Positions 1 to 64,000 of a DNA stretch of 64,000 bases are shown piece after piece. The first letter of the stretch is position 1, and every line of letters starts with the position of its first letter. The position numbers were made by a program, and so were the translations under genes. Under the pieces are notes generated by a model. That model searched no databases and was not told the DNA's origin. It saw only the letters and a list, made by a program, of their open reading frames with translations. Source of the DNA: Sphingomonas sp. Leaf357 (GTDB taxonomy: Bacteria; Pseudomonadota; Alphaproteobacteria; Sphingomonadales; Sphingomonadaceae); assembly GCF_001423845.1 (NCBI RefSeq), contig NZ_LMPM01000003.1, positions 1 to 64,000 on the forward strand. The letters are read 5' to 3'.

Positions 1-181
1 CGAGGGGCTGATCGACAACGGCCTGAAACTGCGCACGATGCGCCTGCCCGACGCGTTCCAGGACCAGGACAAGCCCGAACTGCAATATGCCGCCGCCAGG
101 CTCGACGCCGACGCCATCGTCGAAACCGTCCTCACCGCACTCAGGCATAATGCGACTGGAGTGGTCGGGGCGTCTGCATGA
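1..181 (+). CDS. dxs: 1-deoxy-D-xylulose-5-phosphate synthase, C-terminal fragment
   Basis: The frame starting at base 2 is open from the window edge to the TGA at 179-181 and encodes about 59 residues. It reads through [16 protein letters not shown], which matches the conserved C-terminal domain end of DXS, the thiamine-diphosphate enzyme that starts the MEP isoprenoid pathway in the cytoplasm. Only the tail is present, so catalytic residues cannot be checked. The stop codon overlaps the ATG of the next gene (ATGA, 178-181), which suggests translational coupling. A MEP gene at the edge of a hopanoid locus makes metabolic sense because hopanoids are built from isoprenoid units. Confidence 0.85.
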
Positions 182-639
182 AGCGGCCGGCGATGGCAGG
201 CGGGTTGGCGGCAATCGCCCTCGCCTGCATCGGCGCCGCCCCCACCCCACTCGGCACGCTGACCGTGCGGGTCGGTAACGTGCGCAACGACAAGGGCATC
301 ATGCATATCGACATCTGCCCGGAGCCGTATTTCCTGAAGGACGACTGCCCCTATGTCGCCAATGCGCCGGCACGCGCGGGCATGACGATCGTCGTCGCGC
401 ACAATATTCCCGCCGGGCGCTACGCCGTGCAGGCATTCCATGACGAGAATTCCAACAAGAAGGTCGACCGCGCTTTGTTCGGCATCCCCAAGGAGGGCGT
501 CGGCTTCTCCAACGATGCGCCGATCCGGTTGAGCCCGCCGAAATGGGCCGCGGCCGTGTTCGCGTTCAACGGCGCCGACCAGACGATCGCGCTCAACATG
601 CGCTACTTCCTCGGGGCGTCTGGCCCGGCGGCGAAGTGA
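178..639 (+). CDS. DUF2141 family exported protein
   Basis: 153 residues. The N-terminus has a basic start and a hydrophobic stretch ending near ACIGAAPTP, which fits a Sec signal peptide. The rest fits the DUF2141 beta-sandwich family, recognised by the pattern [21 protein letters not shown] near residues 80-100 and a GVGFSNDAP segment after it. The molecular function of DUF2141 proteins is unknown. The gene overlaps the dxs stop by 4 bp upstream and the GTG start of hpnN by 4 bp downstream, so it belongs to the dxs-DUF2141-hpnN transcription unit. This suggests a periplasmic accessory role near the hopanoid transporter; that role is inference. Confidence 0.8.
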
Positions 640-3230
640 AGCTCGGCGCGATCGTTCCGCGCGCCGTTGCGGCGAGCATCGTCCGGCCCTGGATCACCCT
701 GCTGATCGCACTGGTCGTGGCGGCCGGCGCGCTGCTGTTCACCGCATCGCATTTCGCGATGACCACCGACACTGCCGAACTGATCTCGCCCGATGTCGAC
801 TGGCGGCAGCACGAGCGCGCGATGGACGACGCCTTCCCGCAATTGCGGGATGCGATGGTGGTGGTGATCGACGGCAAGACGCCCGAGCTGGCCGAAGATG
901 GCGCGGCGAAACTGGCTGCGAAGTTCGCCGCCGATCCCAAGCATTTTCGCGCGGTGCGCCGGCCCGATGGCGGCGAGTTTTTCGCGCGCGAAGGCTTGCT
1001 GTTCGGGTCCGAGGCGGAAGTGCGCCAGACCATCGCGGCGCTGGTCAAGGCCCAGCCGCTGCTCGGCCCGCTGGCCGCCGATCCGTCGCTGCGCGGGGTG
1101 GCGGGGGCGGTGACCACAATGCTCGACGGGGTCGATGCCGGGCAGGCCAGCTTGGCCGACATCCGCGCGCCGATGCGGGCCTTGGCCGAGGCGACCGATT
1201 CGTCGCTGGCGGGCGAGCCGATCTTCTTTTCCTGGCAGGCATTGTTCGCGGCCGGCGGATCGAGCCTCGCCGCCCCGACGCGGCGGCTGATCCTGGTGCG
1301 GCCGGTGCTCGACTACGGATCGCTGATGCCCGGCGAGAATGCGAGCGCGGCGGTCCATGCCACCGCCAAAGCGCTCGGACTGAACGAGGCGCATGGCGTA
1401 ACGGTACGACTGACCGGCGACGTGCCGCTGTCCGACGAGGAATTCGCCACGTTGCAGGACAATATCGGGCTGGTCGCGTGCGTGATGCTGGCGGCGATGC
1501 TGCTGACCTTGTGGCTGGCGACACGATCGGTGAAACTGGTCGCCGCGATCATCGCAACGATCGTGATCGGCCTGATCGCAACTTTGGCGGCGGGGCTGAT
1601 GGCGGTGGGGCGGCTGAACCTGATCTCGATCGCTTTCATTCCGCTGTTCGTCGGGCTCGGCGTGGATTTCGGGGTGCAGATCTGCGTGCGGTTCAACGCG
1701 GAGCAGGCCGAGGGCGCAAGCCTCGGCGAAGCATTGCAGCGGGCGGCGGCTGCGCTGGGCGTGCCGTTGTTGCTGGCGGCGGGCGCGGTGTTCCTCGGCT
1801 TCGGGGCGTTTCTGCCCACCGCCTATATCGGCATCGCGGAACTGGGCGTGATCGCCGGGATCGGCATGGTCATCGCGCTGGCGTTCAGCGTCACCTTGCT
1901 GCCGGCGCTGGTGATGCTGTTGCGGCCGGGCGCGCCACACCGAGAGGTCGGGTTCGCGGCGATGGCACCGGTCGATTGCTGGCTGGAACGGCGGCGGCGC
2001 ACGGTGCTGTGGGCGTTCGCCGCGTCGATGGCGCTGAGCATCGCGCTGCTGCCGTGGGTGACGTTCGACTTCAACCCGCTCGACCTGCGCGATCCGGCCA
2101 GCCCGGCGATGCGCACGCTGACCGACCTGACGCGCGATCCGGACCGTACACCGAATACGATCGGCGTGCTGGCCCCCGACAAGGCGACGGCGAGCGCGTT
2201 GGCGAAGCGGTTGTCGGCCCTGCCCGAGGTCAAGCAGGTCGTCTCGCTCGACAGCTTCGTGCCGGAGGATCAGCCGCCCAAGCTGGCCGCAATCTCGGAT
2301 GCGGCGTTGCTGCTCGACGTCACGATCAACCCGTTCGACATCGCACCCGCACCTGACGATGCCGCGCGCGTGCAGGCGCTGACCGCGCTTTCGACCCGGC
2401 TCGCCCAGGCGGCGTCCGCTCATCCGGGGCCGGGCGCGAGCGAGGCGCGCGCGCTGTCCGCCGCGTTCGGACGTCTCGCGCGCGGTAAGGCGGAGCAACG
2501 TGCGAAGGTCGAGGCGATGCTCGCCCAGCCGCTCGGCACGATGCTCGACCAGATCCGCGGCCTGTTGCAGGCCGAGCCGGTAACGCTCGCTTCGCTGCCT
2601 GCCGATATGGCGCGCGACTGGCGAACGCCGGACGGGCGCTATCGGCTGGAGGTATTCCCCTCGGGCGATGCCAACGACAATGCCGTGATGAAGCGCTTCC
2701 GCGCGGCGGTCGGCACGGTGACGCCGAACGTCTCCGGCCTGCCGGTCGCGACTCAGGCGGCGGCGGCGACAATCGCGGGGGCCTTCGTGCAGGCCGGGGT
2801 GATCGCGTTCGTGCTGGTCAGCCTGTTGCTGTTCGCGGTGCTGCGGGACGTGCGCGAGGTAGCGTTCACGCTCGCACCGGTGATCCTGTCGATCTTCCTC
2901 ACGCTCGGCACCTGCGTCGTCATCGGACAGCCGATCAACTTCGCCAACATCATCGCGCTTCCGTTGTTGTTCGGGGTGGGCGTGGCGTTTCACATCTATT
3001 TCGTGATGGCCTGGCGCGGCGGGGCGACCGACCTGCTGCAATCGAGCCTGGCGCGCGCCGTGCTGTTCAGCGCGCTGGCAACCGGTACCGCGTTCGGGAG
3101 CCTGTGGTTGTCGCACCACCCGGGCACCGCGAGCATGGGCAAGATCCTGATGATCTCGCTAGCGTGGACCCTGGTGTGCGCGCTGATCTTCGAGCCGGCG
3201 TTGCTCGGGCCGCCCGCCAAGCGACGGTGA
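636..3230 (+). CDS. hpnN: Hopanoid transporter HpnN (RND/MMPL superfamily)
   Basis: About 864 residues. I chose GTG 636 because it overlaps the preceding stop (GTGA) and puts the first membrane helix (PWITLLIALVVAAGALLF) shortly after the start; an upstream in-frame start would overlap the previous gene. The layout is RND-like: one N-terminal helix, a large periplasmic domain, a helical block with GLGVDFGVQICVRF carrying the buried Asp typical of proton-coupled RND pumps, then a second periplasmic domain and helical block near the C-terminus. HpnN moves hopanoids from the inner to the outer membrane. The gene converges on mlaA, with a palindromic repeat between the two stops. Confidence 0.9.
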   Translation: MKLGAIVPRAVAASIVRPWITLLIALVVAAGALLFTASHFAMTTDTAELISPDVDWRQHERAMDDAFPQLRDAMVVVIDGKTPELAEDGAAKLAAKFAADPKHFRAVRRPDGGEFFAREGLLFGSEAEVRQTIAALVKAQPLLGPLAADPSLRGVAGAVTTMLDGVDAGQASLADIRAPMRALAEATDSSLAGEPIFFSWQALFAAGGSSLAAPTRRLILVRPVLDYGSLMPGENASAAVHATAKALGLNEAHGVTVRLTGDVPLSDEEFATLQDNIGLVACVMLAAMLLTLWLATRSVKLVAAIIATIVIGLIATLAAGLMAVGRLNLISIAFIPLFVGLGVDFGVQICVRFNAEQAEGASLGEALQRAAAALGVPLLLAAGAVFLGFGAFLPTAYIGIAELGVIAGIGMVIALAFSVTLLPALVMLLRPGAPHREVGFAAMAPVDCWLERRRRTVLWAFAASMALSIALLPWVTFDFNPLDLRDPASPAMRTLTDLTRDPDRTPNTIGVLAPDKATASALAKRLSALPEVKQVVSLDSFVPEDQPPKLAAISDAALLLDVTINPFDIAPAPDDAARVQALTALSTRLAQAASAHPGPGASEARALSAAFGRLARGKAEQRAKVEAMLAQPLGTMLDQIRGLLQAEPVTLASLPADMARDWRTPDGRYRLEVFPSGDANDNAVMKRFRAAVGTVTPNVSGLPVATQAAAATIAGAFVQAGVIAFVLVSLLLFAVLRDVREVAFTLAPVILSIFLTLGTCVVIGQPINFANIIALPLLFGVGVAFHIYFVMAWRGGATDLLQSSLARAVLFSALATGTAFGSLWLSHHPGTASMGKILMISLAWTLVCALIFEPALLGPPAKRR

Positions 3231-3252
3231 TCTGACACTGCACTGCCCCCCA

Positions 3253-3319
3253 CCGTTCGTGCCGAGCCTGTCGAAGCACATGCCCCGAACACGCCCTTCG
3301 ACAGGCTCAGGGCGAACGG
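3253..3319. repeat. Palindromic repeat family E, copy 1
   Basis: Two 24 bp arms in inverted orientation (CCGTTCG...GAGCCTGTCGAAG and its complement) match at about 21 of 24 positions around a ~19 bp spacer. The same arms occur at 8636-8702 and 57461-57534. This copy lies between the convergent hpnN and mlaA stops, where the hairpin could help terminate both transcripts. Confidence 0.85.
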
Positions 3320-3346
3320 AGGGGAAGGCACCTCAGAATGAGGTGG

Positions 3347-4369
3347 TCAGGGTTTAGGCGCGGGTTGAGCCGGGTCGGCTAGCGGATCGGCCAGTTCCTT
3401 CGGCGCGGCTTCGGGCTTTGGCGCATCGGTCGCAGGCGGAGCCGCCGGATCGGTCATAGGATCGGACAATTCCGGCGTGGCGGGCTTAGCGCCCTGCCCG
3501 GCCGCCGGATCGGCGAGATCGTCGCCCAATTCCGCCGGACCCGCAGCGCTCGCCTTGCCGCGCAACGCGTCGATCTCGCCCTGCCGGCTCTGCTGATAGG
3601 CCGAGCGCAGCGTGGCGTAGGGATCCACCGCGCCGTCGAACAGCGCCTTGAGTTCGTCGTCGGATTCGGCGCGCAGGTCGAGGCCGGTGATCACCGCCCT
3701 CGGCACCTGATATTCCAACCGATCGAACGGCTTGCCCACCGCCAGCGGCAGGACCAAGCCGTCCGCTTGCCCGCCGAGAAAATCGCGCAGGCTGCTCGGT
3801 CCGACCAGCGGCAGGAAAAGGTACGGCCCTGGCTTCACGCCGTAATAACCGAGTGTATCGCCCAGGCCATTGTCGCGATGCGGGAGGCTGACGCCCGGCA
3901 ATTTCGCGACGTCCAGCACGCCGCCCAGCCCGAGCGTGGAATTGATCGAGAAGCGCGCCAGCGTCTCGATCGCCTTGCCCGGCTTCAATTGCAGCAGATA
4001 GTTCAGGAAGACGATCGGCTCGCCGAGATTGCTGAAGAAATGCCGCAGTCCGCCGCGCACCGGCTTGGGCACGACCTTCCTGTAGCCCATGCCGGCGGGC
4101 CGGAAGATCGCGCGATCGAACTTCTGATGCACGCCGAACATGCCGCGGTTGAAGCCCTCCAACGGGTCGCCCTTCGCGTGATGACGCGGGGTGGAGACCA
4201 GGGGCTCCACCGGCGCCGCGACCTCCGCGACGGGTGCCGGCGGCGCATCCTGCGCTTGTTCGGACAGCTTTGCCGCCTCGGCGCTAGCCGCGACCACGGC
4301 GGGGCGCGCGTCCCCAGATGCCGGCGCGCCGACCAGCAACAGCGCGGGAATCAACGCCGAAAGCGTCAA
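3347..4369 (-). CDS. mlaA: MlaA/VacJ family lipid-trafficking protein
   Basis: About 340 residues. The chosen start is TTG at 4369, whose TTGA overlaps the hpnM stop. It places a hydrophobic leader ([18 protein letters not shown]) at the N-terminus, whereas longer versions run antisense-like inside hpnM. The core shows the VacJ/MlaA hallmarks DPLEGFNRGMFGVHQKFD, FSNLGEPIVFLNYLLQ, FSINSTLGLGG and GYYGVKPGPYLFLPLVGPSSLRD. No lipobox cysteine is visible after the leader, unlike enterobacterial MlaA. The C-terminal ~70 residues are Pro/Ala/Asp-rich with degenerate LADP repeats. MlaA moves phospholipids out of the outer membrane; coupling to hpnM suggests a Mla-like unit serving the hopanoid-containing outer membrane. 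Confidence 0.85.
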   Translation of the reverse strand: MTLSALIPALLLVGAPASGDARPAVVAASAEAAKLSEQAQDAPPAPVAEVAAPVEPLVSTPRHHAKGDPLEGFNRGMFGVHQKFDRAIFRPAGMGYRKVVPKPVRGGLRHFFSNLGEPIVFLNYLLQLKPGKAIETLARFSINSTLGLGGVLDVAKLPGVSLPHRDNGLGDTLGYYGVKPGPYLFLPLVGPSSLRDFLGGQADGLVLPLAVGKPFDRLEYQVPRAVITGLDLRAESDDELKALFDGAVDPYATLRSAYQQSRQGEIDALRGKASAAGPAELGDDLADPAAGQGAKPATPELSDPMTDPAAPPATDAPKPEAAPKELADPLADPAQPAPKP

Positions 4370-4989
4370 CCGCCGGCCTTCGCCGATTCGGATTTGGACG
4401 ACAGGGCGTCGAGATGCGCCACGAGCGCCTTCGCACCACCCGATTGCAGCACACCGGCGAAATCGGACCGCCGGATCGCCAACTGGCTGATCGAATTGCG
4501 ATAGAAGACGTCGATGATCTTCCATGCGCCGCCCGAATTGCGCAGGCGATAGGAGATCGCGACCTTCTCGCCCTTCGGATCGTTCAGCGTCGTGCGCACC
4601 AGCCGGTCGCCGCCACGCACTTCGACCTTGGGATCGATGGTGAAGGACTGGCCGGAGAAATCGTTGAAATTCGTGGCATATTGGCCGATCGTCATGCGCC
4701 GGAACGCCGCGGTCAGTGCGGCCTGATCGGCCGGCTTGATCGTCGTCCAGACCGATCCGATCGACAGGCGGGTCATCAACGGCAGGTCGTACGCCCGGTC
4801 GATCACCGGACCGATCGTAGCGGCGCGCCCCTTCGTGCCCGCCGCCTTGCCGGCCTTCATGATCGCGATCAGACCGTCGTCGAGCGCCTTGACCGTCGCT
4901 TGGGCGGGATCGGCCGCCTGAGCCGATGCGCCGGCCGGTGCGGCAACAGGGCCGAGCAGCGCGACCATGGCGATGAAAAGATGACGCAT
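4366..4989 (-). CDS. hpnM: HpnM, MlaC/Ttg2-type periplasmic lipid carrier
   Basis: 207 residues. The start at 4989 (MRHLFIAM...) is preceded by a strong GAGGAG ribosome site about 8 bases upstream and opens with a signal peptide ending around PAGASAQA. The mature part carries the MlaC/toluene-tolerance (Ttg2) fold signatures: [19 protein letters not shown] near the middle and [22 protein letters not shown] towards the end. MlaC-type proteins ferry phospholipids across the periplasm; HpnM is the hopanoid-locus version. It is the first gene of the hpnM-mlaA unit and diverges from ispH over a 200 bp region that holds a candidate ispH promoter. Confidence 0.9.
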
Positions 4990-5105
4990 TTTACTCAGCT
5001 CCTCTAATCGTCCTCCCCATACGGCCCGCCCCAAACATGGTCCAGCCTGCGCGAGGTCAAATAATGACATGTTGCTGCGATGCAAAAAATTGTCACGCTG
5101 CGAGG

Positions 5106-5134
5106 TTGGCGTTTCGATTCCGACTTGCCATAAT
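5106..5134 (+). promoter_or_regulatory. Candidate promoter of ispH-hpnH
   Basis: A TTGGCG box (5106-5111) and a CATAAT box (5129-5134) are separated by 17 bases in the hpnM/ispH divergent region. This resembles a housekeeping sigma-type promoter. Transcription from about 5141 would leave a ~50 base leader before the TTG start chosen for ispH and would exclude the upstream in-frame starts. Confidence 0.45.
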
Positions 5135-5189
5135 CTGGGCATATCAATGCGGCATCAGCCGGTTTGGACACGACGGAAGGGTGCTCGAC

Positions 5190-6212
5190 TTGCACGAACG
5201 GACGACCAATACGCAGGGCAGTGCGACCGGCCGCGGCACGGACGACATTCTGCAGATCATCCTGGCGAAGCCCCGCGGCTTCTGCGCCGGCGTGGTGCGG
5301 GCGATCGACATCGTGGAGCGCGCGCTGGAGCGGGAACAGGCACCGGTCTACGTCCGGCACGAGATCGTCCACAACCGGCATGTCGTGGACAAGCTCCGCC
5401 GCAAGGGTGCGATCTTCGTCGACGAACTGTCCGAGATTCCGGCCGGCGCGCTGACTATCTTCAGCGCGCACGGCGTGGCGCGCGCGGTGGAAACCGAGGC
5501 GGCGGAGCGCGGCCTGCCGGTGATCGACGCCACCTGCCCGCTCGTCACCAAGGTGCATATCCAGGGCCGTCGCTATGCCAAGTCGAACCGCACGCTCGTA
5601 CTGATCGGGCATGAAGGCCATGCCGAGGTCGAAGGCACGATGGGCCAGGTGGATGCGCCAATCCATCTCGTCTCCACCGTCGCCGATGTCGTCGCGTTGC
5701 CGATCGCGCTCGACACGCCGATCGCCTATGTCACGCAGACTACGCTGAGCGTGGACGATACCCGCAGCGTCATCGCCGCGCTGAACGATCGCTTCGCCGA
5801 CGTGATCGGGCCGGACGTGTCCGAGATCTGCTACGCCACGCAGAACCGGCAGACCGCGGTGCGCGACCTGGCGCGGGTCAGCGACCTGTTGATCGTGGTG
5901 GGCGCATCGAACAGCTCCAATTCCAGCCGCCTGCGCGAGATCGGCGTGGAGATGGGCCTGCCCAGCTATCTGGTCGCCGATGGCAGCGAGGTCGATCCGG
6001 CCTGGTTGCAGGGTGTTGCCGCCGTCGGCATCACGGCGGGCGCATCCGCCCCCGACGAACTGGTCGACAGCGTCATCGCCGCGCTTTCCACCTTCCGCAA
6101 CGTTCGCGTTTCGCAACTGGATGGCGTAGAAGAGAATGTCGAATTCAGCCTGCCGCCCGAACTGCGGCCCCAGAAGATGCGCGAAGCGCGCGCCGTAGGA
6201 CAACAAGCATGA
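5190..6212 (+). CDS. ispH: 4-hydroxy-3-methylbut-2-enyl diphosphate reductase
   Basis: About 340 residues from the TTG at 5190, which has a GGAAGG ribosome site 9 bases upstream; GTG 5181 is an alternative. IspH is the last MEP-pathway enzyme and reduces HMBPP to IPP and DMAPP with a [4Fe-4S] cluster. The three cluster cysteines are visible: C32 in [14 protein letters not shown]116 in DATCPLVTK and C214 in [16 protein letters not shown] and the acid/base motif [10 protein letters not shown] are also present. The stop overlaps the hpnH start (ATGA), so isoprenoid precursor supply and hopanoid side-chain addition are translated from one message. Confidence 0.93.
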
Positions 6213-7354
6213 CCCTTCCTCTGTCCCCGCTGGTGCGCATCGGCGCCTACACGCTCAAGAACCATATCAAGGGCGGCAGGTATCCGCTCGTGCTCATGCT
6301 CGAGCCGCTGTTGCGCTGCAATCTGGCCTGTCCCGGCTGCGGCAAGATCGATTATCCGGACGCGATCCTCAACCAGCGGCTGAGCTATGACGAATGCATG
6401 GCCGCGATCGACGAATGCGGCGCCCCCGCCGTGTCGATCGCCGGCGGCGAGCCTTTGCTCCACCGCGACATGCCGAAGATCGTCGAAGGCTATATCGCCA
6501 AGAAGAAGTTCGTCATCCTGTGCACCAACGCATTGCTGATGAAGAAGAAGATCGACCAGTATAAGCCGTCGCCCTTCTTCACCTGGTCGATCCATCTCGA
6601 CGGCGACAAGGGCATGCACGACCATGCCGTCGATCAGGACGGCACGTATGAGGTGGCGATCGAGGCGATCGAGCTGGCCAAGGCCAAGGGCTTCCGCGTT
6701 CAGGTCAATTGCACGGTGTTCGACGGCGCGAATTCGGATCGGCTCGCCGCCTTCTTCGACACGATGGAGGAGCATGGCGTCGAGATCACGATCTCGCCGG
6801 GCTATGCTTACGAGCGCGCCGCCGATCAGGAGCATTTCTTCAACCGCACGCGCACCAAGCAATTCTTCCGCGACGTGTTCGCCAAGGGCGACGGCGGCAA
6901 GGCGTGGAGCTTCACCAATTCGCCTTTGTTCCTCGATTTCCTCGCGGGCAACCAGACCTACGAATGCACACCCTGGTCGATGCCGCTGAAGACCGTCTTC
7001 GGCTGGCAGAAGCCGTGCTACCTCGTCGGCGAAGGCTATGTGCAGAGTTTCGCCGAGTTGATGGAAGGCACGGAATGGGATCAATACGGTGTCGGCAAGT
7101 ACGAGAAGTGCGCCGACTGCATGGTCCATTGCGGCTTCGAAGGCACCGCCGCGACGGATTCGATCCGCCATCCGCTCAAGATGTTCCAGATCGGGCGCAA
7201 GGGCGTGCGCACCGACGGCCCGATGGCACCCGATATCGACATCTCAAACCAGCGCCGCGCCGAGGATGTGCATTCGACCCATGTCGAGCGCGAACTGGCC
7301 AAGATCAAGGCGGCAGACCCGGAAGGGTTCAAGCGGGTACAGCGCGCGGCGTAA
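6209..7354 (+). CDS. hpnH: Adenosyl-hopene transferase HpnH (radical SAM)
   Basis: 381 residues starting at the ATG that overlaps the ispH stop. HpnH joins the 5'-deoxyadenosyl group to diploptene (hopene), the first step in making extended C35 hopanoids. The radical-SAM cluster motif CxxxCxxC is C37-C41-C44 in [12 protein letters not shown]. It is followed by [10 protein letters not shown] (SAM-binding GGE) and a C-terminal region with further cysteines ([15 protein letters not shown]) typical of the HpnH family. Length and order match the family. The gene sits between ispH and a small exported protein. Confidence 0.95.
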
Positions 7355-7389
7355 TCGCCCCGACTTTTTCGTTTTGAAGGATCAAGCAT

Positions 7390-7767
7390 ATGCGGACTTG
7401 TATCGTATCGTCCGTGGCGCTGAGCCTCGGCCTGGTTTTCGCCACCCCGGCCTCGGCGCAGGACGCCGGGTCGGACGTGCGTTGCATCCTCGTCTCGAAC
7501 GTCTTTTCGCGGGTCGAGCCGGACGTGAAGAAAAAGGCGGTGGCTCAGGCGACCGGATTGTATTTTTCCGGGCGCATCAGCGCGCGCATGTCGCCCGCCC
7601 AGATCAAAGCGCAGATCGTCGCGCAGGCGAAGACGCTCAACAAGGACAATAGCGGGCCGGTGATGACCGCCTGTGCGAAGGTCCTCCAGGAAAACCAGCG
7701 CATGATGCAGGGCATCGCGATGGAAATCCAGAAGGCGAACCCCGCGCCGCCGCCGGCCAAGAAATGA
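7390..7767 (+). CDS. Small exported hypothetical protein
   Basis: 125 residues with an AAGGA ribosome site 9 bases before the ATG. The N-terminus is a clear signal peptide (basic MRTC, hydrophobic VALSLGLVFATP, cleavage near ASAQD). The mature part is helical and has two cysteines (near residues 37 and 98) that could form a disulfide, ending in a Pro/Lys-rich tail. I do not recognise a family. It follows hpnH by 35 bp on the same strand, so it is probably co-transcribed with ispH-hpnH. A periplasmic accessory role is possible but unsupported. Confidence 0.65.
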   Translation: MRTCIVSSVALSLGLVFATPASAQDAGSDVRCILVSNVFSRVEPDVKKKAVAQATGLYFSGRISARMSPAQIKAQIVAQAKTLNKDNSGPVMTACAKVLQENQRMMQGIAMEIQKANPAPPPAKK

Positions 7768-7822
7768 CGCTGCCGGCGACCGCTGCCTAGAGCGTGATGA
7801 CATGAGGTTGAACCACATCCTC

Positions 7823-7916
7823 CGTCATTCCCGCGAAGGCGGAATCCGTAATCATTGCACTTTGTGAGACTCACTTGGTTCAGCCAGTATGGATTCCCGC
7901 CTTCGCGGGAATGACG
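7823..7916. repeat. Palindromic repeat family B, copy 1
   Basis: Inverted arms of ~25 bp (CGTCATTCCCGCGAAGGCGG... and GGATTCCCGCCTTCGCGGGA...) flank a ~43 bp spacer. A second copy of the same family is at 53376-53470 inside another element. It lies in the gap between the small exported gene and the convergent hpnG. Confidence 0.85.
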
Positions 7917-7953
7917 ATGGGGGGAAGGCGGCTCAAACCAAAGTCAATTAGCT

Positions 7954-8616
7954 TCAGCGAGGCAAGGCCATCCGTGGACCGATCATGATCGCCCCGCGCT
8001 TCAATTCGCGCATCGCCCTGGTAAAGCCCGCGGTGGTCCGGGCAATGTCCGCCGCCTGACCGGGCCGGGCGGCGAGCGAGCGCAGCATCGCCTTCGCGTC
8101 CACACCGCCATCGGGGCGCATCGACACCGTGATCGCATGCGGCAGCATGTGGCGCGCGCCGTCCGAGATGCAGCGTACGATCGCGAACGGCAGGCCGCGT
8201 TGCATGGCGACGGCCGCGGCGACGTGGCTTTCCATATCGACCGCCAGCGCCTCGTGCGTCACGCCAAGCGCCAGTTTCTCGGCAACGCTATCGATCATGC
8301 GCCCATCGGCGAAAAACCCACCGAGCCGCGCCCCGGGCAGCCGCGCCTGCAACGCCGAGGCCCAGTCGGGATCGCACTCAATGTCGATCGCGCCGGACAG
8401 CCGATTCCCGACCACCCAGTCACCGATCGCCAGCCCGTCAGCGAGCGCCCCGGTCATCCCGTAGCTCAGGATACCGGCCGCGCCGGCTGCCGCGGCCTCG
8501 ATCTTCGCGCGCAACCCAACCGGATCGCCTCCGCCAGCGACGACGACGATGCCCGACTGGCGAAGTGTGGCGACCTCGCGGTTGAACCCGGTGGCGACGA
8601 CGACGTGGCCGATCAT
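7954..8616 (-). CDS. hpnG: HpnG, adenosylhopane nucleoside phosphorylase family
   Basis: About 220 residues from ATG 8616 (MIGHVVVATGFNREVATLR). I rejected upstream in-frame starts at 8646 and 8673 because that DNA is part of a family-E palindromic repeat (8636-8702). The ribosome site (GAGGAA) is unusually close to the ATG, so the start is not certain. The protein resembles MTA/SAH nucleosidase-type phosphorylases: glycine-rich SYGMTGALADGLAIGD, and AVDMESHVAAAVA, the purine-binding ME segment. HpnG releases adenine from adenosylhopane to give phosphoribohopane. It is transcribed in the same direction as shc but separated from it by the repeat. Confidence 0.87.
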   Translation of the reverse strand: MIGHVVVATGFNREVATLRQSGIVVVAGGGDPVGLRAKIEAAAAGAAGILSYGMTGALADGLAIGDWVVGNRLSGAIDIECDPDWASALQARLPGARLGGFFADGRMIDSVAEKLALGVTHEALAVDMESHVAAAVAMQRGLPFAIVRCISDGARHMLPHAITVSMRPDGGVDAKAMLRSLAARPGQAADIARTTAGFTRAMRELKRGAIMIGPRMALPR

Positions 8617-8635
8617 TTCCTCGCCATTCCAACAT

Positions 8636-8702
8636 CCGTTCGACATGCGCCCGTCGAAGGGCACGCGCCGCACTTGGGCTTCGACGAGCTCAGCCCGAAC
8701 GG
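8636..8702. repeat. Palindromic repeat family E, copy 2 (degenerate)
   Basis: The left arm begins CCGTTCGACATGCGCCCG and the right arm is CTTCGACGAGCTCAGCCCG followed by AACGG. Both match the family E arms with several changes. The repeat occupies most of the shc-hpnG gap and touches the 5' end of hpnG. Confidence 0.7.
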
Positions 8703-8719
8703 GGTCAAAGCTTCAAACC

Positions 8720-10651
8720 TCACATTCCGCACTCCACGCGCGCCGAATTGGACCGCTTGAGGTTGCGATAGCGCGCCATCGCCCAGAGCGGGAAATATTT
8801 CGGATAGCCGTGATAGCGTAGATAGAATACGCGCGGGAAGCCGCCGCCGGTGTACATCTCCTGTCCCCAAAGCCCTTCGTCCTGCTGATGTTGGGCCAGC
8901 CAGGCCACGCCGCGTGCGACCGCCTCCGCATCGACCTCTCCCGCCGCCATCAGGCCGAGCAACGCCCAGCCCGTCTGCGATGCGGTGGACGGTGCGGGCA
9001 CATGACCGGTGCGATCGAGCGCGTAGCTGTCGCAATCCTCGCCCCAGCCACCGTCCGGGTTCTGGATCGTCTTCAGCCAGCCTATCGCCCTGGCGACCAT
9101 CGGATGTTCCGGCGGCAATCCGGCGGCGTTGAGCGCGCACAGCACCGACCATGTGCCATAAACGTAATTCACGCCCCAGCGCCCGAACCAGCTGCCGTCC
9201 GGCTCCTGCTCGCGCTCCAGCCATGCCAGCGCGGCTTTCATGCGAGGGCTATCGCGCTCGCCGAGTTGCGCCAGCATCGACACGCAGCGCGCGGTGACGT
9301 CGGCGGTCGGCGGGTCGAGCAGCGCACCGTGATCGGCGAAGGGCAGGTTGTTGAGATAGGTATAGGCGTTGTCGGCATCGAACGCCCCCCACCCGCCATC
9401 CTTGGATTGCAGCCCGACGGTCCATTCGACGCCACGGTCGATCGCCGTGTCGTACTCGCCGGAGCGCCCACGCGCGCGATCCATCGCCATCACCACCACG
9501 GCGGTGTCGTCCAGATCGGGATAGTGATCGTTATTGTACTGGAATGCCCAGCCGCCGGGCCGGACCCCCGGGCGTTCCTCCGCCCAATCGCCTGAGACGT
9601 CGAGCACTTGACGCGGCCTCAACCATTCCAGCGCGCGATCGGCCAGCGGTTCGTTGTCGCCGCCCGCCTCCAACATCGCATGCGCGGCCAGCGCCGTATC
9701 CCACACCGGCGACACGCAGGGCTGGCAATAGGCCTCGTCATCGCCGATCACCAACAACCGCTCGACCGATTCCCGCGCGATGGCGCGGCGCGGGTCGTCC
9801 GCGCCGATGCCGAGGCAATCGAACATCATCACGCTGTTCGCCATCGCGGGGTAGATCGCGCCCAGCCCGTCCACACCGTTCAGCCGCTCGCGGACCCACG
9901 CGACGCAGGTATCGATCGCGCGCTGGCGGAGCGCCTTGGGCCACAATCCGTTACCAGCCTTCAGCATCCGATCGAGCGCGTTGAACCCCTTGGTCCATAG
10001 CCATTTCGGGTCCGCCGCCTTGCTTCCGGCCCGGACCTTCGCGCCGGTATAGAGTTCGTCGACCGTCACCCCGAGCGCATTGCGCGCGACCGGCTGCACC
10101 GCGCCTAGCACCAGCAGCGGCACCACCACGGTTCGCGCCCAATAGGACATCTTCGACAAATGGATCGGGAACCAGCGCGGCAGCAGGATCAGTTCCGGCG
10201 GCATGGTCGGCACGGTCGCCCAGGGACCGGCACCGAATAAAGCGAGCTGGATGCGCGTGAAGACGTTGCTCGCCGCCGCCCCGCCCGCGGCGAGGATCGC
10301 GGCACGCGCGCTAGCCATGTGCGGCGCATTCACCGGGTCGCCGATCATCTTGAGCGCATAATAAGCCTTCACGCTGGCGCTGACATCGAACGCGCCGCCG
10401 TGAAACAGGCCCCAACCGCTATGCTCGGCAGATTGGATGCGGCGCAGATAGGTGGCGATCTTCGCCTCCAGCACGGCATCGACGGCCTCGCCGAGATAAT
10501 GTCGCAGCAGCACATATTCCGCCGGGATCGTTGCGTCGGCCTCCAGCTCGAATACCCAGTGGCCGTCCGGCTGCTGCGCCCGCGCTAAGGCGGCGGTGGC
10601 GCGATCGATCGATCGGTCGAGGGCGGTCATGGGGTCGAGCGGCGCGTGCAT
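8720..10651 (-). CDS. shc: Squalene-hopene cyclase
   Basis: About 643 residues from ATG 10651; ATG 10630 is a possible internal start. Shc folds squalene into hopene/hopanol in one cationic cascade at the inner membrane. The catalytic DXDD motif is D379-L-D-D382 in YPDLDDTAVV. Several QW repeats are readable, for example QQPDGHWVFELE near the start, QSKDGGWGAFD, QEPDGSWFGRWGVNYVYGTW and QNPDGGWGEDC. The length is typical for the family. It starts 8 bases after the hpnE stop and is the last gene of the operon hpnA-B-C-D-E-shc. This is the hpnF position in the hopanoid nomenclature. Confidence 0.96.
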   Translation of the reverse strand: MHAPLDPMTALDRSIDRATAALARAQQPDGHWVFELEADATIPAEYVLLRHYLGEAVDAVLEAKIATYLRRIQSAEHSGWGLFHGGAFDVSASVKAYYALKMIGDPVNAPHMASARAAILAAGGAAASNVFTRIQLALFGAGPWATVPTMPPELILLPRWFPIHLSKMSYWARTVVVPLLVLGAVQPVARNALGVTVDELYTGAKVRAGSKAADPKWLWTKGFNALDRMLKAGNGLWPKALRQRAIDTCVAWVRERLNGVDGLGAIYPAMANSVMMFDCLGIGADDPRRAIARESVERLLVIGDDEAYCQPCVSPVWDTALAAHAMLEAGGDNEPLADRALEWLRPRQVLDVSGDWAEERPGVRPGGWAFQYNNDHYPDLDDTAVVVMAMDRARGRSGEYDTAIDRGVEWTVGLQSKDGGWGAFDADNAYTYLNNLPFADHGALLDPPTADVTARCVSMLAQLGERDSPRMKAALAWLEREQEPDGSWFGRWGVNYVYGTWSVLCALNAAGLPPEHPMVARAIGWLKTIQNPDGGWGEDCDSYALDRTGHVPAPSTASQTGWALLGLMAAGEVDAEAVARGVAWLAQHQQDEGLWGQEMYTGGGFPRVFYLRYHGYPKYFPLWAMARYRNLKRSNSARVECGM

Positions 10652-10659
10652 CGGGCCTG

Positions 10660-11943
10660 TTACCCTGACCGCGCGCCGATCGCCAAGCGTGCTGCGGTTT
10701 CGCCCGACCGCAAAGCGCCTTCGATCGTCGCGGGAAGGCCGGTCTGCGTCCAATCCCCGGCAAGGAACAGGTTGCGCCAGCGCGTGGCGGCGGGCGGGCG
10801 CTTGGCATCCTGCTCCGGCGTCGCGGCGAAGGTGGCGCGCTTTTCCTTGACGATCTGCCATGCCGGCATGAGCGCATCGATCTTCAGCGCCGTGCAGATG
10901 TCCGCCCAGAAGATGCGCGCCAGTTCCTCACGGTCGCGATCGACCAATGCATCGGCGGCGCTGACCGTCACGGACAATCGATCGGGAAAGGCGAACACCC
11001 ATTCGGCCGTCGCACCGATCAGGCCGAGCATCTTCGGGGCATCGTGCGGCGCGGGGAACGCGAAGTGTCCGTTGACGATCGCGCGGAATTCGTCGGGCGC
11101 TTCGAGATCCGGAACCAGAGCCGTAGCGACCCAGGGCGGTACGGCGAGGATCACTGCTTCGTCGGCCTCGACCGGCTCCACGCCCGCCCCCCAATCGAGA
11201 CTGACGACGCGATCGCCATCGAACCCGATCGCGCGCAATCGGCGCCCGATTTCCACTGGCGCCCCCTGCCCCGCCAGCCAGGTCGAGGCAGGATCGCCGA
11301 ACGCTGCCGCCAAAGTCGGCTCGGCGATCAGTGGACGCATCGCCGCGCCGCCCACCGCGACCGTCTCCCGCAGGGCATTGCGGGTGAGCAGCGCCGATCC
11401 CTCGCCGGCGGCGGTGTTGAGCACGGCGAGCAGAACCGGTTCGAGCAACCGATCCCAGACCGGCCCGATCGTGGTGAAATGTTCGTCCACCCGCCCCTTG
11501 CGCGCCATCAGCAGGCGCAGGATCGGAAGATAATCGATCGGGCCGCTGCCCGGCACGCGACGGTGCTTGTCCAGCACCCACCACGGCGCGCGCCCGTCGT
11601 TGATCCGCACCGTCCAACGCGCGCCGCTGACGATATCGCAGAAGTCGAAATCGGCCTGCTCCGGCCCGGCCAGCGGCACATCCGCGCCGATCGCCGACCG
11701 AAAGCGGGCTACCGCCTGGTTGCCCGATAGGACGAGGTGATTGCCGTTGTCGATCGTCTGGCCAAGCTGCGGATCGAAATACGACCGGCACCGCCCCCCG
11801 GGCTGCGCGGCCGAATCCGAGATCCGCACCGCCAGCCCGGCCTGCTTCAACGCGACGGCGGCGGACAACCCTGCCAGCCCCGCCCCGGCAATCGTCACGC
11901 GCGCGATGCTCAACGCGTCAGGCCGAGACGCACGACGGTCCAT
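10660..11943 (-). CDS. hpnE: HpnE, hydroxysqualene dehydroxylase (FAD-dependent)
   Basis: About 427 residues from ATG 11943, which has a GGAA ribosome site 5 bases upstream. A TTG at 11913 overlapping the hpnD stop (TTGA) is an equally family-like start (SIARVTIAGAGLAG). The FAD-binding dinucleotide fold is VTIAGAGLAGLSAAVALKQAG near the N-terminus, followed by GGRCRSY. The C-terminal flavin segment is AGDWTQTGLPATIEGAL. HpnE converts hydroxysqualene to squalene as the third step of the HpnC/D/E route, using a reduced flavin. The tail lies 8 bases before shc, the next enzyme in the pathway. Confidence 0.92.
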   Translation of the reverse strand: MDRRASRPDALSIARVTIAGAGLAGLSAAVALKQAGLAVRISDSAAQPGGRCRSYFDPQLGQTIDNGNHLVLSGNQAVARFRSAIGADVPLAGPEQADFDFCDIVSGARWTVRINDGRAPWWVLDKHRRVPGSGPIDYLPILRLLMARKGRVDEHFTTIGPVWDRLLEPVLLAVLNTAAGEGSALLTRNALRETVAVGGAAMRPLIAEPTLAAAFGDPASTWLAGQGAPVEIGRRLRAIGFDGDRVVSLDWGAGVEPVEADEAVILAVPPWVATALVPDLEAPDEFRAIVNGHFAFPAPHDAPKMLGLIGATAEWVFAFPDRLSVTVSAADALVDRDREELARIFWADICTALKIDALMPAWQIVKEKRATFAATPEQDAKRPPAATRWRNLFLAGDWTQTGLPATIEGALRSGETAARLAIGARSG

Positions 11944-12749
11944 AGCAATTCCGGCTTGGACATCTTGACGCGAATACGCGGCGGTGCCCAGCCGATCGCC
12001 TCGGTTCGCGCCAGCACCTTGGCATAGACCGCCTCCATCAGGCGCGGCGCGAGCAGATGCCCGCGCGGGCGCGTGGCGAGGATCGCGTGTGCCTTGGCAT
12101 AATGCCCGTGCGCGATCGCGGCGACCTGCCGGGCGGCGAGATCGATGCGGGGGTCGCCGACCACCTCGACCGGCGTGGTGAACGTGATGCCTGCCGCGAT
12201 GATCGCCTCGGCCGGCAGATAGACGCGCCCGATCGCGGCGTCCTCGTCGAGATCGCGCAGGATGTTGGTGAGTTGCAGCGCGCGCCCGAGGTGGAAGGCG
12301 AGGTCGATGCCCGGCGCCTCGTCCATCCCGAACACCCGCACCGACAGCCGCCCGACCGCCGAGGCGACGCGGTCGCAATAGAGATCGAGTTCCACGAGGG
12401 GGGGCCAACGGATATCTCGCGCCACGTCCATCGCCATGCCGTCGATCACGGCAAGAAAATCCTCCTGCTTCAGCCCGAAACGGCGCACCGCTTTTGCAAC
12501 CAGTTCCGCCTGCCCCGGATCGCCGCCGGCATAGAGCGAGGCGATGTCGCGCCGCCAGACGTCGAGCGCGGCGGCACGTTCCGCGCGATTGCCCCGTTCG
12601 TCGTCGGCGATGTCGTCGACCAGCCGGCAGAAGCCGTAGATCGCGTACATCGCCTCGCGCTCGGCCTTGGGCAGCACGCGCATGCCCGCGTAGAAGGAAC
12701 TGCCGGAAACCTGCTTCTGCAGTGCGCCGGGGGTGGAATCCGGGTTCAT
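11910..12749 (-). CDS. hpnD: Presqualene diphosphate synthase HpnD
   Basis: 279 residues. HpnD condenses two farnesyl diphosphates to presqualene diphosphate, the first step of the HpnC/D/E squalene route. Two aspartate-rich motifs that bind magnesium-diphosphate are visible: VDDIADD at residues 44-50 and NILRDLDED at 162-170. The start (MNPDSTPGALQK) overlaps the hpnC stop by 4 bp. The stop overlaps a possible TTG start of hpnE. It is homologous to its neighbour HpnC but keeps the more complete second Asp motif. Confidence 0.95.
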   Translation of the reverse strand: MNPDSTPGALQKQVSGSSFYAGMRVLPKAEREAMYAIYGFCRLVDDIADDERGNRAERAAALDVWRRDIASLYAGGDPGQAELVAKAVRRFGLKQEDFLAVIDGMAMDVARDIRWPPLVELDLYCDRVASAVGRLSVRVFGMDEAPGIDLAFHLGRALQLTNILRDLDEDAAIGRVYLPAEAIIAAGITFTTPVEVVGDPRIDLAARQVAAIAHGHYAKAHAILATRPRGHLLAPRLMEAVYAKVLARTEAIGWAPPRIRVKMSKPELLWTVVRLGLTR

Positions 12750-13591
12750 GCCGCGCGCCGGAACAGGACGGGCAAGGCGGCGCGGGCGGCGAGCAATGCG
12801 GCCTCGGCCTTGCCGTGATGCACGCGCTCGCTCAGCGGATCGCGATGCTCGAGCCGCTCGGCCAGGCTTTCCGCCAGCCGCTGGATCACCGCCACTTCGG
12901 CGGCAAGCTTGCGATCGCGAATCAGGCGCGCGAACGGCGCGGATTGGGCGAGCAGTTCGCGCGTCCGCCCGGCAAGCGCGACGATCGCACTACGCAACGC
13001 CGGTGTCGCATGTGTCGCGTCCAGATCCTCCACGCGCGCGCCATGCTCGGCCAGCGTGTCGAGCGGCAGATAGACGCGGCGGATCGTGCGATAGTCCTTG
13101 CCGCAATCCTGCAGATGATTGACGACCTGCAACGCCGCGCACAGCGCATCGTTGGCCGGCCAGATCGCGCGATCCTCGCCATGGACATCCAGCACGAAGC
13201 GCCCGACCGGCATCGCCGAGTAGCGGCAATAGTCGATCAACGCGGCCCAATCGACACAGCGATCGACCGTCACGTCACGCTCGAACGCGACGAGCAGGTC
13301 GCGGGCATGGACGGCATCGAGCCCACGCTCGGCCATGACGTTTCGCAACGCCAACGCCTCGGGCGCGCCGTTCGCGGCACCGTCCAGTCCGGCCCGCATA
13401 AACGCCAGCCGGGCGAGCTTCTGTTCCGGCGTGGCGCTCTCATGATCGGCGATGTCGTCGGCCGCCCGTGCGAAGCGGTAGAACGCCATGATCGGAGCGC
13501 GATGTTCGGCGCTCAGCAGGACGCTGGCGACCGGGAAATTCTCGTCGCGATGCCCCTTGCCGGAGGCGAGATCGGGGCCGACATTGGTCAT
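12746..13591 (-). CDS. hpnC: Hydroxysqualene synthase HpnC
   Basis: 281 residues from ATG 13591, which overlaps the hpnB stop (ATGA). HpnC turns presqualene diphosphate into hydroxysqualene. It has the squalene/phytoene synthase fold with the first Asp motif ADDIADH at residues 44-50. The second motif is reduced to NHLQDCGKDY, which fits HpnC rather than HpnD. YFAR-like FYRFARAADD precedes the first motif. It lies between hpnB and hpnD in an unbroken chain of overlapping genes. Confidence 0.93.
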   Translation of the reverse strand: MTNVGPDLASGKGHRDENFPVASVLLSAEHRAPIMAFYRFARAADDIADHESATPEQKLARLAFMRAGLDGAANGAPEALALRNVMAERGLDAVHARDLLVAFERDVTVDRCVDWAALIDYCRYSAMPVGRFVLDVHGEDRAIWPANDALCAALQVVNHLQDCGKDYRTIRRVYLPLDTLAEHGARVEDLDATHATPALRSAIVALAGRTRELLAQSAPFARLIRDRKLAAEVAVIQRLAESLAERLEHRDPLSERVHHGKAEAALLAARAALPVLFRRAA

Positions 13592-14709
13592 GCGTTCGCC
13601 TGTGTACGACCTTTCCAAGTTCCGCCACGCCCACGATAATATTGCCACGCCGATAGCAAGGTGCAGCCGGCGTAGAAAGCCGCGATTCCCGGCAGCGCGA
13701 CACCCCAGAGGGCCGAACGGTGGTAGAAACGCAGCATCGGCTGGAAGGCCAGCGCCATCAGCGCCCAGGCGGCCAGCCCGCATGCCTGTGTCCAGCCATG
13801 GCCAAAAAAAGTTAGCGCGGGCGGCGCGGCGTAAACCAAGGCGAGCCCGACCAGCGTGCCGACCAGCAGGAGCGGCGAATAGCCGAGTTGCGCATAGGCC
13901 GAACGCGAGATCATCGCCGCGATCGTGTCGGCGGTATCATAGGCCCGGATGCTGCGCGACCGATTGGTCAGGCCGAGCCAGATCGGCCCCTGCCGCTTGA
14001 GCGCCGCGCCCATGGCGCAATCGTCGATCAGCGCGCCCCGGATCGCGGCGATACCGCCCGCCGCGGCCAGGGCCTCGCGTCGCACCAGCATGCAACCACC
14101 CGCCGCCGCGCCGATCCCGCCGGGGCGGTTTACGCGGGCGAACGGATAGAGCAGTTGAAAGAAGAACACGAACGCCGGAATCAGTGCGCGTTCGGCGAAG
14201 CTCGTGCAGCGGAGCTTCGCCATCAGGGAAACGAGCGCGAGGTCGCCGGCCTCGCCGCGAGCGACGAGTGTGGCGAGCGTGTCGGGCGCATGGGCGATGT
14301 CAGCATCGGTCAGCCAGAGATGTTCGGGCGTCTCGCCTGCCTGTTCGACGCCTTGAGACACCGCCCAGAGCTTGCCGGTCCACCCGCGCGGCAGCGGCTG
14401 GCCGCTCAGGATCTCCAGCCGCCCTGCCCCGCTCGACCGGCGCGCGATCTCGGCCGTCCCGTCGCTGCTCGAATCGTCCACGAGGATGACGCGGAACTCG
14501 CCCGGATAGTCCTGCGCCAACAGGCTGCCGATCGACTCGGCGATCACCTCCGCCTCGTCGCGCGCCGGGACGATCGCGGTGACGGCGGGCCAGTGCGCCG
14601 GCAGCGGGGGCAGATCGCGCGTGTCGCGCTCACGCGTCCGCCAGAAACCGTGCCGCGCGAACACCAGCACCAGCCAGATCGCCAGTGAGACGATGCCGAT
14701 GGCGATCAT
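13588..14709 (-). CDS. hpnB: HpnB, hopanoid-associated glycosyltransferase (GT2)
   Basis: 373 residues. An N-terminal membrane helix (IAIGIVSLAIWLVLVFA) is followed by a GT-A family 2 domain: VTAIVPARDEAEVI at the start, VDDSSSDGTAEIA for the nucleotide-sugar pocket and WLTDADIAHAPDTL carrying the DxD-like metal site. Two or three further helices occupy the C-terminal third. HpnB is conserved in hopanoid operons, but its acceptor and sugar are not settled. It overlaps hpnA upstream (4 bp) and hpnC downstream (4 bp). Confidence 0.9.
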   Translation of the reverse strand: MIAIGIVSLAIWLVLVFARHGFWRTRERDTRDLPPLPAHWPAVTAIVPARDEAEVIAESIGSLLAQDYPGEFRVILVDDSSSDGTAEIARRSSGAGRLEILSGQPLPRGWTGKLWAVSQGVEQAGETPEHLWLTDADIAHAPDTLATLVARGEAGDLALVSLMAKLRCTSFAERALIPAFVFFFQLLYPFARVNRPGGIGAAAGGCMLVRREALAAAGGIAAIRGALIDDCAMGAALKRQGPIWLGLTNRSRSIRAYDTADTIAAMISRSAYAQLGYSPLLLVGTLVGLALVYAAPPALTFFGHGWTQACGLAAWALMALAFQPMLRFYHRSALWGVALPGIAAFYAGCTLLSAWQYYRGRGGTWKGRTQANA

Positions 14710-15704
14710 GCGATCGCTCCGGCAGCGCGGAACCAGTCCAGCGCGTCACCGACCGCCTCGGCCCAGGGGCGCGCGGTGTAGCCGAGTTCGGCTTCGGCCT
14801 TGGCCGAGCTGAAAAACATCTTGTGCTTGGCCATGCGCAGCGAGTCGATCGTCAGGAACGGTTCCTTGCCGGTGATCCGCGCCAGCGCCTCGTTGGCATA
14901 GGCCAGGGGGAATAGCGGGCGGCGCGGGATCGCCATCGTCGGCGGCTTGCGCCCGACCCGCGCGGCGATCTCCGCCAGCATCGCGCCGAGGCTCACATCC
15001 TGCCCGCCGAGAATGTAGCGCTCGCCGATCCGCCCGCGCTGCCACGCCGCGATGTGCCCGGCTGCCACGTCGTCGACATGGACGAGGTTCAGCCCGCTAT
15101 CGAGGAACGCCGGCATCCGCCCGTTCGCCGCCTCGACGATGATCCGCCCGGTCGGCGTCGGACGCACGTCGCGCGGGCCGATCGGCGTGGAGGGATTGAC
15201 GATCACCGCCGGCAACCCGTCCGCGACCATCGATTCGACCAGCCGTTCGGCGACGACCTTGCTGCGCTTGTACGCGCCGACCGCCTGTTCCGGCGTGGCG
15301 GGCCGGGTCTCGTCGGCCGGTCCGGCGGGATCGGGGCGCAACGTCGCGACGCTGCTGGTATAGACGATCCGCTCGACCCCGGCACCCAGCGCCGCCTGCA
15401 TCACCACGCGCGTGCTGGCGAGATTGTTGCGCACGATCTCCTCCGGATCGGGTGCCCAGATGCGGTAGTCGGCGGCGACGTGGAACAGGTGTCGCACCCC
15501 GGACATCGCCCGCGCCATGGCGGCGGGATCGAGCGCATCGCCTTCGATCAACGTGCCGGGAAAGTCGGTCAGATTGGCGCGCGGGCTGGATGCGCGCACC
15601 AGTCCGCGCACCTGATAGCCCTTCGCGGCGAGGGCGCGGGCGACCGCCGATCCCACGAACCCCGAAACCCCGGTGACGAGAATGATATCCGACGCTTCGT
15701 TCAC
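14706..15704 (-). CDS. hpnA: HpnA, hopanoid-associated NAD-dependent sugar epimerase
   Basis: About 332 residues from GTG 15704 (NEASDIILVTGVSGFVG...). ATG 15776 upstream would overlap the divergent hpnI start and is not favoured. It is an extended short-chain dehydrogenase: VTGVSGFVGSAVARAL for the NAD-binding GxxGxxG, the YTSS serine, and the active-site YKRSK variant of YxxxK. The family is named as a hopanoid-associated sugar epimerase with an unproven substrate. It is the first gene of the minus-strand operon running to shc, and its start is 46 bp from that of hpnI on the other strand. Confidence 0.9.
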   Translation of the reverse strand: MNEASDIILVTGVSGFVGSAVARALAAKGYQVRGLVRASSPRANLTDFPGTLIEGDALDPAAMARAMSGVRHLFHVAADYRIWAPDPEEIVRNNLASTRVVMQAALGAGVERIVYTSSVATLRPDPAGPADETRPATPEQAVGAYKRSKVVAERLVESMVADGLPAVIVNPSTPIGPRDVRPTPTGRIIVEAANGRMPAFLDSGLNLVHVDDVAAGHIAAWQRGRIGERYILGGQDVSLGAMLAEIAARVGRKPPTMAIPRRPLFPLAYANEALARITGKEPFLTIDSLRMAKHKMFFSSAKAEAELGYTARPWAEAVGDALDWFRAAGAIA

Positions 15705-15750
15705 GGTGCGCGGTCTACACAGGACGCGCGCGGCGCGATAGAGAGCAGGC

Positions 15751-16908
15751 ATGACGCCAGCGCACATTGCCGCCATTTTCGGCTGGATCCTGGTGGTGAT
15801 CGTGGTGGTTGGCGCGCTCTACACTGTGGCAGCGGCAGTCGTGTTCGCACGCTTTTTCGCCCGGGCGCTGCCTGCCCCGAGCAGGAGCGATGCCGTCACC
15901 CTGCTCAAACCGCTTTACGGCGTAGAACCCCGGCTGTTCGATAATCTCGCAACTTTCCTCAAGCTCGATCACGATGGCCCGGTCCAACTCCTGCTCGGCG
16001 TGCAGCGCGCCGACGATGCAGCGATCGCGGTGGTCGATCGCCTGCGATCTGCTTATCCGAGCGCGCAGATCGATCTTGTCATCGACCCCACCCGGCACGG
16101 CGCGAACGGCAAGATCTCAAACCTGATCAACATGACCCCGCACGCCCGGCACCCGATCCTGATCCTGAGCGACAGCGACATCGCCGTCAGGCCAGATTAC
16201 CTCGCACGCTTGCTCGACGCGCTCGATGCGCCAGACGTCGGCGCGGTGACGGCCGCCTATGTCGGGCGCGGCGATGCCGGGTTCTGGTCGCGATTCGGCG
16301 CGGCGGGGCTCGACTGGCACTTGCTCCCCGGCGTCATCTTCGGCGCGAGCAGGGGCCTCGCCACGCCGTGCATGGGATCGACGATCGCGCTTCGCGCCGA
16401 AACGCTGGCGGCGATCGGCGGGTTCGCGGCATTCGCCGACACGCTGGCCGACGATTACGCGATCGGCCAAGCGATCCTCGCGCAAGAACAGAAGGTCGTC
16501 GTGCCGCCGATGCTTGTCACCCATGCCGGCATCGACGCGAGTTTCGCCGATCTCTGGCGGCACGAGGTGCGCTGGGGCGCGACGATCCTCGGCGTCGAGC
16601 CGATCGGATATACCGCTGGCGTGATCGCCATGCCGGTGCCGATCGCGCTGCTCGCCACCGCGCTGATCCCGGCGATCGGCGGCTGGGCGCTGCTTGCCGC
16701 CCTCGCCTCCCGCCTCATTCTGATCGCCGCGATCCGTCGCGTTTCCGGCCAATGGCCGGTCCCGCCGCTCCTGCTTCCGGTGCGCGATTGCCTGACTTTC
16801 GCAGGATTTATCGCAAGCTTCTTCGCGACATCGGTTGATTGGCGCGGCAGCACGCTTAGAATGGAGCGGGATGGCCAAGTTTCTTCCGGCCCGGAGATTT
16901 CCGCATGA
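15751..16908 (+). CDS. hpnI: HpnI, bacteriohopanetetrol N-acetylglucosaminyltransferase
   Basis: 385 residues. A leading membrane helix (IFGWILVVIVVVGALYTVAAA) is followed by a ceramide-glucosyltransferase-like GT21 domain with VTLLKPLYGVEPRL, ILSDSDIAVRPDYL (DxD metal site) and LADDYAIGQAI. C-terminal helices follow. In the hopanoid pathway HpnI attaches N-acetylglucosamine to bacteriohopanetetrol, after which HpnK removes the acetyl group and HpnJ contracts the ring. Its stop overlaps the hpnJ start (ATGA), and it diverges from hpnA. Confidence 0.93.
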   Translation: MTPAHIAAIFGWILVVIVVVGALYTVAAAVVFARFFARALPAPSRSDAVTLLKPLYGVEPRLFDNLATFLKLDHDGPVQLLLGVQRADDAAIAVVDRLRSAYPSAQIDLVIDPTRHGANGKISNLINMTPHARHPILILSDSDIAVRPDYLARLLDALDAPDVGAVTAAYVGRGDAGFWSRFGAAGLDWHLLPGVIFGASRGLATPCMGSTIALRAETLAAIGGFAAFADTLADDYAIGQAILAQEQKVVVPPMLVTHAGIDASFADLWRHEVRWGATILGVEPIGYTAGVIAMPVPIALLATALIPAIGGWALLAALASRLILIAAIRRVSGQWPVPPLLLPVRDCLTFAGFIASFFATSVDWRGSTLRMERDGQVSSGPEISA

Positions 16909-18335
16909 CGTTGCGCACCTTGTTTTTGCAGGCCCCTTCCTTCGATGGTTATGACGGCGGTGCCGGCGCGCGCTATCAGATGAAGCGCGAAGTAAAGTCG
17001 TTCTGGTATCCGACCTGGCTCGCGCAGCCCGCCGCTTTGGTCGAGGGCTCCAAGCTGATCGACGCCCCCGCCCACGACCAGAGCTGGGACGATATCAAGC
17101 ACGAGATGGACGAGCGCGATCTCGTCATCCTGCACACCTCGACGCCCAGCTTCGGCCAGGACGTGCGCACTGCGGAGTTGATCAAGCAGCGCAACCCCGC
17201 GATCCGGATCGGTTTCATCGGTGCAAAGGCGGCGGTCGAATCGACAAAGGTGCTGGAAACATCGACCGCGATCGATTTCGTCGCGCGCAACGAATTCGAC
17301 TTCACGATTCTCGACGTGGCCAACGGCATGCCGCTGCGCGAGGTGGAGGGCATATCGTGGCGCGACGATGACGGCACGATCATCCACAACAAGGATCGCG
17401 CGGTCCTCGAGAATATGGACAGCCTCCCCTTCGTCTCGCCGATCTACAAGCGCGATCTGGTGATGGAGAAGTATTTCGGCGGCTATCTGCTCCACCCCTA
17501 TGTGTCGTTCTACACCGGGCGCGGGTGCAAGAGCCGCTGCACATTCTGCCTCTGGCCGCAGACGGTGGGCGGGCACAATTACCGTACCCGATCGATCCCG
17601 CATGTCATCGAAGAGGTGAAGTACGTCATGCGGGAAATGCCGCAGACCAAAGAGATCTTCTTCGACGACGACACGCTGACCGACAATCTACCGCGCGTCG
17701 AAGCGCTGGCGATGGAATTGGGCAAGCTCGGTATCACCTGGTCGTGCAACGCCAAGGCCAATGTGCCGTACAAGACGCTGAAGATCCTGAAGGAGAACGG
17801 CCTGCGCCTGCTGCTCGTCGGGTATGAAAGCGGCAACCAGCAGATCCTGCACAATATCAAAAAGGGCCTGCGCACCGATGTCGCGCGGCAGTTCACCAAG
17901 GATTGCCACGCGCTCGGCATCGTCATCCACGGCACCTTCATCCTCGGTCTGCCCGGCGAGACGGAGGAGACGATCGAAGAGACGATCAATTACGCCAAGG
18001 AGATCGATCCGCACACGATCCAGGTGTCGCTGGCCGCGCCCTACCCCGGCACGTTCCTGTTCAAGCAGGCGACCGAGAATGGGTGGTTCGACGGCACCGA
18101 TCACTTGCTGACCGATGGCGGCAATCAGATCGCCCAGCTCAGCTACCCGCATCTGCCGGCGGCGGTGATCTTCGACAAGGTCGAGGAGTTCTACAAGCGC
18201 TTTTACTTCCGCCCGTCCAAGATCTGGTCGATCGTCAGCGAGATGCTGCGCGACTGGAACATGATGAAGCGGCGTCTGCGCGAAGGCGTGGAGTTCTTCG
18301 ACTTCCTGCGACGACGCAAGGACGCTCAGGCCTGA
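16905..18335 (+). CDS. hpnJ: HpnJ, radical SAM/B12-binding-type cyclitol ether synthase
   Basis: 476 residues. An N-terminal B12-binding-like Rossmann region (about 1-150) is followed by a radical SAM domain with cluster cysteines C208-C212-C215 in GRGCKSRCTFCLW. LLLVGYESGNQQIL and HGTFILGLPGETEETI are typical of the B12-type radical SAM group. HpnJ converts the glucosamine head group of the hopanoid to an amino-cyclopentitol, giving the cyclitol ether. It overlaps hpnI by 4 bp. A strong hairpin follows 15 bases after the stop. Confidence 0.94.
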   Translation: MTLRTLFLQAPSFDGYDGGAGARYQMKREVKSFWYPTWLAQPAALVEGSKLIDAPAHDQSWDDIKHEMDERDLVILHTSTPSFGQDVRTAELIKQRNPAIRIGFIGAKAAVESTKVLETSTAIDFVARNEFDFTILDVANGMPLREVEGISWRDDDGTIIHNKDRAVLENMDSLPFVSPIYKRDLVMEKYFGGYLLHPYVSFYTGRGCKSRCTFCLWPQTVGGHNYRTRSIPHVIEEVKYVMREMPQTKEIFFDDDTLTDNLPRVEALAMELGKLGITWSCNAKANVPYKTLKILKENGLRLLLVGYESGNQQILHNIKKGLRTDVARQFTKDCHALGIVIHGTFILGLPGETEETIEETINYAKEIDPHTIQVSLAAPYPGTFLFKQATENGWFDGTDHLLTDGGNQIAQLSYPHLPAAVIFDKVEEFYKRFYFRPSKIWSIVSEMLRDWNMMKRRLREGVEFFDFLRRRKDAQA

Positions 18336-18350
18336 CGCAGGACATCAAAA

Positions 18351-18385
18351 GAAACGCCTCCCCGGCCGAGCCAGGGAGGCGTTTC
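18351..18385 (+). terminator. Rho-independent-like terminator after hpnJ
   Basis: A perfect 12 bp inverted repeat, GAAACGCCTCCC (18351-18362) and GGGAGGCGTTTC (18374-18385), has an 11-base loop. It is preceded by AAAA and followed by TATTT. It ends the hpnIJ message and could also act on the opposing glycine-zipper gene. Confidence 0.85.
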
Positions 18386-18460
18386 TATTTCGGAGCCTGC
18401 GGTTAGGCTCTTGGCGAACCCCGGACCGGCAGCGCACTACCGACCCGGGGGCTGGTCAAT

Positions 18461-18784
18461 TCAGCAACCGTTGCGGCGGTTCTGAGCCGAATCGTGCTTC
18501 TTGTCGAGGTGACGGCCGAGCAGACCACCACCGACGGCACCGGCGATCGTGCCCACGGTTCCACCGCCGAGCACGTTGCCGAGCACGCCGCCGCCGGCTG
18601 CACCGGCGATCGCGCCGGTCGTGCCGCTGCTCTTCTTGCAGCGATAGTAAGAGCGGTGATAGCGGCCATCCTTGCCCTTATAGGTGCGGTATTCGCGCGA
18701 CTGAGCGGACGCGGCGGTCGGTGCGACGACCATCGGCGGAGCGGCGACGGCGACCATCAGGGCAGCGGCTAGGATCTTTTTCAT
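18461..18784 (-). CDS. Glycine-zipper 2TM domain envelope protein
   Basis: 107 residues from ATG 18784 with an AGGAGA ribosome site. A signal peptide (KKILAAALMVAVAAPP, cleavage near ASAQS) is followed by a basic, tyrosine-rich stretch and a glycine-zipper region made of two similar halves (GAIAGAAGGGVLGNVLGG and GTIAGAVGGGLLGRHL). This is the pattern of 17 kDa surface-antigen-like/glycine-zipper 2TM proteins of the outer envelope. It ends in a short Lys/Arg/Cys tail. It is a lone gene placed between hpnJ and hpnK on the opposite strand; a link to hopanoids is positional only. Confidence 0.8.
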   Translation of the reverse strand: MKKILAAALMVAVAAPPMVVAPTAASAQSREYRTYKGKDGRYHRSYYRCKKSSGTTGAIAGAAGGGVLGNVLGGGTVGTIAGAVGGGLLGRHLDKKHDSAQNRRNGC

Positions 18785-18906
18785 GCGGGTTCTCCTGGGT
18801 AATGTGCCCTTATAATACCCATCGGCGCTGATTGTTTCATGAACGGATCGTTTAACCGAGGGCAAGGTTTCGGCCGCGCCCCGAATTTCAATGCTAAGGC
18901 CCAGAT

Positions 18907-19737
18907 ATGGCGGATTTTTCCAACCCGGCACGCGGCCTGATCGTCACCGCGGATGATTTCGGCGCGTCGCTTGCCGTCAACGAGGCGGTCGAACAGGCGC
19001 ATCGCGGCGGCATCCTGACCGCCGCGAGCCTGATGGTTTCCGGCAACGCCGCCGCCGACGGCGTCGCGCGGGCGAAGGCCATGCCTGCGTTGGGTGTCGG
19101 CCTGCATCTCGTGCTGGTGGAGGGGCGGCCCACCCTGCCCCCCGAACGGCTTCCCGATCTGGTCGATGCCAGCGGGAATTTCAGTGCGAACATGGTCCGC
19201 ACCGCGTTTGCCATCGCACTGAAGCCCGCCGCCCGCCGCCAGCTTCGCGCCGAGATCGACGCACAATTCGCCGCCTTCGCCGCGACCGGCCTGCCGCTCG
19301 ATCACGTCAATGCGCACAAGCATTTCCATCTCCACCCGATGATCGCGTCCGCCGTGATCGAGATCGGCCGGAGCTACGGCATGACGTCGGTCCGCGCGCC
19401 GATCGAGCGCGGCACGCCGGGATTGGAATATTGGTGGGCGACCCGCCTGCAACGCCGCCTGCGCCGCGAGGGGATGCTGGTGCCCGATCAGGTCGTCGGT
19501 CTCGCCTGGACCGGTGCGTTCGATTCCGATCGGATGCGCGCTGCGCTGGCCGAATTGCCGCCAGGGCTGACCGAAATCTACACCCACCCCGCGACCGATG
19601 ATGTCTGGCCGGGTTCCGCGCCCGGTTATCGGTACCGCGACGAACTCGTCGCGCTCAAGGACGATCTTGCGAAGGCCACAATCGTGCGCGATGGAGTTTC
19701 GCATGGCAACTTCTCTCACTTCGCGCCGGCATCCTGA
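18907..19737 (+). CDS. hpnK: HpnK, YdjC/ChbG-type hopanoid deacetylase
   Basis: 276 residues. The YdjC/ChbG carbohydrate-deacetylase fold is marked by VTADDFGAS (metal Asp at 16-17) and the histidine cluster DHVNAHKHFHLHP at 132-144. A late YTHPATDD segment completes the site. HpnK removes acetyl from the N-acetylglucosaminyl hopanoid made by HpnI. The start has an AAGG ribosome site. The gene's last 35 bp overlap the ferritin-like gene, and hpnL follows that, so hpnK-ferritin-hpnL looks like one unit. Confidence 0.93.
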   Translation: MADFSNPARGLIVTADDFGASLAVNEAVEQAHRGGILTAASLMVSGNAAADGVARAKAMPALGVGLHLVLVEGRPTLPPERLPDLVDASGNFSANMVRTAFAIALKPAARRQLRAEIDAQFAAFAATGLPLDHVNAHKHFHLHPMIASAVIEIGRSYGMTSVRAPIERGTPGLEYWWATRLQRRLRREGMLVPDQVVGLAWTGAFDSDRMRAALAELPPGLTEIYTHPATDDVWPGSAPGYRYRDELVALKDDLAKATIVRDGVSHGNFSHFAPAS

Positions 19738-20644
19738 TCTCGAACCGCTGGCGATCTCGCCGCCGAGCTTCGAAGCCCCGCCGCCGCCCGAACGCCCGAT
19801 CCGGCTGGGGTCGCCCGAACATCGCAGCCTGCTGTCGCGCATGATGCTCGATTCGCACGATGCCTATCGGCCCGCGCTGATCCACTGGCCCAAGCTGGAC
19901 GACGAGACCCGCAACCGCATCGTCAGCCTGCCGATCTGGGACATCGCGGTGCAGACCGAGGGCCGCGCGTCGATGAACGTGAAGACGTTCAACGAATCGA
20001 TCGACGATCCCCTGCTGCACGAGGCGATCGGGATGAACGCCTATGAGGAACGCCGCCACAAGATCGTCCTCGCCGACATGGTGCAGGCTTACGGCATCGA
20101 GCTCGAACCCGAGCCCGCGTACGTGCGCCCGCGCGACCCCGAATTCGCCTTCATGCGCACCGGTTATTCGGAATGCATCGACAGCTTCTTCGGCTTCGGC
20201 CTGTTCAAGATCGCCAAGGATACCGGTTTCTTCCCCGACGAGCTGATCGACACGTTCGAGCCGGTGATGCGCGAGGAAGGGCGGCACATATTGTTCTTCG
20301 TCAATTGGGTCGCGTGGTGGCGCCGCACGATGCCGTGGTGGCGCCGGCCCTATTTCGAGGCGAAGGTGCTCGTCGTCTGGCTGTTCCTGATCGGAGAGCG
20401 GATCAGCATGGCCAAGGGCATGGGCAAGGACAATACCAAGGCGCAGGAGAACAATTTCACGCTCAACGGCTCGAAGGAGCTGGGCGTCGAAGTGACGTTT
20501 CCGGAACTGGCGCGCATCTGTCTGGCCGAGAACGACCGGCGGCTGGCACCGTATGACCAGCGCTTGATCCGCCCGAAATTCGTCCCGGCGATGATGCGGC
20601 TGGCGTTGCGCTTCGCGGGCACGCCCAAGGGAGCCACAGCCTGA
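19703..20644 (+). CDS. Ferritin-like (di-iron type) protein of the hopanoid cluster
   Basis: 313 residues from ATG 19703, chosen because it has a GGAG ribosome site and gives a short overlap with hpnK; longer starts run inside hpnK. Two ExxH motifs, E116-R-R-H119 (YEERRHK) and E192-G-R-H195 (REEGRHI), lie in predicted helices, with an acidic residue between them (SECIDSF near 157). This is the pattern of a carboxylate-bridged di-iron four-helix protein. A hydrophobic stretch near residues 240-256 (EAKVLVVWLFLIGERI) suggests membrane association. The substrate is unknown. Its position between hpnK and hpnL suggests a role in hopanoid oxidation or modification; that is inference. Confidence 0.75.
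   Translation: MATSLTSRRHPDLEPLAISPPSFEAPPPPERPIRLGSPEHRSLLSRMMLDSHDAYRPALIHWPKLDDETRNRIVSLPIWDIAVQTEGRASMNVKTFNESIDDPLLHEAIGMNAYEERRHKIVLADMVQAYGIELEPEPAYVRPRDPEFAFMRTGYSECIDSFFGFGLFKIAKDTGFFPDELIDTFEPVMREEGRHILFFVNWVAWWRRTMPWWRRPYFEAKVLVVWLFLIGERISMAKGMGKDNTKAQENNFTLNGSKELGVEVTFPELARICLAENDRRLAPYDQRLIRPKFVPAMMRLALRFAGTPKGATA
20627..20643 (+). promoter_or_regulatory. Shine-Dalgarno and CTG start that set the hpnL start
   Basis: AAGGGAG at 20627-20633 is followed after 7 bases by CTG at 20641-20643, whose CTGA overlaps the preceding stop. No ATG or GTG start is available in the hpnL frame at this point, and the TTG at 20668 lacks a comparable site. Confidence 0.55.
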
Positions 20645-21624
20645 GCGGATATGCCCGCGTCGGCATATTGCTGGCGACGTTGGCGGGTCTGGCGGCGGCG
20701 ATCTGGGCGTTCGGGTCGGCCGGCTTCGCCAACGTGCTGGCGGCGACCGCCCGCGTCGGGCCGGGCGGTTTCGTGGCGTTCTGCGTGTATTCGCTCGCGG
20801 GGTTTGTACCCCTGGGTGCGGCGTGGCTGGTGGCGGCACCGGGCGAACCTGCATCGCGGGTCTGGCTGTTCAGCTGGGCGCGCGTGCTGCGCGAGGCGGT
20901 GTCGGATCTGCTGCCCTTCTCGCAGATCGGCGGGATCGTGATCGGTACGCGATCGCTGCTGCACGCCGGGATCGCGCCGACCCGGGTCTATGCCTCGCTG
21001 GTCGTGGACATGACGACCGAGATGGCGGCGCAACTCGTCTTTACGTTGTTCGGTCTGTCGCTGATGGCGTCGATCCTGATGGGCAGTTCCGCCGCCGCGT
21101 TGCGCCCGATGATCTTTGGCGGCACCGCGGCGATGATCGCGGTGATGATCCTGTTCTTCGTTGCGCAGCGCCCGGCGCTGATGCTGGCGGAGCGGATCGC
21201 GGGACATTTCCTGCCGGGATCGGCGGCGACGATGGCCGGCCTGCTCGATACGTTGCGCGCGACCTATGCCACGCGAAGTCGGGTGATCGCGGCCTTCGCC
21301 TTCAATCTGGTCGGCTGGGTCGCCAGCGCATTCGGCGCGTGGCTGGTCCTGCACCTGATGGGCGCGGACGTTTCGGTCTGGTCGGCGCTGTCGCTGGAAA
21401 GCCTGATCTTCACGTTGCGCAGCGTCGCCTTTTTTATCCCCGCCGCGATCGGCGTGCAGGAGGCGACCTATGCGCTGGCCGCGCCCTTGTTCGGATTGCC
21501 GGCGGAAATGGCACTGGCGCTGTCGCTGGTGAAGCGCGCGCGGGAATTGGCGATCGGGCTGCCTACGCTGGTGATCTGGCAGGCGCGCGAGGCGAAGGCG
21601 GTGGTGGCGGCGCGGTTGCGGTAG
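20641..21624 (+). CDS. hpnL: HpnL, hopanoid-associated integral membrane protein (UPF0104-like)
   Basis: About 327 residues if translation begins at the unusual CTG 20641; TTG 20668 is the fallback and would cut into the first membrane helix. The protein has 6-8 hydrophobic segments, starting with GILLATLAGLAAAIWAF. It shows the lysylphosphatidylglycerol-synthase-like TM family pattern, for example LPFSQIGGIVIGTRSL and FFIPAAIGVQEATYALAAPLFG. HpnL is conserved in hopanoid clusters with no proven activity. It overlaps the ferritin-like gene by 4 bp and is the last gene of the locus. Confidence 0.85.
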   Translation: MSGYARVGILLATLAGLAAAIWAFGSAGFANVLAATARVGPGGFVAFCVYSLAGFVPLGAAWLVAAPGEPASRVWLFSWARVLREAVSDLLPFSQIGGIVIGTRSLLHAGIAPTRVYASLVVDMTTEMAAQLVFTLFGLSLMASILMGSSAAALRPMIFGGTAAMIAVMILFFVAQRPALMLAERIAGHFLPGSAATMAGLLDTLRATYATRSRVIAAFAFNLVGWVASAFGAWLVLHLMGADVSVWSALSLESLIFTLRSVAFFIPAAIGVQEATYALAAPLFGLPAEMALALSLVKRARELAIGLPTLVIWQAREAKAVVAARLR

Positions 21625-21644
21625 ATAGATCGACTTAAATATCA

Positions 21645-21748
21645 TCACCCCGGACTTGTTCCGGGGTCCACTGTGCCGCGAACCCAGCGCAAAAATCATC
21701 TAACTTGAACCAAGTCGCTTGGTGGACCCCGGAACAAGTCCGGGGTGA
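21645..21748. repeat. Palindromic repeat family A, copy 1
   Basis: Perfect 27 bp inverted arms (starting TCACCCCGGACTTGTTCCGG) flank a 50 bp spacer. The element sits between hpnL and the ABC-F gene, which converge. Other copies are at 24374, 39098 (with a gene inside), 46987 and 53252. Confidence 0.92.
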
Positions 21749-21759
21749 CGAAGGCTAGA

Positions 21760-23622
21760 TCAACCCGCCCCCTCCACCGCCTCGCTCGCCTCCAGCCAGG
21801 CCGCCTCCGCCGCCTCCAGCTTCGCCGCAGCCTCGGCGCGCCGCTTGGAAAGTTCGCCCATCGACAGCTTCTTCAGATAGCTTTCCGCCTTGGATGGGTC
21901 GAACATCGCCTGATCGAGCGCACGCACCTCGGCGGTGAGCTTCACCGTCTTGCCCTCGGCATCCTGCGCCGCCTTGCGCAGGTCCGACACCTTCTCGCGC
22001 GCGGCGGCGGCGGCCTTCTTGTCCTTCTTGCCGAACTTCTGGCCATCCGCCTTGGGCTGGTTCTTCCCCAGGATGAAGTCGGTGTAATCCTCCAGACTGC
22101 CGCCATATTCGTTGGCCTGCCCGGCATCGACCAGCACCAGCCGGTCGGCGGTCAGCTCGATCATGTGCCGGTCATGGCTGACGATCACCACCGCGCCGCT
22201 ATAGGCATTGAGCGCCTGCACCAGCGCCTCGCGCGCGTCGACGTCCAGATGGTTGGTTGGCTCGTCGAGGATCAGCATGTGCGGCGCATCGCGCGTGATC
22301 AGCGCGAGCGCGAGGCGGGCACGTTCGCCGCCGGACAGCTTGCCGACCTTCGTCGTCGCCTTCTCGCCCGAAAAGCCGAACCGCCCGAGCTGACCGCGTA
22401 CCGCCGCCGGCGTCTTGCCCTTCATCAGATGGGTCATGTGTTCGAGCGGTGTATCCTCGGTATCGAGTTCCTCGACCTGATACTGCGTGAAATATCCGAC
22501 GCGCATCTTGCCAGAGACGGAGATCTCGCCGTCCATCGGCGTCAGTTGCGCTGCGAGCAGGCGCGCGAGCGTCGTTTTGCCATTGCCGTTGCGACCCAGC
22601 AGCGCGACGCGATCGTCGGGATCGAGCCGCAGGTTGAGGCGCTGCAGGATCGGCTTGCCCGCCGTGTAGCCGACACTGGCCATGTCGAGCGTGACGAGCG
22701 GTGGGCGCAGTTCCTCGGGCGATGGGAAGTCGAACGACAGCGTCGGATCCTCGGCCATCGACGCGATCGGCTGCATCTTCGCAAGCATCTTCTGGCGCGA
22801 CTGGGCCTGCTTCGCGGTCGAGGCGCGGGCGGAATTCTTGGCGATATATTCCTGGAGCTTGGCGCGCTGCGCGTCCTGCGAGGCCTTCGCTGCCGCCAGC
22901 TGCGCGGCGCGTTCGGCGCGCTGGCGTTCGAACGAATCGTAGCCGCCGGTGTAGAGGAACACCTTGCCGCCCTCGAGATGCAGGATGTTGTCCACGACGT
23001 TGTTGAGCAGATCGCGTTCGTGACTGATGATCACGATCATGTTCGGATAGGCCTTGAGGAAATTCTCCAGCCACAGCGTCGCTTCGAGATCGAGATGGTT
23101 CGAAGGCTCGTCGAGCAGCAGCAGGTCTGGCTCGGAGAACAACAACGCCGCCAGCGCGACGCGCATCTTCCAGCCACCCGAATAGCTGTCGAGCGGACGG
23201 TTCTGCATCTCTTCGTCGAAGCCCAGGCCGACCAGGATGCTCGCGGCACGCGCAGGCGCGGTATAGGCGTCGATCGCCATCAGGCGCTCGTAGACCTCGC
23301 CCAGACGATCGGGGTCCTCGCACGTCTCGCTCTCGATCAGCAGCGTGGCGCGCTCCTTGTCGGCTTCCAGCACCGTTTCGATCGGCGTGGTCTGGCCGTG
23401 CGGCGCTTCCTGCTGGAGATAGCCGATGCGCGTCTTCTTTGGCATCTCGATCTCGCCGTCGTCCGGCTCGAGCTGTCCGATCATCACCTTCATCAGCGTG
23501 GATTTGCCCGCGCCGTTGCGCCCGATCAGCCCGACGCGGCTCTTGGGCGGCAGAGACGCGCTCGCGCGGTCGAGGATCATGCGGCCGCCAAGCCGCACCG
23601 TGATACCATTGATATTCAGCAT
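21760..23622 (-). CDS. ABC-F family ATP-binding protein
   Basis: 620 residues from ATG 23622 (MLNINGITVRLGG). It has two ABC cassettes and no membrane domain. Walker A motifs are GRNGAGKST and GRNGNGKTT, signatures are SGGWKMRVALA and SGGERARLALA, and Walker B motifs are LLLLDEPSNHLD and LILDEPTNHLD. A charged linker with a coiled-coil-like stretch (residues ~240-300) separates the cassettes, and a Lys/Ala-rich C-terminal coiled coil follows. This is the YheS/Uup type of ABC-F protein, which acts on ribosomes or DNA rather than in transport. It stands alone, divergent from the GreA-like gene. Confidence 0.9.
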   Translation of the reverse strand: MLNINGITVRLGGRMILDRASASLPPKSRVGLIGRNGAGKSTLMKVMIGQLEPDDGEIEMPKKTRIGYLQQEAPHGQTTPIETVLEADKERATLLIESETCEDPDRLGEVYERLMAIDAYTAPARAASILVGLGFDEEMQNRPLDSYSGGWKMRVALAALLFSEPDLLLLDEPSNHLDLEATLWLENFLKAYPNMIVIISHERDLLNNVVDNILHLEGGKVFLYTGGYDSFERQRAERAAQLAAAKASQDAQRAKLQEYIAKNSARASTAKQAQSRQKMLAKMQPIASMAEDPTLSFDFPSPEELRPPLVTLDMASVGYTAGKPILQRLNLRLDPDDRVALLGRNGNGKTTLARLLAAQLTPMDGEISVSGKMRVGYFTQYQVEELDTEDTPLEHMTHLMKGKTPAAVRGQLGRFGFSGEKATTKVGKLSGGERARLALALITRDAPHMLILDEPTNHLDVDAREALVQALNAYSGAVVIVSHDRHMIELTADRLVLVDAGQANEYGGSLEDYTDFILGKNQPKADGQKFGKKDKKAAAAAREKVSDLRKAAQDAEGKTVKLTAEVRALDQAMFDPSKAESYLKKLSMGELSKRRAEAAAKLEAAEAAWLEASEAVEGAG

Positions 23623-23700
23623 GGCGAGCGCCCCTAGCACAGGGTGCGGCTTGCCCCAAGGGGCGGAGATGTGCGTTAGGGCGGTTATGAGGAAAGCATC

Positions 23701-24168
23701 ATGAGCGTCGCGTTCCGCCGCGAGAGCGACGAGGAACATCTGGAGCCGAAGTTCGAACGGCCGATCGCGCCCGGGCCGAATCTGGTGACGGCGCGCGGCC
23801 TGAAACTGCTGGACGAAAAGGTCGCCGAGATCGAGGCGGCGGTGGCGGCGGAGGCCGACACCGTGGCGCGCGACGCCCTGAAGCGGGACCTACGCTATTG
23901 GCATACGCGCCAGACCACGGCGGAGGTCGCACCGACGCCGGAGGTCGGCACGGTCGGGATCGGATCGCGCGTGACGGTGCGGATGAACAAGGCGGAGCGC
24001 ATCGTGGAGATCGTCGGCGGTGACGAAGCCGATCCGGCAACCGGCCGGGTGGGGTTCCAGGCCCCGCTCGCACAGGCGCTGATCGGCGGCGAGATCGGCG
24101 AGCGCGTGGAATTCAACGGTGTCGAGGATGCGATCAAGATCCTCGCGATATCGCCACAGGAGGATTGA
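23701..24168 (+). CDS. GreA/GreB family transcription elongation factor
   Basis: 155 residues. The N-terminal half is a Gre-type coiled coil (LVTARGLKLLDEKVAEIEAAV). The C-terminal half is the FKBP-like Gre domain, ending GGEIGERVEFNG. Gre factors stimulate cleavage of backtracked RNA by RNA polymerase. The protein begins with an extra ~25 residue acidic/basic stretch before the coiled coil, and the tip acidic residues are not obvious, so it may be a GreB-like paralogue rather than the main GreA. It is followed after 2 bp by a small gene with its own AGGAGG site. Confidence 0.85.
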   Translation: MSVAFRRESDEEHLEPKFERPIAPGPNLVTARGLKLLDEKVAEIEAAVAAEADTVARDALKRDLRYWHTRQTTAEVAPTPEVGTVGIGSRVTVRMNKAERIVEIVGGDEADPATGRVGFQAPLAQALIGGEIGERVEFNGVEDAIKILAISPQED

Positions 24169-24170
24169 TC

Positions 24171-24350
24171 ATGGCCGAGACCTTCGCCCGCCACCGCCAG
24201 CCCTGGAAACAGGACGAGGTTCAGAAACTGCACACGCTCGCGAAGAAGGGCATGGGCCTGAAGGCGATCGCCAAGGCGCTGACCCGTACCGAAGAATCGG
24301 TGAAGGACAAGGCCAAGGAAGACGGGCTGAACATCGCGAAATTGCGGTAG
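24171..24350 (+). CDS. Small basic helical protein (59 aa)
   Basis: The start is ATG 24171, with a perfect AGGAGG ribosome site 7 bases upstream. The 59 residues are rich in Lys and form a helix-turn-helix-like pattern (WKQDEVQKLHTLAKKGMGLKAIAKALTRTEESVKDKAKE), similar in spacing to SANT/Myb-like or sigma region 4 helices. It may bind nucleic acid. It follows the GreA/GreB-type gene by 2 bp and is likely co-translated with it. I do not recognise a named family. Confidence 0.7.
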   Translation: MAETFARHRQPWKQDEVQKLHTLAKKGMGLKAIAKALTRTEESVKDKAKEDGLNIAKLR

Positions 24351-24373
24351 GGCATCCACTTCTTCCCCCCGAT

Positions 24374-24469
24374 CGTCACCCCGGACTTGTTCCGGGGTCC
24401 ACCGTGCCGCAAACGCAATGCCTGATGTCCTTTTGGCACAGTGGACCCCGAACCAAGTCCGGGGTGACG
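24374..24469. repeat. Palindromic repeat family A, copy 2
   Basis: Arms of 29 bp (CGTCACCCCGGACTTG... and ...CAAGTCCGGGGTGACG) with two differences between them flank a 38 bp spacer. It lies between the 59 aa gene and the BaiN-like gene. Confidence 0.9.
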
Positions 24470-24485
24470 ATTAAATGGGTGAGCC

Positions 24486-25667
24486 GTGCCTCAAAACCTT
24501 CCTTACGACGCGATCATCCTCGGCGCTGGTGCCGCAGGCCTGATGTGCGCCGCCGTTGCCGGGCAACGGGGCCGGCGCGTGCTTCTGGTCGACCACGCCG
24601 ATCAGCCGGGCAAGAAGATCCTCATCTCCGGCGGCGGGCGGTGCAACTTCACCAACATCCACACCGCGCCCGATCGCTATCTCTCCGCCAATCCGCATTT
24701 CGCCAAGTCCGCGCTCGGCCGCTATACCGCGCAGGATTTCATCGGTCTCGTCGATCGCCACCGCATTGCATGGCACGAAAAGACGCTCGGCCAGCTGTTC
24801 TGCGATGGATCCGCCAGGCAGATCGTCGGCATGCTGCTGGACGAGTGCGACCGGGGGGATGTCGACCATTCCCTCACCCGACCCATCACCGCGATCGAGC
24901 ACGCCGATGGCCTGTTCCGTGTCAAGATCGGCACCCGCGAAGCCACCGCCACCTCGCTCGTCCTCGCCACCGGCGGGCCATCGATCCCCAAGATGGGCGC
25001 GACCGGGTTCGCGTATGACATCGCCCGCAGGTTCGGCCTGACGATCGTCGAGCCACGCCCCGCCCTCGTTCCGCTCACGCTCGGTGGCGACGAGACCCTG
25101 TTCCGATCGCTGTCGGGCGTCGCGACCGAAATCGTCGCCAAATGCGGCAAGACCGCCTTTCGCGAGGCCGCGCTCTTTACCCACAAGGGCTTGTCCGGCC
25201 CCGCCATCCTGCAAATTTCCAGCTATTGGCGATCGGGTCAGCAGGTCGGGATCGATTTCCTCCCCGGCCACGACACCGGCTGGCTCGCCGCCGCGAAGCG
25301 CGCCCGGCCGCGCGGGCAGTTCGGTGCCGCCCTGGCCTCCGCCCTCCCCGCCCGCCTCGCCGAGACGTTGGCCGAGCGGCTTGCAATTTCGGGCGAGTTG
25401 CACAACATCAAGGATGCCCAACTGGCAGAAGCGGAACGCCGCCTGTCCGACTGGCTTTTCTCCCCCAACGGCACCGAAGGCTATGCGAAAGCCGAGGTGA
25501 CAGCGGGCGGAATCAGCACCGCAGACCTGTCATCGCAAACAATGCAAGCCAAACGCGTACAAAACCTGTATGCGGTCGGCGAAGCGGTCGATGTCACAGG
25601 GTGGCTGGGCGGCTACAACTTTCAATGGGCATGGGCGAGCGGATGGGCCGCGGGCCAGTCCATCTGA
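24486..25667 (+). CDS. BaiN/HI0933-like flavoprotein (NAD(P)/FAD oxidoreductase)
   Basis: 393 residues from GTG 24486. The N-terminal FAD fold is AIILGAGAAGLMCAAVAGQRG. It is followed by the family hallmark KKILISGGGRCNFTN, ATGGPSIPKMGATGFAYDIA, and the C-terminal AVGEAVDVTGWLGGYNFQWAWASG that closes over the flavin. These match the HI0933/YhiN (BaiN, RdsA) family of flavin oxidoreductases, whose substrates are mostly unknown. The start lies 16 bp after a family A repeat. It is monocistronic or loosely linked to the following helicase. Confidence 0.9.
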   Translation: MPQNLPYDAIILGAGAAGLMCAAVAGQRGRRVLLVDHADQPGKKILISGGGRCNFTNIHTAPDRYLSANPHFAKSALGRYTAQDFIGLVDRHRIAWHEKTLGQLFCDGSARQIVGMLLDECDRGDVDHSLTRPITAIEHADGLFRVKIGTREATATSLVLATGGPSIPKMGATGFAYDIARRFGLTIVEPRPALVPLTLGGDETLFRSLSGVATEIVAKCGKTAFREAALFTHKGLSGPAILQISSYWRSGQQVGIDFLPGHDTGWLAAAKRARPRGQFGAALASALPARLAETLAERLAISGELHNIKDAQLAEAERRLSDWLFSPNGTEGYAKAEVTAGGISTADLSSQTMQAKRVQNLYAVGEAVDVTGWLGGYNFQWAWASGWAAGQSI

Positions 25668-25733
25668 CAGCCTGACAACCCCGATGCGCGACATGCCGTG
25701 GTGGTGCCGCATCCTAATTGATTTGAGAGATTC

Positions 25734-27455
25734 ATGCCCTTTTCAGCTCTGCCCCCGCTTCTCACCGAAGCGCTCACCGAACGCGGCTATGCCGCCCCCA
25801 CTCCGGTTCAGGCCGGCGTTCTCGAACCCGAAGCGATCGGCCGCGATCTGCTCGTCTCGGCACAGACCGGTTCCGGCAAGACCGTCGCGTTCGGCCTGGC
25901 GATGGCCGCCGAACTGTTGGGCGAGGACGGCAAGCTGCCGCAGAAGGGCCCCCTCGCCCTGGTCATCGCGCCGACGCGCGAGCTGGCGTTGCAGGTCAGC
26001 CGCGAACTAATGTGGCTCTATGCCAAGACCGGCGGGCGCATCGTCACCTGTGTCGGCGGCATGGACGCTTCCAAGGAACGCCGCGCGCTGAACCACGGCG
26101 CGCATATCGTCGTCGGCACCCCGGGCCGCTTGCGCGATCACCTCGAACGTGGCGCGCTCGACCTTTCGTCGCTGCGCGTCGCCGTGCTGGATGAGGCCGA
26201 CGAAATGCTCGACATGGGCTTCCGCGAAGATCTCGAACAGATCCTCGATGGCACGCCGACCGAACGCCGCACGATGATGTTCTCGGCGACGATCCCCAAG
26301 ACGATCGCGGCGCTGGCGAAGCGCTACCAGCGCGATGCGGTGCGTATCTCGACCGTCGGCGAGGATCGTGGCCACGGCGACATCCAGTATCAGGCGGTGA
26401 CCTGCGCCCCGGCCGATATCGAGAACGTCGTCGTCAACCTGTTGCGATTCCACGAAGCGGAAACGGCGATGCTGTTCTGCGCGACGCGCGACAATGTCCG
26501 TCATCTCCATGCCGGGCTGATCGAACGCGGCTTCAGCGCCGTGGCCTTGTCCGGCGAGCATAGCCAGAACGAGCGCAACGCCGCCCTGCAAGCGCTGCGC
26601 GACCAGCGTGCGCGTATCTGCGTCGCGACCGACGTCGCCGCGCGCGGGATCGATCTGCCGACGCTCAGCCTCGTCGTGCATGTCGAACTGCCGCGCGATG
26701 CCGAGACGTTGCAGCACCGCTCCGGCCGTACCGGCCGCGCCGGTCGCAAAGGCACCGCGATCCTGATCGTCCCCTATCCCCGCCGCCGCCGCGTCGAGTC
26801 GATGCTCAAGGGCGCGCGGATCAACGCCGACTGGATCAACCCGCCGACGCTGGAGGACATTCGCGAAAAGGATCGCGAGCGCCTGCTGACCACGCTGATG
26901 GAAGAGGTGGAGATCGACGACGACGATCGCGCACTGGGTGCCAAGCTGCTCGAGACCAAGAGCGCGGAAGATATCGCCGCGTTGCTGGTGCGCGCCCATC
27001 GCGCGCGGATGCCGGTGGCGGAGGAACTGATCTCCTCGTCCAAGGAATCCGCCGGTGCGCCGCGCAACGACGGACATCGCGAAGGCTTCGAGGATATCGT
27101 CTGGTTCCGTATGGATATCGGGCGTCGCCAGAATGCCGATCCGCGCTGGCTCCTGCCGCTGATCTGCCGTCGCGGGCACATCACCAAGAACGAGATCGGC
27201 GCGATCCGGATCTCGGCCGGCGAGACGATGTTCCAGGTGCCGCGCGCGATCGCCAACAAGTTCGCCGCCTCGGTCGCCCGCACGGCGAATTTCGACGGGC
27301 AGGACGAGAATGCGATCCGCATCGAAGCGGTCGAGGGCGAACCGCGCACGGCGGAACATCGCCCGCGCCTCACCCCCAGCGCACGCCCGAGCGGCCCCGC
27401 CCCGACGCGGCACAAGACCAAGACCTATCGCCGGACCAACGACCGGGCGCGGTGA
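25734..27455 (+). CDS. DEAD-box RNA helicase with DbpA-type RNA-binding tail
   Basis: 573 residues. Helicase motifs in order: Q-motif region PTPVQAGVL, Walker A AQTGSGKT, PTRELALQ, GTPGRLRDHL, DEAD in VLDEADEMLDMGF, SAT in MMFSATI, ATDVAARGIDLP and the arginine finger region HRSGRTGRAGRKG. The C-terminal ~90 residues (DIVWFRMDIGRRQNADPRWLLPLI...) resemble the DbpA/CsdA RNA-binding domain. Such helicases act in ribosome assembly or RNA turnover. The protein ends in a basic tail rich in Arg, Thr and Pro. It precedes the UPF0178 gene by 43 bp. Confidence 0.92.
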   Translation: MPFSALPPLLTEALTERGYAAPTPVQAGVLEPEAIGRDLLVSAQTGSGKTVAFGLAMAAELLGEDGKLPQKGPLALVIAPTRELALQVSRELMWLYAKTGGRIVTCVGGMDASKERRALNHGAHIVVGTPGRLRDHLERGALDLSSLRVAVLDEADEMLDMGFREDLEQILDGTPTERRTMMFSATIPKTIAALAKRYQRDAVRISTVGEDRGHGDIQYQAVTCAPADIENVVVNLLRFHEAETAMLFCATRDNVRHLHAGLIERGFSAVALSGEHSQNERNAALQALRDQRARICVATDVAARGIDLPTLSLVVHVELPRDAETLQHRSGRTGRAGRKGTAILIVPYPRRRRVESMLKGARINADWINPPTLEDIREKDRERLLTTLMEEVEIDDDDRALGAKLLETKSAEDIAALLVRAHRARMPVAEELISSSKESAGAPRNDGHREGFEDIVWFRMDIGRRQNADPRWLLPLICRRGHITKNEIGAIRISAGETMFQVPRAIANKFAASVARTANFDGQDENAIRIEAVEGEPRTAEHRPRLTPSARPSGPAPTRHKTKTYRRTNDRAR

Positions 27456-27498
27456 TCTTCCGCCCTGGTCCTCAATGGGACAGATTAAGTAGCGCCGG

Positions 27499-27969
27499 AT
27501 GTCCTCAACGCCGCCCTCCAATATCCGCATCCTCGTCGATGGCGACGCCTGCCCCGTCAAGGACGAGATCTACCGTGTCGCCTACCGTACCGAGGTGCCG
27601 GTCACGATCGTCGCCAACAGCCATTTCCGCATCCCCGCACATCCGCTGATCGACCGCATGGTCGTCAGCGACGGCTTCGATGCCGCCGACGACTGGATCG
27701 CGGAACAGGCCAACGCGAAGAGTATCGTCATCACTGCGGACATCCTGCTCGCCGATCGCTGCCTGAAGGCGGGTGCAACGGTGCTGTCCTCGACCGGCAA
27801 GCCGTTCACCAACGCCTCGATCGGCGGCGCGATCGCCACGCGCGCGATCATGGCCGATCTGCGCGCCGGCGGAGACGTGATCGGCGGCCCGGCACCGTTT
27901 TCGAAGACCGATCGCTCGCGTTTCCTGTCCGCGCTCGATCAGGCGATCGTCAGGTTGAAACGTTGCTGA
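27499..27969 (+). CDS. UPF0178 (YaiI/YqxD, DUF188) family protein
   Basis: 156 residues. The family pattern [20 protein letters not shown] opens the protein, followed by [13 protein letters not shown]-like [17 protein letters not shown] and [19 protein letters not shown]. The fold is PIN-like, with conserved Asp residues. The function is unproven. The stop codon sits at the front of a candidate promoter for the efflux operon that follows. Confidence 0.9.
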
Positions 27970-27991
27970 TACATTTCTGATACACTTAAAT
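27963..27991 (+). promoter_or_regulatory. Candidate promoter and direct-repeat operator of the RND operon
   Basis: TTGCTG (27963-27968) and TTAAAT (27986-27991) are 17 bases apart. A direct repeat CTGATACA occurs at 27966-27973 and 27977-27984, 11 bp apart, inside this promoter. A regulator could bind there, but no TetR/MarR gene is adjacent. Confidence 0.3.
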
Positions 27992-28106
27992 CGTTGCAGT
28001 GCACCAAGATGATGCGCATCAGGAACAAACTTCAACCGGCAGGGTTGTGCGCCAATGCGCGTATGCTTCGATACTGCCGACGCGACTGGAATCGGTAGGA
28101 TATCGA

Positions 28107-29318
28107 ATGCTGTTGGATGACCGGTTGACGCCAAATATTCGCCCGGCGGCGTCTCTTTCCATGATATTGGCGGCGCTTGCCCTCTCGGCGTGCGGCAATT
28201 CGAACAAGAAGCCCGGTCGTGAGCAGGGGACGCCCGAAGTTGGTTATGTCGTCGTACAGCCGACGAGTGTCCCGATCACGACCGATCTCGGCGGGCGCAC
28301 CACCGCTTACCAGAGTTCCGAGGTGCGCCCGCAGGTGTCGGGCGTGATCCAGCGGCGCTTCTTCACCGAAGGCGCGATCGTACAGAAGGGCCAGACGCTC
28401 TACCAGATCGATCCCAGCCTCTACCGCGCCGCGACCAACGAGGCGCGTGCCAACCTGACCAGCGCGCAGGCGAACGCCGAGGCCACCAGGATCAAGGCGG
28501 ACCGTTACAAGCCGCTCGCCGAGATCCAGGCGGTTGCCAAGCAGGATTACACCGACGCCGCCGCCCAGGCACGCCAGGCCGCCGCGACCGTCGGGCAGAC
28601 CCGCGCGGCATTGGAGACCGCGCGGATCAATCTGCGCTTCACCAACGTGCCCGCCCCGATCACCGGGCGGATCGGGCGGTCGCTGTTCACCGAAGGCGCG
28701 CTCGTGACCGCCAGCCAGACCGATCCGTTGACGACGATCCAGCGGCTCGACCCGATCTTCGTCGATATCCAGCAATCGTCGGCCGATCTGCTGGCGCTGC
28801 GTCGCGCGCTTGCCTCGGGGGGGCTTGCGCCCTCCAGCGCGGCCGTGCGCCTGAAGCTGGAGGACGGCAGCGATTACGGCCAGACCGGAACTGTCGAATT
28901 CGCCGAAGCTTTAGTTAACGAAAGCACGGGGACGGTCACGCTCCGCGCGCGCTTTCCTAACGCGCAGGGGTTGCTGCTGCCCGGCATGTTCGTTCGCGCG
29001 ATCTTCGCGCAGTCGGTCGACAATAACGCCTATCTCGTACCGCAGGCCGGCGTGAAGCGTGATCCCAAGGGGTCCGCTACGGTGCTGGTCGTCAGCGCGG
29101 ACAACAAGGCGGTCGAACGAAAGGTCAATGCCACCCGTGTCGTGGGGGCCAATTGGGTCGTCACCGATGGGCTGAAACCCGGCGACAAGGTGATCACCGA
29201 AGGCGGCGCGCGCGCCAAGATCGGCCAGGCGGTTAAGCCGGTGCCGGCTGGATCCGCACAGAAACTGAATACCGCGCCTGCCAAGGGCGGGGACAAATCC
29301 GCCCAGACCAAGAACTGA
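28107..29318 (+). CDS. RND efflux periplasmic adaptor lipoprotein (AcrA/MexA type)
   Basis: 403 residues from ATG 28107, with TAGGA 6 bases upstream. The leader ends in the lipobox LSAC (C29), so the adaptor is probably anchored to the inner membrane by lipid. The membrane-fusion-protein layout is visible: beta-barrel/lipoyl strand SSEVRPQVSGVIQRRFFTEGAIVQKGQTLYQIDPS, a helical hairpin (residues ~95-165), the second lipoyl half (NLRFTNVPAPITGRIGR), and the C-terminal barrel with VVTDGLKPGDKVITEG. It feeds the pump encoded 7 bp downstream. Confidence 0.93.
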   Translation: MLLDDRLTPNIRPAASLSMILAALALSACGNSNKKPGREQGTPEVGYVVVQPTSVPITTDLGGRTTAYQSSEVRPQVSGVIQRRFFTEGAIVQKGQTLYQIDPSLYRAATNEARANLTSAQANAEATRIKADRYKPLAEIQAVAKQDYTDAAAQARQAAATVGQTRAALETARINLRFTNVPAPITGRIGRSLFTEGALVTASQTDPLTTIQRLDPIFVDIQQSSADLLALRRALASGGLAPSSAAVRLKLEDGSDYGQTGTVEFAEALVNESTGTVTLRARFPNAQGLLLPGMFVRAIFAQSVDNNAYLVPQAGVKRDPKGSATVLVVSADNKAVERKVNATRVVGANWVVTDGLKPGDKVITEGGARAKIGQAVKPVPAGSAQKLNTAPAKGGDKSAQTKN

Positions 29319-29325
29319 TCGGCGC

Positions 29326-32300
29326 ATGGTCTCGCGTATCTTCATCGACCGGCCGATCTTCGCTTGGGTCGTCGCGATCATCATCATGCTTGGCGGCATC
29401 GGCGCGATCTACACGCTGCCGATCGAGCAGTTCCCCGATGTCGCGCCGCCCAACGTCAACATCCGCGCCACTTATCCCGGTGCCTCGGCCGAGACACTCG
29501 AAAACAGCGTCACGCAGGTGATCGAGCAACAGCTGACCGGCATCGACGGGCTGCTCTACTTCGCGTCGAGCAGTTCGTCGCGCGGTTCCGTCACGATCAC
29601 CGCGACGTTCGAGAAGGGCATCGATCCCGACATCGCGCAGGTGCAGGTGCAGAACAAGGTGCAGCAGGCGATCAGCCGCCTGCCGCAACAGGTGCAGCAA
29701 CAGGGCCTGACCGTCACCAAATCCAACCCCGATTTCCTGTTGCTGGTCGCGATCTACGACGAATCCGATCGCCTGAGTAACCAGGACGTGTCCGATTACC
29801 TGATCGCCAATTTCCAGGACAAGCTCGGCCGTATCGAGGGTGTCGGCGACACCAACGTTTTCGGGTCGCAATATGCCATGCGCATCTGGCTGCGGCCGGA
29901 CAAGCTGGCCAGCGTATCGCTGATGCCATCGGACATCATCACCGCGGTGACCGCGCAGAATACCGAGATCGCAGCCGGCGAAATCGGCGGCCAGCCGATG
30001 CCCGACACGCAGATGCTCAATGCGACGGTCACGGCACAATCGCGCCTGCAGACGCCCGAGCAATTCGCCAACATCATCGTCAAGACCGCGCGCGACGGAT
30101 CGATCGTCCGCCTGTCGGATGTCGCCCGGATCGAATTGGGCGCGGAGACTTACGGTGTGGTCAGCCGCATCAACGCCCATCCCGGTGCCGGCATCGCGAT
30201 CTCGCTCGCGCCGGGTGCCGACGCGCTCAAGACGTCGGAACTGGTCAAGGCCGAGATCGAGAATTCGGCCAAGTCTTTCCCGGCAGGGTTCAAATACGCC
30301 TTCCCGCGCGATTCCACGCAGTTCATCGAATTGTCGATCGAGGAGGTCGTGAAGACGCTGATCGAGGCGGTGATCCTCGTCGTCATCGTCATGTTCGTAT
30401 TCCTGCAGAACTGGCGCGCGACCTTGATCCCGACGATCGCCGTGCCGGTGGTCCTGCTCGGCACGGTCGCGATCTTCGCGATCGCCGGCTTCTCGATCAA
30501 CACGCTGACCCTGTTCGGCCTCGTCCTCGCGATCGGCCTTTTGGTCGATGACGCAATCGTCGTGGTCGAGAATGTCGAACGTTTGATGGACGAGAATCCG
30601 GACATGAGTCCGCGCGATGCTACGATCAAGTCGATGGACGAGATCACCGTCGCGCTGATCGCCATCGCGCTCGTCTTGTCGGCGGTGTTCCTGCCGATGG
30701 CGTTCTTCGGCGGATCGACCGGAGTGATCTATCGCCAATTCTCGGTCACGATCGTCTCGGCGATGATCCTGTCGGTGGTTGTCGCGCTGGTGTTGACACC
30801 CGCGCTGACCGCGACGTTGCTCAAGCAGCGCGACGAGGAAAAGCAAAGCGACAGCTGGTTCGCGCGAAAATCACAAGGTGCCAGGGACTGGTTCAACGAC
30901 CGTTTCGATCGCACGACCGAAAAATATGTCGGTGCCGTCGGCAAGGTGGTCGATCGCAAGTGGCTTTTCCTGCTGATCTATGCCGGCGTGGTCGCCCTGC
31001 TCGCCGTCCTGTTCGTCCGCTTGCCGACCGGCTTCCTCCCGTCCGAGGATCAGGGCGGTGCGCAGGTGCAGTTCAACCTGCCGCCGGGTGCCACGCAGGC
31101 CCGCACGGTTGCGGTGCAGAAGCAGATCGAGCGCTATTTCCTCGAGAACGAGAAGAGCAACACCAGCGTGCTGTTCACCAATGCCGGCGGCGGCGGCGGT
31201 GGCGCGTCCGGGCAGAATACCGGTCGCGGCTTCATCGCCTTCACCGACTGGGCGGATCGCAAGGGTGCCGCCAACGTGGCGGACGCGATTACCCGTCGCG
31301 CGACCAAGGCGCTAAGCGGCCTGCGCGATGCCGAAATCTACGTGACCGTGCCCCCGGCCGTGCGCGGCCTCGGCCAGTCCGCCGGCTTCACGATGGAATT
31401 GCTCAATTCAGGCGGCCTAAGTCGCCCCGAATTCAAGGCGGCGCGTGACAAGCTCGTCGCCGCCGCCCGCGCCGAGCCGACGTTGCAGGCGATCCGCCTG
31501 ACCGATCTCGAGGATCAGCCGACGCTGAAGATCGACATCGACCAGGCGAAGCTGAGCGCGCTCGGCCTGTCGCAGGCCGATGTCAATGCCACGCTCTCCA
31601 CCGCCTGGGGCGGGCGTTACGTCAACGACTTTAACGATCGCGGCCGCGTGAAGCGGGTCTATGTCCAGGGCGACGCACCGTTCCGCCACGCCCCGACCGA
31701 CCTGGCGCAATGGTATGTCCGCGCGTCCGACGGGCAGATGGCACCGTTCTCCGCCTTCTCGACCATCTCCTGGTCCACCGCGCCGCCGAGCATGGCACGC
31801 TTCCAGGGCGTGCAATCCTACGAGATTTCCGGCCAGCCGTCCGAAGGCCAGAGTTCGGGCGATGCGATGAACAAGATGACCGAACTCGCCGCGCAGATCC
31901 CGGGCACCACGGTTGCCTGGGCCGGATTGTCGTTCCAGGAGCGGCTGTCCTCGGGTCAGGCACCGTTCCTCTACGCGATCTCGTTGCTCGTCGTGTTCCT
32001 GTGCCTCGCCGCCCTGTACGAAAGCTGGTCGATCCCGGTCGCGGTGCTGCTGGTCATTCCGCTCGGCCTGGTCGGGGCGGTATTCGCCGTGACGCTGCGC
32101 GGCCTGGAAAACGACGTCTATCTGCAGATCGGTCTGCTCACCACGATGGGCCTCGCCGCCAAGAACGCGATCCTGATCGTGGAGTTCGCCGAACAGGCCG
32201 AGAAGAAGGGCAAGCGCGTCATCGACGCGGCGCTGGAGGCGGCCCGCCTGCGCCTGCGTCCGATCCTGATGACCAGCCTGGCGTTCATCTTCGGCGTGTT

Positions 32301-32520
32301 GCCGCTGGCGATCTCGACCGGTGCGGGCGCGAACAGCCGCGTCGCGATCGGCACCGCGGTGATCGGCGGTATGCTGACCGCGACCATTCTGGCGATCTTC
32401 TATATCCCGTTGTTCTTCGTGCTGGTGCGGCGCGGCACGCGGGAAATGCTCGCCAAGCTGCATCACGAAAAGCCGGACGAGCCGCATGCCGGCGAGCCGA
32501 AACCGGAGCCGGCGGCATGA
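29326..32520 (+). CDS. RND multidrug efflux pump (HAE-1 family, AcrB type)
   Basis: 1064 residues, the normal length for AcrB/MexB. It opens with FIDRPIFAWVVAIIIMLGG, the first helix and family signature. It has the proton-relay pair in GLLVDDAIVVVENVERLM, two large periplasmic loops and 12 expected membrane helices. A Gly-rich insertion in loop 2 (NAGGGGGGASGQNTGRG) is common in the family. It exports hydrophobic drugs, solvents or detergents from the inner leaflet and periplasm. It lies between its adaptor (7 bp upstream) and the outer-membrane factor (4 bp overlap). Confidence 0.95.
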   Translation: MVSRIFIDRPIFAWVVAIIIMLGGIGAIYTLPIEQFPDVAPPNVNIRATYPGASAETLENSVTQVIEQQLTGIDGLLYFASSSSSRGSVTITATFEKGIDPDIAQVQVQNKVQQAISRLPQQVQQQGLTVTKSNPDFLLLVAIYDESDRLSNQDVSDYLIANFQDKLGRIEGVGDTNVFGSQYAMRIWLRPDKLASVSLMPSDIITAVTAQNTEIAAGEIGGQPMPDTQMLNATVTAQSRLQTPEQFANIIVKTARDGSIVRLSDVARIELGAETYGVVSRINAHPGAGIAISLAPGADALKTSELVKAEIENSAKSFPAGFKYAFPRDSTQFIELSIEEVVKTLIEAVILVVIVMFVFLQNWRATLIPTIAVPVVLLGTVAIFAIAGFSINTLTLFGLVLAIGLLVDDAIVVVENVERLMDENPDMSPRDATIKSMDEITVALIAIALVLSAVFLPMAFFGGSTGVIYRQFSVTIVSAMILSVVVALVLTPALTATLLKQRDEEKQSDSWFARKSQGARDWFNDRFDRTTEKYVGAVGKVVDRKWLFLLIYAGVVALLAVLFVRLPTGFLPSEDQGGAQVQFNLPPGATQARTVAVQKQIERYFLENEKSNTSVLFTNAGGGGGGASGQNTGRGFIAFTDWADRKGAANVADAITRRATKALSGLRDAEIYVTVPPAVRGLGQSAGFTMELLNSGGLSRPEFKAARDKLVAAARAEPTLQAIRLTDLEDQPTLKIDIDQAKLSALGLSQADVNATLSTAWGGRYVNDFNDRGRVKRVYVQGDAPFRHAPTDLAQWYVRASDGQMAPFSAFSTISWSTAPPSMARFQGVQSYEISGQPSEGQSSGDAMNKMTELAAQIPGTTVAWAGLSFQERLSSGQAPFLYAISLLVVFLCLAALYESWSIPVAVLLVIPLGLVGAVFAVTLRGLENDVYLQIGLLTTMGLAAKNAILIVEFAEQAEKKGKRVIDAALEAARLRLRPILMTSLAFIFGVLPLAISTGAGANSRVAIGTAVIGGMLTATILAIFYIPLFFVLVRRGTREMLAKLHHEKPDEPHAGEPKPEPAA

Positions 32521-33980
32521 AGCGTTCCATCCTGACCTTGGCCATAGCAGGCGCGGGCCTGTCCGCGTGCAGCCTCGCGCCGAAATACGTTCAGCCCGAA
32601 CTTCCCGTCCCGCCCTCCTGGCCGGTCGGCGACGCGTATCTCAAGCGATCGGAGGCCGCCCTCCCCAGCGTATCCTATCGCGACATCTTCCGCGATGCGC
32701 GCCTGCAGCGGATTGTCGAACAGGCATTGGTCAACAATCGCGACCTGCGGGTCGCCGCCGCCAACATTGCGGCGGCACGCGCGCAATATCGCATCCAGCG
32801 CGCCGAATTGCTGCCGCAGGTCGATGCGACCGCCAACGTCACGCGCTCCGATGCCGGCACCGGTCGCACCAACAATGGCGGCGCGACCGTCACCGGCGGC
32901 GCACGCACCAGCTATACGGCCGATATCGGCATCACCGCGTTCGAGATCGACCTGTTCGGCCGCATCCGCTCGCTCAGCACCGCCGCGCAGAACCGGTATT
33001 TCGCCACCGAAGCCGCCGCCCGCGCGACGCGCCTGACGCTGGTCGGCGATATCGCCACCGCCTGGGCCACTTATGGTGCGGACAAGAGCCTGCTCAAGAT
33101 CGCGCAGGACACGGTCGCCAGCGCTGGCAGCAGCGTGAAGCTGACCAAGGCGAGGCTAGACGGCGGGGTCGCGCCGCGTACCGATCTGGCGCAGGCGCAA
33201 CTGGTGCTGGCGCAGGCGCAATCCGATCTCGCCGAACAGACCACCGCACTGGCGCAGGACATCAACGCACTGCAACTGCTCGTCGGCGCGCCGGTCGATG
33301 CCGCATTGCTGCCGGCCGATATCGAGGATGCAGGCAGGAACCTGTCCGAACTTCCCGCCGGCCTGGATTCGGGCATCCTGCTGCGGCGCCCCGACGTGCT
33401 GCAGGCGGAATACGAATTGCGCGCCACCAATGCCGAGATCGGCGCAGCGCGCGCGGCATTGTTCCCGCGCATCTCGCTCACCGCGGTCCTCGGTCTTGCC
33501 AGCAATGCGCTGTCCGGCCTGTTCACCGGTGGCGCCTTCAACTATTCGGTCGCGCCGTCGGCCAGCTATTCGATCTTCCAGGCGGGCGCGGCCAGGGCCA
33601 ATGTCCGCCTGTCGGAGGCGCAGCGCGACGCCGCACTCGCCACCTACGAGAAATCGATCCAGACCGCGTTTCAGGAAGTGTCCGATGCGCTTGCCCGGCG
33701 CGGCACGATCACGGATCAGACCAGGGCCGCGCAATCGCTGGCGGCAGCGGCAACGGACAATTACCGCCTCTCGGACGCGCGGTATCGCGGCGGGATCGAC
33801 ACGTTCCTGCAAAGCCTCGATGCGCAGCGCTCGCTCTATTCCGCGCGACGCTCGCTGGTCGCGACGCAGCTCACCGCCGCGAGCAACCTCGTCACTTTGT
33901 ATCGCGTGCTCGGCGGCGACGCGCTGCTCGAGGCGACGCCGGCCGGGCCTGTCCCGGTGAATGCCACGCCAAAGCCGTGA
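32517..33980 (+). CDS. Outer-membrane efflux lipoprotein (NodT/OprM family)
   Basis: 487 residues. The start ATG overlaps the pump stop (ATGA). The leader ends in the lipobox LSAC (C18), followed by the typical CSLAPKYVQPELPVP. Two repeats of the OEP domain form the trimeric alpha-barrel: one around SYTADIGITAFEIDLFGRIRSLS and one around FNYSVAPSASYSIFQAGAARANV. LRRPDVLQAEYELRATNAEIGAARAALFPRISL marks the second. It completes the tripartite efflux system. The protein ends 81 bp before the PhaE-like gene. Confidence 0.94.
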   Translation: MKRSILTLAIAGAGLSACSLAPKYVQPELPVPPSWPVGDAYLKRSEAALPSVSYRDIFRDARLQRIVEQALVNNRDLRVAAANIAAARAQYRIQRAELLPQVDATANVTRSDAGTGRTNNGGATVTGGARTSYTADIGITAFEIDLFGRIRSLSTAAQNRYFATEAAARATRLTLVGDIATAWATYGADKSLLKIAQDTVASAGSSVKLTKARLDGGVAPRTDLAQAQLVLAQAQSDLAEQTTALAQDINALQLLVGAPVDAALLPADIEDAGRNLSELPAGLDSGILLRRPDVLQAEYELRATNAEIGAARAALFPRISLTAVLGLASNALSGLFTGGAFNYSVAPSASYSIFQAGAARANVRLSEAQRDAALATYEKSIQTAFQEVSDALARRGTITDQTRAAQSLAAAATDNYRLSDARYRGGIDTFLQSLDAQRSLYSARRSLVATQLTAASNLVTLYRVLGGDALLEATPAGPVPVNATPKP

Positions 33981-34061
33981 TGCTGCGCCGATGCTGCGCA
34001 CAATGCTGCCGCGACGGCATCGCTTGACGGATCGGTCCGGGCGGTAAAGGATGCCGGCAGC

Positions 34062-34421
34062 ATGACGACTTCTCCCCCAGACCCCGGCGCCTTCTTCCGT
34101 GAAATGCTCGGCCAGTGGGAGAAGATGGCCAACCAGTTCGGCGGCCAGGTGATGAAGTCCGGCGAATTCTCGCGTGCGATGCAGGGTGCCAATGCCGCGA
34201 CGATGAACGCACAGAATGCCGTGCATCAGGCGATGGACCGCGCCCTCGCCGCCGCCAACATGCCGAGCCGCAGCGAGGTCGAGGATCTCTCCGCTCGCCT
34301 GCGCGGAATCGAGGACAGCGTGGCGCGGATCGAGGCGCTGCTAATGGCTCAGGCCGGGATCAAGCCGCCGGAGCGGCCGAAACCCAGCCGCAATCGCAAG
34401 CCGCCGGCGAAGACGGGTTGA
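34062..34421 (+). CDS. Small PhaE-like partner of the class III PHA synthase
   Basis: 119 residues, mostly helical. It has a hydrophobic/aromatic start (GAFFREMLGQWEKMANQFGGQVMKS), a heptad-like coiled coil (SRSEVEDLSARLRGIEDSVARIEALL) and a basic Pro/Lys tail. The pattern of the coiled coil before a PhaC gene resembles the C-terminal part of PhaE or PhaR subunits. It is about a third of the usual PhaE length (~350 residues). It lies 37 bp upstream of phaC on the same strand. The function as synthase subunit or granule-associated protein is inference from position and shape. Confidence 0.6.
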   Translation: MTTSPPDPGAFFREMLGQWEKMANQFGGQVMKSGEFSRAMQGANAATMNAQNAVHQAMDRALAAANMPSRSEVEDLSARLRGIEDSVARIEALLMAQAGIKPPERPKPSRNRKPPAKTG

Positions 34422-34458
34422 TCGCTCATTCGTCTCCGTCATCCTTGAAGCGGGCGCG

Positions 34459-35532
34459 ATGACCGAGACCACCGCCCCCGACGCCTTCGAACAGGCCCGC
34501 GCGTTGTTCGACCGCGCGATCCAGCGCAACTTCAAGGGGCTGGACTATTTCGCCTCGCCCGCCCCGGTGCTCGGCGCGTCGCCCAAGGATCTGCTGATCC
34601 AGCGCGGCACGATGAACCTGTATCACTATCGCCCGATGACGGACGACGTGTACCGCGTACCGCTCCTGCTCGTGATGGCGACGACCAATCGCGGCTATAT
34701 CTTCGACATGGTGCCGGGGCAGAGCCTCGTCGAATATCTGCTCAAGGCCGGATACGACGTATTCATGCTCGATTGGACGCCGCCGCGTGCCGACGAGAAG
34801 ACGCTGACGCTTGCCGATTACGTGCTGGACTTCATTCCCACCGCGATCGCTCGGGTGCAGGCCGAGACGGGCGAGGAGGATTTCAGCCTGGTCGGCTATT
34901 GCTTCGGCGGCGTGCTGTCCTTGCTCTGGGCCGCGCTGCATCCCGATGCGCCGATGAAGAACCTCGTCTGCTTCACCACCCCGGTCGATTTCGCGCAGAT
35001 GGAGATGTTCCAGGCCTGGGCCGACCAGCGTTTCTTCGATGTCGATCGCCTGGTCGACACGTTCGGCAACTGCCCCGCCGACTATCTCTATTCCGCCTTC
35101 GACATGCTGCGGCCCGGCGCGAAGATCGCCGGCAACATCCGCCTGCTCGACAATCTGTGGAACGACGAATTCGTACGCTCCTTCCGCATGTTCGATCGCT
35201 GGGCGAGCGACACGCTGCCACTGGCCGGCGAGTATTTTCGCGAGACGACCAAAAAGCTGATGTGGGCCAACGCCCTCAACGAAAACACGATGGAGGTCGC
35301 CGGACGCCCGGTCGATCTCGCCCGGATCACCGCGCCGTTCCTGCATGTCACCGCCGAGCACGATCACATCGTTCCCTCCGCCGCCTCCGACCCGCTGATC
35401 GGGATGATCGGATCCACCGACAAGGAACAGGTGACAATGAAGGGCGGGCATGTCAGCCTCGTCGCCGGTGGGAATGCGATCAAGCGGCTATGGCCGAAAT
35501 TGGTGGATTGGCTGGGGGATCGTTCGACGTGA
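34459..35532 (+). CDS. phaC: Class III-type poly(3-hydroxyalkanoate) synthase subunit PhaC
   Basis: 357 residues, the length of class III PhaC (class I is ~580). It polymerises hydroxyacyl-CoA into storage polyester at the granule surface. The lipase-like box with the catalytic cysteine is G146-Y-C148-F-G-G. The catalytic Asp is in TAEHDHIVP and the His in MKGGHVSLVAGG. The Trp-rich DWTPPR segment near 105 is typical. It follows the small PhaE-like gene and its stop overlaps the GTG of the acetyltransferase. A phasin gene lies 1.4 kb downstream on the other strand, which supports PHA metabolism here. Confidence 0.88.
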   Translation: MTETTAPDAFEQARALFDRAIQRNFKGLDYFASPAPVLGASPKDLLIQRGTMNLYHYRPMTDDVYRVPLLLVMATTNRGYIFDMVPGQSLVEYLLKAGYDVFMLDWTPPRADEKTLTLADYVLDFIPTAIARVQAETGEEDFSLVGYCFGGVLSLLWAALHPDAPMKNLVCFTTPVDFAQMEMFQAWADQRFFDVDRLVDTFGNCPADYLYSAFDMLRPGAKIAGNIRLLDNLWNDEFVRSFRMFDRWASDTLPLAGEYFRETTKKLMWANALNENTMEVAGRPVDLARITAPFLHVTAEHDHIVPSAASDPLIGMIGSTDKEQVTMKGGHVSLVAGGNAIKRLWPKLVDWLGDRST

Positions 35533-36065
35533 GTTATCGTATCCGACGGTTCGAACCGACAGATCGCGACGCGATGCTGACCTTCGCGGACGGCTTGCCC
35601 GAACACGACCTGCTGTTCCTGGGCCGCGACCTGAAGCATCCCCGCGTGGTCGATGCCTGGCAATCCGCGATCGAGGAGGGCTGGATCGACAGCCTCGTCG
35701 CCGAGGATGACGGCGCGTTCGTCGGGACGGCGGCGCTGGTGCGCGATCCGCTGGGGTGGAGCGCGCATGTCGGCGAGATCCGCCTGCTCGTCTCGCCGAC
35801 CAAGCGCGGGGCCGGGCTGGGGCGCGATCTGCTCGAGGGCATCTTCGCCATCGCGATCGAACGCGGCATCGCCAAGCTTACCGCGCAGATGACGCCGGAT
35901 CAGATCGGGTCGGTGATGCTGTTCGAAAGCCTGGGCTTTCGCGCCGAGGCGTTGCTCAAGGACCATGTTCGCGATCGCGGCGGAAAGCCGCACGATCTCG
36001 CCATTCTGGCCTATGATGTCGCCCGTGTTGCCGCACACCATCGCGCCTTCGGGCTGGAGGAATGA
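35529..36065 (+). CDS. GNAT family N-acetyltransferase
   Basis: About 178 residues. The start is the GTG overlapping the phaC stop (GTGA). The acetyl-CoA-binding region is EIRLLVSPTKRGAGLGRDLLEGIFAIA, carrying the R/Q-x-x-G-x-G/A signature, followed by MLFESLGFRAEALLKDHVRDRGG, which resembles the RimJ/PhnO type. The substrate is unknown. Tight coupling to phaC suggests it is transcribed with the PHA genes, though a functional link is not shown. Confidence 0.85.
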   Translation: MSYRIRRFEPTDRDAMLTFADGLPEHDLLFLGRDLKHPRVVDAWQSAIEEGWIDSLVAEDDGAFVGTAALVRDPLGWSAHVGEIRLLVSPTKRGAGLGRDLLEGIFAIAIERGIAKLTAQMTPDQIGSVMLFESLGFRAEALLKDHVRDRGGKPHDLAILAYDVARVAAHHRAFGLEE

Positions 36066-36116
36066 ACAATATCGACATCCGGCGGGTTTAAGACCGGAGC
36101 CACAGGAGACGAAACA

Positions 36117-36908
36117 ATGGCAACTCAAGTACCTGCGGCGACCATTCGTCCGCCGTCGGCCATTCTGGCACTGACCGAACTGCCCCGCGCCATCGCCGAA
36201 TTCGGCTCGCTCGGGCTGGCCGCGCCGATCCTCGCCAGCGCGCCGCGCGGCGACGGGCATCCGGTGCTGGTGCTGCCCGGCTTCGTGACGACGGACGTGT
36301 CGACTCGGGTGCTGCGGTCCTTCCTCAAGGGGTTGGGCTACGATGCGCATGCCTGGGAACTCGGCCGCAATCTTGGCCCCAAGGCGATCGGACGCGAAGG
36401 CGAGAAGCTCGCCGCGCGGTTGCAGGCGGTGCACGAACTGACGGGCAAGAAGGTCAGCATCGTCGGCTGGAGCCTCGGCGGTGTCATGGCGCGGCAATTG
36501 TCGCGCCGCACGCCGGATGCGGTGCGGCAGGTCATCACGCTCGGATCGCCCTTCACCGGTTCGCCGCGCGCCACCAATGCCTGGCGGGCCTATGAGGCGC
36601 TGACCGGCCACAAGATCGACGGCGAGGATGCCCGTGCGCAGATGAGCGAAAGCGAATGTGCGCCGCCCGTGCCCTCCACCTCGATCTTCACCCGCGAGGA
36701 CGGGGTGGTCGCGTGGCAGAACTGCATCGAGCCGCTGGGGGCCGAGACCGACAACATCCAGGTGCATGGCAGCCATTGCGGCCTCGGGGTGAACCCGGCC
36801 GTGCTGTATGCCGTCGCCGATCGCTTGGCGCAGGCCGAGGACGATTGGCATCCCTTCGAGCGCAAGGGACTGAAAGCTTTGGTGTACCCGTTCGCCGGGC
36901 ACGCGTGA
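36117..36908 (+). CDS. Alpha/beta hydrolase (lipase/esterase-like)
   Basis: 263 residues with an AGGAGA ribosome site. The fold begins at HPVLVLPGFVTTDVSTRVLRSFLKGLGYD. The nucleophile elbow is GWSLGG (Ser in VSIVGWSLGGVMARQLS), and a late His is in QVHGSHCGLGVNP. LGSPFTGSPRAT after the elbow fits PGAP1/lipase-like hydrolases. It acts on an ester or acyl substrate not defined by sequence. The gene converges on the phasin gene, with a strong hairpin between the stops. Confidence 0.8.
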   Translation: MATQVPAATIRPPSAILALTELPRAIAEFGSLGLAAPILASAPRGDGHPVLVLPGFVTTDVSTRVLRSFLKGLGYDAHAWELGRNLGPKAIGREGEKLAARLQAVHELTGKKVSIVGWSLGGVMARQLSRRTPDAVRQVITLGSPFTGSPRATNAWRAYEALTGHKIDGEDARAQMSESECAPPVPSTSIFTREDGVVAWQNCIEPLGAETDNIQVHGSHCGLGVNPAVLYAVADRLAQAEDDWHPFERKGLKALVYPFAGHA

Positions 36909-36918
36909 CGAACCTCGA

Positions 36919-36942
36919 GCCCCTCCCCAAGAGGGGAGGGGC
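36919..36942. terminator. Hairpin between convergent hydrolase and phasin genes
   Basis: Perfect 10 bp stem GCCCCTCCCC / GGGGAGGGGC with a 4-base loop. There is no clear T-run on either side, so it may be a bidirectional attenuating hairpin rather than a classical terminator. Confidence 0.55.
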
Positions 36943-36951
36943 TTAGCAAAC

Positions 36952-37302
36952 TCAGTCCTTGCCCCGCAGCGGCGCGACCGAATCCTGGCCGATCTTCACG
37001 ATCAGCTCGCCGATCTCTTTCGCCTGGGTCATGCTGCGCGAGCCCTGTTCGCGCAGATAGTCGCCCTGGACCTTCATCACCTCGGACAGATCCTTCGCAC
37101 CGGCCGCGGCACGCAGCGCGGCAAAGGCTTCGCGGGCATTCTGTTCGGCCTGGTCGATCAGCTTCATGCTGACGGTCGATCCGCCCTCGGCGACCTTGGC
37201 ACCCGATTTGCGCATCGCTTCGCCCGCCTTCTTCGCCGGATCGACGATCTTTTCGTTGATCGTGTCCTTCACCTTGTCGGCGGTCTTTTTCGTATCGGCC
37301 AT
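36952..37302 (-). CDS. Phasin family protein
   Basis: 116 residues from ATG 37302, which shares one base with the stop of the acyltransferase gene (TGATG). The phasin_2-like helical pattern is STVSMKLIDQAEQNAREAFAALRAAAGAKDLSEVMKVQGDYLREQ, preceded by a Lys/Ala-rich stretch. Phasins coat PHA or other lipid granules. Placement beside a WS/DGAT enzyme and near phaC supports a granule-surface role. Confidence 0.85.
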   Translation of the reverse strand: MADTKKTADKVKDTINEKIVDPAKKAGEAMRKSGAKVAEGGSTVSMKLIDQAEQNAREAFAALRAAAGAKDLSEVMKVQGDYLREQGSRSMTQAKEIGELIVKIGQDSVAPLRGKD

Positions 37303-38813
37303 CACGCTGCTCCTTGCTTGACTGCCGGCTTCCGCCCGGCTGCGGTCGGCTTTTTCGCCGTAACGGGTTTCACCGCCTCGGCCACCGGTGCCGGGCGGTC
37401 CATTGTCGCCGCCTTCAGCGCCGCGAACGAATGACGGAGCGCATCGGCATAGGCGTCCGGATCGGGCATCATCGCGCGATCGCAGGTGAACGAGATCGCG
37501 ATCGTGTCGCCGTAGGAGTAGATCGGGTTGATCAGCCCCATCGAATCGAACACCGGCGCGGTGCCGTACATCGCGACCATCTTCGCACCGCAGAAATACA
37601 TCGGCACGCGGCTGCCCGGCACGTTGGTGACGACGGTGTTGTAAACCGGCGCATGCGCGTTCGCCGCGCCGACCCGCGTGTAGAGCCGCGCCGCCAGCCC
37701 GGCCAGGCCCGCCGGGACCAGCTGGCTGTAATCGGCCAGCGTCCGCGCGCCGACCGCGTTGGTCATCTCCTTCGAATTGACCGCCGCCTCGTGCACATAC
37801 CGCAGCCGCTCCAGCGGATCGGCGATCTGCGTGCCCAGCGGCACGACCATCGCCGACACGAGGTTGCCGAGCGCCGCCTTCTCGCCCTCGCCGCGCACCG
37901 AAATCGGGGCCATCGCGGTCAGCGATTCCACCGGCAGTTCGCCCTTGTCGTCGAGATATTTGCGCAGGCCGCCGCCGACCACCGCCAGGATCACGTCGTT
38001 GACGGTCGCGCCCGGCACCGCCTCCTTCATCGCCCGCACATCGGCGAGCTTGAACGGCACCGCGTCCCATACGCGGTGGGCCGAGACCTTGGCGTTGAAG
38101 CGGGTCTTGGGCGCCATCTTGGTGTTGGCGAGGCTGACGTCGCCCTTGCTCACGCTGGCGGTCAGCTTGGCCATGCCGGGCAGCGAGCGGCCGATCGTCT
38201 CGACGATCTTCATCGGCTGGCGCAGCGAATTGAAGTAGCTGCGCATCAGCAGATCGGCGACATTGGGCATGTCTTCCGGCCCCCATTGATCCTCGCCTTC
38301 GGGCGGGGTCATGCCGGGATCGAGATCGTGCACCGCCGCGGACATCTCGACGCCCGACATGCCGTCGATCGCCGCATGATGCACCTTGCTGACCAGCGCG
38401 AAGCAGCCCGGCGGGAGGCCCTCCACATTGTCGAGCCCCTCAACGATGGTGAATTCCCATAGCGGCTTGTTCAGGTCCATCGGCCGCGCGTGCAGCCGGG
38501 CGACCTGAATGCAGAGCTGCCGCCAGTCGCCCGGCTTGGGCAAGGCGATGTGCCGCACGTGATATTCGATGTCGAATTCTGGATCCTCGATCCAATAGGG
38601 ATGATCGAGATCGAATGGCACGCGCACCAGCCGCTGCCGGAAGCTGCGCGCGCCCTGCAGGCGTTCGCCGATGAACTTCAGGATATCCTTGAACCGGACG
38701 AAGCCGCCCGGCGCGGTGGAGGGATCGTAGATGCCGACCGAGCCGATATGCATCGGCGTGTGCGGCGTCTCCAGATAGACGAACGACGCGTCCTGCCCGC
38801 TCAGTTGCAGCAT
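37302..38813 (-). CDS. Wax ester synthase/diacylglycerol acyltransferase (WS/DGAT)
   Basis: 503 residues from ATG 38813, with AGGAGA upstream; the longer in-frame start has no ribosome site. The catalytic HHxxxDG motif is H145-H-A-A-I-D150-G in SKVHHAAIDGMSG. Typical WS/DGAT segments are PHTPMHIGSVGIYDP near the start, PATVNDVILA-like GATVNDVILAVVGGGL, and NTVVTNVPGSRVPMYFCGAKM near the C-terminus. Such enzymes make wax esters or triacylglycerols from acyl-CoA. The C-terminal ~40 residues are Lys/Pro/Ala-rich. It is co-transcribed with the phasin. Confidence 0.9.
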   Translation of the reverse strand: MLQLSGQDASFVYLETPHTPMHIGSVGIYDPSTAPGGFVRFKDILKFIGERLQGARSFRQRLVRVPFDLDHPYWIEDPEFDIEYHVRHIALPKPGDWRQLCIQVARLHARPMDLNKPLWEFTIVEGLDNVEGLPPGCFALVSKVHHAAIDGMSGVEMSAAVHDLDPGMTPPEGEDQWGPEDMPNVADLLMRSYFNSLRQPMKIVETIGRSLPGMAKLTASVSKGDVSLANTKMAPKTRFNAKVSAHRVWDAVPFKLADVRAMKEAVPGATVNDVILAVVGGGLRKYLDDKGELPVESLTAMAPISVRGEGEKAALGNLVSAMVVPLGTQIADPLERLRYVHEAAVNSKEMTNAVGARTLADYSQLVPAGLAGLAARLYTRVGAANAHAPVYNTVVTNVPGSRVPMYFCGAKMVAMYGTAPVFDSMGLINPIYSYGDTIAISFTCDRAMMPDPDAYADALRHSFAALKAATMDRPAPVAEAVKPVTAKKPTAAGRKPAVKQGAA

Positions 38814-38892
38814 ATCTCTCTCCTGCGGCGTCTGTCGCGCCTGGGACACGAGGTTAACCGACATGCCGACGGGGGCAAGGGGCGAATCGGCG

Positions 38893-38963
38893 AAGTTCAC
38901 ACAAGGTCACGCGATATTGGGGGTGGCGACGGCTCGGATGGGGCTAAGTTCACACAAGGTCAC
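38893..38963. repeat. 18 bp direct repeats upstream of the WS/DGAT gene
   Basis: AAGTTCACACAAGGTCAC occurs at 38893-38910 and again at 38946-38963, in the same orientation, 53 bp apart. Both are 80-150 bp upstream of the acyltransferase start, so they could be regulator sites or a short dispersed repeat. The rest of 38814-39097 shows no gene. Confidence 0.6.
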
Positions 38964-39097
38964 ACGGTCTGGGGCCTGAACGTGGCGGGCGCTGGGGGGA
39001 TATGCGGAGATGTGAAAGAGCGGGGGTCAGCGTAGCGGAAGGGCGGCGTGTAGGACAGCGTGGCGGTCGGGGTTGATGCGACGTATCAAAGCAGAGT

Positions 39098-39501
39098 CGT
39101 CACCCCGGACGTGTTCCGGGGTCCGCCGTGCGATCGAGCGCTACGGGCAGCGACGGCAGACCGAACCCCACCGCAAGATCGTTCCACATCGGGTTGTGCG
39201 CTTCGATCAAGTTGCGCTTCCATTCGCGTCGCCAGCGCTTCAGCTGTTTCTCACGCGTGATCGCAGCATCCATCGTGTCGGCGATCTCGAAATGCACCAG
39301 CCGCAAAATGCCGTACTTTTTCGTATGACCATCAAATCGCCCTTCCCGATGTTGAAGCACGCGACCAATCAGATTTGAGGTGACGCCGACATACATCGCG
39401 CCGTTGTAGCGATTGGCCAGGATGTAAACGCACGGTGTCCGCTCGATCATCGCCTTCAGTATCTGGAGCCTGGCAGACCCCGGAACAAGTCCGGGGTGAC
39501 G
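39098..39501 (-). mobile_element. Palindrome-framed GIY-YIG element 1 (family A arms)
   Basis: A 404 bp unit. The left arm (39098-39127) and right arm (39472-39501) are 30 bp inverted repeats with 28 matches. They are the same arms as the ~100 bp family A repeats elsewhere in the window, but here they enclose a GIY-YIG gene reading from the right arm to the left arm. The unit is almost the same size and layout as element 2 at 61063-61464. I see no target duplication flanking it. Confidence 0.65.
39100..39450 (-). CDS. GIY-YIG nuclease family protein (element 1)
   Basis: 116 residues with an AAGG ribosome site. The GIY-YIG domain fills the protein: CVYILAN and MYVGVTSNLIGRVLQHREG give the YVY..YVG core with the conserved Arg. 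ITREKQLKRWRREWK carries the catalytic Glu region, and NPMWNDLAVGFGLP is the family tail. It belongs to the small YhbQ/UPF0213-like group, whose natural substrate is unclear. The last eight codons (ADPGTRPG) and the TGA stop lie inside the family A repeat arm. It is about 60% similar by eye to the protein at 61105-61413. Confidence 0.88.
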   Translation of the reverse strand: MIERTPCVYILANRYNGAMYVGVTSNLIGRVLQHREGRFDGHTKKYGILRLVHFEIADTMDAAITREKQLKRWRREWKRNLIEAHNPMWNDLAVGFGLPSLPVALDRTADPGTRPG

Positions 39502-39539
39502 AAGCCTCCATGTCTAAAACCGGCCGAACGCCGCCCCGC

Positions 39540-42500
39540 TTACTTCCCGAAACCGAACACGTCCTGATGGAAGCGGCCGTCCTCGATCATCTGTTCCAGC
39601 CAAGCCGAGCCTTGCGCGTGTTCGTCGCCGCTCTGCTGCATCTGGATGCGGATCAGCGTGTCGCGCACCGCGGGGGCCATGAAGCGGCCGTCGCCGCACA
39701 GGAAGATCTGCGCGCCGGCCTGGATCGCGGCCCAGACCTTTTCCTGTTCGGCCCACAGCGCGTCCTGCACGAACTTCCACGGATGACTCTCCACCGCCGA
39801 GAAGGCGATGTACGGATCGATCACGCCCTGCTTCGCCCAAGCCTCGACCTCCGCACGGCAGAACCAGTCGTGGTCGGGGTGGCGGCAGCCGAAGAACAAC
39901 AGGCTCGTCTCGATGTCCGCGCCCGCCGCCTTCTGGCTGCTGCGCTCCTGAACGAAGCCGCGTAGCGGCGCGAAGCCGGTGCCGGGGCCGATCAGGATCA
40001 TCGGGATGCGCGGATCGAGCGGCGGCGCGAACGGCGGATTGGGGCGGCGGACATAGCCGAACACCTGATCGCCCGCCGCCACTTCCTGCATATAGCCGCT
40101 GGCGAACCCGCGATGCTCGCCCAGGCCGGACCAATGCGGCGCGGCCATCGTGCCGACGATCAGTTCCGCCACGTCCGGCGACACCAGGGGGCTCGAGGCG
40201 ATCGAGTAGAAACGCGGGGCGATCGCCGCCGACAGTTCGACCAGCGCATCGAGCGACAGTTCGGCCGCCGGATGCTGTTCGAGCAGATCGACCAATGTCA
40301 GCCGCTTGCCCGCGATCTCCTCCTCGAACACGCCCTCCAGCCGCGCCAGTTCGCGCTTCGTGTTCGGGCAGCGAGTCTGCGCCGCGATCACCGCCAGTGC
40401 GCGCCTCGGCAGCGGATCGGACAGTTCGACGAAATCGGTGAGCAATTGCCGCACCGTCACCGTCTGGCCTAGCGGCAGGTGGCGGAAGCGCCCGCCCTGC
40501 CCGTTCAGCCGCAATTGCGCCGCGCCGGCCAGCCCGAGCCGCTCGATCGTCCGCGTCACCAGGTCCGGCCGGTTGCGCGCATAGACCGCGATATGGTCGC
40601 CGGTGCGATACTCCTGCCCCGCCGGCAGGCGGATGCGGATGAAGCGGGTCGACGGGCGTGGCGGCTCCTTCGCGAAATCCCACAGCCCGTCCGCCGGCAG
40701 GACCATCTCGTCATTGCCGACGATCTCGAGCAGTTGCGCGTGTTCGGGCAGCGCCTGCGCGCGCACCTCCTTGGTGTCGAGCATGTGCAGCGACAGCGTC
40801 GAGGTGGTTTCGCTCGGGGCGGCTTCGGACCCGAGCGCCTTCCACAGATCGCGCACGAAACCGGCAACCGCGCCGTCGAAATCGCCCTGCCCGTCGGCCT
40901 CGGCGCGAGGCAGCAGGCGGGTCGCGCCGGCCGCCTCGATCGCGGCATCCACGCGCTTGGGGAAGTTCTGATAGTTCGGCCATTGCGAATTGCCGATGCC
41001 GAGCACCGCGAACCGCGCGCCGGTCCAGTCGGCATGCTCGAACGCCCCGGCGTCCAGCGCGCGTTCCACCTCGACCGCGCTGTCGGGTGCGCGGCCGTTA
41101 TAGGTCGCGGTGACGATCACGATCACCCGGTCTTCCGGCACCGCGCCGCCCTTGAAGCTCTCGTCCAGCGAGCGCACGACGGTGTCGAAGCCGTCGAGGT
41201 TGGCCCGCGCCGCGATCTCCTCGGCGATGTCGCGCGCCGTGCCGAGGCTCGATCCGTAGAGCACGGCGAAGCGCTGTCCGGTGCCCGAGATGGCGGCGAC
41301 TGGCACGTCCTCGACCGTCGGTTCCGGGGCGGCCGTCACGCTCAGCCGTTCGTGCGGCTGGCGCAGCCGGACGCGCATGTAGAATTCGTCCGGCTTGATC
41401 GACAGCGTTTCCTTGATGCGCAATTTATAGGCGTGCGGATCGCTGATCGCGAACTTCTGCAGGATCATCGCCAGCGCCATCTTCGCCTCGACCATCGCGA
41501 ACTGCCGCCCGATACAGGCGCGCTCGCCATTGCCGAACGGCTTGTAGGCATGCGGATGCCGCGCCGCTTCCGCTTCGGGCAACCAGCGATCGATGTCGAA
41601 CTGGTCGGGATCGGCCCACACCGCCGGATCGCGATGCAGTCCGGGCGCGAACACGTTGACCGGGCGATCCTTGCGCAAATGATATTTGTCGCCGATCAGT
41701 TCGTCCTCGAACGGCGCGAGCGTGAAGGCCGGCGCGGTCGGCCAGAGCCTCAGCCCCTCCTTCAGGATGCGCTCGATCACCTCCAGCTTGGCGACGTCGG
41801 CATAATCGAGCCGCTTGTCGCCCGGCAGCACGCGGTCCACCTCGGCATAGGCCTGGGCCAGCACATGCGGATGGCGCAGCAGCAGATGCTGCGAGAAGGT
41901 CAGCAATCCGCTGGTCGTCTCGTGCCCCGCGATCAGGAAGGTGAGCACCTGATAGCGGATGTTGATATCGTCCAGCCCCTCGCCCGTCTCCGGGTCGATC
42001 GCGCTGATCATCAGGTTGAGCAGATCCTTTCCGTCGTTCGGATTGGCGCGGCGTTCGGCGATGATGCCGTCGACCAGAGCGTTCATCTCGACGATGTCGG
42101 CGGCATATTGCCGCTCGGCCTTCTTGGCGAAGCGCTGCTGGATCGGCATGCGCGTGATGATGTTGAGCGATTCCCCCAGCACGCGGGCGAGCGCCTCCAG
42201 GAAGCTGTCCAGTTCCTCGCGCTCGAAACTGGCGAAGCGGTGCCCGAAGCCGGCGATGGCGATCGAATCCAGCGTGAAGCGGGTCATGTCGTCGGCGACC
42301 AGCACGTCGGTGCCCGACAGGCGCGACCATTTGGCGACCAACTGGTCAGCGACCTCCAGCATCATGTCGTAATAGCCGCGCATCGAGCGCTGGCTGAACG
42401 CGGGCAGCAGGATGCGGTGCGCCTTGCCCCAGTTCGGCTCCTCGCTGAACGCGGTGAACAGGCCGTCGCCGGCGAACTTGCGCACCACACGCAGCCCCGG

Positions 42501-42752
42501 CCCGGGCATCTTGCGGAAGCGCGTCTCGTCGCACAATTCCTCGACCAGATCGGGGTTGGTGACGAACAGGCCGACGCGGCTGCCGAATTTCAGCTTGAAG
42601 ATGCCGGCAGGAAAATCGCGGCTGACGCGCAGCAGATAGCCGATCAGCCCGGCGCGCGCGATCTGGTGGAGATGCCCGACGACCGGGAGTCCGGGGGGCG
42701 ACGGGACGCTGGTGCGCCCGGTATCTTGGCCAAGGTCCGCCGCTGACGCCAT
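39540..42752 (-). CDS. Self-sufficient cytochrome P450 / P450 reductase fusion (CYP102, P450-BM3-like)
   Basis: 1070 residues from ATG 42752 with a GGAG site. P450 domain (~1-465): FAGDGLFTAFSEE (93-105; F99 is where P450-BM3 has F87), I-helix AGHETTSG (275-282), ExxR E332-R335 and heme ligand C413 in FGNGERACIGR. FMN domain (~490-645): VLYGSSLGTARDIAEE. FAD/NADPH reductase domain (~690-1070): PRFYSIASSP, GPGTGFAPLRGFVQER and the C-terminal DVFGFGK. CYP102 enzymes hydroxylate fatty acids near the omega end, using NADPH without separate partners. The gene stands alone, 205 bp from the MAPEG gene. Confidence 0.93.
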   Translation of the reverse strand: MASAADLGQDTGRTSVPSPPGLPVVGHLHQIARAGLIGYLLRVSRDFPAGIFKLKFGSRVGLFVTNPDLVEELCDETRFRKMPGPGLRVVRKFAGDGLFTAFSEEPNWGKAHRILLPAFSQRSMRGYYDMMLEVADQLVAKWSRLSGTDVLVADDMTRFTLDSIAIAGFGHRFASFEREELDSFLEALARVLGESLNIITRMPIQQRFAKKAERQYAADIVEMNALVDGIIAERRANPNDGKDLLNLMISAIDPETGEGLDDINIRYQVLTFLIAGHETTSGLLTFSQHLLLRHPHVLAQAYAEVDRVLPGDKRLDYADVAKLEVIERILKEGLRLWPTAPAFTLAPFEDELIGDKYHLRKDRPVNVFAPGLHRDPAVWADPDQFDIDRWLPEAEAARHPHAYKPFGNGERACIGRQFAMVEAKMALAMILQKFAISDPHAYKLRIKETLSIKPDEFYMRVRLRQPHERLSVTAAPEPTVEDVPVAAISGTGQRFAVLYGSSLGTARDIAEEIAARANLDGFDTVVRSLDESFKGGAVPEDRVIVIVTATYNGRAPDSAVEVERALDAGAFEHADWTGARFAVLGIGNSQWPNYQNFPKRVDAAIEAAGATRLLPRAEADGQGDFDGAVAGFVRDLWKALGSEAAPSETTSTLSLHMLDTKEVRAQALPEHAQLLEIVGNDEMVLPADGLWDFAKEPPRPSTRFIRIRLPAGQEYRTGDHIAVYARNRPDLVTRTIERLGLAGAAQLRLNGQGGRFRHLPLGQTVTVRQLLTDFVELSDPLPRRALAVIAAQTRCPNTKRELARLEGVFEEEIAGKRLTLVDLLEQHPAAELSLDALVELSAAIAPRFYSIASSPLVSPDVAELIVGTMAAPHWSGLGEHRGFASGYMQEVAAGDQVFGYVRRPNPPFAPPLDPRIPMILIGPGTGFAPLRGFVQERSSQKAAGADIETSLLFFGCRHPDHDWFCRAEVEAWAKQGVIDPYIAFSAVESHPWKFVQDALWAEQEKVWAAIQAGAQIFLCGDGRFMAPAVRDTLIRIQMQQSGDEHAQGSAWLEQMIEDGRFHQDVFGFGK

Positions 42753-42957
42753 GATGCTCTCCGCTTTTCTTTGCACCTCAACACAGGCGCAGGGGCAGCG
42801 CAACCGCGTTCCCCGCCTTCCGCTACGGCGAGGCCGCGCCCGGATCGCGCCGCACGGCCGAACCGCATGGCGCCTGCCCGGCGACACGCGCGTCCGACAC
42901 GCTCGGCCGCCGATCGCGACGAACGGGTCGGTTGGAAGTCGCCATGCGCTCGCGGGG

Positions 42958-43404
42958 TCAGGTGCCCGACAGGGCGCTTGCGGCGGCCAGCATATCGACG
43001 AAGAAGCCGATCCACATCGCCGACAGGGCGACGCAGGACAGAAGGTAGGCGAAGAAGCGCGGCCGCACCTTCTTTGGCCCGATCTGGATGAAGCTGTGCA
43101 CGGCGCGACAGACGACGAAGGCCCAGGCCAGCAGCACCTGAACATGGCCGGCGTGATGCGTGATCATCAGCAGCGGCACGAGCGCGAAGTACAGCACCGG
43201 CATCTCGAACAGGTTGGCGAGGTTGTTCGCCGGCATCTCCACCGGGCGGAAATAGCGCAGGGCCGCCTCGCCGCTGGCGAAGTCGCTCCCGCTCGGCGGA
43301 TTGCGCTTCATGTGGCGGGTGCGCTGCACGAACAGCGTGAACCATACCGCGAACACCAGGGCGACGAGCGCAAAGGTCGGCCACAGGATCGCGATCGTGT
43401 TCAT
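42958..43404 (-). CDS. MAPEG family membrane protein
   Basis: 148 residues with four hydrophobic segments: one at residues 5-26, one near FEMPVLYFALVPLLMI, one near VLLAWAFVVCRAVHSFIQ and one at the C-terminus. FRPVEMPANNLANLFEMPVLYFAL and VVCRAVHSFIQI match the bacterial MAPEG family (eicosanoid/glutathione metabolism-type membrane proteins). The bacterial substrate is unknown. It is divergent from the GFA-type gene, their starts being 53 bp apart, and sits next to the P450 gene. Confidence 0.87.
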   Translation of the reverse strand: MNTIAILWPTFALVALVFAVWFTLFVQRTRHMKRNPPSGSDFASGEAALRYFRPVEMPANNLANLFEMPVLYFALVPLLMITHHAGHVQVLLAWAFVVCRAVHSFIQIGPKKVRPRFFAYLLSCVALSAMWIGFFVDMLAAASALSGT

Positions 43405-43457
43405 TGCACCCTCCTCCGATTATGGCATCTTTGTCCGACCGGAAGAGGAGAGCGTCA

Positions 43458-43925
43458 ATGGCGGAATGGACCGCGCAAATGGAACTTGGGCCGATGGAGG
43501 GTGGCTGCCGCTGCGGCCGCGTGCGCTTCGCCATTTCCGCCGCGCCGCTGTTCACGGCCGTGTGCCATTGCACCGGGTGCCAGCGCATGTCGGGCAGCGC
43601 GTTCTCGACCACGATCTGCGTGCCGGTCGATGGCTTCGCCGTGACGCAAGGGGAGCCGGTGATCGGCGGGCTGCACGGCGACGAATCGCGGCATCATCAT
43701 TGCGATTGGTGCAAGAGCTGGATCTTCACCCGCCTCCCGCCGCAGATGCCGTTCGTCAACGTGCGCGCGACGATGCTGGACGATGCGCGCTGGTTCGCGC
43801 CGTTCATGGAGACCTATACGAGCGAGGCCCTGCCCTGGGCGAAGACGGGGGCGGCGCACAGTTTCGCGACGTTCCCGGAGATGGAGGAGTTCGGGCCGCT
43901 GCTGGCCGAGTTTGCCGGTCGGTGA
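43458..43925 (+). CDS. GFA family (CENP-V/GFA) zinc-binding protein
   Basis: 155 residues from ATG 43458, with AGGAG 7 bases upstream; ATG 43404 is a longer in-frame option without a site. Zinc-binding cysteines appear as GGCRCGRVRF, AVCHCTGCQRMSGSAFS and HHCDWCKSW. This is the glutathione-dependent formaldehyde-activating-like fold, but most members have other or unknown roles. It converges on the amidohydrolase gene, with a hairpin between the stops. Confidence 0.88.
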   Translation: MAEWTAQMELGPMEGGCRCGRVRFAISAAPLFTAVCHCTGCQRMSGSAFSTTICVPVDGFAVTQGEPVIGGLHGDESRHHHCDWCKSWIFTRLPPQMPFVNVRATMLDDARWFAPFMETYTSEALPWAKTGAAHSFATFPEMEEFGPLLAEFAGR

Positions 43926-43931
43926 ATTTCC

Positions 43932-43954
43932 AGCCCCTCCCATTTAGGGGGGCT
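43932..43954. terminator. Hairpin between convergent GFA and amidohydrolase genes
   Basis: AGCCCCTCC pairs with GGGGGGCT across a short ATTT-type loop, with one mismatch. It sits just after the GFA stop and just before the amidohydrolase stop. Confidence 0.5.
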
Positions 43955-43961
43955 TAAGGCC

Positions 43962-45224
43962 TCACTTCACCTGCACGCCGCCCTTGATCACCGCGCTCAC
44001 CCGCTCCAGCACGCGCACGTCGGCGAGCGGATCGCCGTCCACCGCGACGATATCGCCGTAGCGGCCGACGGCGATCGCGCCGACATCGTTCGTCTTGCCC
44101 AGCGCCTCGGCCGCGTCGGACGTCGCCGCGCGGATCGCCTGCAACGGCGTCATGCCCCATTCGACCATCTTGGCGAATTGCCGACCGTTGTCGCCGTGCG
44201 GATAGACGCCGGCATCGGTGCCGAAGATCATCCGCACCCCGGCCTTCACCGCGCGCTGGAAGGTCTGGCGCTGCTTCAGGCCGATCATCTTCTCCTTGTC
44301 GAGGCTTTCCTGTTCGGTGCCATTGGCGGTGCCGGTCGCGAGGATATAGTCGTCATTGTAGATATCCATGTCGAACCAGGTCCTGCGCGCCACGGCGAGC
44401 TTGATCGTCTCGTCCGAGGCCAGGCTGCAATGTTCGATCGTATCGATCCCGGCGAGGATCGCGGTGCGGATGCCCTCGTCGCCATGCGCGTGCGCGGCGA
44501 CCTTCAGGTGCAGCATATGCGCCTCGTCGGCGATCGCCTTCATCTCCTCCAGGCTGAGCTGCTGCCCGCCGACGCTGTCGCCGAGCGAGAACACCCCGCC
44601 GGTGGCGCAGATCTTGATCACCTGCGCGCCGTATTTGTGCAGCAAGCGCACCTTGGCGCGAGCCTCCTCGGGCGAATTGATCACGCTCGCTTCCTTGCGG
44701 TCGAGCGAGGGCGGCAGCGCGTTGTTGTCGCAATGCCCGCCGGTCGCACCGATCGCATAGGTCGCGGTGGTGATGCGCGGCCCGACCGCCCAGCCGCCGT
44801 CGATCGCCTCGCGCAGGCCGACATCCTGGAAGTCGCTCGATCCGACGTTGCGCACCGAGGTGAAGCCGGCCTCCAGCGTCTTCTTCGCATTGGCGACGCC
44901 GACCGCGCCCCAGAACGCATCGGTATATTGCAGCCCGCGATAGCCGCCGATCTCGGCGAGCGAGGTCAGATGGACGTGCATGTCGATCAGCCCGGGCAGG
45001 ATCGTCCTGCCGCCGAGATCGATATGCCTGACGTCGCCGCCGAACTTGATCGTCCGCGCATCGGCGATGCCGGTGATGCGCCCGTCGACGATCGTCACGG
45101 CGGGATGCTCGACCGTCTTGCCCGAGATCACGTCGATCATCCGGTCGGCGGTGACGATCACGGTTTCGGCCGAGGCCGGCACGGCGGCGATCAGCGCGAA
45201 CGCCGCGCCCAGGAATTTCAACAT
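43962..45224 (-). CDS. Exported amidohydrolase (Xaa-Pro dipeptidase-like)
   Basis: 420 residues. A signal peptide (KFLGAAFALIAAVPASA) is followed by the amidohydrolase barrel. Metal-site motifs: HVH in LIDMHVHL, a carbamylated-Lys candidate in QVIKICATGG, HAHG in KVAAHAHGDEGI, EHCS, and the catalytic Asp in FGTDAGVYPHGDN. This order fits periplasmic imidazolonepropionase/prolidase-like amidohydrolases of proteobacteria. The likely substrates are N-acyl amino acids or dipeptides; this cannot be fixed from sequence. A palindromic repeat lies 104 bp upstream. Confidence 0.88.
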   Translation of the reverse strand: MLKFLGAAFALIAAVPASAETVIVTADRMIDVISGKTVEHPAVTIVDGRITGIADARTIKFGGDVRHIDLGGRTILPGLIDMHVHLTSLAEIGGYRGLQYTDAFWGAVGVANAKKTLEAGFTSVRNVGSSDFQDVGLREAIDGGWAVGPRITTATYAIGATGGHCDNNALPPSLDRKEASVINSPEEARAKVRLLHKYGAQVIKICATGGVFSLGDSVGGQQLSLEEMKAIADEAHMLHLKVAAHAHGDEGIRTAILAGIDTIEHCSLASDETIKLAVARRTWFDMDIYNDDYILATGTANGTEQESLDKEKMIGLKQRQTFQRAVKAGVRMIFGTDAGVYPHGDNGRQFAKMVEWGMTPLQAIRAATSDAAEALGKTNDVGAIAVGRYGDIVAVDGDPLADVRVLERVSAVIKGGVQVK

Positions 45225-45327
45225 CGGACGGCAGGCTCCCTTTTCGTCGCAGGCATGTATCGATACGCGGATTTCCGATCGATACCAGTCTCCCGGATAG
45301 CCAACCTGCTGGAATGGACGGTTCCCG

Positions 45328-45409
45328 CTCCGTTCGTTTCGAGCGAAGACGAGAAACAGGCCTCAAGCGTTGCGCCACGGTTTCTCGACTTCGCTCGAAA
45401 CGAACGGAG
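45328..45409. repeat. Palindromic repeat family F
   Basis: 30 bp inverted arms (CTCCGTTCGTTTCGAGCGAA...) match at 29 of 30 positions around a 22 bp spacer. It lies between the amidohydrolase start and the stop of the membrane-protein gene. I see one copy in this window. Confidence 0.88.
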
Positions 45410-45444
45410 GGAGGGTGAGGTTCGGACCAAAGGCTCGTCAGCTT

Positions 45445-46863
45445 TCACCCCAGCATCCCATCGTACGTCGCCGGGCCGGGCGGCAATGCGATGCGCGCCG
45501 CCGTCGCCGCCGCGACGACCAGCGCGAGTGCCCCACCGCCGATCCACAAAGCGCGTCGTGGCAGAGCGTATCCCGCCATCAGCACCGCCGCCAAGGCCGA
45601 GGCGATCATCGCCCAGAGATGATAGCGCAGGTCCGACGCGATGCTGATCACCGCGAAACTCGCCTCCAGCACCAGCGCCGAGATCGCCAGCGCGACCGCC
45701 AGATCGCGTGCCGGTCCCGTCGAGCTTCGCGCCGCGAACATCACGCCGCCCGCCACCACGATCCACATGATCGGCCAGCCAACGGGAGTCTCCGCCACCC
45801 ACGCGCCGGCCCGCGCCAGCGTGACATGCGCCTTGCCCGGATTGATCAGCCCGATCGTGTTGGGCTCGCCCCCCTCCGGCGGCGCTGCGCTCGGCACATG
45901 CGCCGGCACGATGAACCGCCATGTCATGTTGAGATGGCCGATGCGGTGTTCGGCATAGGCCAGCGGATGATAGAGGATCGCGCGCGCCCACGCCGCGCCG
46001 ACCGCCCCCATGCCGACCGTTTCCAGGCGTTCGGTGATGACGCCGCACCGTCGCGGATCGGCGAGCGAATCCCAGAAGAACGGCTTGTAACAATGCCGTG
46101 CCTCGATCAGCGCCAGTTCCTCGGGCAGCAATCCACCGGTCTCGATCGTGCGCGAGAAATGCGCGATGCCGGCCATGTCGTAGAGCGGCTGGGCGCGCGT
46201 GACTCCGCTCTGCACCGCGCCGAAGACGCGGTGGTTGATCAGCGGCGAGACCGCCAGCACCAGCACGACGCCGATGGCGCCCACGACAAGTTTCCGCCCG
46301 GCGCTCCACCGCGTCAGCATCACCGCCAGCGGTACGACCGCAAACACCGCATTGCTGCGCACCAGCACCGAATAGGCGAGCAGCATGCCTGCCGCGACCG
46401 TCGCCGCGACGGGCACCGCCCGCCCCGCCAGCCGCCACCACGCGATCAGCCCGGTCGCGGCCAGCATCGCCGCCGCCATCTGCGCATCCTTCAGCACGGT
46501 GACCTGCCAGCCGAGAAACACCGGGCACGCCCCGATCGCCAGCACGACCAACCCGGCGATCCCGCGCCCGCCCCGCGCCAGCGCCACGCCCCACAGGCCG
46601 AGCCCCAGCCAATACAAGACGATCTGCGCCAGAAACATCGGCGCCGCGCCCGGCCCGAGCCGGTGCAGCAACGCCCATAACCGCGCCATCACCGGCGGGT
46701 GCCAATCGTTGTAATGGCCGCTCAACGCCTGCTGATATTGCCACACGCTGTCGTACATCGCGACGCCCGGCCAGCAGATCGCCAGCGTGGCGACGCACAG
46801 CGCCAGCGCTGCCCCGCCGATCGCGAATGGCCCACCCGCCCCGGGAAAATCGGACTTCAGCAT
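45445..46863 (-). CDS. Multi-pass membrane protein, possible GT-C-type glycosyltransferase
   Basis: 472 residues with about 10-12 hydrophobic segments. An early periplasmic loop after the first helix holds VAMYDSVWQYQQALSGHYNDWHPPVMA, which has the Asp/His features seen in GT-C mannosyltransferase-like proteins. A second loop follows (LINHRVFGAVQSGVTRAQPLYD...). Such enzymes use polyprenyl-phosphate sugars in the periplasm, but I cannot confirm the family. The gene stands alone on the minus strand. Confidence 0.65.
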   Translation of the reverse strand: MLKSDFPGAGGPFAIGGAALALCVATLAICWPGVAMYDSVWQYQQALSGHYNDWHPPVMARLWALLHRLGPGAAPMFLAQIVLYWLGLGLWGVALARGGRGIAGLVVLAIGACPVFLGWQVTVLKDAQMAAAMLAATGLIAWWRLAGRAVPVAATVAAGMLLAYSVLVRSNAVFAVVPLAVMLTRWSAGRKLVVGAIGVVLVLAVSPLINHRVFGAVQSGVTRAQPLYDMAGIAHFSRTIETGGLLPEELALIEARHCYKPFFWDSLADPRRCGVITERLETVGMGAVGAAWARAILYHPLAYAEHRIGHLNMTWRFIVPAHVPSAAPPEGGEPNTIGLINPGKAHVTLARAGAWVAETPVGWPIMWIVVAGGVMFAARSSTGPARDLAVALAISALVLEASFAVISIASDLRYHLWAMIASALAAVLMAGYALPRRALWIGGGALALVVAAATAARIALPPGPATYDGMLG

Positions 46864-46888
46864 CTACCCGTCATCACGGGACTTGTGC

Positions 46889-46906
46889 GGTGCTTATCCC
46901 GATCGG
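46889..46906. repeat. Possible remnant end of the nested inverted-repeat element
   Basis: GGTGCTTATCCCGATCG follows GACTTGTGC. The first nine bases equal the terminal repeat of the element at 53349-53501, and GACTTGTGC resembles the complement of that element's target duplication. No matching right end is seen. Weak evidence. Confidence 0.2.
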
Positions 46907-46986
46907 GCAAGTACGCTGAATGCCTGTGTCAGGACGGATCGACATTCAGCTTTCGGGCGACCGCGACAGCAATTTCCCAGCTCGAC

Positions 46987-47093
46987 CGTCACCCCGGACT
47001 TGTTTTCGGGGTCCACGGTGCCGCAGGCTGGGCCGTTACCATTGTTCGTATCGAAAGCCGGTTGGTGGACCCCGGAGCAAGTCCGGGGTGACG
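46987..47093. repeat. Palindromic repeat family A, copy 4
   Basis: Arms of about 29 bp (CGTCACCCCGGACTTG... and ...CAAGTCCGGGGTGACG), with an extra T in the left arm, flank a 48 bp spacer. It lies between the membrane-protein start and the lpdA stop. Confidence 0.9.
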
Positions 47094-47142
47094 CGAGAAA
47101 TGGGGGCAGAACTTCCAAAGACAGCGAACGCCCCCGCCCTCC

Positions 47143-48540
47143 TCAGATATGCAACGCCCGCCCGTATGCCGCGAGGACGCTTTCGTGCATCGTCTCGCTG
47201 ATCGTCGGATGCGGGAAGACGGTTTCCATCAGTTCCGCCTCGGTCGTCTCTAGCGTCTTGCCGATCGTATAGCCCTGGATCAACTCGGTCACTTCAGCAC
47301 CGATCATGTGCGCGCCGAGCAGTTCGCCGGTCTTCGCGTCGAACACCGTCTTCACGAACCCGTCCGCCTCCCCGAGCGCGATCGCCTTGCCGTTGCCGAT
47401 GAAGGGGAAGTTCCCGATCTTGACCTCGTGCCCGGCCTCCTTCGCCTTCGCCTCGGTCAGCCCGACGCTGGCGATCTGCGGGTGGCAGTAGGTGCAGCCC
47501 GGGATGTTGCGCGGGTCCATTGCGTGCGGGTGCTTGCCGGCGATCGCCTCGGCGGCGATCACGCCCTCGTGGCTCGCCTTGTGCGCGAGCCAGGGCGGCG
47601 CGGTGATGTCGCCGATCGCGTAGAGGCCGGGCACGTTGGTCTGGCAATCCGGCCCGGTTTTCAGGAAGCCGCGATCGATCTCGACGCCCAGCGCCTCGAG
47701 CCCGATCTCCTCGGTATTGGGGACGATGCCGATCGCGACGATCACATGGCTGAACTCGGCGCTGGTGACCTTGCCGTCCTTAGCCTTGATCGCGGCCTTC
47801 ACCGACGTGCCGCCGACCTCGAGCTGGTCCACGCCAGCACCGGTCAGGATCGTCATGCCCTGCTTCTTCAGCGCCTTTTCGAGATGCGCGGAGATATCGG
47901 CATCCTCGACCGGCACGATCCGGTCGAGCATCTCGACCACCGTCACTTCCGCCCCCATATCGTTGTAGAAGCTGGCGAATTCGATCCCGATCGCGCCCGA
48001 TCCGATGACCAGCAGCTTGGTCGGCATTTCGGCCGGCGTCATCGCGTGGCGATAGGTCCACACGCGCTTGCCGTCGGCCTTGGCGAACGGCAGGTCGCGC
48101 GCGCGCGCGCCGGTCGCCACGATGATGTTCTTGGCGGTCAGTTCGGTCGTCTTGCCATCGGCGGCGGTAACGCTGACCTTGCCCTTCCCGGCCAGCTTGC
48201 CATTGCCCATGTGCACGGCGATCTTGTTCTTCTTCATCAGGTGCGTGACACCCTGATTGAGCTGTTTCGCGACCCCGCGCGAGCGCTTCACCACCGCGTC
48301 CAGATCGGCGCCGATCTTCTCGGCGACCAGCCCGTAATCCTTGGCATGCTGCATGTAGTGGAGGATCTCGGCCGAGCGCAGCAGCGCCTTGGTCGGGATG
48401 CAGCCCCAATTGAGGCAGATGCCGCCGAGCAGTTCGCGCTCGACGATCGCCACCTTGAGGCCGAGCTGGCTGCCGCGGATCGCCGCGACATAGCCGCCGG
48501 GGCCGGAACCGAGCACGATGAGGTCATAAGTATCAGCCAC
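47143..48540 (-). CDS. lpdA: Dihydrolipoyl dehydrogenase (PDH E3)
   Basis: 465 residues from GTG 48540, with AAGGAG 8 bases upstream; longer starts run through a tandem repeat. E3 reoxidises the lipoyl groups of the 2-oxoacid dehydrogenase complex using FAD and NAD. The FAD fold is DLIVLGSGPGGYVAA. The redox disulfide is C42/C47 in GGICLNWGCIPTKAL. The NAD site is LLVIGSGAIGIEFASF. The active-site His-Glu region HPTISETMHE lies near the C-terminus. It is the last gene of the pdhC-79aa-antitoxin-PIN-thioesterase-lpdA chain and overlaps the thioesterase by 8 bp. Confidence 0.94.
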   Translation of the reverse strand: MADTYDLIVLGSGPGGYVAAIRGSQLGLKVAIVERELLGGICLNWGCIPTKALLRSAEILHYMQHAKDYGLVAEKIGADLDAVVKRSRGVAKQLNQGVTHLMKKNKIAVHMGNGKLAGKGKVSVTAADGKTTELTAKNIIVATGARARDLPFAKADGKRVWTYRHAMTPAEMPTKLLVIGSGAIGIEFASFYNDMGAEVTVVEMLDRIVPVEDADISAHLEKALKKQGMTILTGAGVDQLEVGGTSVKAAIKAKDGKVTSAEFSHVIVAIGIVPNTEEIGLEALGVEIDRGFLKTGPDCQTNVPGLYAIGDITAPPWLAHKASHEGVIAAEAIAGKHPHAMDPRNIPGCTYCHPQIASVGLTEAKAKEAGHEVKIGNFPFIGNGKAIALGEADGFVKTVFDAKTGELLGAHMIGAEVTELIQGYTIGKTLETTEAELMETVFPHPTISETMHESVLAAYGRALHI

Positions 48541-48988
48541 GAGAGGCTCCTTCTGAGGGTGCGATATGGTCGATCGGACGGGGTTCGATCGGACGGGATT
48601 CGATCGGGCGGGATTCGATCGGGCGGGGGCGATCGTCGTCGCCCATCGCCACCAGTGTAAATCTGCCGGTCGCCGCTTTCGACGCACCTTCGCCGTGGCG
48701 GTCGCGCCGCCAGACGTCCACCGCGACGGTCATCGAGGTGCGGCCCGTCGCGACGATCTCGGCATGGAAGGACACTTCCTCGCCGATGCTGACCGGCGCG
48801 GTGAAGCTGAACGCGTCCGCCGCGACGACCGGGCAGCGCGCGCCGCTATGCCGCGACGCGACCGACCCCGCCGCCAGCGCCATCTGTCCCATCAGCCAGC
48901 CGACGAAGATCTTGCCATAGGGATTGGCATCCACCGCCATCGCGGTCGCCCGGATCGCGGGGGCGGTTTGGGGATACAGTTCACTCAT
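48533..48988 (-). CDS. Acyl-CoA thioesterase-like hotdog protein with repeat tail
   Basis: 151 residues. The hotdog core runs MAVDANPYGKIFVGWLMGQMALAAGSVASRHSGARC and includes VSIGEEVSFHAEIVATGRTSMTVAVDVW, which fits YciA/ACOT-type acyl-CoA thioesterases. The C-terminal ~25 residues are made by four 15 bp tandem units (RPIES/RPIEP/RPIDH). The start overlaps the PIN gene stop (ATGA), and the tail overlaps the lpdA start. It could hydrolyse acyl-CoA next to PDH, but specificity is unknown. Confidence 0.85.
   Translation of the reverse strand: MSELYPQTAPAIRATAMAVDANPYGKIFVGWLMGQMALAAGSVASRHSGARCPVVAADAFSFTAPVSIGEEVSFHAEIVATGRTSMTVAVDVWRRDRHGEGASKAATGRFTLVAMGDDDRPRPIESRPIESRPIEPRPIDHIAPSEGASRG
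48568..48627. repeat. 15 bp tandem repeat, four copies
   Basis: Four units of the type ATTCGATCGGGCGGG (first copies GGTCGATCGGACGGG and GTTCGATCGGACGGG) lie in the thioesterase 3' end. They encode RPIE/D-type pentads, so copy number changes keep the frame. Confidence 0.85.
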
Positions 48989-49389
48989 GCCATACCGACC
49001 GCGGCGAGAATGTTACGCGTCTTCCACACCGGGACGCCTACGCCAAAGAAATCCCGGTCGTGTGACCAGATGTCGGCGTCCAGTTCGATAGCAGCGGCCA
49101 GTACCGGCCAATCGGGTTGTCCTCGCGCGTCTAAGCGTCTGCGAGCGATATCCTCGGACGGTTGCAGAGCCGTGGACTCGATCATCCTGACACGACTGAG
49201 GATCTGTCCGACGGCAGTATCCGCGCCGGAACGGTCGAACCCGAAATGCCGTTGCAGCACCTTCAAAACCTCAAATGCCTGCGCCTCGGGGATCAACAAC
49301 TCCGCGCCTTCCGCCACCAGAACGGCGATCGGATCGGTTCGACCCACGATGGCGCTGATGACGATATTGGAATCGAGAACCAGCCTCAC
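48985..49389 (-). CDS. PIN-domain toxin (VapC-like)
   Basis: 134 residues. The PIN nuclease signatures are LVLDSNIVISAIVG (Asp6), a central acidic position (LQPSEDIAR) and IWSHDRDFFGVGV near the C-terminus. PIN toxins cleave RNA such as tRNA. It overlaps the antitoxin gene upstream (ATGA) and the thioesterase downstream (ATGA). This is the normal toxin position of a type II module, but here it is embedded in the pyruvate dehydrogenase chain. Confidence 0.85.
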   Translation of the reverse strand: MRLVLDSNIVISAIVGRTDPIAVLVAEGAELLIPEAQAFEVLKVLQRHFGFDRSGADTAVGQILSRVRMIESTALQPSEDIARRRLDARGQPDWPVLAAAIELDADIWSHDRDFFGVGVPVWKTRNILAAVGMA

Positions 49390-49646
49390 GAATCCAGGAT
49401 TTCACCGTCGGGGCCTAAACCGTAATCCTTCATGCGCTGTTCCCAATCGGGCGTGCGTGCCTTCCATTCTTCGCGAACTGCATCCAACCGCGCTTCGATC
49501 TCTGCCCAATCGCGTACGCGCTCAGCCGTATCGCGCATTGGCTTGTATTCGCCCACGATCCTGCCGTTCTTGGTGACGAACACCTGTTCCTTGCCTTCCG
49601 CGATCTCGCTGAAGCGCTCACGAAACTCTTTGACGCCGAGCATCAT
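49386..49646 (-). CDS. Phd/YefM-like antitoxin
   Basis: 86 residues with GGAG 8 bases before the ATG. The N-terminal half fits the Phd/YefM DNA-binding fold (GVKEFRERFSEIAEGKEQVFVTKNGRIVGEYKPM). The C-terminal half is acidic/Trp-rich and would bind the toxin. A perfect inverted repeat lies 17 bp upstream (49663-49683), as expected for autorepression. It overlaps the PIN gene by 4 bp. Confidence 0.82.
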   Translation of the reverse strand: MMLGVKEFRERFSEIAEGKEQVFVTKNGRIVGEYKPMRDTAERVRDWAEIEARLDAVREEWKARTPDWEQRMKDYGLGPDGEILDS

Positions 49647-49662
49647 CAGTGAATCTCCAGTC

Positions 49663-49697
49663 GGTGTAACGTAAGGTTACACCTTTTCGCCTGCCAA
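49663..49697 (-). promoter_or_regulatory. Toxin-antitoxin promoter with palindromic operator
   Basis: GGTGTAAC (49663-49670) and GTTACACC (49676-49683) form a perfect 8 bp inverted repeat around 5 bases. On the minus strand, TTGGCA (49692-49697) and TTACGT (49669-49674) are 17 bases apart, so the palindrome covers the -10 region. It points to autoregulation by the antitoxin. Confidence 0.65.
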
Positions 49698-49698
49698 C

Positions 49699-49938
49699 TC
49701 AATCGACCGGGTTCCGGTCGCCATTTGCCGAGCTGTCGTCGGCGCGGCGGGCCTGGCGCAACGGCCGAATCCCCATGAAGATGATCACCGCCGCCGATGC
49801 CCAGGCGACGGCCCAGATCGCGTCATGGGCGTGGGGCACGGCCCAGGCCGCGAGCGAGGCGAACACGCCGGTGGCGATCACGCCGGTCACGATGTGCAGC
49901 AGCTCCAGGAGCGTTCGCCTGCCCCCGAAAGCGGACAT
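49699..49938 (-). CDS. Small two-helix membrane protein
   Basis: 79 residues. Two hydrophobic segments (LLHIVTGVIATGVFASLAAWA and AIWAVAWASAAVIIFMGI) are joined by a His-containing loop (VPHAHD), and a basic tail follows. I do not recognise a family. Its ATG is 1 bp after the pdhC stop, so it is part of the PDH message. A role with the complex is unlikely from its membrane nature; it may be a passenger. Confidence 0.7.
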   Translation of the reverse strand: MSAFGGRRTLLELLHIVTGVIATGVFASLAAWAVPHAHDAIWAVAWASAAVIIFMGIRPLRQARRADDSSANGDRNPVD

Positions 49939-49939
49939 G

Positions 49940-51286
49940 TCAGGCCACCATGCCCAGCGGGTTTTCGACCAGGGCCTTGAACGCCTGCATCAGCTGCGCG
50001 CCGTCCGATCCGTCGATCGCGCGGTGATCGAAGCTGCCGGTCGCCGACATCACCGTCGCCACGCCGAGCGCTCCGTCGACGATGTACGGCCGCTTCTCGC
50101 CCGCGCCGATCGCCATGATCATCGCCTGGGGCGGGTTGATGACGGCGTCGAAATTCTTGATCCCGAACATGCCCATGTTGCTGATGCTCGCGGTGCCGCC
50201 GGTATATTCCTCAGGCTTCAATTTCTGATCGCGGGCGCGCGCGGCGAGATCCTTCATCTCGGTCGAGATCTGGCTCAGCGTCTTGGTGTCGGCATGGGTG
50301 ATGACCGGGGTGATCAGGCCCGACGGCGCGCTGACCGCGACCGAGATGTCGGCGCGGCCGAACGCGATCAGCTGGTCCGGCGTGAACATCACGTTGCACG
50401 ACGGCACCTGGATCAGGCTGACGGCCAGCGCCTTGATCAGCAGATCGTTGACCGACAGCTTCACGCCGCGCGCCTCAAGCGCGGCGTTCAGTTCGCCGCG
50501 CAGCTTGAGCAGCGCATCGAGCCGGATGTCGACCGTCAGGTAGATGTGCGGCACGGTCTGCTTGGATTCGGTCAGGCGGCGCGCGATCGTCTTGCGCACG
50601 TTGCTGAGCTTGGTCGCCTCGTGCGGGATGTCGGGGATCGCGGCGGGCTTGGCGGCGGTCGTCGGAGCAGGTGCTGCGGCGGCGGGCGCTGCAGCCGGCG
50701 CGGATGCGTCGGCCTTCGGCGCGGGTGCGGCGCCGGCCTCGGCACCGTCCAGGTCGGCCTTCACGATCCGTCCGTTCGGGCCGGACCCGGTGAGCGCGGA
50801 CAGTTCGATGCCCTTTTCGGCGGCGAGGCGGCGCGCCAGCGGGCTGGCCTTCACGCGTTCGCCTTCCCCTCTCCCCTTGGGAGAGGAGGGAGCCGCGTCA
50901 GCGGCGGGGGGCGAGGGCGAAGTCGAGGGTGACGGGGGTGTCGGCGTGCCGCCCTCACCGCGCGGCGCGTGCGCGCCTTGCCCCTCTCCCGATGGGAGAG
51001 GGGAAGAAGCAGCCTCCGCCTTGGGCGCGGCATCGGCGCTTTCGCCCTCTTCGAGCAGGGTGGCGATGACCGTGCCGACCTTCACGTTATCCGTGCCCTC
51101 GGCGATCAGGATCTTGCCGATCGTGCCTTCGTCGACCGCCTCGAACTCCATCGTCGCCTTGTCGGTCTCGATCTCGGCCATCAGGTCGCCCGATTTGACC
51201 GTGTCGCCTTCCTTGACCAGCCACTTGGCGAGCGTGCCCTCCTCCATCGTCGGGGACAAAGCGGGCATCTTGATCTCGATCGGCAT
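49940..51286 (-). CDS. pdhC: Pyruvate dehydrogenase E2 (dihydrolipoyl acetyltransferase)
   Basis: 448 residues from ATG 51286, with AGAGGAA upstream. Lipoyl domain 1-80 with the lipoyl Lys43 in [11 protein letters not shown]. Linker ~81-145. Peripheral-subunit-binding domain ~146-185 ([23 protein letters not shown]). A second Ala/Pro linker follows, then the catalytic domain with DHRAIDG at 420-426 (H421, D425). E2 transfers acetyl from lipoamide to CoA and forms the complex core. Residues ~95-142 are encoded by a palindromic repeat inserted in frame in the first linker. It heads the chain that leads to lpdA. Confidence 0.93.
50873..51004. repeat. Palindromic repeat in frame inside pdhC
   Basis: Two hairpin blocks (CCCCTCTCCCCTTGGGAGAGG type at 50873-50890, and CCCCTCTCCC GAT GGGAGAGGGG at 50981-51003) flank a GC-rich spacer. 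In the E2 frame they give [19 protein letters not shown] and [12 protein letters not shown], peptides typical of translated palindromic repeats. Confidence 0.75.
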
Positions 51287-51455
51287 GGGCTTCCTCTTGC
51301 TCGGTGCCGCGGGTCGATTCCTGGGGAGGGGGTCGATTCCGGTGCGCCGGCGATCCTTCGTCTCCGCGTTCGCCGAGGTCAAGACCGGCCCTTGCGCCAA
51401 AAGCCGCATAGCGGCACCTATACGCGATAATCCACGACGGGTGGGGGGAGCGAGC

Positions 51456-51911
51456 ATGCGCATCTATCTGGTGGTGGTGGACGAGACGCCCGAAGCGAGC
51501 ATCGCGCTGCGCTTCGCCGCGCGCCGGGCGGTTAAGACCGGCGGCGGGGTCGAGATCCTGACGCTGATGCCGCCGTCGGAATTCGGGCCCTGGGGCGGGG
51601 TGCAGGCGACGATCGAGGAAGAGGCGCGCGTCCATGCCGAGGCTTTGGTCGCCGGCGCGGCCGGCACTCTGCTGGAGGAATCCGGCCTGCGCCCGTCGAT
51701 CACGCTGAAACAGGGCGACGGCCCCAAGATCATCCGCGAGATGATCGCCGCCAATCCCGATATCGCGGCGCTGGTGCTCGGCGCGGCGGCGATTGGTGCG
51801 CCCGGCCCGCTGGTTACCCATTTCGCCGGCGCGGATGCGGGCGCCCTGCCCATCCCGCTGATGATCATCCCCGGTTCGCTGACCCGCGACGATATCGATC
51901 GGCTGTCCTGA
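51456..51911 (+). CDS. Universal stress protein (UspA) family protein
   Basis: 151 residues from ATG 51456, with GGGGGAG upstream. The UspA fold pattern is [25 protein letters not shown] at the start, LTLMPPS, and a nucleotide-loop-like [19 protein letters not shown] near the end instead of the strict G-2x-G-9x-G-S/T. Single-domain Usp proteins act in stress survival. Its start is about 170 bp from the divergent pdhC start. Its stop shares one base with the peptidase ATG. Confidence 0.8.
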
Positions 51912-53197
51912 TGCGTTACCTGCCTCTGCTCGCTTTAGCCTTTGCCATGCCCGCCACGGCGCAGGACAGACCCGATCCAGTCCGCCTGAAAGCAACCGTC
52001 GCCAAGCTGGTGAGTTTCGGCACGCGCCACACGCTGTCGTCGCCCGACGATCCGGTGCGCGGCATCGGCGCGGCGCGGGCCTGGGGCGGCGCGGAGATGA
52101 CTCGCATCGCCGATGCCTGTGGCGGGTGCATCGTCGTGTCGAACATCGCGCGCACCATGGTCTCGCCGCGCACGCCGGACGGGGCCAACATCGTCGACGT
52201 GCTGGGCTTCCAGCAGGGCAGCGACCCCAGGCGCGTGGTGATCGTCGCCGCGCATATCGACAGCCGCGTCAGCGACGTGATGGACGCGAAGAGCGACGCG
52301 CCGGGCGCGAACGACAATGCCTCGGGGTCGGCCTTGGTGCTGGAGGCCGCGCGGATCCTGTCGAAGCAGAAGTTCCGCGCGACGATCGTCTATGCGCTGC
52401 TGTCGGGCGAGGAACAGGGGTTGCTCGGCGGGCAATTGCTGGCCGAGACGGCGAAGGGGAAGAACTGGGTCGTCACCGCGATGCTCAACAACGACATCGT
52501 CGGCAATTCGATCGGCCAGGGCGGCGCGAGCGACGTCAAGACCGTGCGCGTCTTTTCCGAAGGCATCCGCGCGTCGGAGGACCTGCCCGCGCAGATCGCG
52601 CGGCGCGGCAATGGCGGCGAGGATGACGGCCCGTCGCGCAGCCTCGCCAAGGCGATCGACGGGATCGCCGGCACTGTACCCGGCGGGCTCGACGTGTTCG
52701 TCGATCGCCGGCCGGATCGCTTCGGCCGCGGCGGCGATCACGAACCGTTCCTGAAACTCGGCTTTCCGGCGGTCCGCTTCACCTCGGCGGTGGAGAATTG
52801 GGACGCGCAGCATCAGGATCTGCGCACCGAAAAGGGTGTGGTGTTCGGCGACATGATCGATCGGATGGACTTCGCCTATCTTGCCAAGGTGACCGCGATC
52901 AACGTCGCCACGATCCGTCGCCTCGCCGCCGCGCCGGCCGCGCCGGACAAGGTTACGATCTCGGGCGATCTGTCGCGCGACACGAAGGTCGTGTGGGCAG
53001 CGATTCCGGGCGCGATCTCCTACCGCGTCCGCTGGCGCCGATCGGATGCGCGCGACTGGACCGACAGCGTCACGGTGTCGGGGCCGGAGACCGTGCTGAG
53101 GAACGTGCCGGTGGACGACAATCTGATCGGCGTGTCGGCCGTGGCGGCGGACGGCGCGGAGAGCCTGGTTACGTTCGGAGAGCGCGGGAAGCGGTGA
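51911..53197 (+). CDS. M28 family exported metallopeptidase
   Basis: 428 residues. A short signal peptide (RYLPLLALAFAMPATAQ) is followed by the M28 aminopeptidase domain. Zinc-site motifs: VVIVAAHIDSRV, GANDNASGSALVLEAAR and LSGEEQGLLGGQLLAE, with a further Asp in LNNDIVG and a late His in QHQDLRTEKG. The C-terminal ~90 residues look like a beta-sandwich (FnIII-like: KVVWAAIPGAISYRVRWRR). It probably trims peptides in the periplasm or outside. One-base overlap with the Usp gene suggests co-translation. Confidence 0.9.
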   Translation: MRYLPLLALAFAMPATAQDRPDPVRLKATVAKLVSFGTRHTLSSPDDPVRGIGAARAWGGAEMTRIADACGGCIVVSNIARTMVSPRTPDGANIVDVLGFQQGSDPRRVVIVAAHIDSRVSDVMDAKSDAPGANDNASGSALVLEAARILSKQKFRATIVYALLSGEEQGLLGGQLLAETAKGKNWVVTAMLNNDIVGNSIGQGGASDVKTVRVFSEGIRASEDLPAQIARRGNGGEDDGPSRSLAKAIDGIAGTVPGGLDVFVDRRPDRFGRGGDHEPFLKLGFPAVRFTSAVENWDAQHQDLRTEKGVVFGDMIDRMDFAYLAKVTAINVATIRRLAAAPAAPDKVTISGDLSRDTKVVWAAIPGAISYRVRWRRSDARDWTDSVTVSGPETVLRNVPVDDNLIGVSAVAADGAESLVTFGERGKR

Positions 53198-53348
53198 TAG
53201 GTTGTTGCGAGGGCCTATCTACGAGCAGCAGGTCTAACCCGATTTCTTCCCCGTCACCCCGGACGTGTTCCGGGGTCCACCGTGCCGCCAACGCCACGAT
53301 CTCCAATAGTCTGCAGAGAAAGCCGCTTGGCGGACCCCGGAACAAGTC

Positions 53349-53501
53349 GGTGCTTATACCTTTCGAACACGTATTCGTCATTCCCGCGCAGGCGAGAATC
53401 CATACTGGCTTACCTTTCGCTTCGTGAACGGCGTCAGAGCTTATGGATCCCCGCCTTCGCGGGGATGACGGCTTCATACTTGCTCGAGAGGTATAAGCGC
53501 C
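53349..53501. mobile_element. 153 bp inverted-repeat element with 9 bp target duplication
   Basis: The ends are GGTGCTTATACCTTTCGA and, inverted, GGCGCTTATACCTCTCGA, matching at 16 of 18 positions. The flanks are GAACAAGTC on both sides (53340-53348 and 53502-53510), a 9 bp target duplication. The inside is a family B palindromic repeat (53376-53470). No reading frame for a transposase is present, so it is non-autonomous (MITE-like). Confidence 0.8.
53376..53470. repeat. Palindromic repeat family B, copy 2 (inside the 153 bp element)
   Basis: Arms CGTCATTCCCGCGCAGGCGA... and GGATCCCCGCCTTCGCGGGG... match family B at 7823-7916. It forms the core of the nested element. Confidence 0.8.
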
Positions 53502-53591
53502 GAACAAGTCCGGGGTGACGGCTTGAGTTCACCAACCAGAACCCCCGCACCTTTCGGCCCGGGGATCGTTCTGGTCAGAAGAAAGAACCCC

Positions 53592-54737
53592 TCAGCGGCA
53601 CGCGCACGCGCAGGTGCAGGACCGCAGCTTGGGCCGGGGCTTCCAGGCCGCCTTCTTCTTCCACACGCGGCGCGGGGCGGCGTAGGTCGTTTCGACATAT
53701 TCGGTCGTCGTGGTCGTCGTCTCGATCGGGGCCGAGCCGACCGTCACGACGGTGCGGGTGGTCGGCGGATACCAATAGCCGCCGCTGACATAGCCGCCCT
53801 GCTGATAGTCCGTGCTGTAGCTGCTCGTGGAATAGCCGCCCGACTGGACCACTTCGCGCGGCGGCGCGTAGCTGACGCCCGGTTCCTGATAATAATCGCG
53901 TGGCGGGGGCGCGTCGTAACGGCGGCGATCCTCCGCCTTGTCGATCGCATAGCCGGCCGCTGCCCCCACGCCGGCACCGATCAGCGAACCCGCCACGCGG
54001 TTGCCCCGGCCGCCGATCGCGTAACCCGCGCCGGCACCGACCACGCCACCGATCACCGCGCCGCCGACGCCGTTGTCGCGACGATCGCGATACTGGCCCT
54101 GATATTGCGGCTGGCCGGAATAGTAATCGGACTGGCCGGCGGCATAGCCGTCCGCATAATAACCGCCGTCCTGATAGCCGCCATCGGCATAATAGCCGTC
54201 ATCGTAGCGGTTCCAGTCGATCCCGCCGACCGAATCCCACACGCGGCCGCGCTGGTCGACCAGCACGGCGTCGTCATAATAACGCGACCAGCTATAGCCA
54301 TAGGGCGGCGTCGACAGGCCGTAGGTCGTGTAGTCGCCGATATAGAAGCTCGGCGCGATCCAGTAGCGCGGCAGCGTCCAGCCGCGCGCCGGGCGGCGGT
54401 AGGCGTTCCAGCCGCCGGGCGCATGCATGCCGGCATACCAATGGCCGTTGACGTTGCCGCCCCAGCGCGGCTGGCGCACCTGGCCGGGACGCGAACCGTT
54501 CCAATTGCCGCCCTGCCCGGGACGTGGGCCGTTCCAGGTACCGCCCTGGCCGGGGCGAGGCGCGTTCCAATTGCCGGCGCGCGCCTGGTTCCAGGCGCCG
54601 CCCGTCGTGGTCGTGACGGTCGGCGCGCTGCGGATCACGGTCGTTCCGGCCGTGGTTCCGGCGATTCGCTGAGCGTCGGCGGCGATCGGCGCGACCCCCA
54701 ACGACACTAAAAGGGCAGCAATGGTGAAGGTCCGCAT
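53592..54737 (-). CDS. Exported RcnB-like/glycine-zipper protein
   Basis: 381 residues. A signal peptide (RTFTIAALLVSLGVAPIAADA) is followed by three ~11 residue repeats of the type WNxPRPGQGGxWN. Then comes a Trp/Tyr-rich RcnB-like region (YRRPARGWTLPRYWIAPSFYIGDYTTYGL), a Tyr/Gly/Asp-rich stretch, and a glycine zipper (GGAVIGGVVGAGAGYAIGG and a second half). The C-terminus is Tyr/Thr-rich, then basic, ending in a short Cys-rich tail. It is likely an envelope protein of unknown role. It is a single gene. Confidence 0.8.
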   Translation of the reverse strand: MRTFTIAALLVSLGVAPIAADAQRIAGTTAGTTVIRSAPTVTTTTGGAWNQARAGNWNAPRPGQGGTWNGPRPGQGGNWNGSRPGQVRQPRWGGNVNGHWYAGMHAPGGWNAYRRPARGWTLPRYWIAPSFYIGDYTTYGLSTPPYGYSWSRYYDDAVLVDQRGRVWDSVGGIDWNRYDDGYYADGGYQDGGYYADGYAAGQSDYYSGQPQYQGQYRDRRDNGVGGAVIGGVVGAGAGYAIGGRGNRVAGSLIGAGVGAAAGYAIDKAEDRRRYDAPPPRDYYQEPGVSYAPPREVVQSGGYSTSSYSTDYQQGGYVSGGYWYPPTTRTVVTVGSAPIETTTTTTEYVETTYAAPRRVWKKKAAWKPRPKLRSCTCACACR

Positions 54738-54874
54738 GGTAAACGCTCCTGTTGTGACGCCACGCCCCCCGGGCAGTGTCGGACAATCTTAAGCAATCGG
54801 TTACCATTTCCCCCGGCGCGCCTCCAGACCAAGCTATGGTTTACGACCTGTCCCGAAACGGATCAGGCGCACCG

Positions 54875-55360
54875 TCAGCCGACCAATCTGGGGCCGAGCA
54901 GCGCGACCAGCGCCTCGCACCCGGCGGCATCCCCGGCATCGAAGCGCGCCGGTTCCGGGCTGTCGAGATCGAGCACGCCGATGAGCTCGCCTTGATGAAC
55001 GATCGGCACCACCAGTTCGGACCGGCTCGCCGCGTCGCACGCGATGTGCCCGGGAAAGGCGTGCACGTCCGCGACCAGTTGCGTCTCCCGGGTAGCCGCC
55101 GCCGCGCCGCACACGCCCGCGCCGATCGCGATGCGGATGCACGCCACCTTGCCCTGGAACGGCCCGAGCACGAGTTCGCCGTCGACCGCGCGATAGAAGC
55201 CGGCCCAGTTGAGATCGGGCAGATATTCCCACACCAAAGCGGCGGCGTTGGCCATGTTGGCGATCGGATCCGGTTCGTCCGCCGTCAGCGCATCCAGCGC
55301 GGCGAGCAGATCGCGATAGAGTTCGGATTTGGTGCCGGTGGCGATGTCGAACTGATACAT
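54875..55360 (-). CDS. Free methionine-(R)-sulfoxide reductase (GAF domain, fRMsr)
   Basis: 161 residues from ATG 55360; sequence upstream in this frame is a palindromic repeat. The GAF fold carries the fRMsr cysteines C74 (KVACIRI), C84 (GAGVCG) and C108 (GHIACDAASRSELVVPI), with the LNWAGFY start of the family. It reduces free Met-R-sulfoxide in the cytoplasm using thioredoxin. A repeat separates it from the arfB stop. Confidence 0.92.
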   Translation of the reverse strand: MYQFDIATGTKSELYRDLLAALDALTADEPDPIANMANAAALVWEYLPDLNWAGFYRAVDGELVLGPFQGKVACIRIAIGAGVCGAAAATRETQLVADVHAFPGHIACDAASRSELVVPIVHQGELIGVLDLDSPEPARFDAGDAAGCEALVALLGPRLVG

Positions 55361-55387
55361 GATGCTTTCTCGTATTTCTCGCTGCTT

Positions 55388-55487
55388 CCCCCCCTGAAAG
55401 GGAGGAATGGGGGTCGGTCGGTATGGGCCGGGCCCAGCGTTCCGTCGAGAGCGACCCACCCCCGCCCCCTCCCTTCCAGGGAGGGGA
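55388..55487. repeat. Palindromic repeat family H
   Basis: CCCCCCTGAAAGGGAGG (from 55388) and CCCTCCCTTCCAGGGAGGGG (to 55487) are two hairpins flanking a GC-rich spacer. It fills the gap between arfB and the fRMsr gene. Confidence 0.7.
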
Positions 55488-55512
55488 GAAGACTTCCGGT
55501 AGCCGGCCAAAC

Positions 55513-55938
55513 TCAATCCAGCGTCACCCTGCCCCGCCCCGCCTTCACGTTCGCCCGGCCCTTCTTCGCATCCACGCGCCGGGCCTTCGCGGCCTTGCTC
55601 GGCTTGGTCGGCCGGCGCTTCTTGGGCACGATCGTCGCCTCCCGAATCAGCTCGATCAACCGCTCCCGCACTTCCTGACGGTTTAGCAATTGCGAGCGCG
55701 AGCCTTCGCTGCGCAGCACCAGCACGCCGTCTCGCGTCAGCCGCGATCCGGCCAGCACGGCGATGCGGTTCTTGACCGCCAGCGGCAATCCGGGGGAATT
55801 GCCGACATCGAACTTCAGGATCACCGCGCTGTCGGTGGTGTTGACGTGCTGCCCTCCCGGCCCGCCGGAGCGCGTCGTCGTCTCGATCAGTTCGCTATCG
55901 TCGATCGCGATCGTGCGGGTGACGGGGATCGCGACCAT
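55513..55938 (-). CDS. arfB: Peptidyl-tRNA hydrolase ArfB (ribosome rescue)
   Basis: 141 residues. The catalytic GGQ motif is at 28-30 in TRSGGPGGQHVNTTDSAVIL. After it comes the RF-like domain (LRSEGSRSQLLNRQEVRERL) and a basic tail (KKRRPTKPSKAAKARRVDAKK) that enters the mRNA channel. ArfB releases peptides from stalled ribosomes. It lies 10 bp downstream of the RluA-type gene stop, and the pair is probably co-transcribed. Confidence 0.93.
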   Translation of the reverse strand: MVAIPVTRTIAIDDSELIETTTRSGGPGGQHVNTTDSAVILKFDVGNSPGLPLAVKNRIAVLAGSRLTRDGVLVLRSEGSRSQLLNRQEVRERLIELIREATIVPKKRRPTKPSKAAKARRVDAKKGRANVKAGRGRVTLD

Positions 55939-55948
55939 CGCCCGCCTG

Positions 55949-56614
55949 TCAGCCTTCCGATCCCGGCTCGGCCGCGAAGCCCGCCTCGGCGAAGCGTTCG
56001 GGCAGCGGGGCCTTGGCGACGATCGGATCCTTGCCCTCGCGCGGCACGGTCAGTTCGGCGGCATGCAGCAGCGTGTGCTTGCCGCCCGAGCCGTAGATCG
56101 GATCGCCGACCACCGGCGCGCCCAGCGCCTCGGCGGCGTGGACGCGGATCTGGTGGGTACGTCCGGTCTGCGGCAGGAACTCGACGAAGCTGCGCCCGTC
56201 CTTTACCGCCAGCACGCGCCAGCCGGTGCGCGCCGCCTTGCCCTCGGGCGAACCGATCATTCGCCAGCCTTCCTCCGCGCTGCTGATCTTGGCCAAAGCG
56301 AGATCGATCATCCCGCTCTCGCCCTCCGGCACGCCGTCCAGCACCGCCAGATACCGTTTCGTCACCAGCCCCTGTTCGAACGCCTGCTGGAAGCGCGCAT
56401 GCGCCTTGGGATTGCGCGACATCAGCAGACAGCCGGACGTGTCGCGATCCAGCCTGTGGACCGGATGCGGCCAGCGGCGGAAGCCGAATTTCAGCCCGTC
56501 GAGATGGTTTTCGAGGCTGATCGAGCCATCGCGCGGCCGGTCGACCGGCAGCCCGGCGGGCTTGTCGATGACCAGCGCTTCGCCGTCGAGAAAAAGAACA
56601 TGATTTGCCAGCAT
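55949..56614 (-). CDS. RluA family pseudouridine synthase
   Basis: 221 residues from ATG 56614 with a G-rich ribosome site; longer versions overlap the divergent peptidase gene. The catalytic Asp is in HRLDRDTSGCLLMSRN. LVIDKPAGLPVDRP opens the domain, and TGRTHQIRVHAAEALGAPVVGDPIYG closes it. Pseudouridylates tRNA or rRNA; the short form without an S4 domain fits RluA/TruC-like members. Its start is 30 bp from that of the peptidase on the other strand. Confidence 0.92.
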   Translation of the reverse strand: MLANHVLFLDGEALVIDKPAGLPVDRPRDGSISLENHLDGLKFGFRRWPHPVHRLDRDTSGCLLMSRNPKAHARFQQAFEQGLVTKRYLAVLDGVPEGESGMIDLALAKISSAEEGWRMIGSPEGKAARTGWRVLAVKDGRSFVEFLPQTGRTHQIRVHAAEALGAPVVGDPIYGSGGKHTLLHAAELTVPREGKDPIVAKAPLPERFAEAGFAAEPGSEG

Positions 56615-56643
56615 CCCGCCCCCTTGCCACCGCTTGGGGACGC

Positions 56644-57453
56644 ATGCCAGAGAAACACCTTGTGGTAAGACATCGAAAGCGCGCGATCCGGGTCGCAACT
56701 TGGTGCGTGGCGCTGGTTCCGGCGATCGCCGTGGCCGCGCCCGAGCAGCTGTGCGCCGGGCAATTGGTCCAGCCCGGCCCGGACGGCCGGGTGCTCGGCC
56801 ATCTGCCCTATATCCAGGTCGGTGCCAGCGATCTCGTGCCGGCGCCAAAGGGTTTCGCGCTCGGCCAGCCCTGCCTGATCCACCGCGATGCCGCGCCCGA
56901 TCTCGCGCGCCTGCTCCACGCCGCCGCCGGGGTGCCGGGCGTGGCGGGGCAGTTGCGCGCGATCTCCTGCTATCGCACGATCGTGCACCAGCGGGGCGTG
57001 TTCTGCAGCCAGATCGGGCCGGGCAAGCGCTGCGCCGACGCGGCGGAGCGCGCCCGGGCGGTCGGGCCGCCGGGGTTCAGCGAACACGCGACCGGCTATG
57101 CGATCGATTTCGGCATCCGCCCGTCGCGCGGCTGCGCCGACGTCGATTCCTGCATCGCGGCGACCGTGCCGGGCAGATGGCTGTTGGCCAATGCGCCGGG
57201 CTTCGGGTTCGAACTGTCCTTCCCGTCGGGCAACGCGCAGAACGTGACATGGGAGCCGTGGCACTGGCGCTGGGTCGGCAATGCGATCACCGCACGGGGC
57301 GCGTCGCGGGCGCGCGCCGTGTTCGCCGTGGCGCGGTACAGTTTTCCGGCCAGTCCGGCGATCACCGACATGACCGACCGCCGGCGCGTGGCGCAGGTGG
57401 ATCGGGTGCCGGCGCTCCCGCCCAAGCCGCCGGCGAAATTGGCGGCGCGGTAA
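56644..57453 (+). CDS. M15 family D-alanyl-D-alanine carboxypeptidase-like protein
   Basis: 269 residues from ATG 56644, with GGGGA upstream; an earlier ATG at 56605 overlaps the RluA start. A signal-like helix (RVATWCVALVPAIAVAAPEQ) precedes the peptidase. The M15 zinc site is SEHATGYAIDFGI (His, Asp) and WEPWHWRWVG (His). LRAISCYRTIVHQ holds the conserved Arg. It has four extra cysteines in pairs. It probably trims D-Ala from peptidoglycan peptides in the periplasm. Confidence 0.88.
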   Translation: MPEKHLVVRHRKRAIRVATWCVALVPAIAVAAPEQLCAGQLVQPGPDGRVLGHLPYIQVGASDLVPAPKGFALGQPCLIHRDAAPDLARLLHAAAGVPGVAGQLRAISCYRTIVHQRGVFCSQIGPGKRCADAAERARAVGPPGFSEHATGYAIDFGIRPSRGCADVDSCIAATVPGRWLLANAPGFGFELSFPSGNAQNVTWEPWHWRWVGNAITARGASRARAVFAVARYSFPASPAITDMTDRRRVAQVDRVPALPPKPPAKLAAR

Positions 57454-57460
57454 ACACTAG

Positions 57461-57534
57461 CCTCCGTTCGCCCTGAGCCTGTCGAAGGGCATGGCCCGGC
57501 GCTTGGGCTTCGACAGGCTCAGCCCGAACGGAGG
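57461..57534. repeat. Palindromic repeat family E, copy 3
   Basis: 27 bp arms (CCTCCGTTCGCCCTGAGCCT...) match at 25 of 27 positions around a ~20 bp spacer. It lies between the convergent peptidase and wrbA stops. Confidence 0.9.
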
Positions 57535-57554
57535 TTGAGGATGGCAGTCGCGCT

Positions 57555-58157
57555 TTACGCGGCCAGCTTCGCCGCCGTTTCCGCGACGCGCTTGCCCTGA
57601 TAGCGGGCACCGTCCAGCTCCACCGCGCTCGGCTGGCGGCTGCCGTCGCCGTCGGAGATCGTGGTCGCGCCATAGGGCGATCCGCCCTTCACCTCGTCCA
57701 CGCCGCCCTGGCCCTGGAAACCGTAATCGAGCCCGACGATCGTCAGGCCGTGATGCAGCAGGTTGGTGATGATCGAGAACAGGGTCGTCTCCTGCCCGCC
57801 ATGCTGGCTCGCGGTCGACGTGAACGCGCCGCCGACCTTGCCGACCAAGGCGCCCTTGAACCACAGGCCGCCGGTCGTGTCCCAGAACGCCGCCATCTGG
57901 CTCGGCATGCGCCCGAAGCGGGTCGGCGCGCCGACGATGATCGCGTCGTAGCCGGCCAGGGCATCCGGGCCTTCGATCGTCTCGTGCGCGGTGTCGGCCT
58001 TGAAGCCGGCGGCCTTGGCGATCTCGGCCGGGGCGGTCTCCGGCACGCGGCGGATGTCCACCTCGGCCCCGCCGGCGCGCGCGCCCTCGGCGACGGCGTC
58101 CGCCATCTGTTCGATATGGCCGTAGGAGGAGTAATAGAGGACGAGGACTTTGGTCAT
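57555..58157 (-). CDS. wrbA: NAD(P)H:quinone oxidoreductase, WrbA type
   Basis: 200 residues, the standard WrbA length. The flavodoxin fold with FMN-binding [18 protein letters not shown] is followed by [19 protein letters not shown]. The WrbA-specific insert [12 protein letters not shown] is present, and the late [19 protein letters not shown]. It reduces quinones by two electrons, protecting against redox cycling. The start is preceded by a GGAG site. A repeat separates it from pirin. Confidence 0.95.
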
Positions 58158-58182
58158 GGGAGGTCTCCTGTTTAAAATCTGT

Positions 58183-58266
58183 CCGTCTCCCCAGCGCAGG
58201 CTGGGGTCTCACGGGGCGGGCACAGCACCTGCCCCTTAGAGACCCCAGCCTACGCTGGGGTGACGG
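58183..58266. repeat. Palindromic repeat family G
   Basis: 28 bp arms (CCGTCTCCCCAGCGCAGGCT... and its partner to 58266) match at all but about three positions around a 28 bp spacer. It lies between pirin and wrbA, both on the minus strand. Confidence 0.88.
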
Positions 58267-58291
58267 TTCGGGGTTGGCATCGCTTCGGTGT

Positions 58292-58990
58292 TCACTCGCT
58301 GTCGACGAGCACGATCTCGGCATCGTCCAGCGCACGAATCGCGTAGGTGTTCCCGCCCGACAGCGCCGCACCGTCGCGGGCCGCGAATGCGACGCCGTCG
58401 ATCTCGATCCGCCCGGTCGCCGCGACCAGATAGGCATGCCGCCCCGCACCGACCGTGTGCGTCAGGCTTTCGCCCGCCTTGACCGTCGCGCCGAGCACGC
58501 GGGCATCGGCGCGGATCGGCAGGGCGTCCGCATCCTCGGCGAACCCGCTCGCCAGCACGGCGAACCGGCCGTCACGGGCGTCCTTGGGAAACGGCTTCGC
58601 CCCCCAGCTCGGCGCGCCGCCCTTGCGGGTCGGCTCGATCCAGATCTGGAACAAGGTCGTCGTCTCGGATTCGAGATTGTATTCGGCATGGCGCACGCCG
58701 GTGCCGGCGCTCATCACCTGCACGTCGCCCGCGCCGGTGCGGCCCTTGTTGCCGAGCGAATCCTGATGCGTGATCGCGCCGCTGCGGACATAGGTCACGA
58801 TTTCCATGTCGCGATGCGGATGCGCCGGAAAGCCGCTGTTCGGGCCGATCTCGTCATCGTTCCACACGCGGATCGCGCCCCAGCCCATCCGCTGGGGGTC
58901 GTAATAATCGGCAAACGAAAAATGGTGGCGCGCATTGAGCCAGCCGTGATCGGCATGGCCCAGGCTTTCGAACGATCTTTTCTCGATCAT
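58292..58990 (-). CDS. Pirin family (YhhW-like) cupin protein
   Basis: 232 residues from ATG 58990 with GGGAG upstream. The pirin signature is GFPAHPHRDMEIVTYVRSGAITHQDSLGN, with metal ligands in HPH and a His in the following HQD, and VQVMSAGTGVRHAEYNLE. YhhW-type pirins can oxidise quercetin-like compounds or sense metals. It is divergent from the LysR gene, 221 bp apart with a repeat between. This suggests that the LysR protein may control it, together with the neighbouring wrbA. Confidence 0.92.
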   Translation of the reverse strand: MIEKRSFESLGHADHGWLNARHHFSFADYYDPQRMGWGAIRVWNDDEIGPNSGFPAHPHRDMEIVTYVRSGAITHQDSLGNKGRTGAGDVQVMSAGTGVRHAEYNLESETTTLFQIWIEPTRKGGAPSWGAKPFPKDARDGRFAVLASGFAEDADALPIRADARVLGATVKAGESLTHTVGAGRHAYLVAATGRIEIDGVAFAARDGAALSGGNTYAIRALDDAEIVLVDSE

Positions 58991-59088
58991 CGTTGGTCTC
59001 CCAAAAGGCTGTATTCCGTTGGGGCCAAGATAGGGTTTTCGATCATGCCGTAAATGGAAACGCTGGAAACCGATCGTTTCACCTCTTG

Positions 59089-59196
59089 CCGTCATCCTGA
59101 ACTTGTTTCAGGATCCCGGCGCGGTCAGCGGACCCAATGACGGTGTCTGTGGTGCAGTGACCGCGCCTGGACCCTGAAACGAGTTCAGGGTGACGG
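59089..59196. repeat. Palindromic repeat family C
   Basis: Inverted arms (CCGTCATCCTGAACTTGTTT... and ...CGAGTTCAGGGTGACGG) flank a ~58 bp spacer. It fills the pirin/LysR divergent promoter region and ends 16 bp before the LysR ATG. Confidence 0.88.
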
Positions 59197-59211
59197 GTGA
59201 CGGAGGAAGAG

Positions 59212-60153
59212 ATGCGACTACCCGATTTCGAAGCCTGGGCGATCTTCGCGCAAGTCGTCGAGCATCGCTCGTTCAGTGGCGCGGCGGAGGCGATCGGCGT
59301 GTCCAAGGCGACCGTGTCCAAGGCGATCACGCGGCTGGAGGCGCATCTCAACCAGTCGCTGTTCCACCGCACCTCGCGCCGCCTGACGCTGACCGAGAGC
59401 GGCAAGGGCCTCGCCGAACATGCCGCGCGGATCCTGGCGGAGGCGCAGGCGGCGGAAGAAGCGGCGCGCGACGCCGCCACCGCGCCGACCGGCCTGGTGC
59501 GCATGACCGCGCCGATGACGCTCGGCCTGCTCGCGATCGCGCCACTGGTCGCCGAGTTCCTCGCCGCGCATCCCGGCATCGAGATCGATCTCAACCTGAC
59601 CGACGGCAAGGTCGATATCGTGGCGGAAGGCTTCGACATCGCGCTGCGCATCGCCGATCTGCCGGACAGTTCGCTGCGCGCCCGCCGGCTGGGCCCGATC
59701 CCGACGCATGTCGTCGCCGCCCCGGCCTATCTCACGCTGCACGGCCGGCCGACGCATCCGGCACAGCTCGGCGAGCGCCCCTGTTTCGCCTATACCAACG
59801 TCACCGGCCCGTGGCGTTTCCACGGCCCCGACGGCAGCGAAGCGGCGCTGCGCCCGACCGGGCCGCTGCGCGCCAATAGCGGCGACGCGCTGCTCCCGGC
59901 GCTGCGCGCAGGCCTCGGCATCGGCGTGCTGCCCGATTTCATCGTCGGCCCCGATCTGGCGAGCGGCGCGCTGGAGGCGATCCTGACCGACTGGACGCTG
60001 CCGCCGATCGCGCTGCATCTGCTGACCCCGCCGAGCAACCTCAGGCCCGCGCGCGTGGAGACGCTGATCGCGTTTCTGGCCGAGCGTCTTAAGGGAGTGT
60101 GCACCGAATCTAACCGAACCTCGCTCGGCGACTCGCGGAGTCAGGCCGATTAA
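59212..60153 (+). CDS. LysR family transcriptional regulator
   Basis: 313 residues from ATG 59212 with GGAGGAAG 5 bases upstream. The winged HTH is at ~1-60 (FAQVVEHRSFSGAAEAIGVSKATVSKAITRLEAHLNQSLFHRTSRRLTLTESG). The substrate-binding domain begins near residue 85 with GLVRMTAPMTLG. By family habit it controls the divergent gene, here pirin and possibly wrbA, in response to an unknown ligand. Its stop TAA is part of the ctrA CtrA box. Confidence 0.92.
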   Translation: MRLPDFEAWAIFAQVVEHRSFSGAAEAIGVSKATVSKAITRLEAHLNQSLFHRTSRRLTLTESGKGLAEHAARILAEAQAAEEAARDAATAPTGLVRMTAPMTLGLLAIAPLVAEFLAAHPGIEIDLNLTDGKVDIVAEGFDIALRIADLPDSSLRARRLGPIPTHVVAAPAYLTLHGRPTHPAQLGERPCFAYTNVTGPWRFHGPDGSEAALRPTGPLRANSGDALLPALRAGLGIGVLPDFIVGPDLASGALEAILTDWTLPPIALHLLTPPSNLRPARVETLIAFLAERLKGVCTESNRTSLGDSRSQAD

Positions 60154-60164
60154 TCGGAAATTAA
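60150..60164. promoter_or_regulatory. CtrA-binding site upstream of ctrA
   Basis: TTAA TCGGAAA TTAA (60150-60164) is a perfect TTAA-N7-TTAA CtrA box, followed by CC. It lies 98 bp before the ctrA ATG and overlaps the LysR stop. It points to autoregulation of ctrA. Confidence 0.85.
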
Positions 60165-60261
60165 CCTTTTACCTTCATCAACGATCAGGTTAATGGTTTA
60201 TGCGCAGCCGGGTCGAGCCAACGGGGGCATCGGCGTCTGCGAGCGAACAGGGGACGGCCAG

Positions 60262-60969
60262 ATGCGCGTACTGTTGATCGAAGACGAGCCCACGACCGCC
60301 AAGGCGATCGAACTGATGCTCACGACCGAAGGCTTCAACGTCTATACGACCGATCTGGGCGAGGAAGGCCTCGATCTCGCCAAGCTTTACGATTACGACA
60401 TCATCCTGCTCGATCTCAATTTGCCTGACATGCACGGGTACGATGTGCTGAAGAAGGTGCGCGTCGCGCGCGTCCAGACCCCGGTGCTGATCCTGTCCGG
60501 CATCAACGAGATGGACAGCAAGGTCCGCTCGTTCGGCTTCGGTGCCGATGATTACGTGACCAAGCCGTTCCACCGCGAAGAACTCACCGCCCGCATCCAC
60601 GCCGTCGTGCGCCGCTCGAAGGGCCACAGCCAGTCGGTCATCCGCACCGGCAAGCTGGCCGTCAATCTCGACGCCAAGACGGTCGAGGTCGATGGCAGCC
60701 GCGTCCATCTGACCGGCAAGGAATATGCGATGCTCGAGCTGCTTTCGCTGCGCAAGGGCACCACGCTGACCAAGGAAATGTTCCTCAACCATCTGTATGG
60801 CGGAATGGACGAGCCGGAACTGAAGATCATCGACGTGTTCATCTGCAAGCTGCGCAAGAAATTGAGCATGGCCTGCGAAGGCGAGAACTACATCGAAACC
60901 GTCTGGGGCCGCGGCTATGTGCTGCGCGAGCCCGACGAAGTGGGTGCCGCCGCCGTAGCGGTCGCCTGA
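60262..60969 (+). CDS. ctrA: Cell-cycle response regulator CtrA
   Basis: 235 residues from ATG 60262; upstream in-frame ATG 60193 would overlap the regulatory region. An OmpR-type response regulator. The receiver opens [20 protein letters not shown] with phosphoacceptor D51 in [15 protein letters not shown] and Lys in YVTKPFH. The winged-helix DNA-binding domain has [13 protein letters not shown] and the recognition helix region [19 protein letters not shown], typical for CtrA. CtrA controls cell division, motility and replication in alphaproteobacteria. A strong terminator follows. Confidence 0.95.
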
Positions 60970-61001
60970 CCAACGGATTTTCCGCTCCCCGTACAGGGAG
61001 T

Positions 61002-61044
61002 AAGGCCGCGGCATCGGGGGGTGCCGCGGCCTTTCGTTTTTTTT
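61002..61044 (+). terminator. Rho-independent terminator after ctrA
   Basis: A perfect 12 bp stem AAGGCCGCGGCA / TGCCGCGGCCTT with an 8-base loop is followed by TTCGTTTTTTTT. Confidence 0.92.
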
Positions 61045-61062
61045 GGGGGGGTTGTCCGACTC

Positions 61063-61464
61063 CGTCATCCCGGACTTGATCCGGGATCCAACGCGCCGAA
61101 AACGCTATGGCAGCGGGTTCAGTCCCAATCCCACCGCAAGGTCGTTCCAGGCGGGATTGTCCTGCTCGATCAGCTCGATCTTCCAATCCCTCAGCCAGTT
61201 CTTCATCGCCCTCTCACGCGCAATGACGGCGTCCATCGTCTCGCCGGCCTCGTACCAAGCGAGCCGTTTGATCCCATGCCGCTTGGTGAAGCCGTCAAAC
61301 GTGCCCTCACGATGCTGGATCACCCGCCCGATCAGGTTCGAGGTAGCACCGACATAGATCGCGCCCAGGCGGCGGTTGACCATCAGATAGACGCAAGGTT
61401 CGCGTTCCCGCACTTGCCACCTCTTCAGCCGCACGTTGGATGCCGGATCGAGTCCGGCATGACG
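61063..61464 (-). mobile_element. Palindrome-framed GIY-YIG element 2 (family D arms)
   Basis: A 402 bp unit. The left arm (61063-61093) and right arm (61434-61464) are 31 bp inverted repeats with 28 matches. A short element with the same arm type and no gene is at 63117-63212. The GIY-YIG gene reads from the right to the left arm, as in element 1. Size, layout and subterminal sequence (CGCGCCGAAAACGCTATGG near the left arm) resemble the gene-less repeats. Confidence 0.65.
61105..61413 (-). CDS. GIY-YIG nuclease family protein (element 2)
   Basis: 102 residues from GTG 61413, with GAGG 6 bases upstream. A longer GTG at 61434 would start in the repeat arm. The GIY-YIG core is CVYLMVN with IYVGATSNLIGRVIQHREG. 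The catalytic region is IARERAMKNWLRDWK, and the tail is NPAWNDLAVGLGL. It is about 60% similar by eye to the element 1 protein, and here the stop lies just outside the left arm. The protein is small and has no other domain. A role in moving or processing the flanking palindromes is inference. Confidence 0.86.
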   Translation of the reverse strand: MREREPCVYLMVNRRLGAIYVGATSNLIGRVIQHREGTFDGFTKRHGIKRLAWYEAGETMDAVIARERAMKNWLRDWKIELIEQDNPAWNDLAVGLGLNPLP

Positions 61465-61484
61465 GTGGAGAGCTTAGCGAACCC

Positions 61485-63122
61485 TCACTTCCGCTCCCAC
61501 ACCTTCTCGCCGCCGACCCAGGTCTCCAGCACCTTGGTGCCACGCAGTTCGGTCGGGGACGCCAGCAGCGGATCGCGGTCGACGATGATGAAGTCGGCCC
61601 GCTGCCCCGCCGCCAGACGCCCGAACTTGTCCTCCGCGAAGCCGGCATAAGCGCCGCCTTGCGTGAACGCCCACCACGCCTGTTCGCGCGTGATCGCCTC
61701 TTCCGGCCGCCAGCCGCCGAACGGTTGCCCGGCCGCGTCCATGCGCGTGAACGCCGCCGCCCAGCCGGCGAACGGATCGGGGCTTTCGACCGGATAGTCC
61801 GATCCGAACGCGAGGTGTGCGCCGTTCTTCAGCATCGAGTTCCACGCATAGGCCCCGGTCAGCCGCGCCGGCCCCAGCCGGGCTTCGGCCATGATGCGGT
61901 CGCTCGTCTGGTGGACCGGCTGCATCGAGGCGATGATGCCGTTCTTGCCGAAGCGCGGCAGGTCGACGGGATCGACGATCTGCGCATGTTCGATCCGCCA
62001 GCGCCTGTCGCCTTTATAGGTATCGACCATCGCGTCGATCGCATCGAGCACCTGGGCATTGGCCTTGTCGCCGATCGCATGCACCGCGACCTGGAAACCC
62101 TCGAGCGAAGCTCGGCTCATCAGGTTGCGGATCACGTCCTCGGCCATGAAGCCGAGGCCGCTCTGTCTCGGTGCGTCGCTATACGGCGCCTTCAGCCACG
62201 CGCCGCGCGATCCGAGCGCGCCATCGGCGTACAGCTTCACGCCGCCGAGGCGCAGCTTGTCGCCATACAGCCACGGCGTCGGCCCGCGCCCGGCGATCTG
62301 CACCGCCGTATCCACGCCGCTGGCATAGCTCATCACCCGCACGCGCATCGCGCCGAGATCGCCCATCCGGCGATAGGCGAGCCAATCGTCCAGGCTCGTC
62401 CCCATGTCCGCCGTCGCGGTGATGCCGAAGCCGAGCAGGATGCTCTGCGCCTTCAGGAACGCGGCGTTGCGATCGCTCGGCAGTGGTTGCGGCAGGGCCT
62501 TTTCGATCAGGGTCTGCGCCGCATCCACGAACACACCGTTCGGCAGCAGCCCGGTCTTCTCGATCCGCCCGCCCGGAGGCGACACGCTCTTGGCCGAAAT
62601 GCCGGCCGCCTTCATCGCGGCGGCATTGGCCCAACCGGCATGTCCGTCGACCCGGCTCAGCCAGATCGACCGATCCCCCGCCACGCCTTCGAGATCGGCG
62701 GCGGTGGGAAAGCGGCCGAGACCCCAGATTTCCTGGTTCCACCCGCCGCCCAGGATCCAGCGGCGATCGGGATTGGCGGCAGCGTACGCGGCGATCTTCG
62801 CCTTGGCCTCGTCCAGCGTCTTGGTGTCCGACAGATCGAGCGCCAGCGCGCGGAAGCCGAGTTCCATGACATGGCCGTGCGCATCGACGAAGCCGGGCAG
62901 CAGCACCTTGCCCTTCATGTCGGCGCGCCAATCGAGCTTGTCCGGGCGCTTGTCGCCGCGCTGGAGCAGCTTCGTCACCTTGCCGCCCGGCGTCATCAGC
63001 AGCCCGGTGAACTGGATCGGCTTGCCGTCCTTGTCGAGCGTGATGCCGGCGACGTTGTCGACCAACGCGTCGGCGAGGACGGGGGATGGCATGAGGGCGA
63101 GGCCCAACCCCAATGCCGTCAT
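61485..63122 (-). CDS. YtcJ-type amidohydrolase (amidohydrolase 3 family), exported
   Basis: 545 residues from ATG 63122. The start is inside the family D repeat, yet gives a proper signal peptide (MTALGLGLALMPSPVLADA); a shorter start at 63089 loses it. Metal and substrate motifs: LPGFVDAHGHVMELG, LSRVDGHAGWAN, IHAIGDKANAQ-type VAVHAIGDKANAQ, RIEHAQIVDP and LAFGSDYPVESPDPFAGWAAA. Members deacylate or hydrolyse varied cyclic amides. It is in the same direction as the dehydrogenase upstream. Confidence 0.9.
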   Translation of the reverse strand: MTALGLGLALMPSPVLADALVDNVAGITLDKDGKPIQFTGLLMTPGGKVTKLLQRGDKRPDKLDWRADMKGKVLLPGFVDAHGHVMELGFRALALDLSDTKTLDEAKAKIAAYAAANPDRRWILGGGWNQEIWGLGRFPTAADLEGVAGDRSIWLSRVDGHAGWANAAAMKAAGISAKSVSPPGGRIEKTGLLPNGVFVDAAQTLIEKALPQPLPSDRNAAFLKAQSILLGFGITATADMGTSLDDWLAYRRMGDLGAMRVRVMSYASGVDTAVQIAGRGPTPWLYGDKLRLGGVKLYADGALGSRGAWLKAPYSDAPRQSGLGFMAEDVIRNLMSRASLEGFQVAVHAIGDKANAQVLDAIDAMVDTYKGDRRWRIEHAQIVDPVDLPRFGKNGIIASMQPVHQTSDRIMAEARLGPARLTGAYAWNSMLKNGAHLAFGSDYPVESPDPFAGWAAAFTRMDAAGQPFGGWRPEEAITREQAWWAFTQGGAYAGFAEDKFGRLAAGQRADFIIVDRDPLLASPTELRGTKVLETWVGGEKVWERK

Positions 63123-63212
63123 CCCGGACTTGATCCGGGATCCAACGGCCCGCAAAAGCAACGGCCGATCGGTGCGCGGCACGTTGGATCCCGGAACAGG
63201 TCCGGGATGACG
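63117..63212. repeat. Palindromic repeat family D, gene-less copy
   Basis: 31 bp arms (CGTCATCCCGGACTTGATCC... and its inverted partner) flank a ~34 bp spacer. It covers the gap between the dehydrogenase stop and the amidohydrolase, and provides that gene's ATG. Confidence 0.9.
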
Positions 63213-63226
63213 GGGTGTAAGGAAAC

Positions 63227-64000
63227 TCACTTCGCCAATCTCCTCACCAGCGCGCTGGTATCCTGCCGTGCGCCGCCCATCTTCTGCACTTCGGCGTAGA
63301 ACTGATCGACCAACGCCGCGACCGGCAGCACCGCGCCGTTCGTCTTCGCCTCGTCCAGCGCGAGGCCCAGATCCTTGCGCATCCAATCCACCGCGAAGCC
63401 GAAATCGAAGCGGTCCTGCCCCATCGATTCCCAGCGATTGACCATCTGCCAGCTTTGCGCCGCGCCGCCGGAGATCGCCTCGAACACCTTGGCCAGATCG
63501 AGTTCGCTCGCCTGCGCGAACCTCAATGCCTCGCTCAGGCCCTGCAACACCCCGGCGATGGCGATCTGGTTGACCATCTTGGTCGTCTGCCCCGCGCCCG
63601 CCGCGCCGACATGCACGATCCGCGCGGCATAGGCGGACATGATCGGCTCGGCCAATGCCATCGCTTCCGGCGTGCCGCCGCACATGATCGAGAGCTTGCC
63701 GTTCTCCGCCCCGGCCTGCCCGCCCGAGACCGGCGCGTCGACCGGCAGCGCGCGCGCCTCGGCCAGCCGCCGTGCGATTCCCGCCGAGACGGTGGTGTGA
63801 TCGATGAACACCGCATCCTCGCGCATCGCCGCGAACGCGCCGTCCGGGCCGAGCGTCACCGCATCCAGATCGTCGTCGTTGCCGACGCAGGTGATCACCG
63901 CATCCTTGTCCCGCGCCGCCTCGGCCGGCGTATCGGCGACCTTCAGCCCGGTCGCCTCCGCCTTGGCGCGCGTGCGATTGTAGACCGTGACGTCGTGTCC
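63227..64000 (-). CDS. 3-hydroxyisobutyrate dehydrogenase-like protein (5' end missing)
   Basis: The open frame runs off the window end; 257 C-terminal residues are present, of ~290 expected. The NAD-binding start GxGxMG lies outside, but VYNRTRAKAE and ITCVGNDDDL remain. The substrate motif DAPVSGGQAGAENGKLSIMCGG and the catalytic Lys in GAGQTTKMVNQI are clear. It reduces or oxidises a beta-hydroxyacid such as 3-hydroxyisobutyrate or tartronate semialdehyde; which one is not shown. Confidence 0.9.
   Translation of the reverse strand, partial: GHDVTVYNRTRAKAEATGLKVADTPAEAARDKDAVITCVGNDDDLDAVTLGPDGAFAAMREDAVFIDHTTVSAGIARRLAEARALPVDAPVSGGQAGAENGKLSIMCGGTPEAMALAEPIMSAYAARIVHVGAAGAGQTTKMVNQIAIAGVLQGLSEALRFAQASELDLAKVFEAISGGAAQSWQMVNRWESMGQDRFDFGFAVDWMRKDLGLALDEAKTNGAVLPVAALVDQFYAEVQKMGGARQDTSALVRRLAK

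Follow-up and report, generated by a model that had tools for sequence, protein, structure and literature searches.

A gene for a small GIY-YIG nuclease lies between two inverted hairpin repeats (REPs) at positions 61063-61464 of the window, by which we mean the whole 64-kb stretch of DNA analyzed. The unit starts with CGTC at 61063, ends with GACG at 61464 and is 402 bp long, exactly where the original prediction had placed a GIY-YIG element, and its ORF matches the Pfam GIY-YIG family (E=3e-11). An alternative internal GTG start would give a protein of 102 aa. A second unit (element 1) and gene-less repeat dimers are found elsewhere in the window. The features, with the evidence used for each, are as follows.

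61063-61464, minus strand: whole unit, REP - GIY-YIG gene - REP (sequence, ORF, Pfam, flank score)
61063-61090, plus strand: left REP, with CGTC tag, 8-bp stem, CTTGA loop and CCA tail (fold)
61105-61434, minus strand: GIY-YIG nuclease ORF, 109 aa from GTG (ORF list, Pfam)
61437-61464, minus strand: right REP, inverted, with CGTC tag, 8-bp stem, CTCGA loop and CCA tail (fold)
39098-39501, minus strand: element 1, REP - GIY-YIG gene (39100-39450) - REP, 404 bp (sequence, ORF, genome search)
63117-63212, no strand assigned: gene-less REP dimer of the window-element subtype, 96 bp (sequence comparison, fold)
21643-21750, no strand assigned: gene-less REP dimer of the element 1 subtype (sequence comparison)
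24374-24469, no strand assigned: gene-less REP dimer of the element 1 subtype (sequence comparison)
46987-47093, no strand assigned: gene-less REP dimer of the element 1 subtype (sequence comparison)
53252-53358, no strand assigned: gene-less REP dimer of the element 1 subtype, right end decayed (sequence comparison)

The ORF of element 1 (39100-39450, minus strand) encodes 116 aa and matches GIY-YIG in the genome search (C3:39211-39432). As predicted, the two units resemble each other in length (402 versus 404 bp), layout and gene orientation, both genes being on the minus strand. They had also been assigned to different arm families; the arms do differ, but those of family D, found in the window element, and those of element 1 turned out to be subtypes of one CGTC REP type. 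Stem pair 3 of the window element is C-G in the left arm and G-C in the right arm, so that pairing is preserved. The gene-less family D copy expected at 63117 was found as the 96-bp dimer listed above, which has subterminal sequence in common with the window element (43 of 50 nt identical on the left, 31 of 39 on the right). The GATGACG end of this dimer could provide the ATG of an amidohydrolase-like ORF (61485-63683, minus strand), whose start codon may thus be repeat-derived; its product (MTALGLGLALMPSPVLA...) is signal-peptide-like.

CGTC REPs are described as having a CGTC tag, a stem of 8-9 bp, a loop of 4-5 bases and a CCA tail, and as occurring mainly as head-to-head dimers and mainly in alphaproteobacteria (PMC3733652). 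The window arms and the dimers show the same tag, stem, loop and tail, and the dimer arrangement also agrees. By contrast, a nuclease gene lies between the repeats here, whereas the defining paper (Di Nocera, De Gregorio, Rocco 2013; PMC3733652) describes CGTC REPs as apparently having neither a dedicated transposase nor a tie to transposase genes. GIY is not mentioned in the main text of that paper, nor in that of RepRanger (PMC12306157). Titles and abstract openings in the literature gave no link between GIY-YIG proteins and REP or CGTC repeats; such a link may partly be contained in the work on Ssn nucleases considered below.

Two whole ORFs bracket the window element, which does not lie inside an intron, an intein or a conserved gene, whereas the gene of a GIY-YIG homing endonuclease would be located in one of these. 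The nearest solved structures by sequence are PDB 1zg2 (E 2e-7) and 1ywl (E 8e-4), both of small GIY-YIG proteins of the UPF0213/YhbQ type, yet these are distant. NCBIfam gave no match for one GIY-YIG protein. A reading as a phage or defense gene was discarded, as three of the proteins had no PHROGs or PADLOC match.

Repeats and GIY-YIG genes in the genome, the genus and beyond

The 12-mer core GTCAYCCCGGAC is present in 176 copies in the source genome versus 0 for the reversed control; 84 copies are forward and 92 reverse, and many of those listed form close plus/minus pairs. This genome has eight non-UvrC GIY-YIG genes; the inverted repeats around seven of them score at least 43, the eighth (L002) scores 35, and UvrC scores 20. 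Residues Y16, Y27, R37 and E74 are invariant in six of the GIY-YIG proteins, and we take them to fit the catalytic residues of the GIY-YIG active site. At L005 (G000:C1:1550674-1550895), whose arms are of the element 1 subtype, the GIY-YIG gene has an in-frame TGA.

We analyzed 41 genomes of the genus, comprising the source genome (G000) and 40 drawn out of a larger group, and called arms at a flanking inverted-repeat score of at least 36. Among the matches listed, 85 of 111 small GIY-YIG loci reached this score and 26 did not. None of 296 control windows, which were not restricted to intergenic gaps, reached 36, the top control being 35. Elsewhere, 56 of 78 named loci scored at least 36 versus 1 of 240 controls; these loci were the best 80 of 582 and not a random draw, with two of the 80 left out for a short flank. 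The best 80 of 582 represent alpha-, beta-, gamma- and deltaproteobacteria and a few other taxa, and by eye CGTC-type hairpins are present at most of them and absent at a few. Chance flanking was rejected on these controls (0/296 and 1/240, not confined to intergenic gaps), and they bear out the earlier judgment that chance insertion of a gene into a repeat is unlikely. Arms from different loci paired with each other at the threshold of 36 in 48 of 400 cases, because arm families are common to several loci.

Seven of 118 loci were set apart as UvrC-size (open frames of at least 600 aa), six of them taken as UvrC and the seventh being L137. Only L137 has flanking repeats, and its flanking sequence is similar to that around a small GIY-YIG locus.

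A gonococcal homologue with 44% identity (tblastn) is flanked by the same kind of repeats, and at the Azospirillum locus the unit lies between sufB and sufC with a full dimer on either side. We also inspected the flanks of eight plasmid loci, hand-picked among 32 records. Clear CGTC pairs were present at four (Neisseria, Novosphingobium, Azospirillum and Sphingobium), scores of 36-37 with other repeats were obtained at two (Planktothrix and Spirosoma), and no flanking repeat pair was detected at the Rhizobium and Photobacterium loci. On the Planktothrix agardhii plasmid p1 (L185), the GIY-YIG relative has an annotated MmeI-type enzyme gene on one side and the DISARM gene drmA on the other, and several TGTCATTCTGAG... 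repeats are found in its surroundings. On the Spirosoma oryzicola plasmid (L186), GTCATCCCGAGGAACGAGGGATCT-type repeats flank a distant GIY-YIG relative, which suggests that the same plan extends to Bacteroidota.

Arm hairpins and their match to the nuclease

Subfamily I proteins (xCVYILAxxxNGxxYIGVTSNL) accompany CGTC arms, and subfamily II proteins (FWTYILRCxDGSYYTGHTDNLERR) accompany CGTTCG...CTGAG arms. Among 236 subfamily I arms, 162 contain a hairpin bearing a CGTC-like tag (84 distinct), hairpins having been selected for at least 3/4 tag letters and at least 6/8 stem pairs. CGTC is present in 82 of the 84 distinct hairpins and CCA in 73. Six of the eight stem pairs vary yet are Watson-Crick in 81-84 of the 84, for each pair more often than in any of 1000 shuffles, in a set where selection for at least 6/8 pairs itself favors pairing; stem pairs 1 and 4 merely equal the maximum of their 1000 shuffles. 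The selection filter is not the source of the variety at pair 3 (43 C-G, 27 T-A, 12 G-C). Where both arms contain a hairpin (79 elements), left and right disagree at 54 pair positions, 37 of which are Watson-Crick in both arms. Paired but variable stems are what a single-stranded DNA or RNA hairpin target would predict, and a conserved tag and tail around a variable paired stem is what a nuclease reading both structure and sequence would select.

The original prediction suggested that arm and nuclease co-diverge; congruent protein and arm trees were to speak for it, and the lack of any arm-protein correlation, or arms persisting over long evolutionary times in species with no such protein, against it. 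Over 3242 pairs of loci from different genomes and with unlike flanks, the more similar two proteins were, the more similar were their arms (Spearman 0.37, versus 0.13 at most in 500 permutations). To allow for the many orthologous loci, each of 27 site groups was then represented by a single locus, giving a mean Mantel rho of 0.475 (range 0.29-0.59 over 40 draws), which at most 2 of 100 permutations reached in any draw. The nearest protein at another site has the same arm in 50% of cases, versus 17% for a random pair. On the protein tree, which has few columns and many open forks, the two arm superfamilies separate with a single change; within subfamily I there are 12 arm-family changes (shuffled mean 33, minimum 27), and within subfamily II also 12 (shuffled mean 15.1, minimum 11). 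These results indicate that the link between arm and nuclease is strong in subfamily I and weak in subfamily II. Congruence was thus observed across the site groups and between the superfamilies, and the proposed co-divergence holds for subfamily I but barely for subfamily II, within which the arm-protein correlation is weak.

As for arms without the protein, the CTGAACTTGTTTCAG core reaches at least 7 copies in all eight genomes with the cognate gene versus 6 of 33 without a listed one, so that this objection applies in part; the highest such count is 128 copies, in G016, where the cognate gene is absent among the matches listed. The median number of CCCCGGCGAAGGCCGGGG copies is 76 with the cognate gene versus 11 without it (p=0.0016; this and the other copy-number p-values are optimistic because the genomes are related), and several genomes without a listed cognate gene reach about 100. 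In G035, 137 copies of a repeat type other than the one counted in G016 are present, again with no cognate gene among the matches listed. The copy-number link was not significant for arm families 4/5, which include that of the window (p=0.07). No genome contains more than 8 dispersed matches of CTGGACTTGATCCAG, and G022 has 393 matches of one repeat core. Summed counts of three repeat cores rose with the small GIY-YIG genes listed per genome (rho 0.37, p=0.017), but their correlation with the number of arm-bearing ones was not significant (rho 0.26, p=0.10). The four genomes without a listed small gene, in which weak unlisted matches are possible, have repeat totals of 2, 1, 21 and 33. The exceptions would be explicable by repeats outliving their nuclease, or by another nuclease serving them.

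Several further observations concern the two subfamilies. In the window, inverted CGTTCG...CTGAG / TTCGACA...CGAACGG repeat pairs at 3250-3319, 8633-8702 and 57461-57531 are gene-less dimers of the repeat superfamily of subfamily II. Subfamily II GIY-YIG genes are found at L001, L041, L042, L044-L051, L053, L054 and L057, and often share one long open frame (~360-450 aa) with the downstream gene; the continuation in the L001 and L048 frames presumably resembles an RNA methyltransferase. At L082 and L094 the nuclease frame enters the right repeat, and the C-terminal peptide MDSRLRGND is a translated CGTC REP.

Stability, gain and loss of gene and repeats

Among the matches listed, 34 site groups account for the 111 small loci and 27 for the 85 armed loci, most genes being orthologous at shared sites; 18 of the 26 arm-less loci are at sites where another genome carries arms. 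An insertion sequence or MITE would be expected to leave near-identical gene-bearing copies in one genome, whereas none of 95 within-genome pairs of armed nucleases was a recent duplicate (score ratio of at least 0.8). In 157 orthologous pairs (at least 70% identity, dS 0.05-1.5), the median dN/dS was 0.17 and the maximum 0.40; the GIY-YIG genes are under purifying selection. A stable gene with dispersed repeats is the RAYT pattern. The original reading of a gene carried in an element was amended accordingly: the genes do not look like free jumpers and are mostly orthologous at shared sites.

Presence and absence of the unit differ between relatives. In G031 both neighbors of the window element adjoin each other and the element is missing. 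The gene next to the element is, we assume, CtrA-like, and this gene was listed for 39 other genomes, in none of which a listed GIY-YIG gene was seen beside it by eye. The window copy was therefore either gained in this lineage or lost elsewhere. In Azospirillum lipoferum the unit lies between sufB and sufC, and in each of the 11 further Azospirillum records listed with both flanks the match is confined to sequence outside the unit (three of the 11 were aligned). The unit is present in seven Sphingobium megaplasmid records, and three records without it were aligned. In two of these, TomTYG64 (L311) and TomTYG74 (L312), one palindrome is left that consists of the outer halves of both arms and looks like a solo-scar-like collapse between the arms; TomTYG72 has other sequence at the site.

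Gene-less dimers also come and go. At L270 (11355-11454), compared with L271, a repeat dimer is cleanly absent from G024 together with ~7-12 bp at either end, and kept in G034 and G018, which is best read as a deletion in G024 rather than an insertion in its relatives. One of three plasmids carries a subfamily II dimer that the other two lack. We detected no clean insertion junction in eight groups of 20-kb syntenic windows, a 200-kb pair (~37 kb aligned) and three 100-kb plasmid stretches, nor in the aligned records of the Azospirillum and Sphingobium presence/absence sites. At the few sites aligned, the flanks differ beyond the tags and no target-site duplication was seen. The strain comparison proposed with the original prediction thus yielded differences in presence and absence, but not a clean junction.

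A GIY-YIG nuclease as the probable counterpart of RAYT

In RAYT-REPIN systems, a stable nuclease gene is flanked by its own REP type, and REP dimers are dispersed in the genome. Here, too, the gene is flanked by its cognate REP, is stable and shows no in-genome spread. The RAYT enzyme is an HUH/Y1 transposase, whereas the enzyme here is a GIY-YIG protein by Pfam, in a genome where no match to a Y1 transposase was detected. Y1 transposases were likewise not found in 38 of the 41 genus genomes, and the same search was positive in 5 of 14 named control genomes. RAYTs belong to the Y1 family, and a RAYT as mobilizer in this genus is unsupported. We rate this as a REP system in which a GIY-YIG nuclease takes RAYT's place.

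Ssn proteins are reportedly site-specific single-stranded nucleases of the GIY-YIG superfamily (Nature Communications 2025). The Neisseria enzyme is said to cut single-stranded repeats and to affect natural transformation; the targets are reportedly repeats in hundreds of copies, and homologues are said to have sequences of their own. Ssn nucleases are the closest known enzymes, and like the system described here they combine a small GIY-YIG protein with conserved residues and many-copy repeats. Their reported role is in natural transformation; to our knowledge, Ssn has not been linked to REP dispersal or to arm-protein congruence.

Since enzyme and repeat types tend to change together in related bacteria, the missing partner that handles this common bacterial repeat family may well be the nuclease. 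It is probably a counterpart of RAYT-REPIN, namely a GIY-YIG nuclease that is matched to, and mobilizes, its own CGTC REP hairpin dimers. The small, mostly vertically inherited nuclease, whose gene sits between a pair of its own hairpin repeats, would bind and cut the hairpin on single strands and thereby drive dispersal. It would recognize the cognate hairpin by tag, stem, loop and CCA tail in single-stranded DNA and nick at or near the tag, a cutting step that we presume from the Neisseria Ssn work. The freed repeat dimer might then be re-used by replication or repair and so be copied or moved to new places; gene-less dimers would disperse while the nuclease gene itself would rarely move.

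The same features bear on other explanations. An Ssn-like guard that tunes uptake or recombination by cutting repeats on single-stranded DNA, whether incoming or displaced, would stay matched to the repeats as its target set while they spread by other means. What is said of cutting and transformation in Neisseria agrees with such a role, as do the gonococcal homologue (44% identity) between the same kind of repeats and the stability and purifying selection of the genes. On its own, however, a guard leaves unexplained both the position of the gene between repeats at most loci and the spread of the repeats where no Y1 transposase was found, and we regard it as rather unlikely. We give still less weight to a transposon in which REP-gene-REP jumps as a whole in the manner of an insertion sequence and gene-less dimers are internal deletions (MITEs). 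The subterminal sequence common to the gene-less copy and the element would fit this, and so would the absence of the unit at the same site in G031 and, compared with A. lipoferum, in every one of the 11 further Azospirillum records listed with both flanks; but most loci are orthologous, no recently duplicated armed gene pair was found within genomes (0 of 95), and no target-site duplication was seen in the few sites aligned.

Finally, GIY-YIG genes might be flanked by coincidence, as bystanders where REPs gather between genes. REPs are mostly intergenic (Di Nocera 2013, PMC3733652), and the dimer at 63117-63212 lies near the element with no linked nuclease gene. Coincidence is nevertheless highly improbable in view of the control windows (0/296 and 1/240, in windows not confined to intergenic gaps), of the UvrC-size frames, where one of seven has repeats and that one (L137) has flanks like those of a small GIY-YIG locus, and of the arm-protein congruence across sites.

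Beyond this genome, our reading of a nuclease that mobilizes its own repeats becomes more tentative. GIY-YIG nucleases might be dedicated mobilizers of CGTC REPs and of the sphingomonad CGTTCG...CTGAG-type repeats, so that REP-type parasites could have been founded without an HUH transposase. Just as tentatively, nuclease clades may keep their own hairpins and several systems may coexist in one genome, which here has eight genes.

CGTC REPs are widespread in alphaproteobacteria, and their mover was left open in the defining paper (PMC3733652). A co-diverging nuclease between the repeats makes the question of this mover directly testable, and a predicted target is offered for many proteins annotated merely as "GIY-YIG nuclease family protein". 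If the proposal is true, REP-type parasites would have arisen with an enzyme unrelated to HUH transposases.
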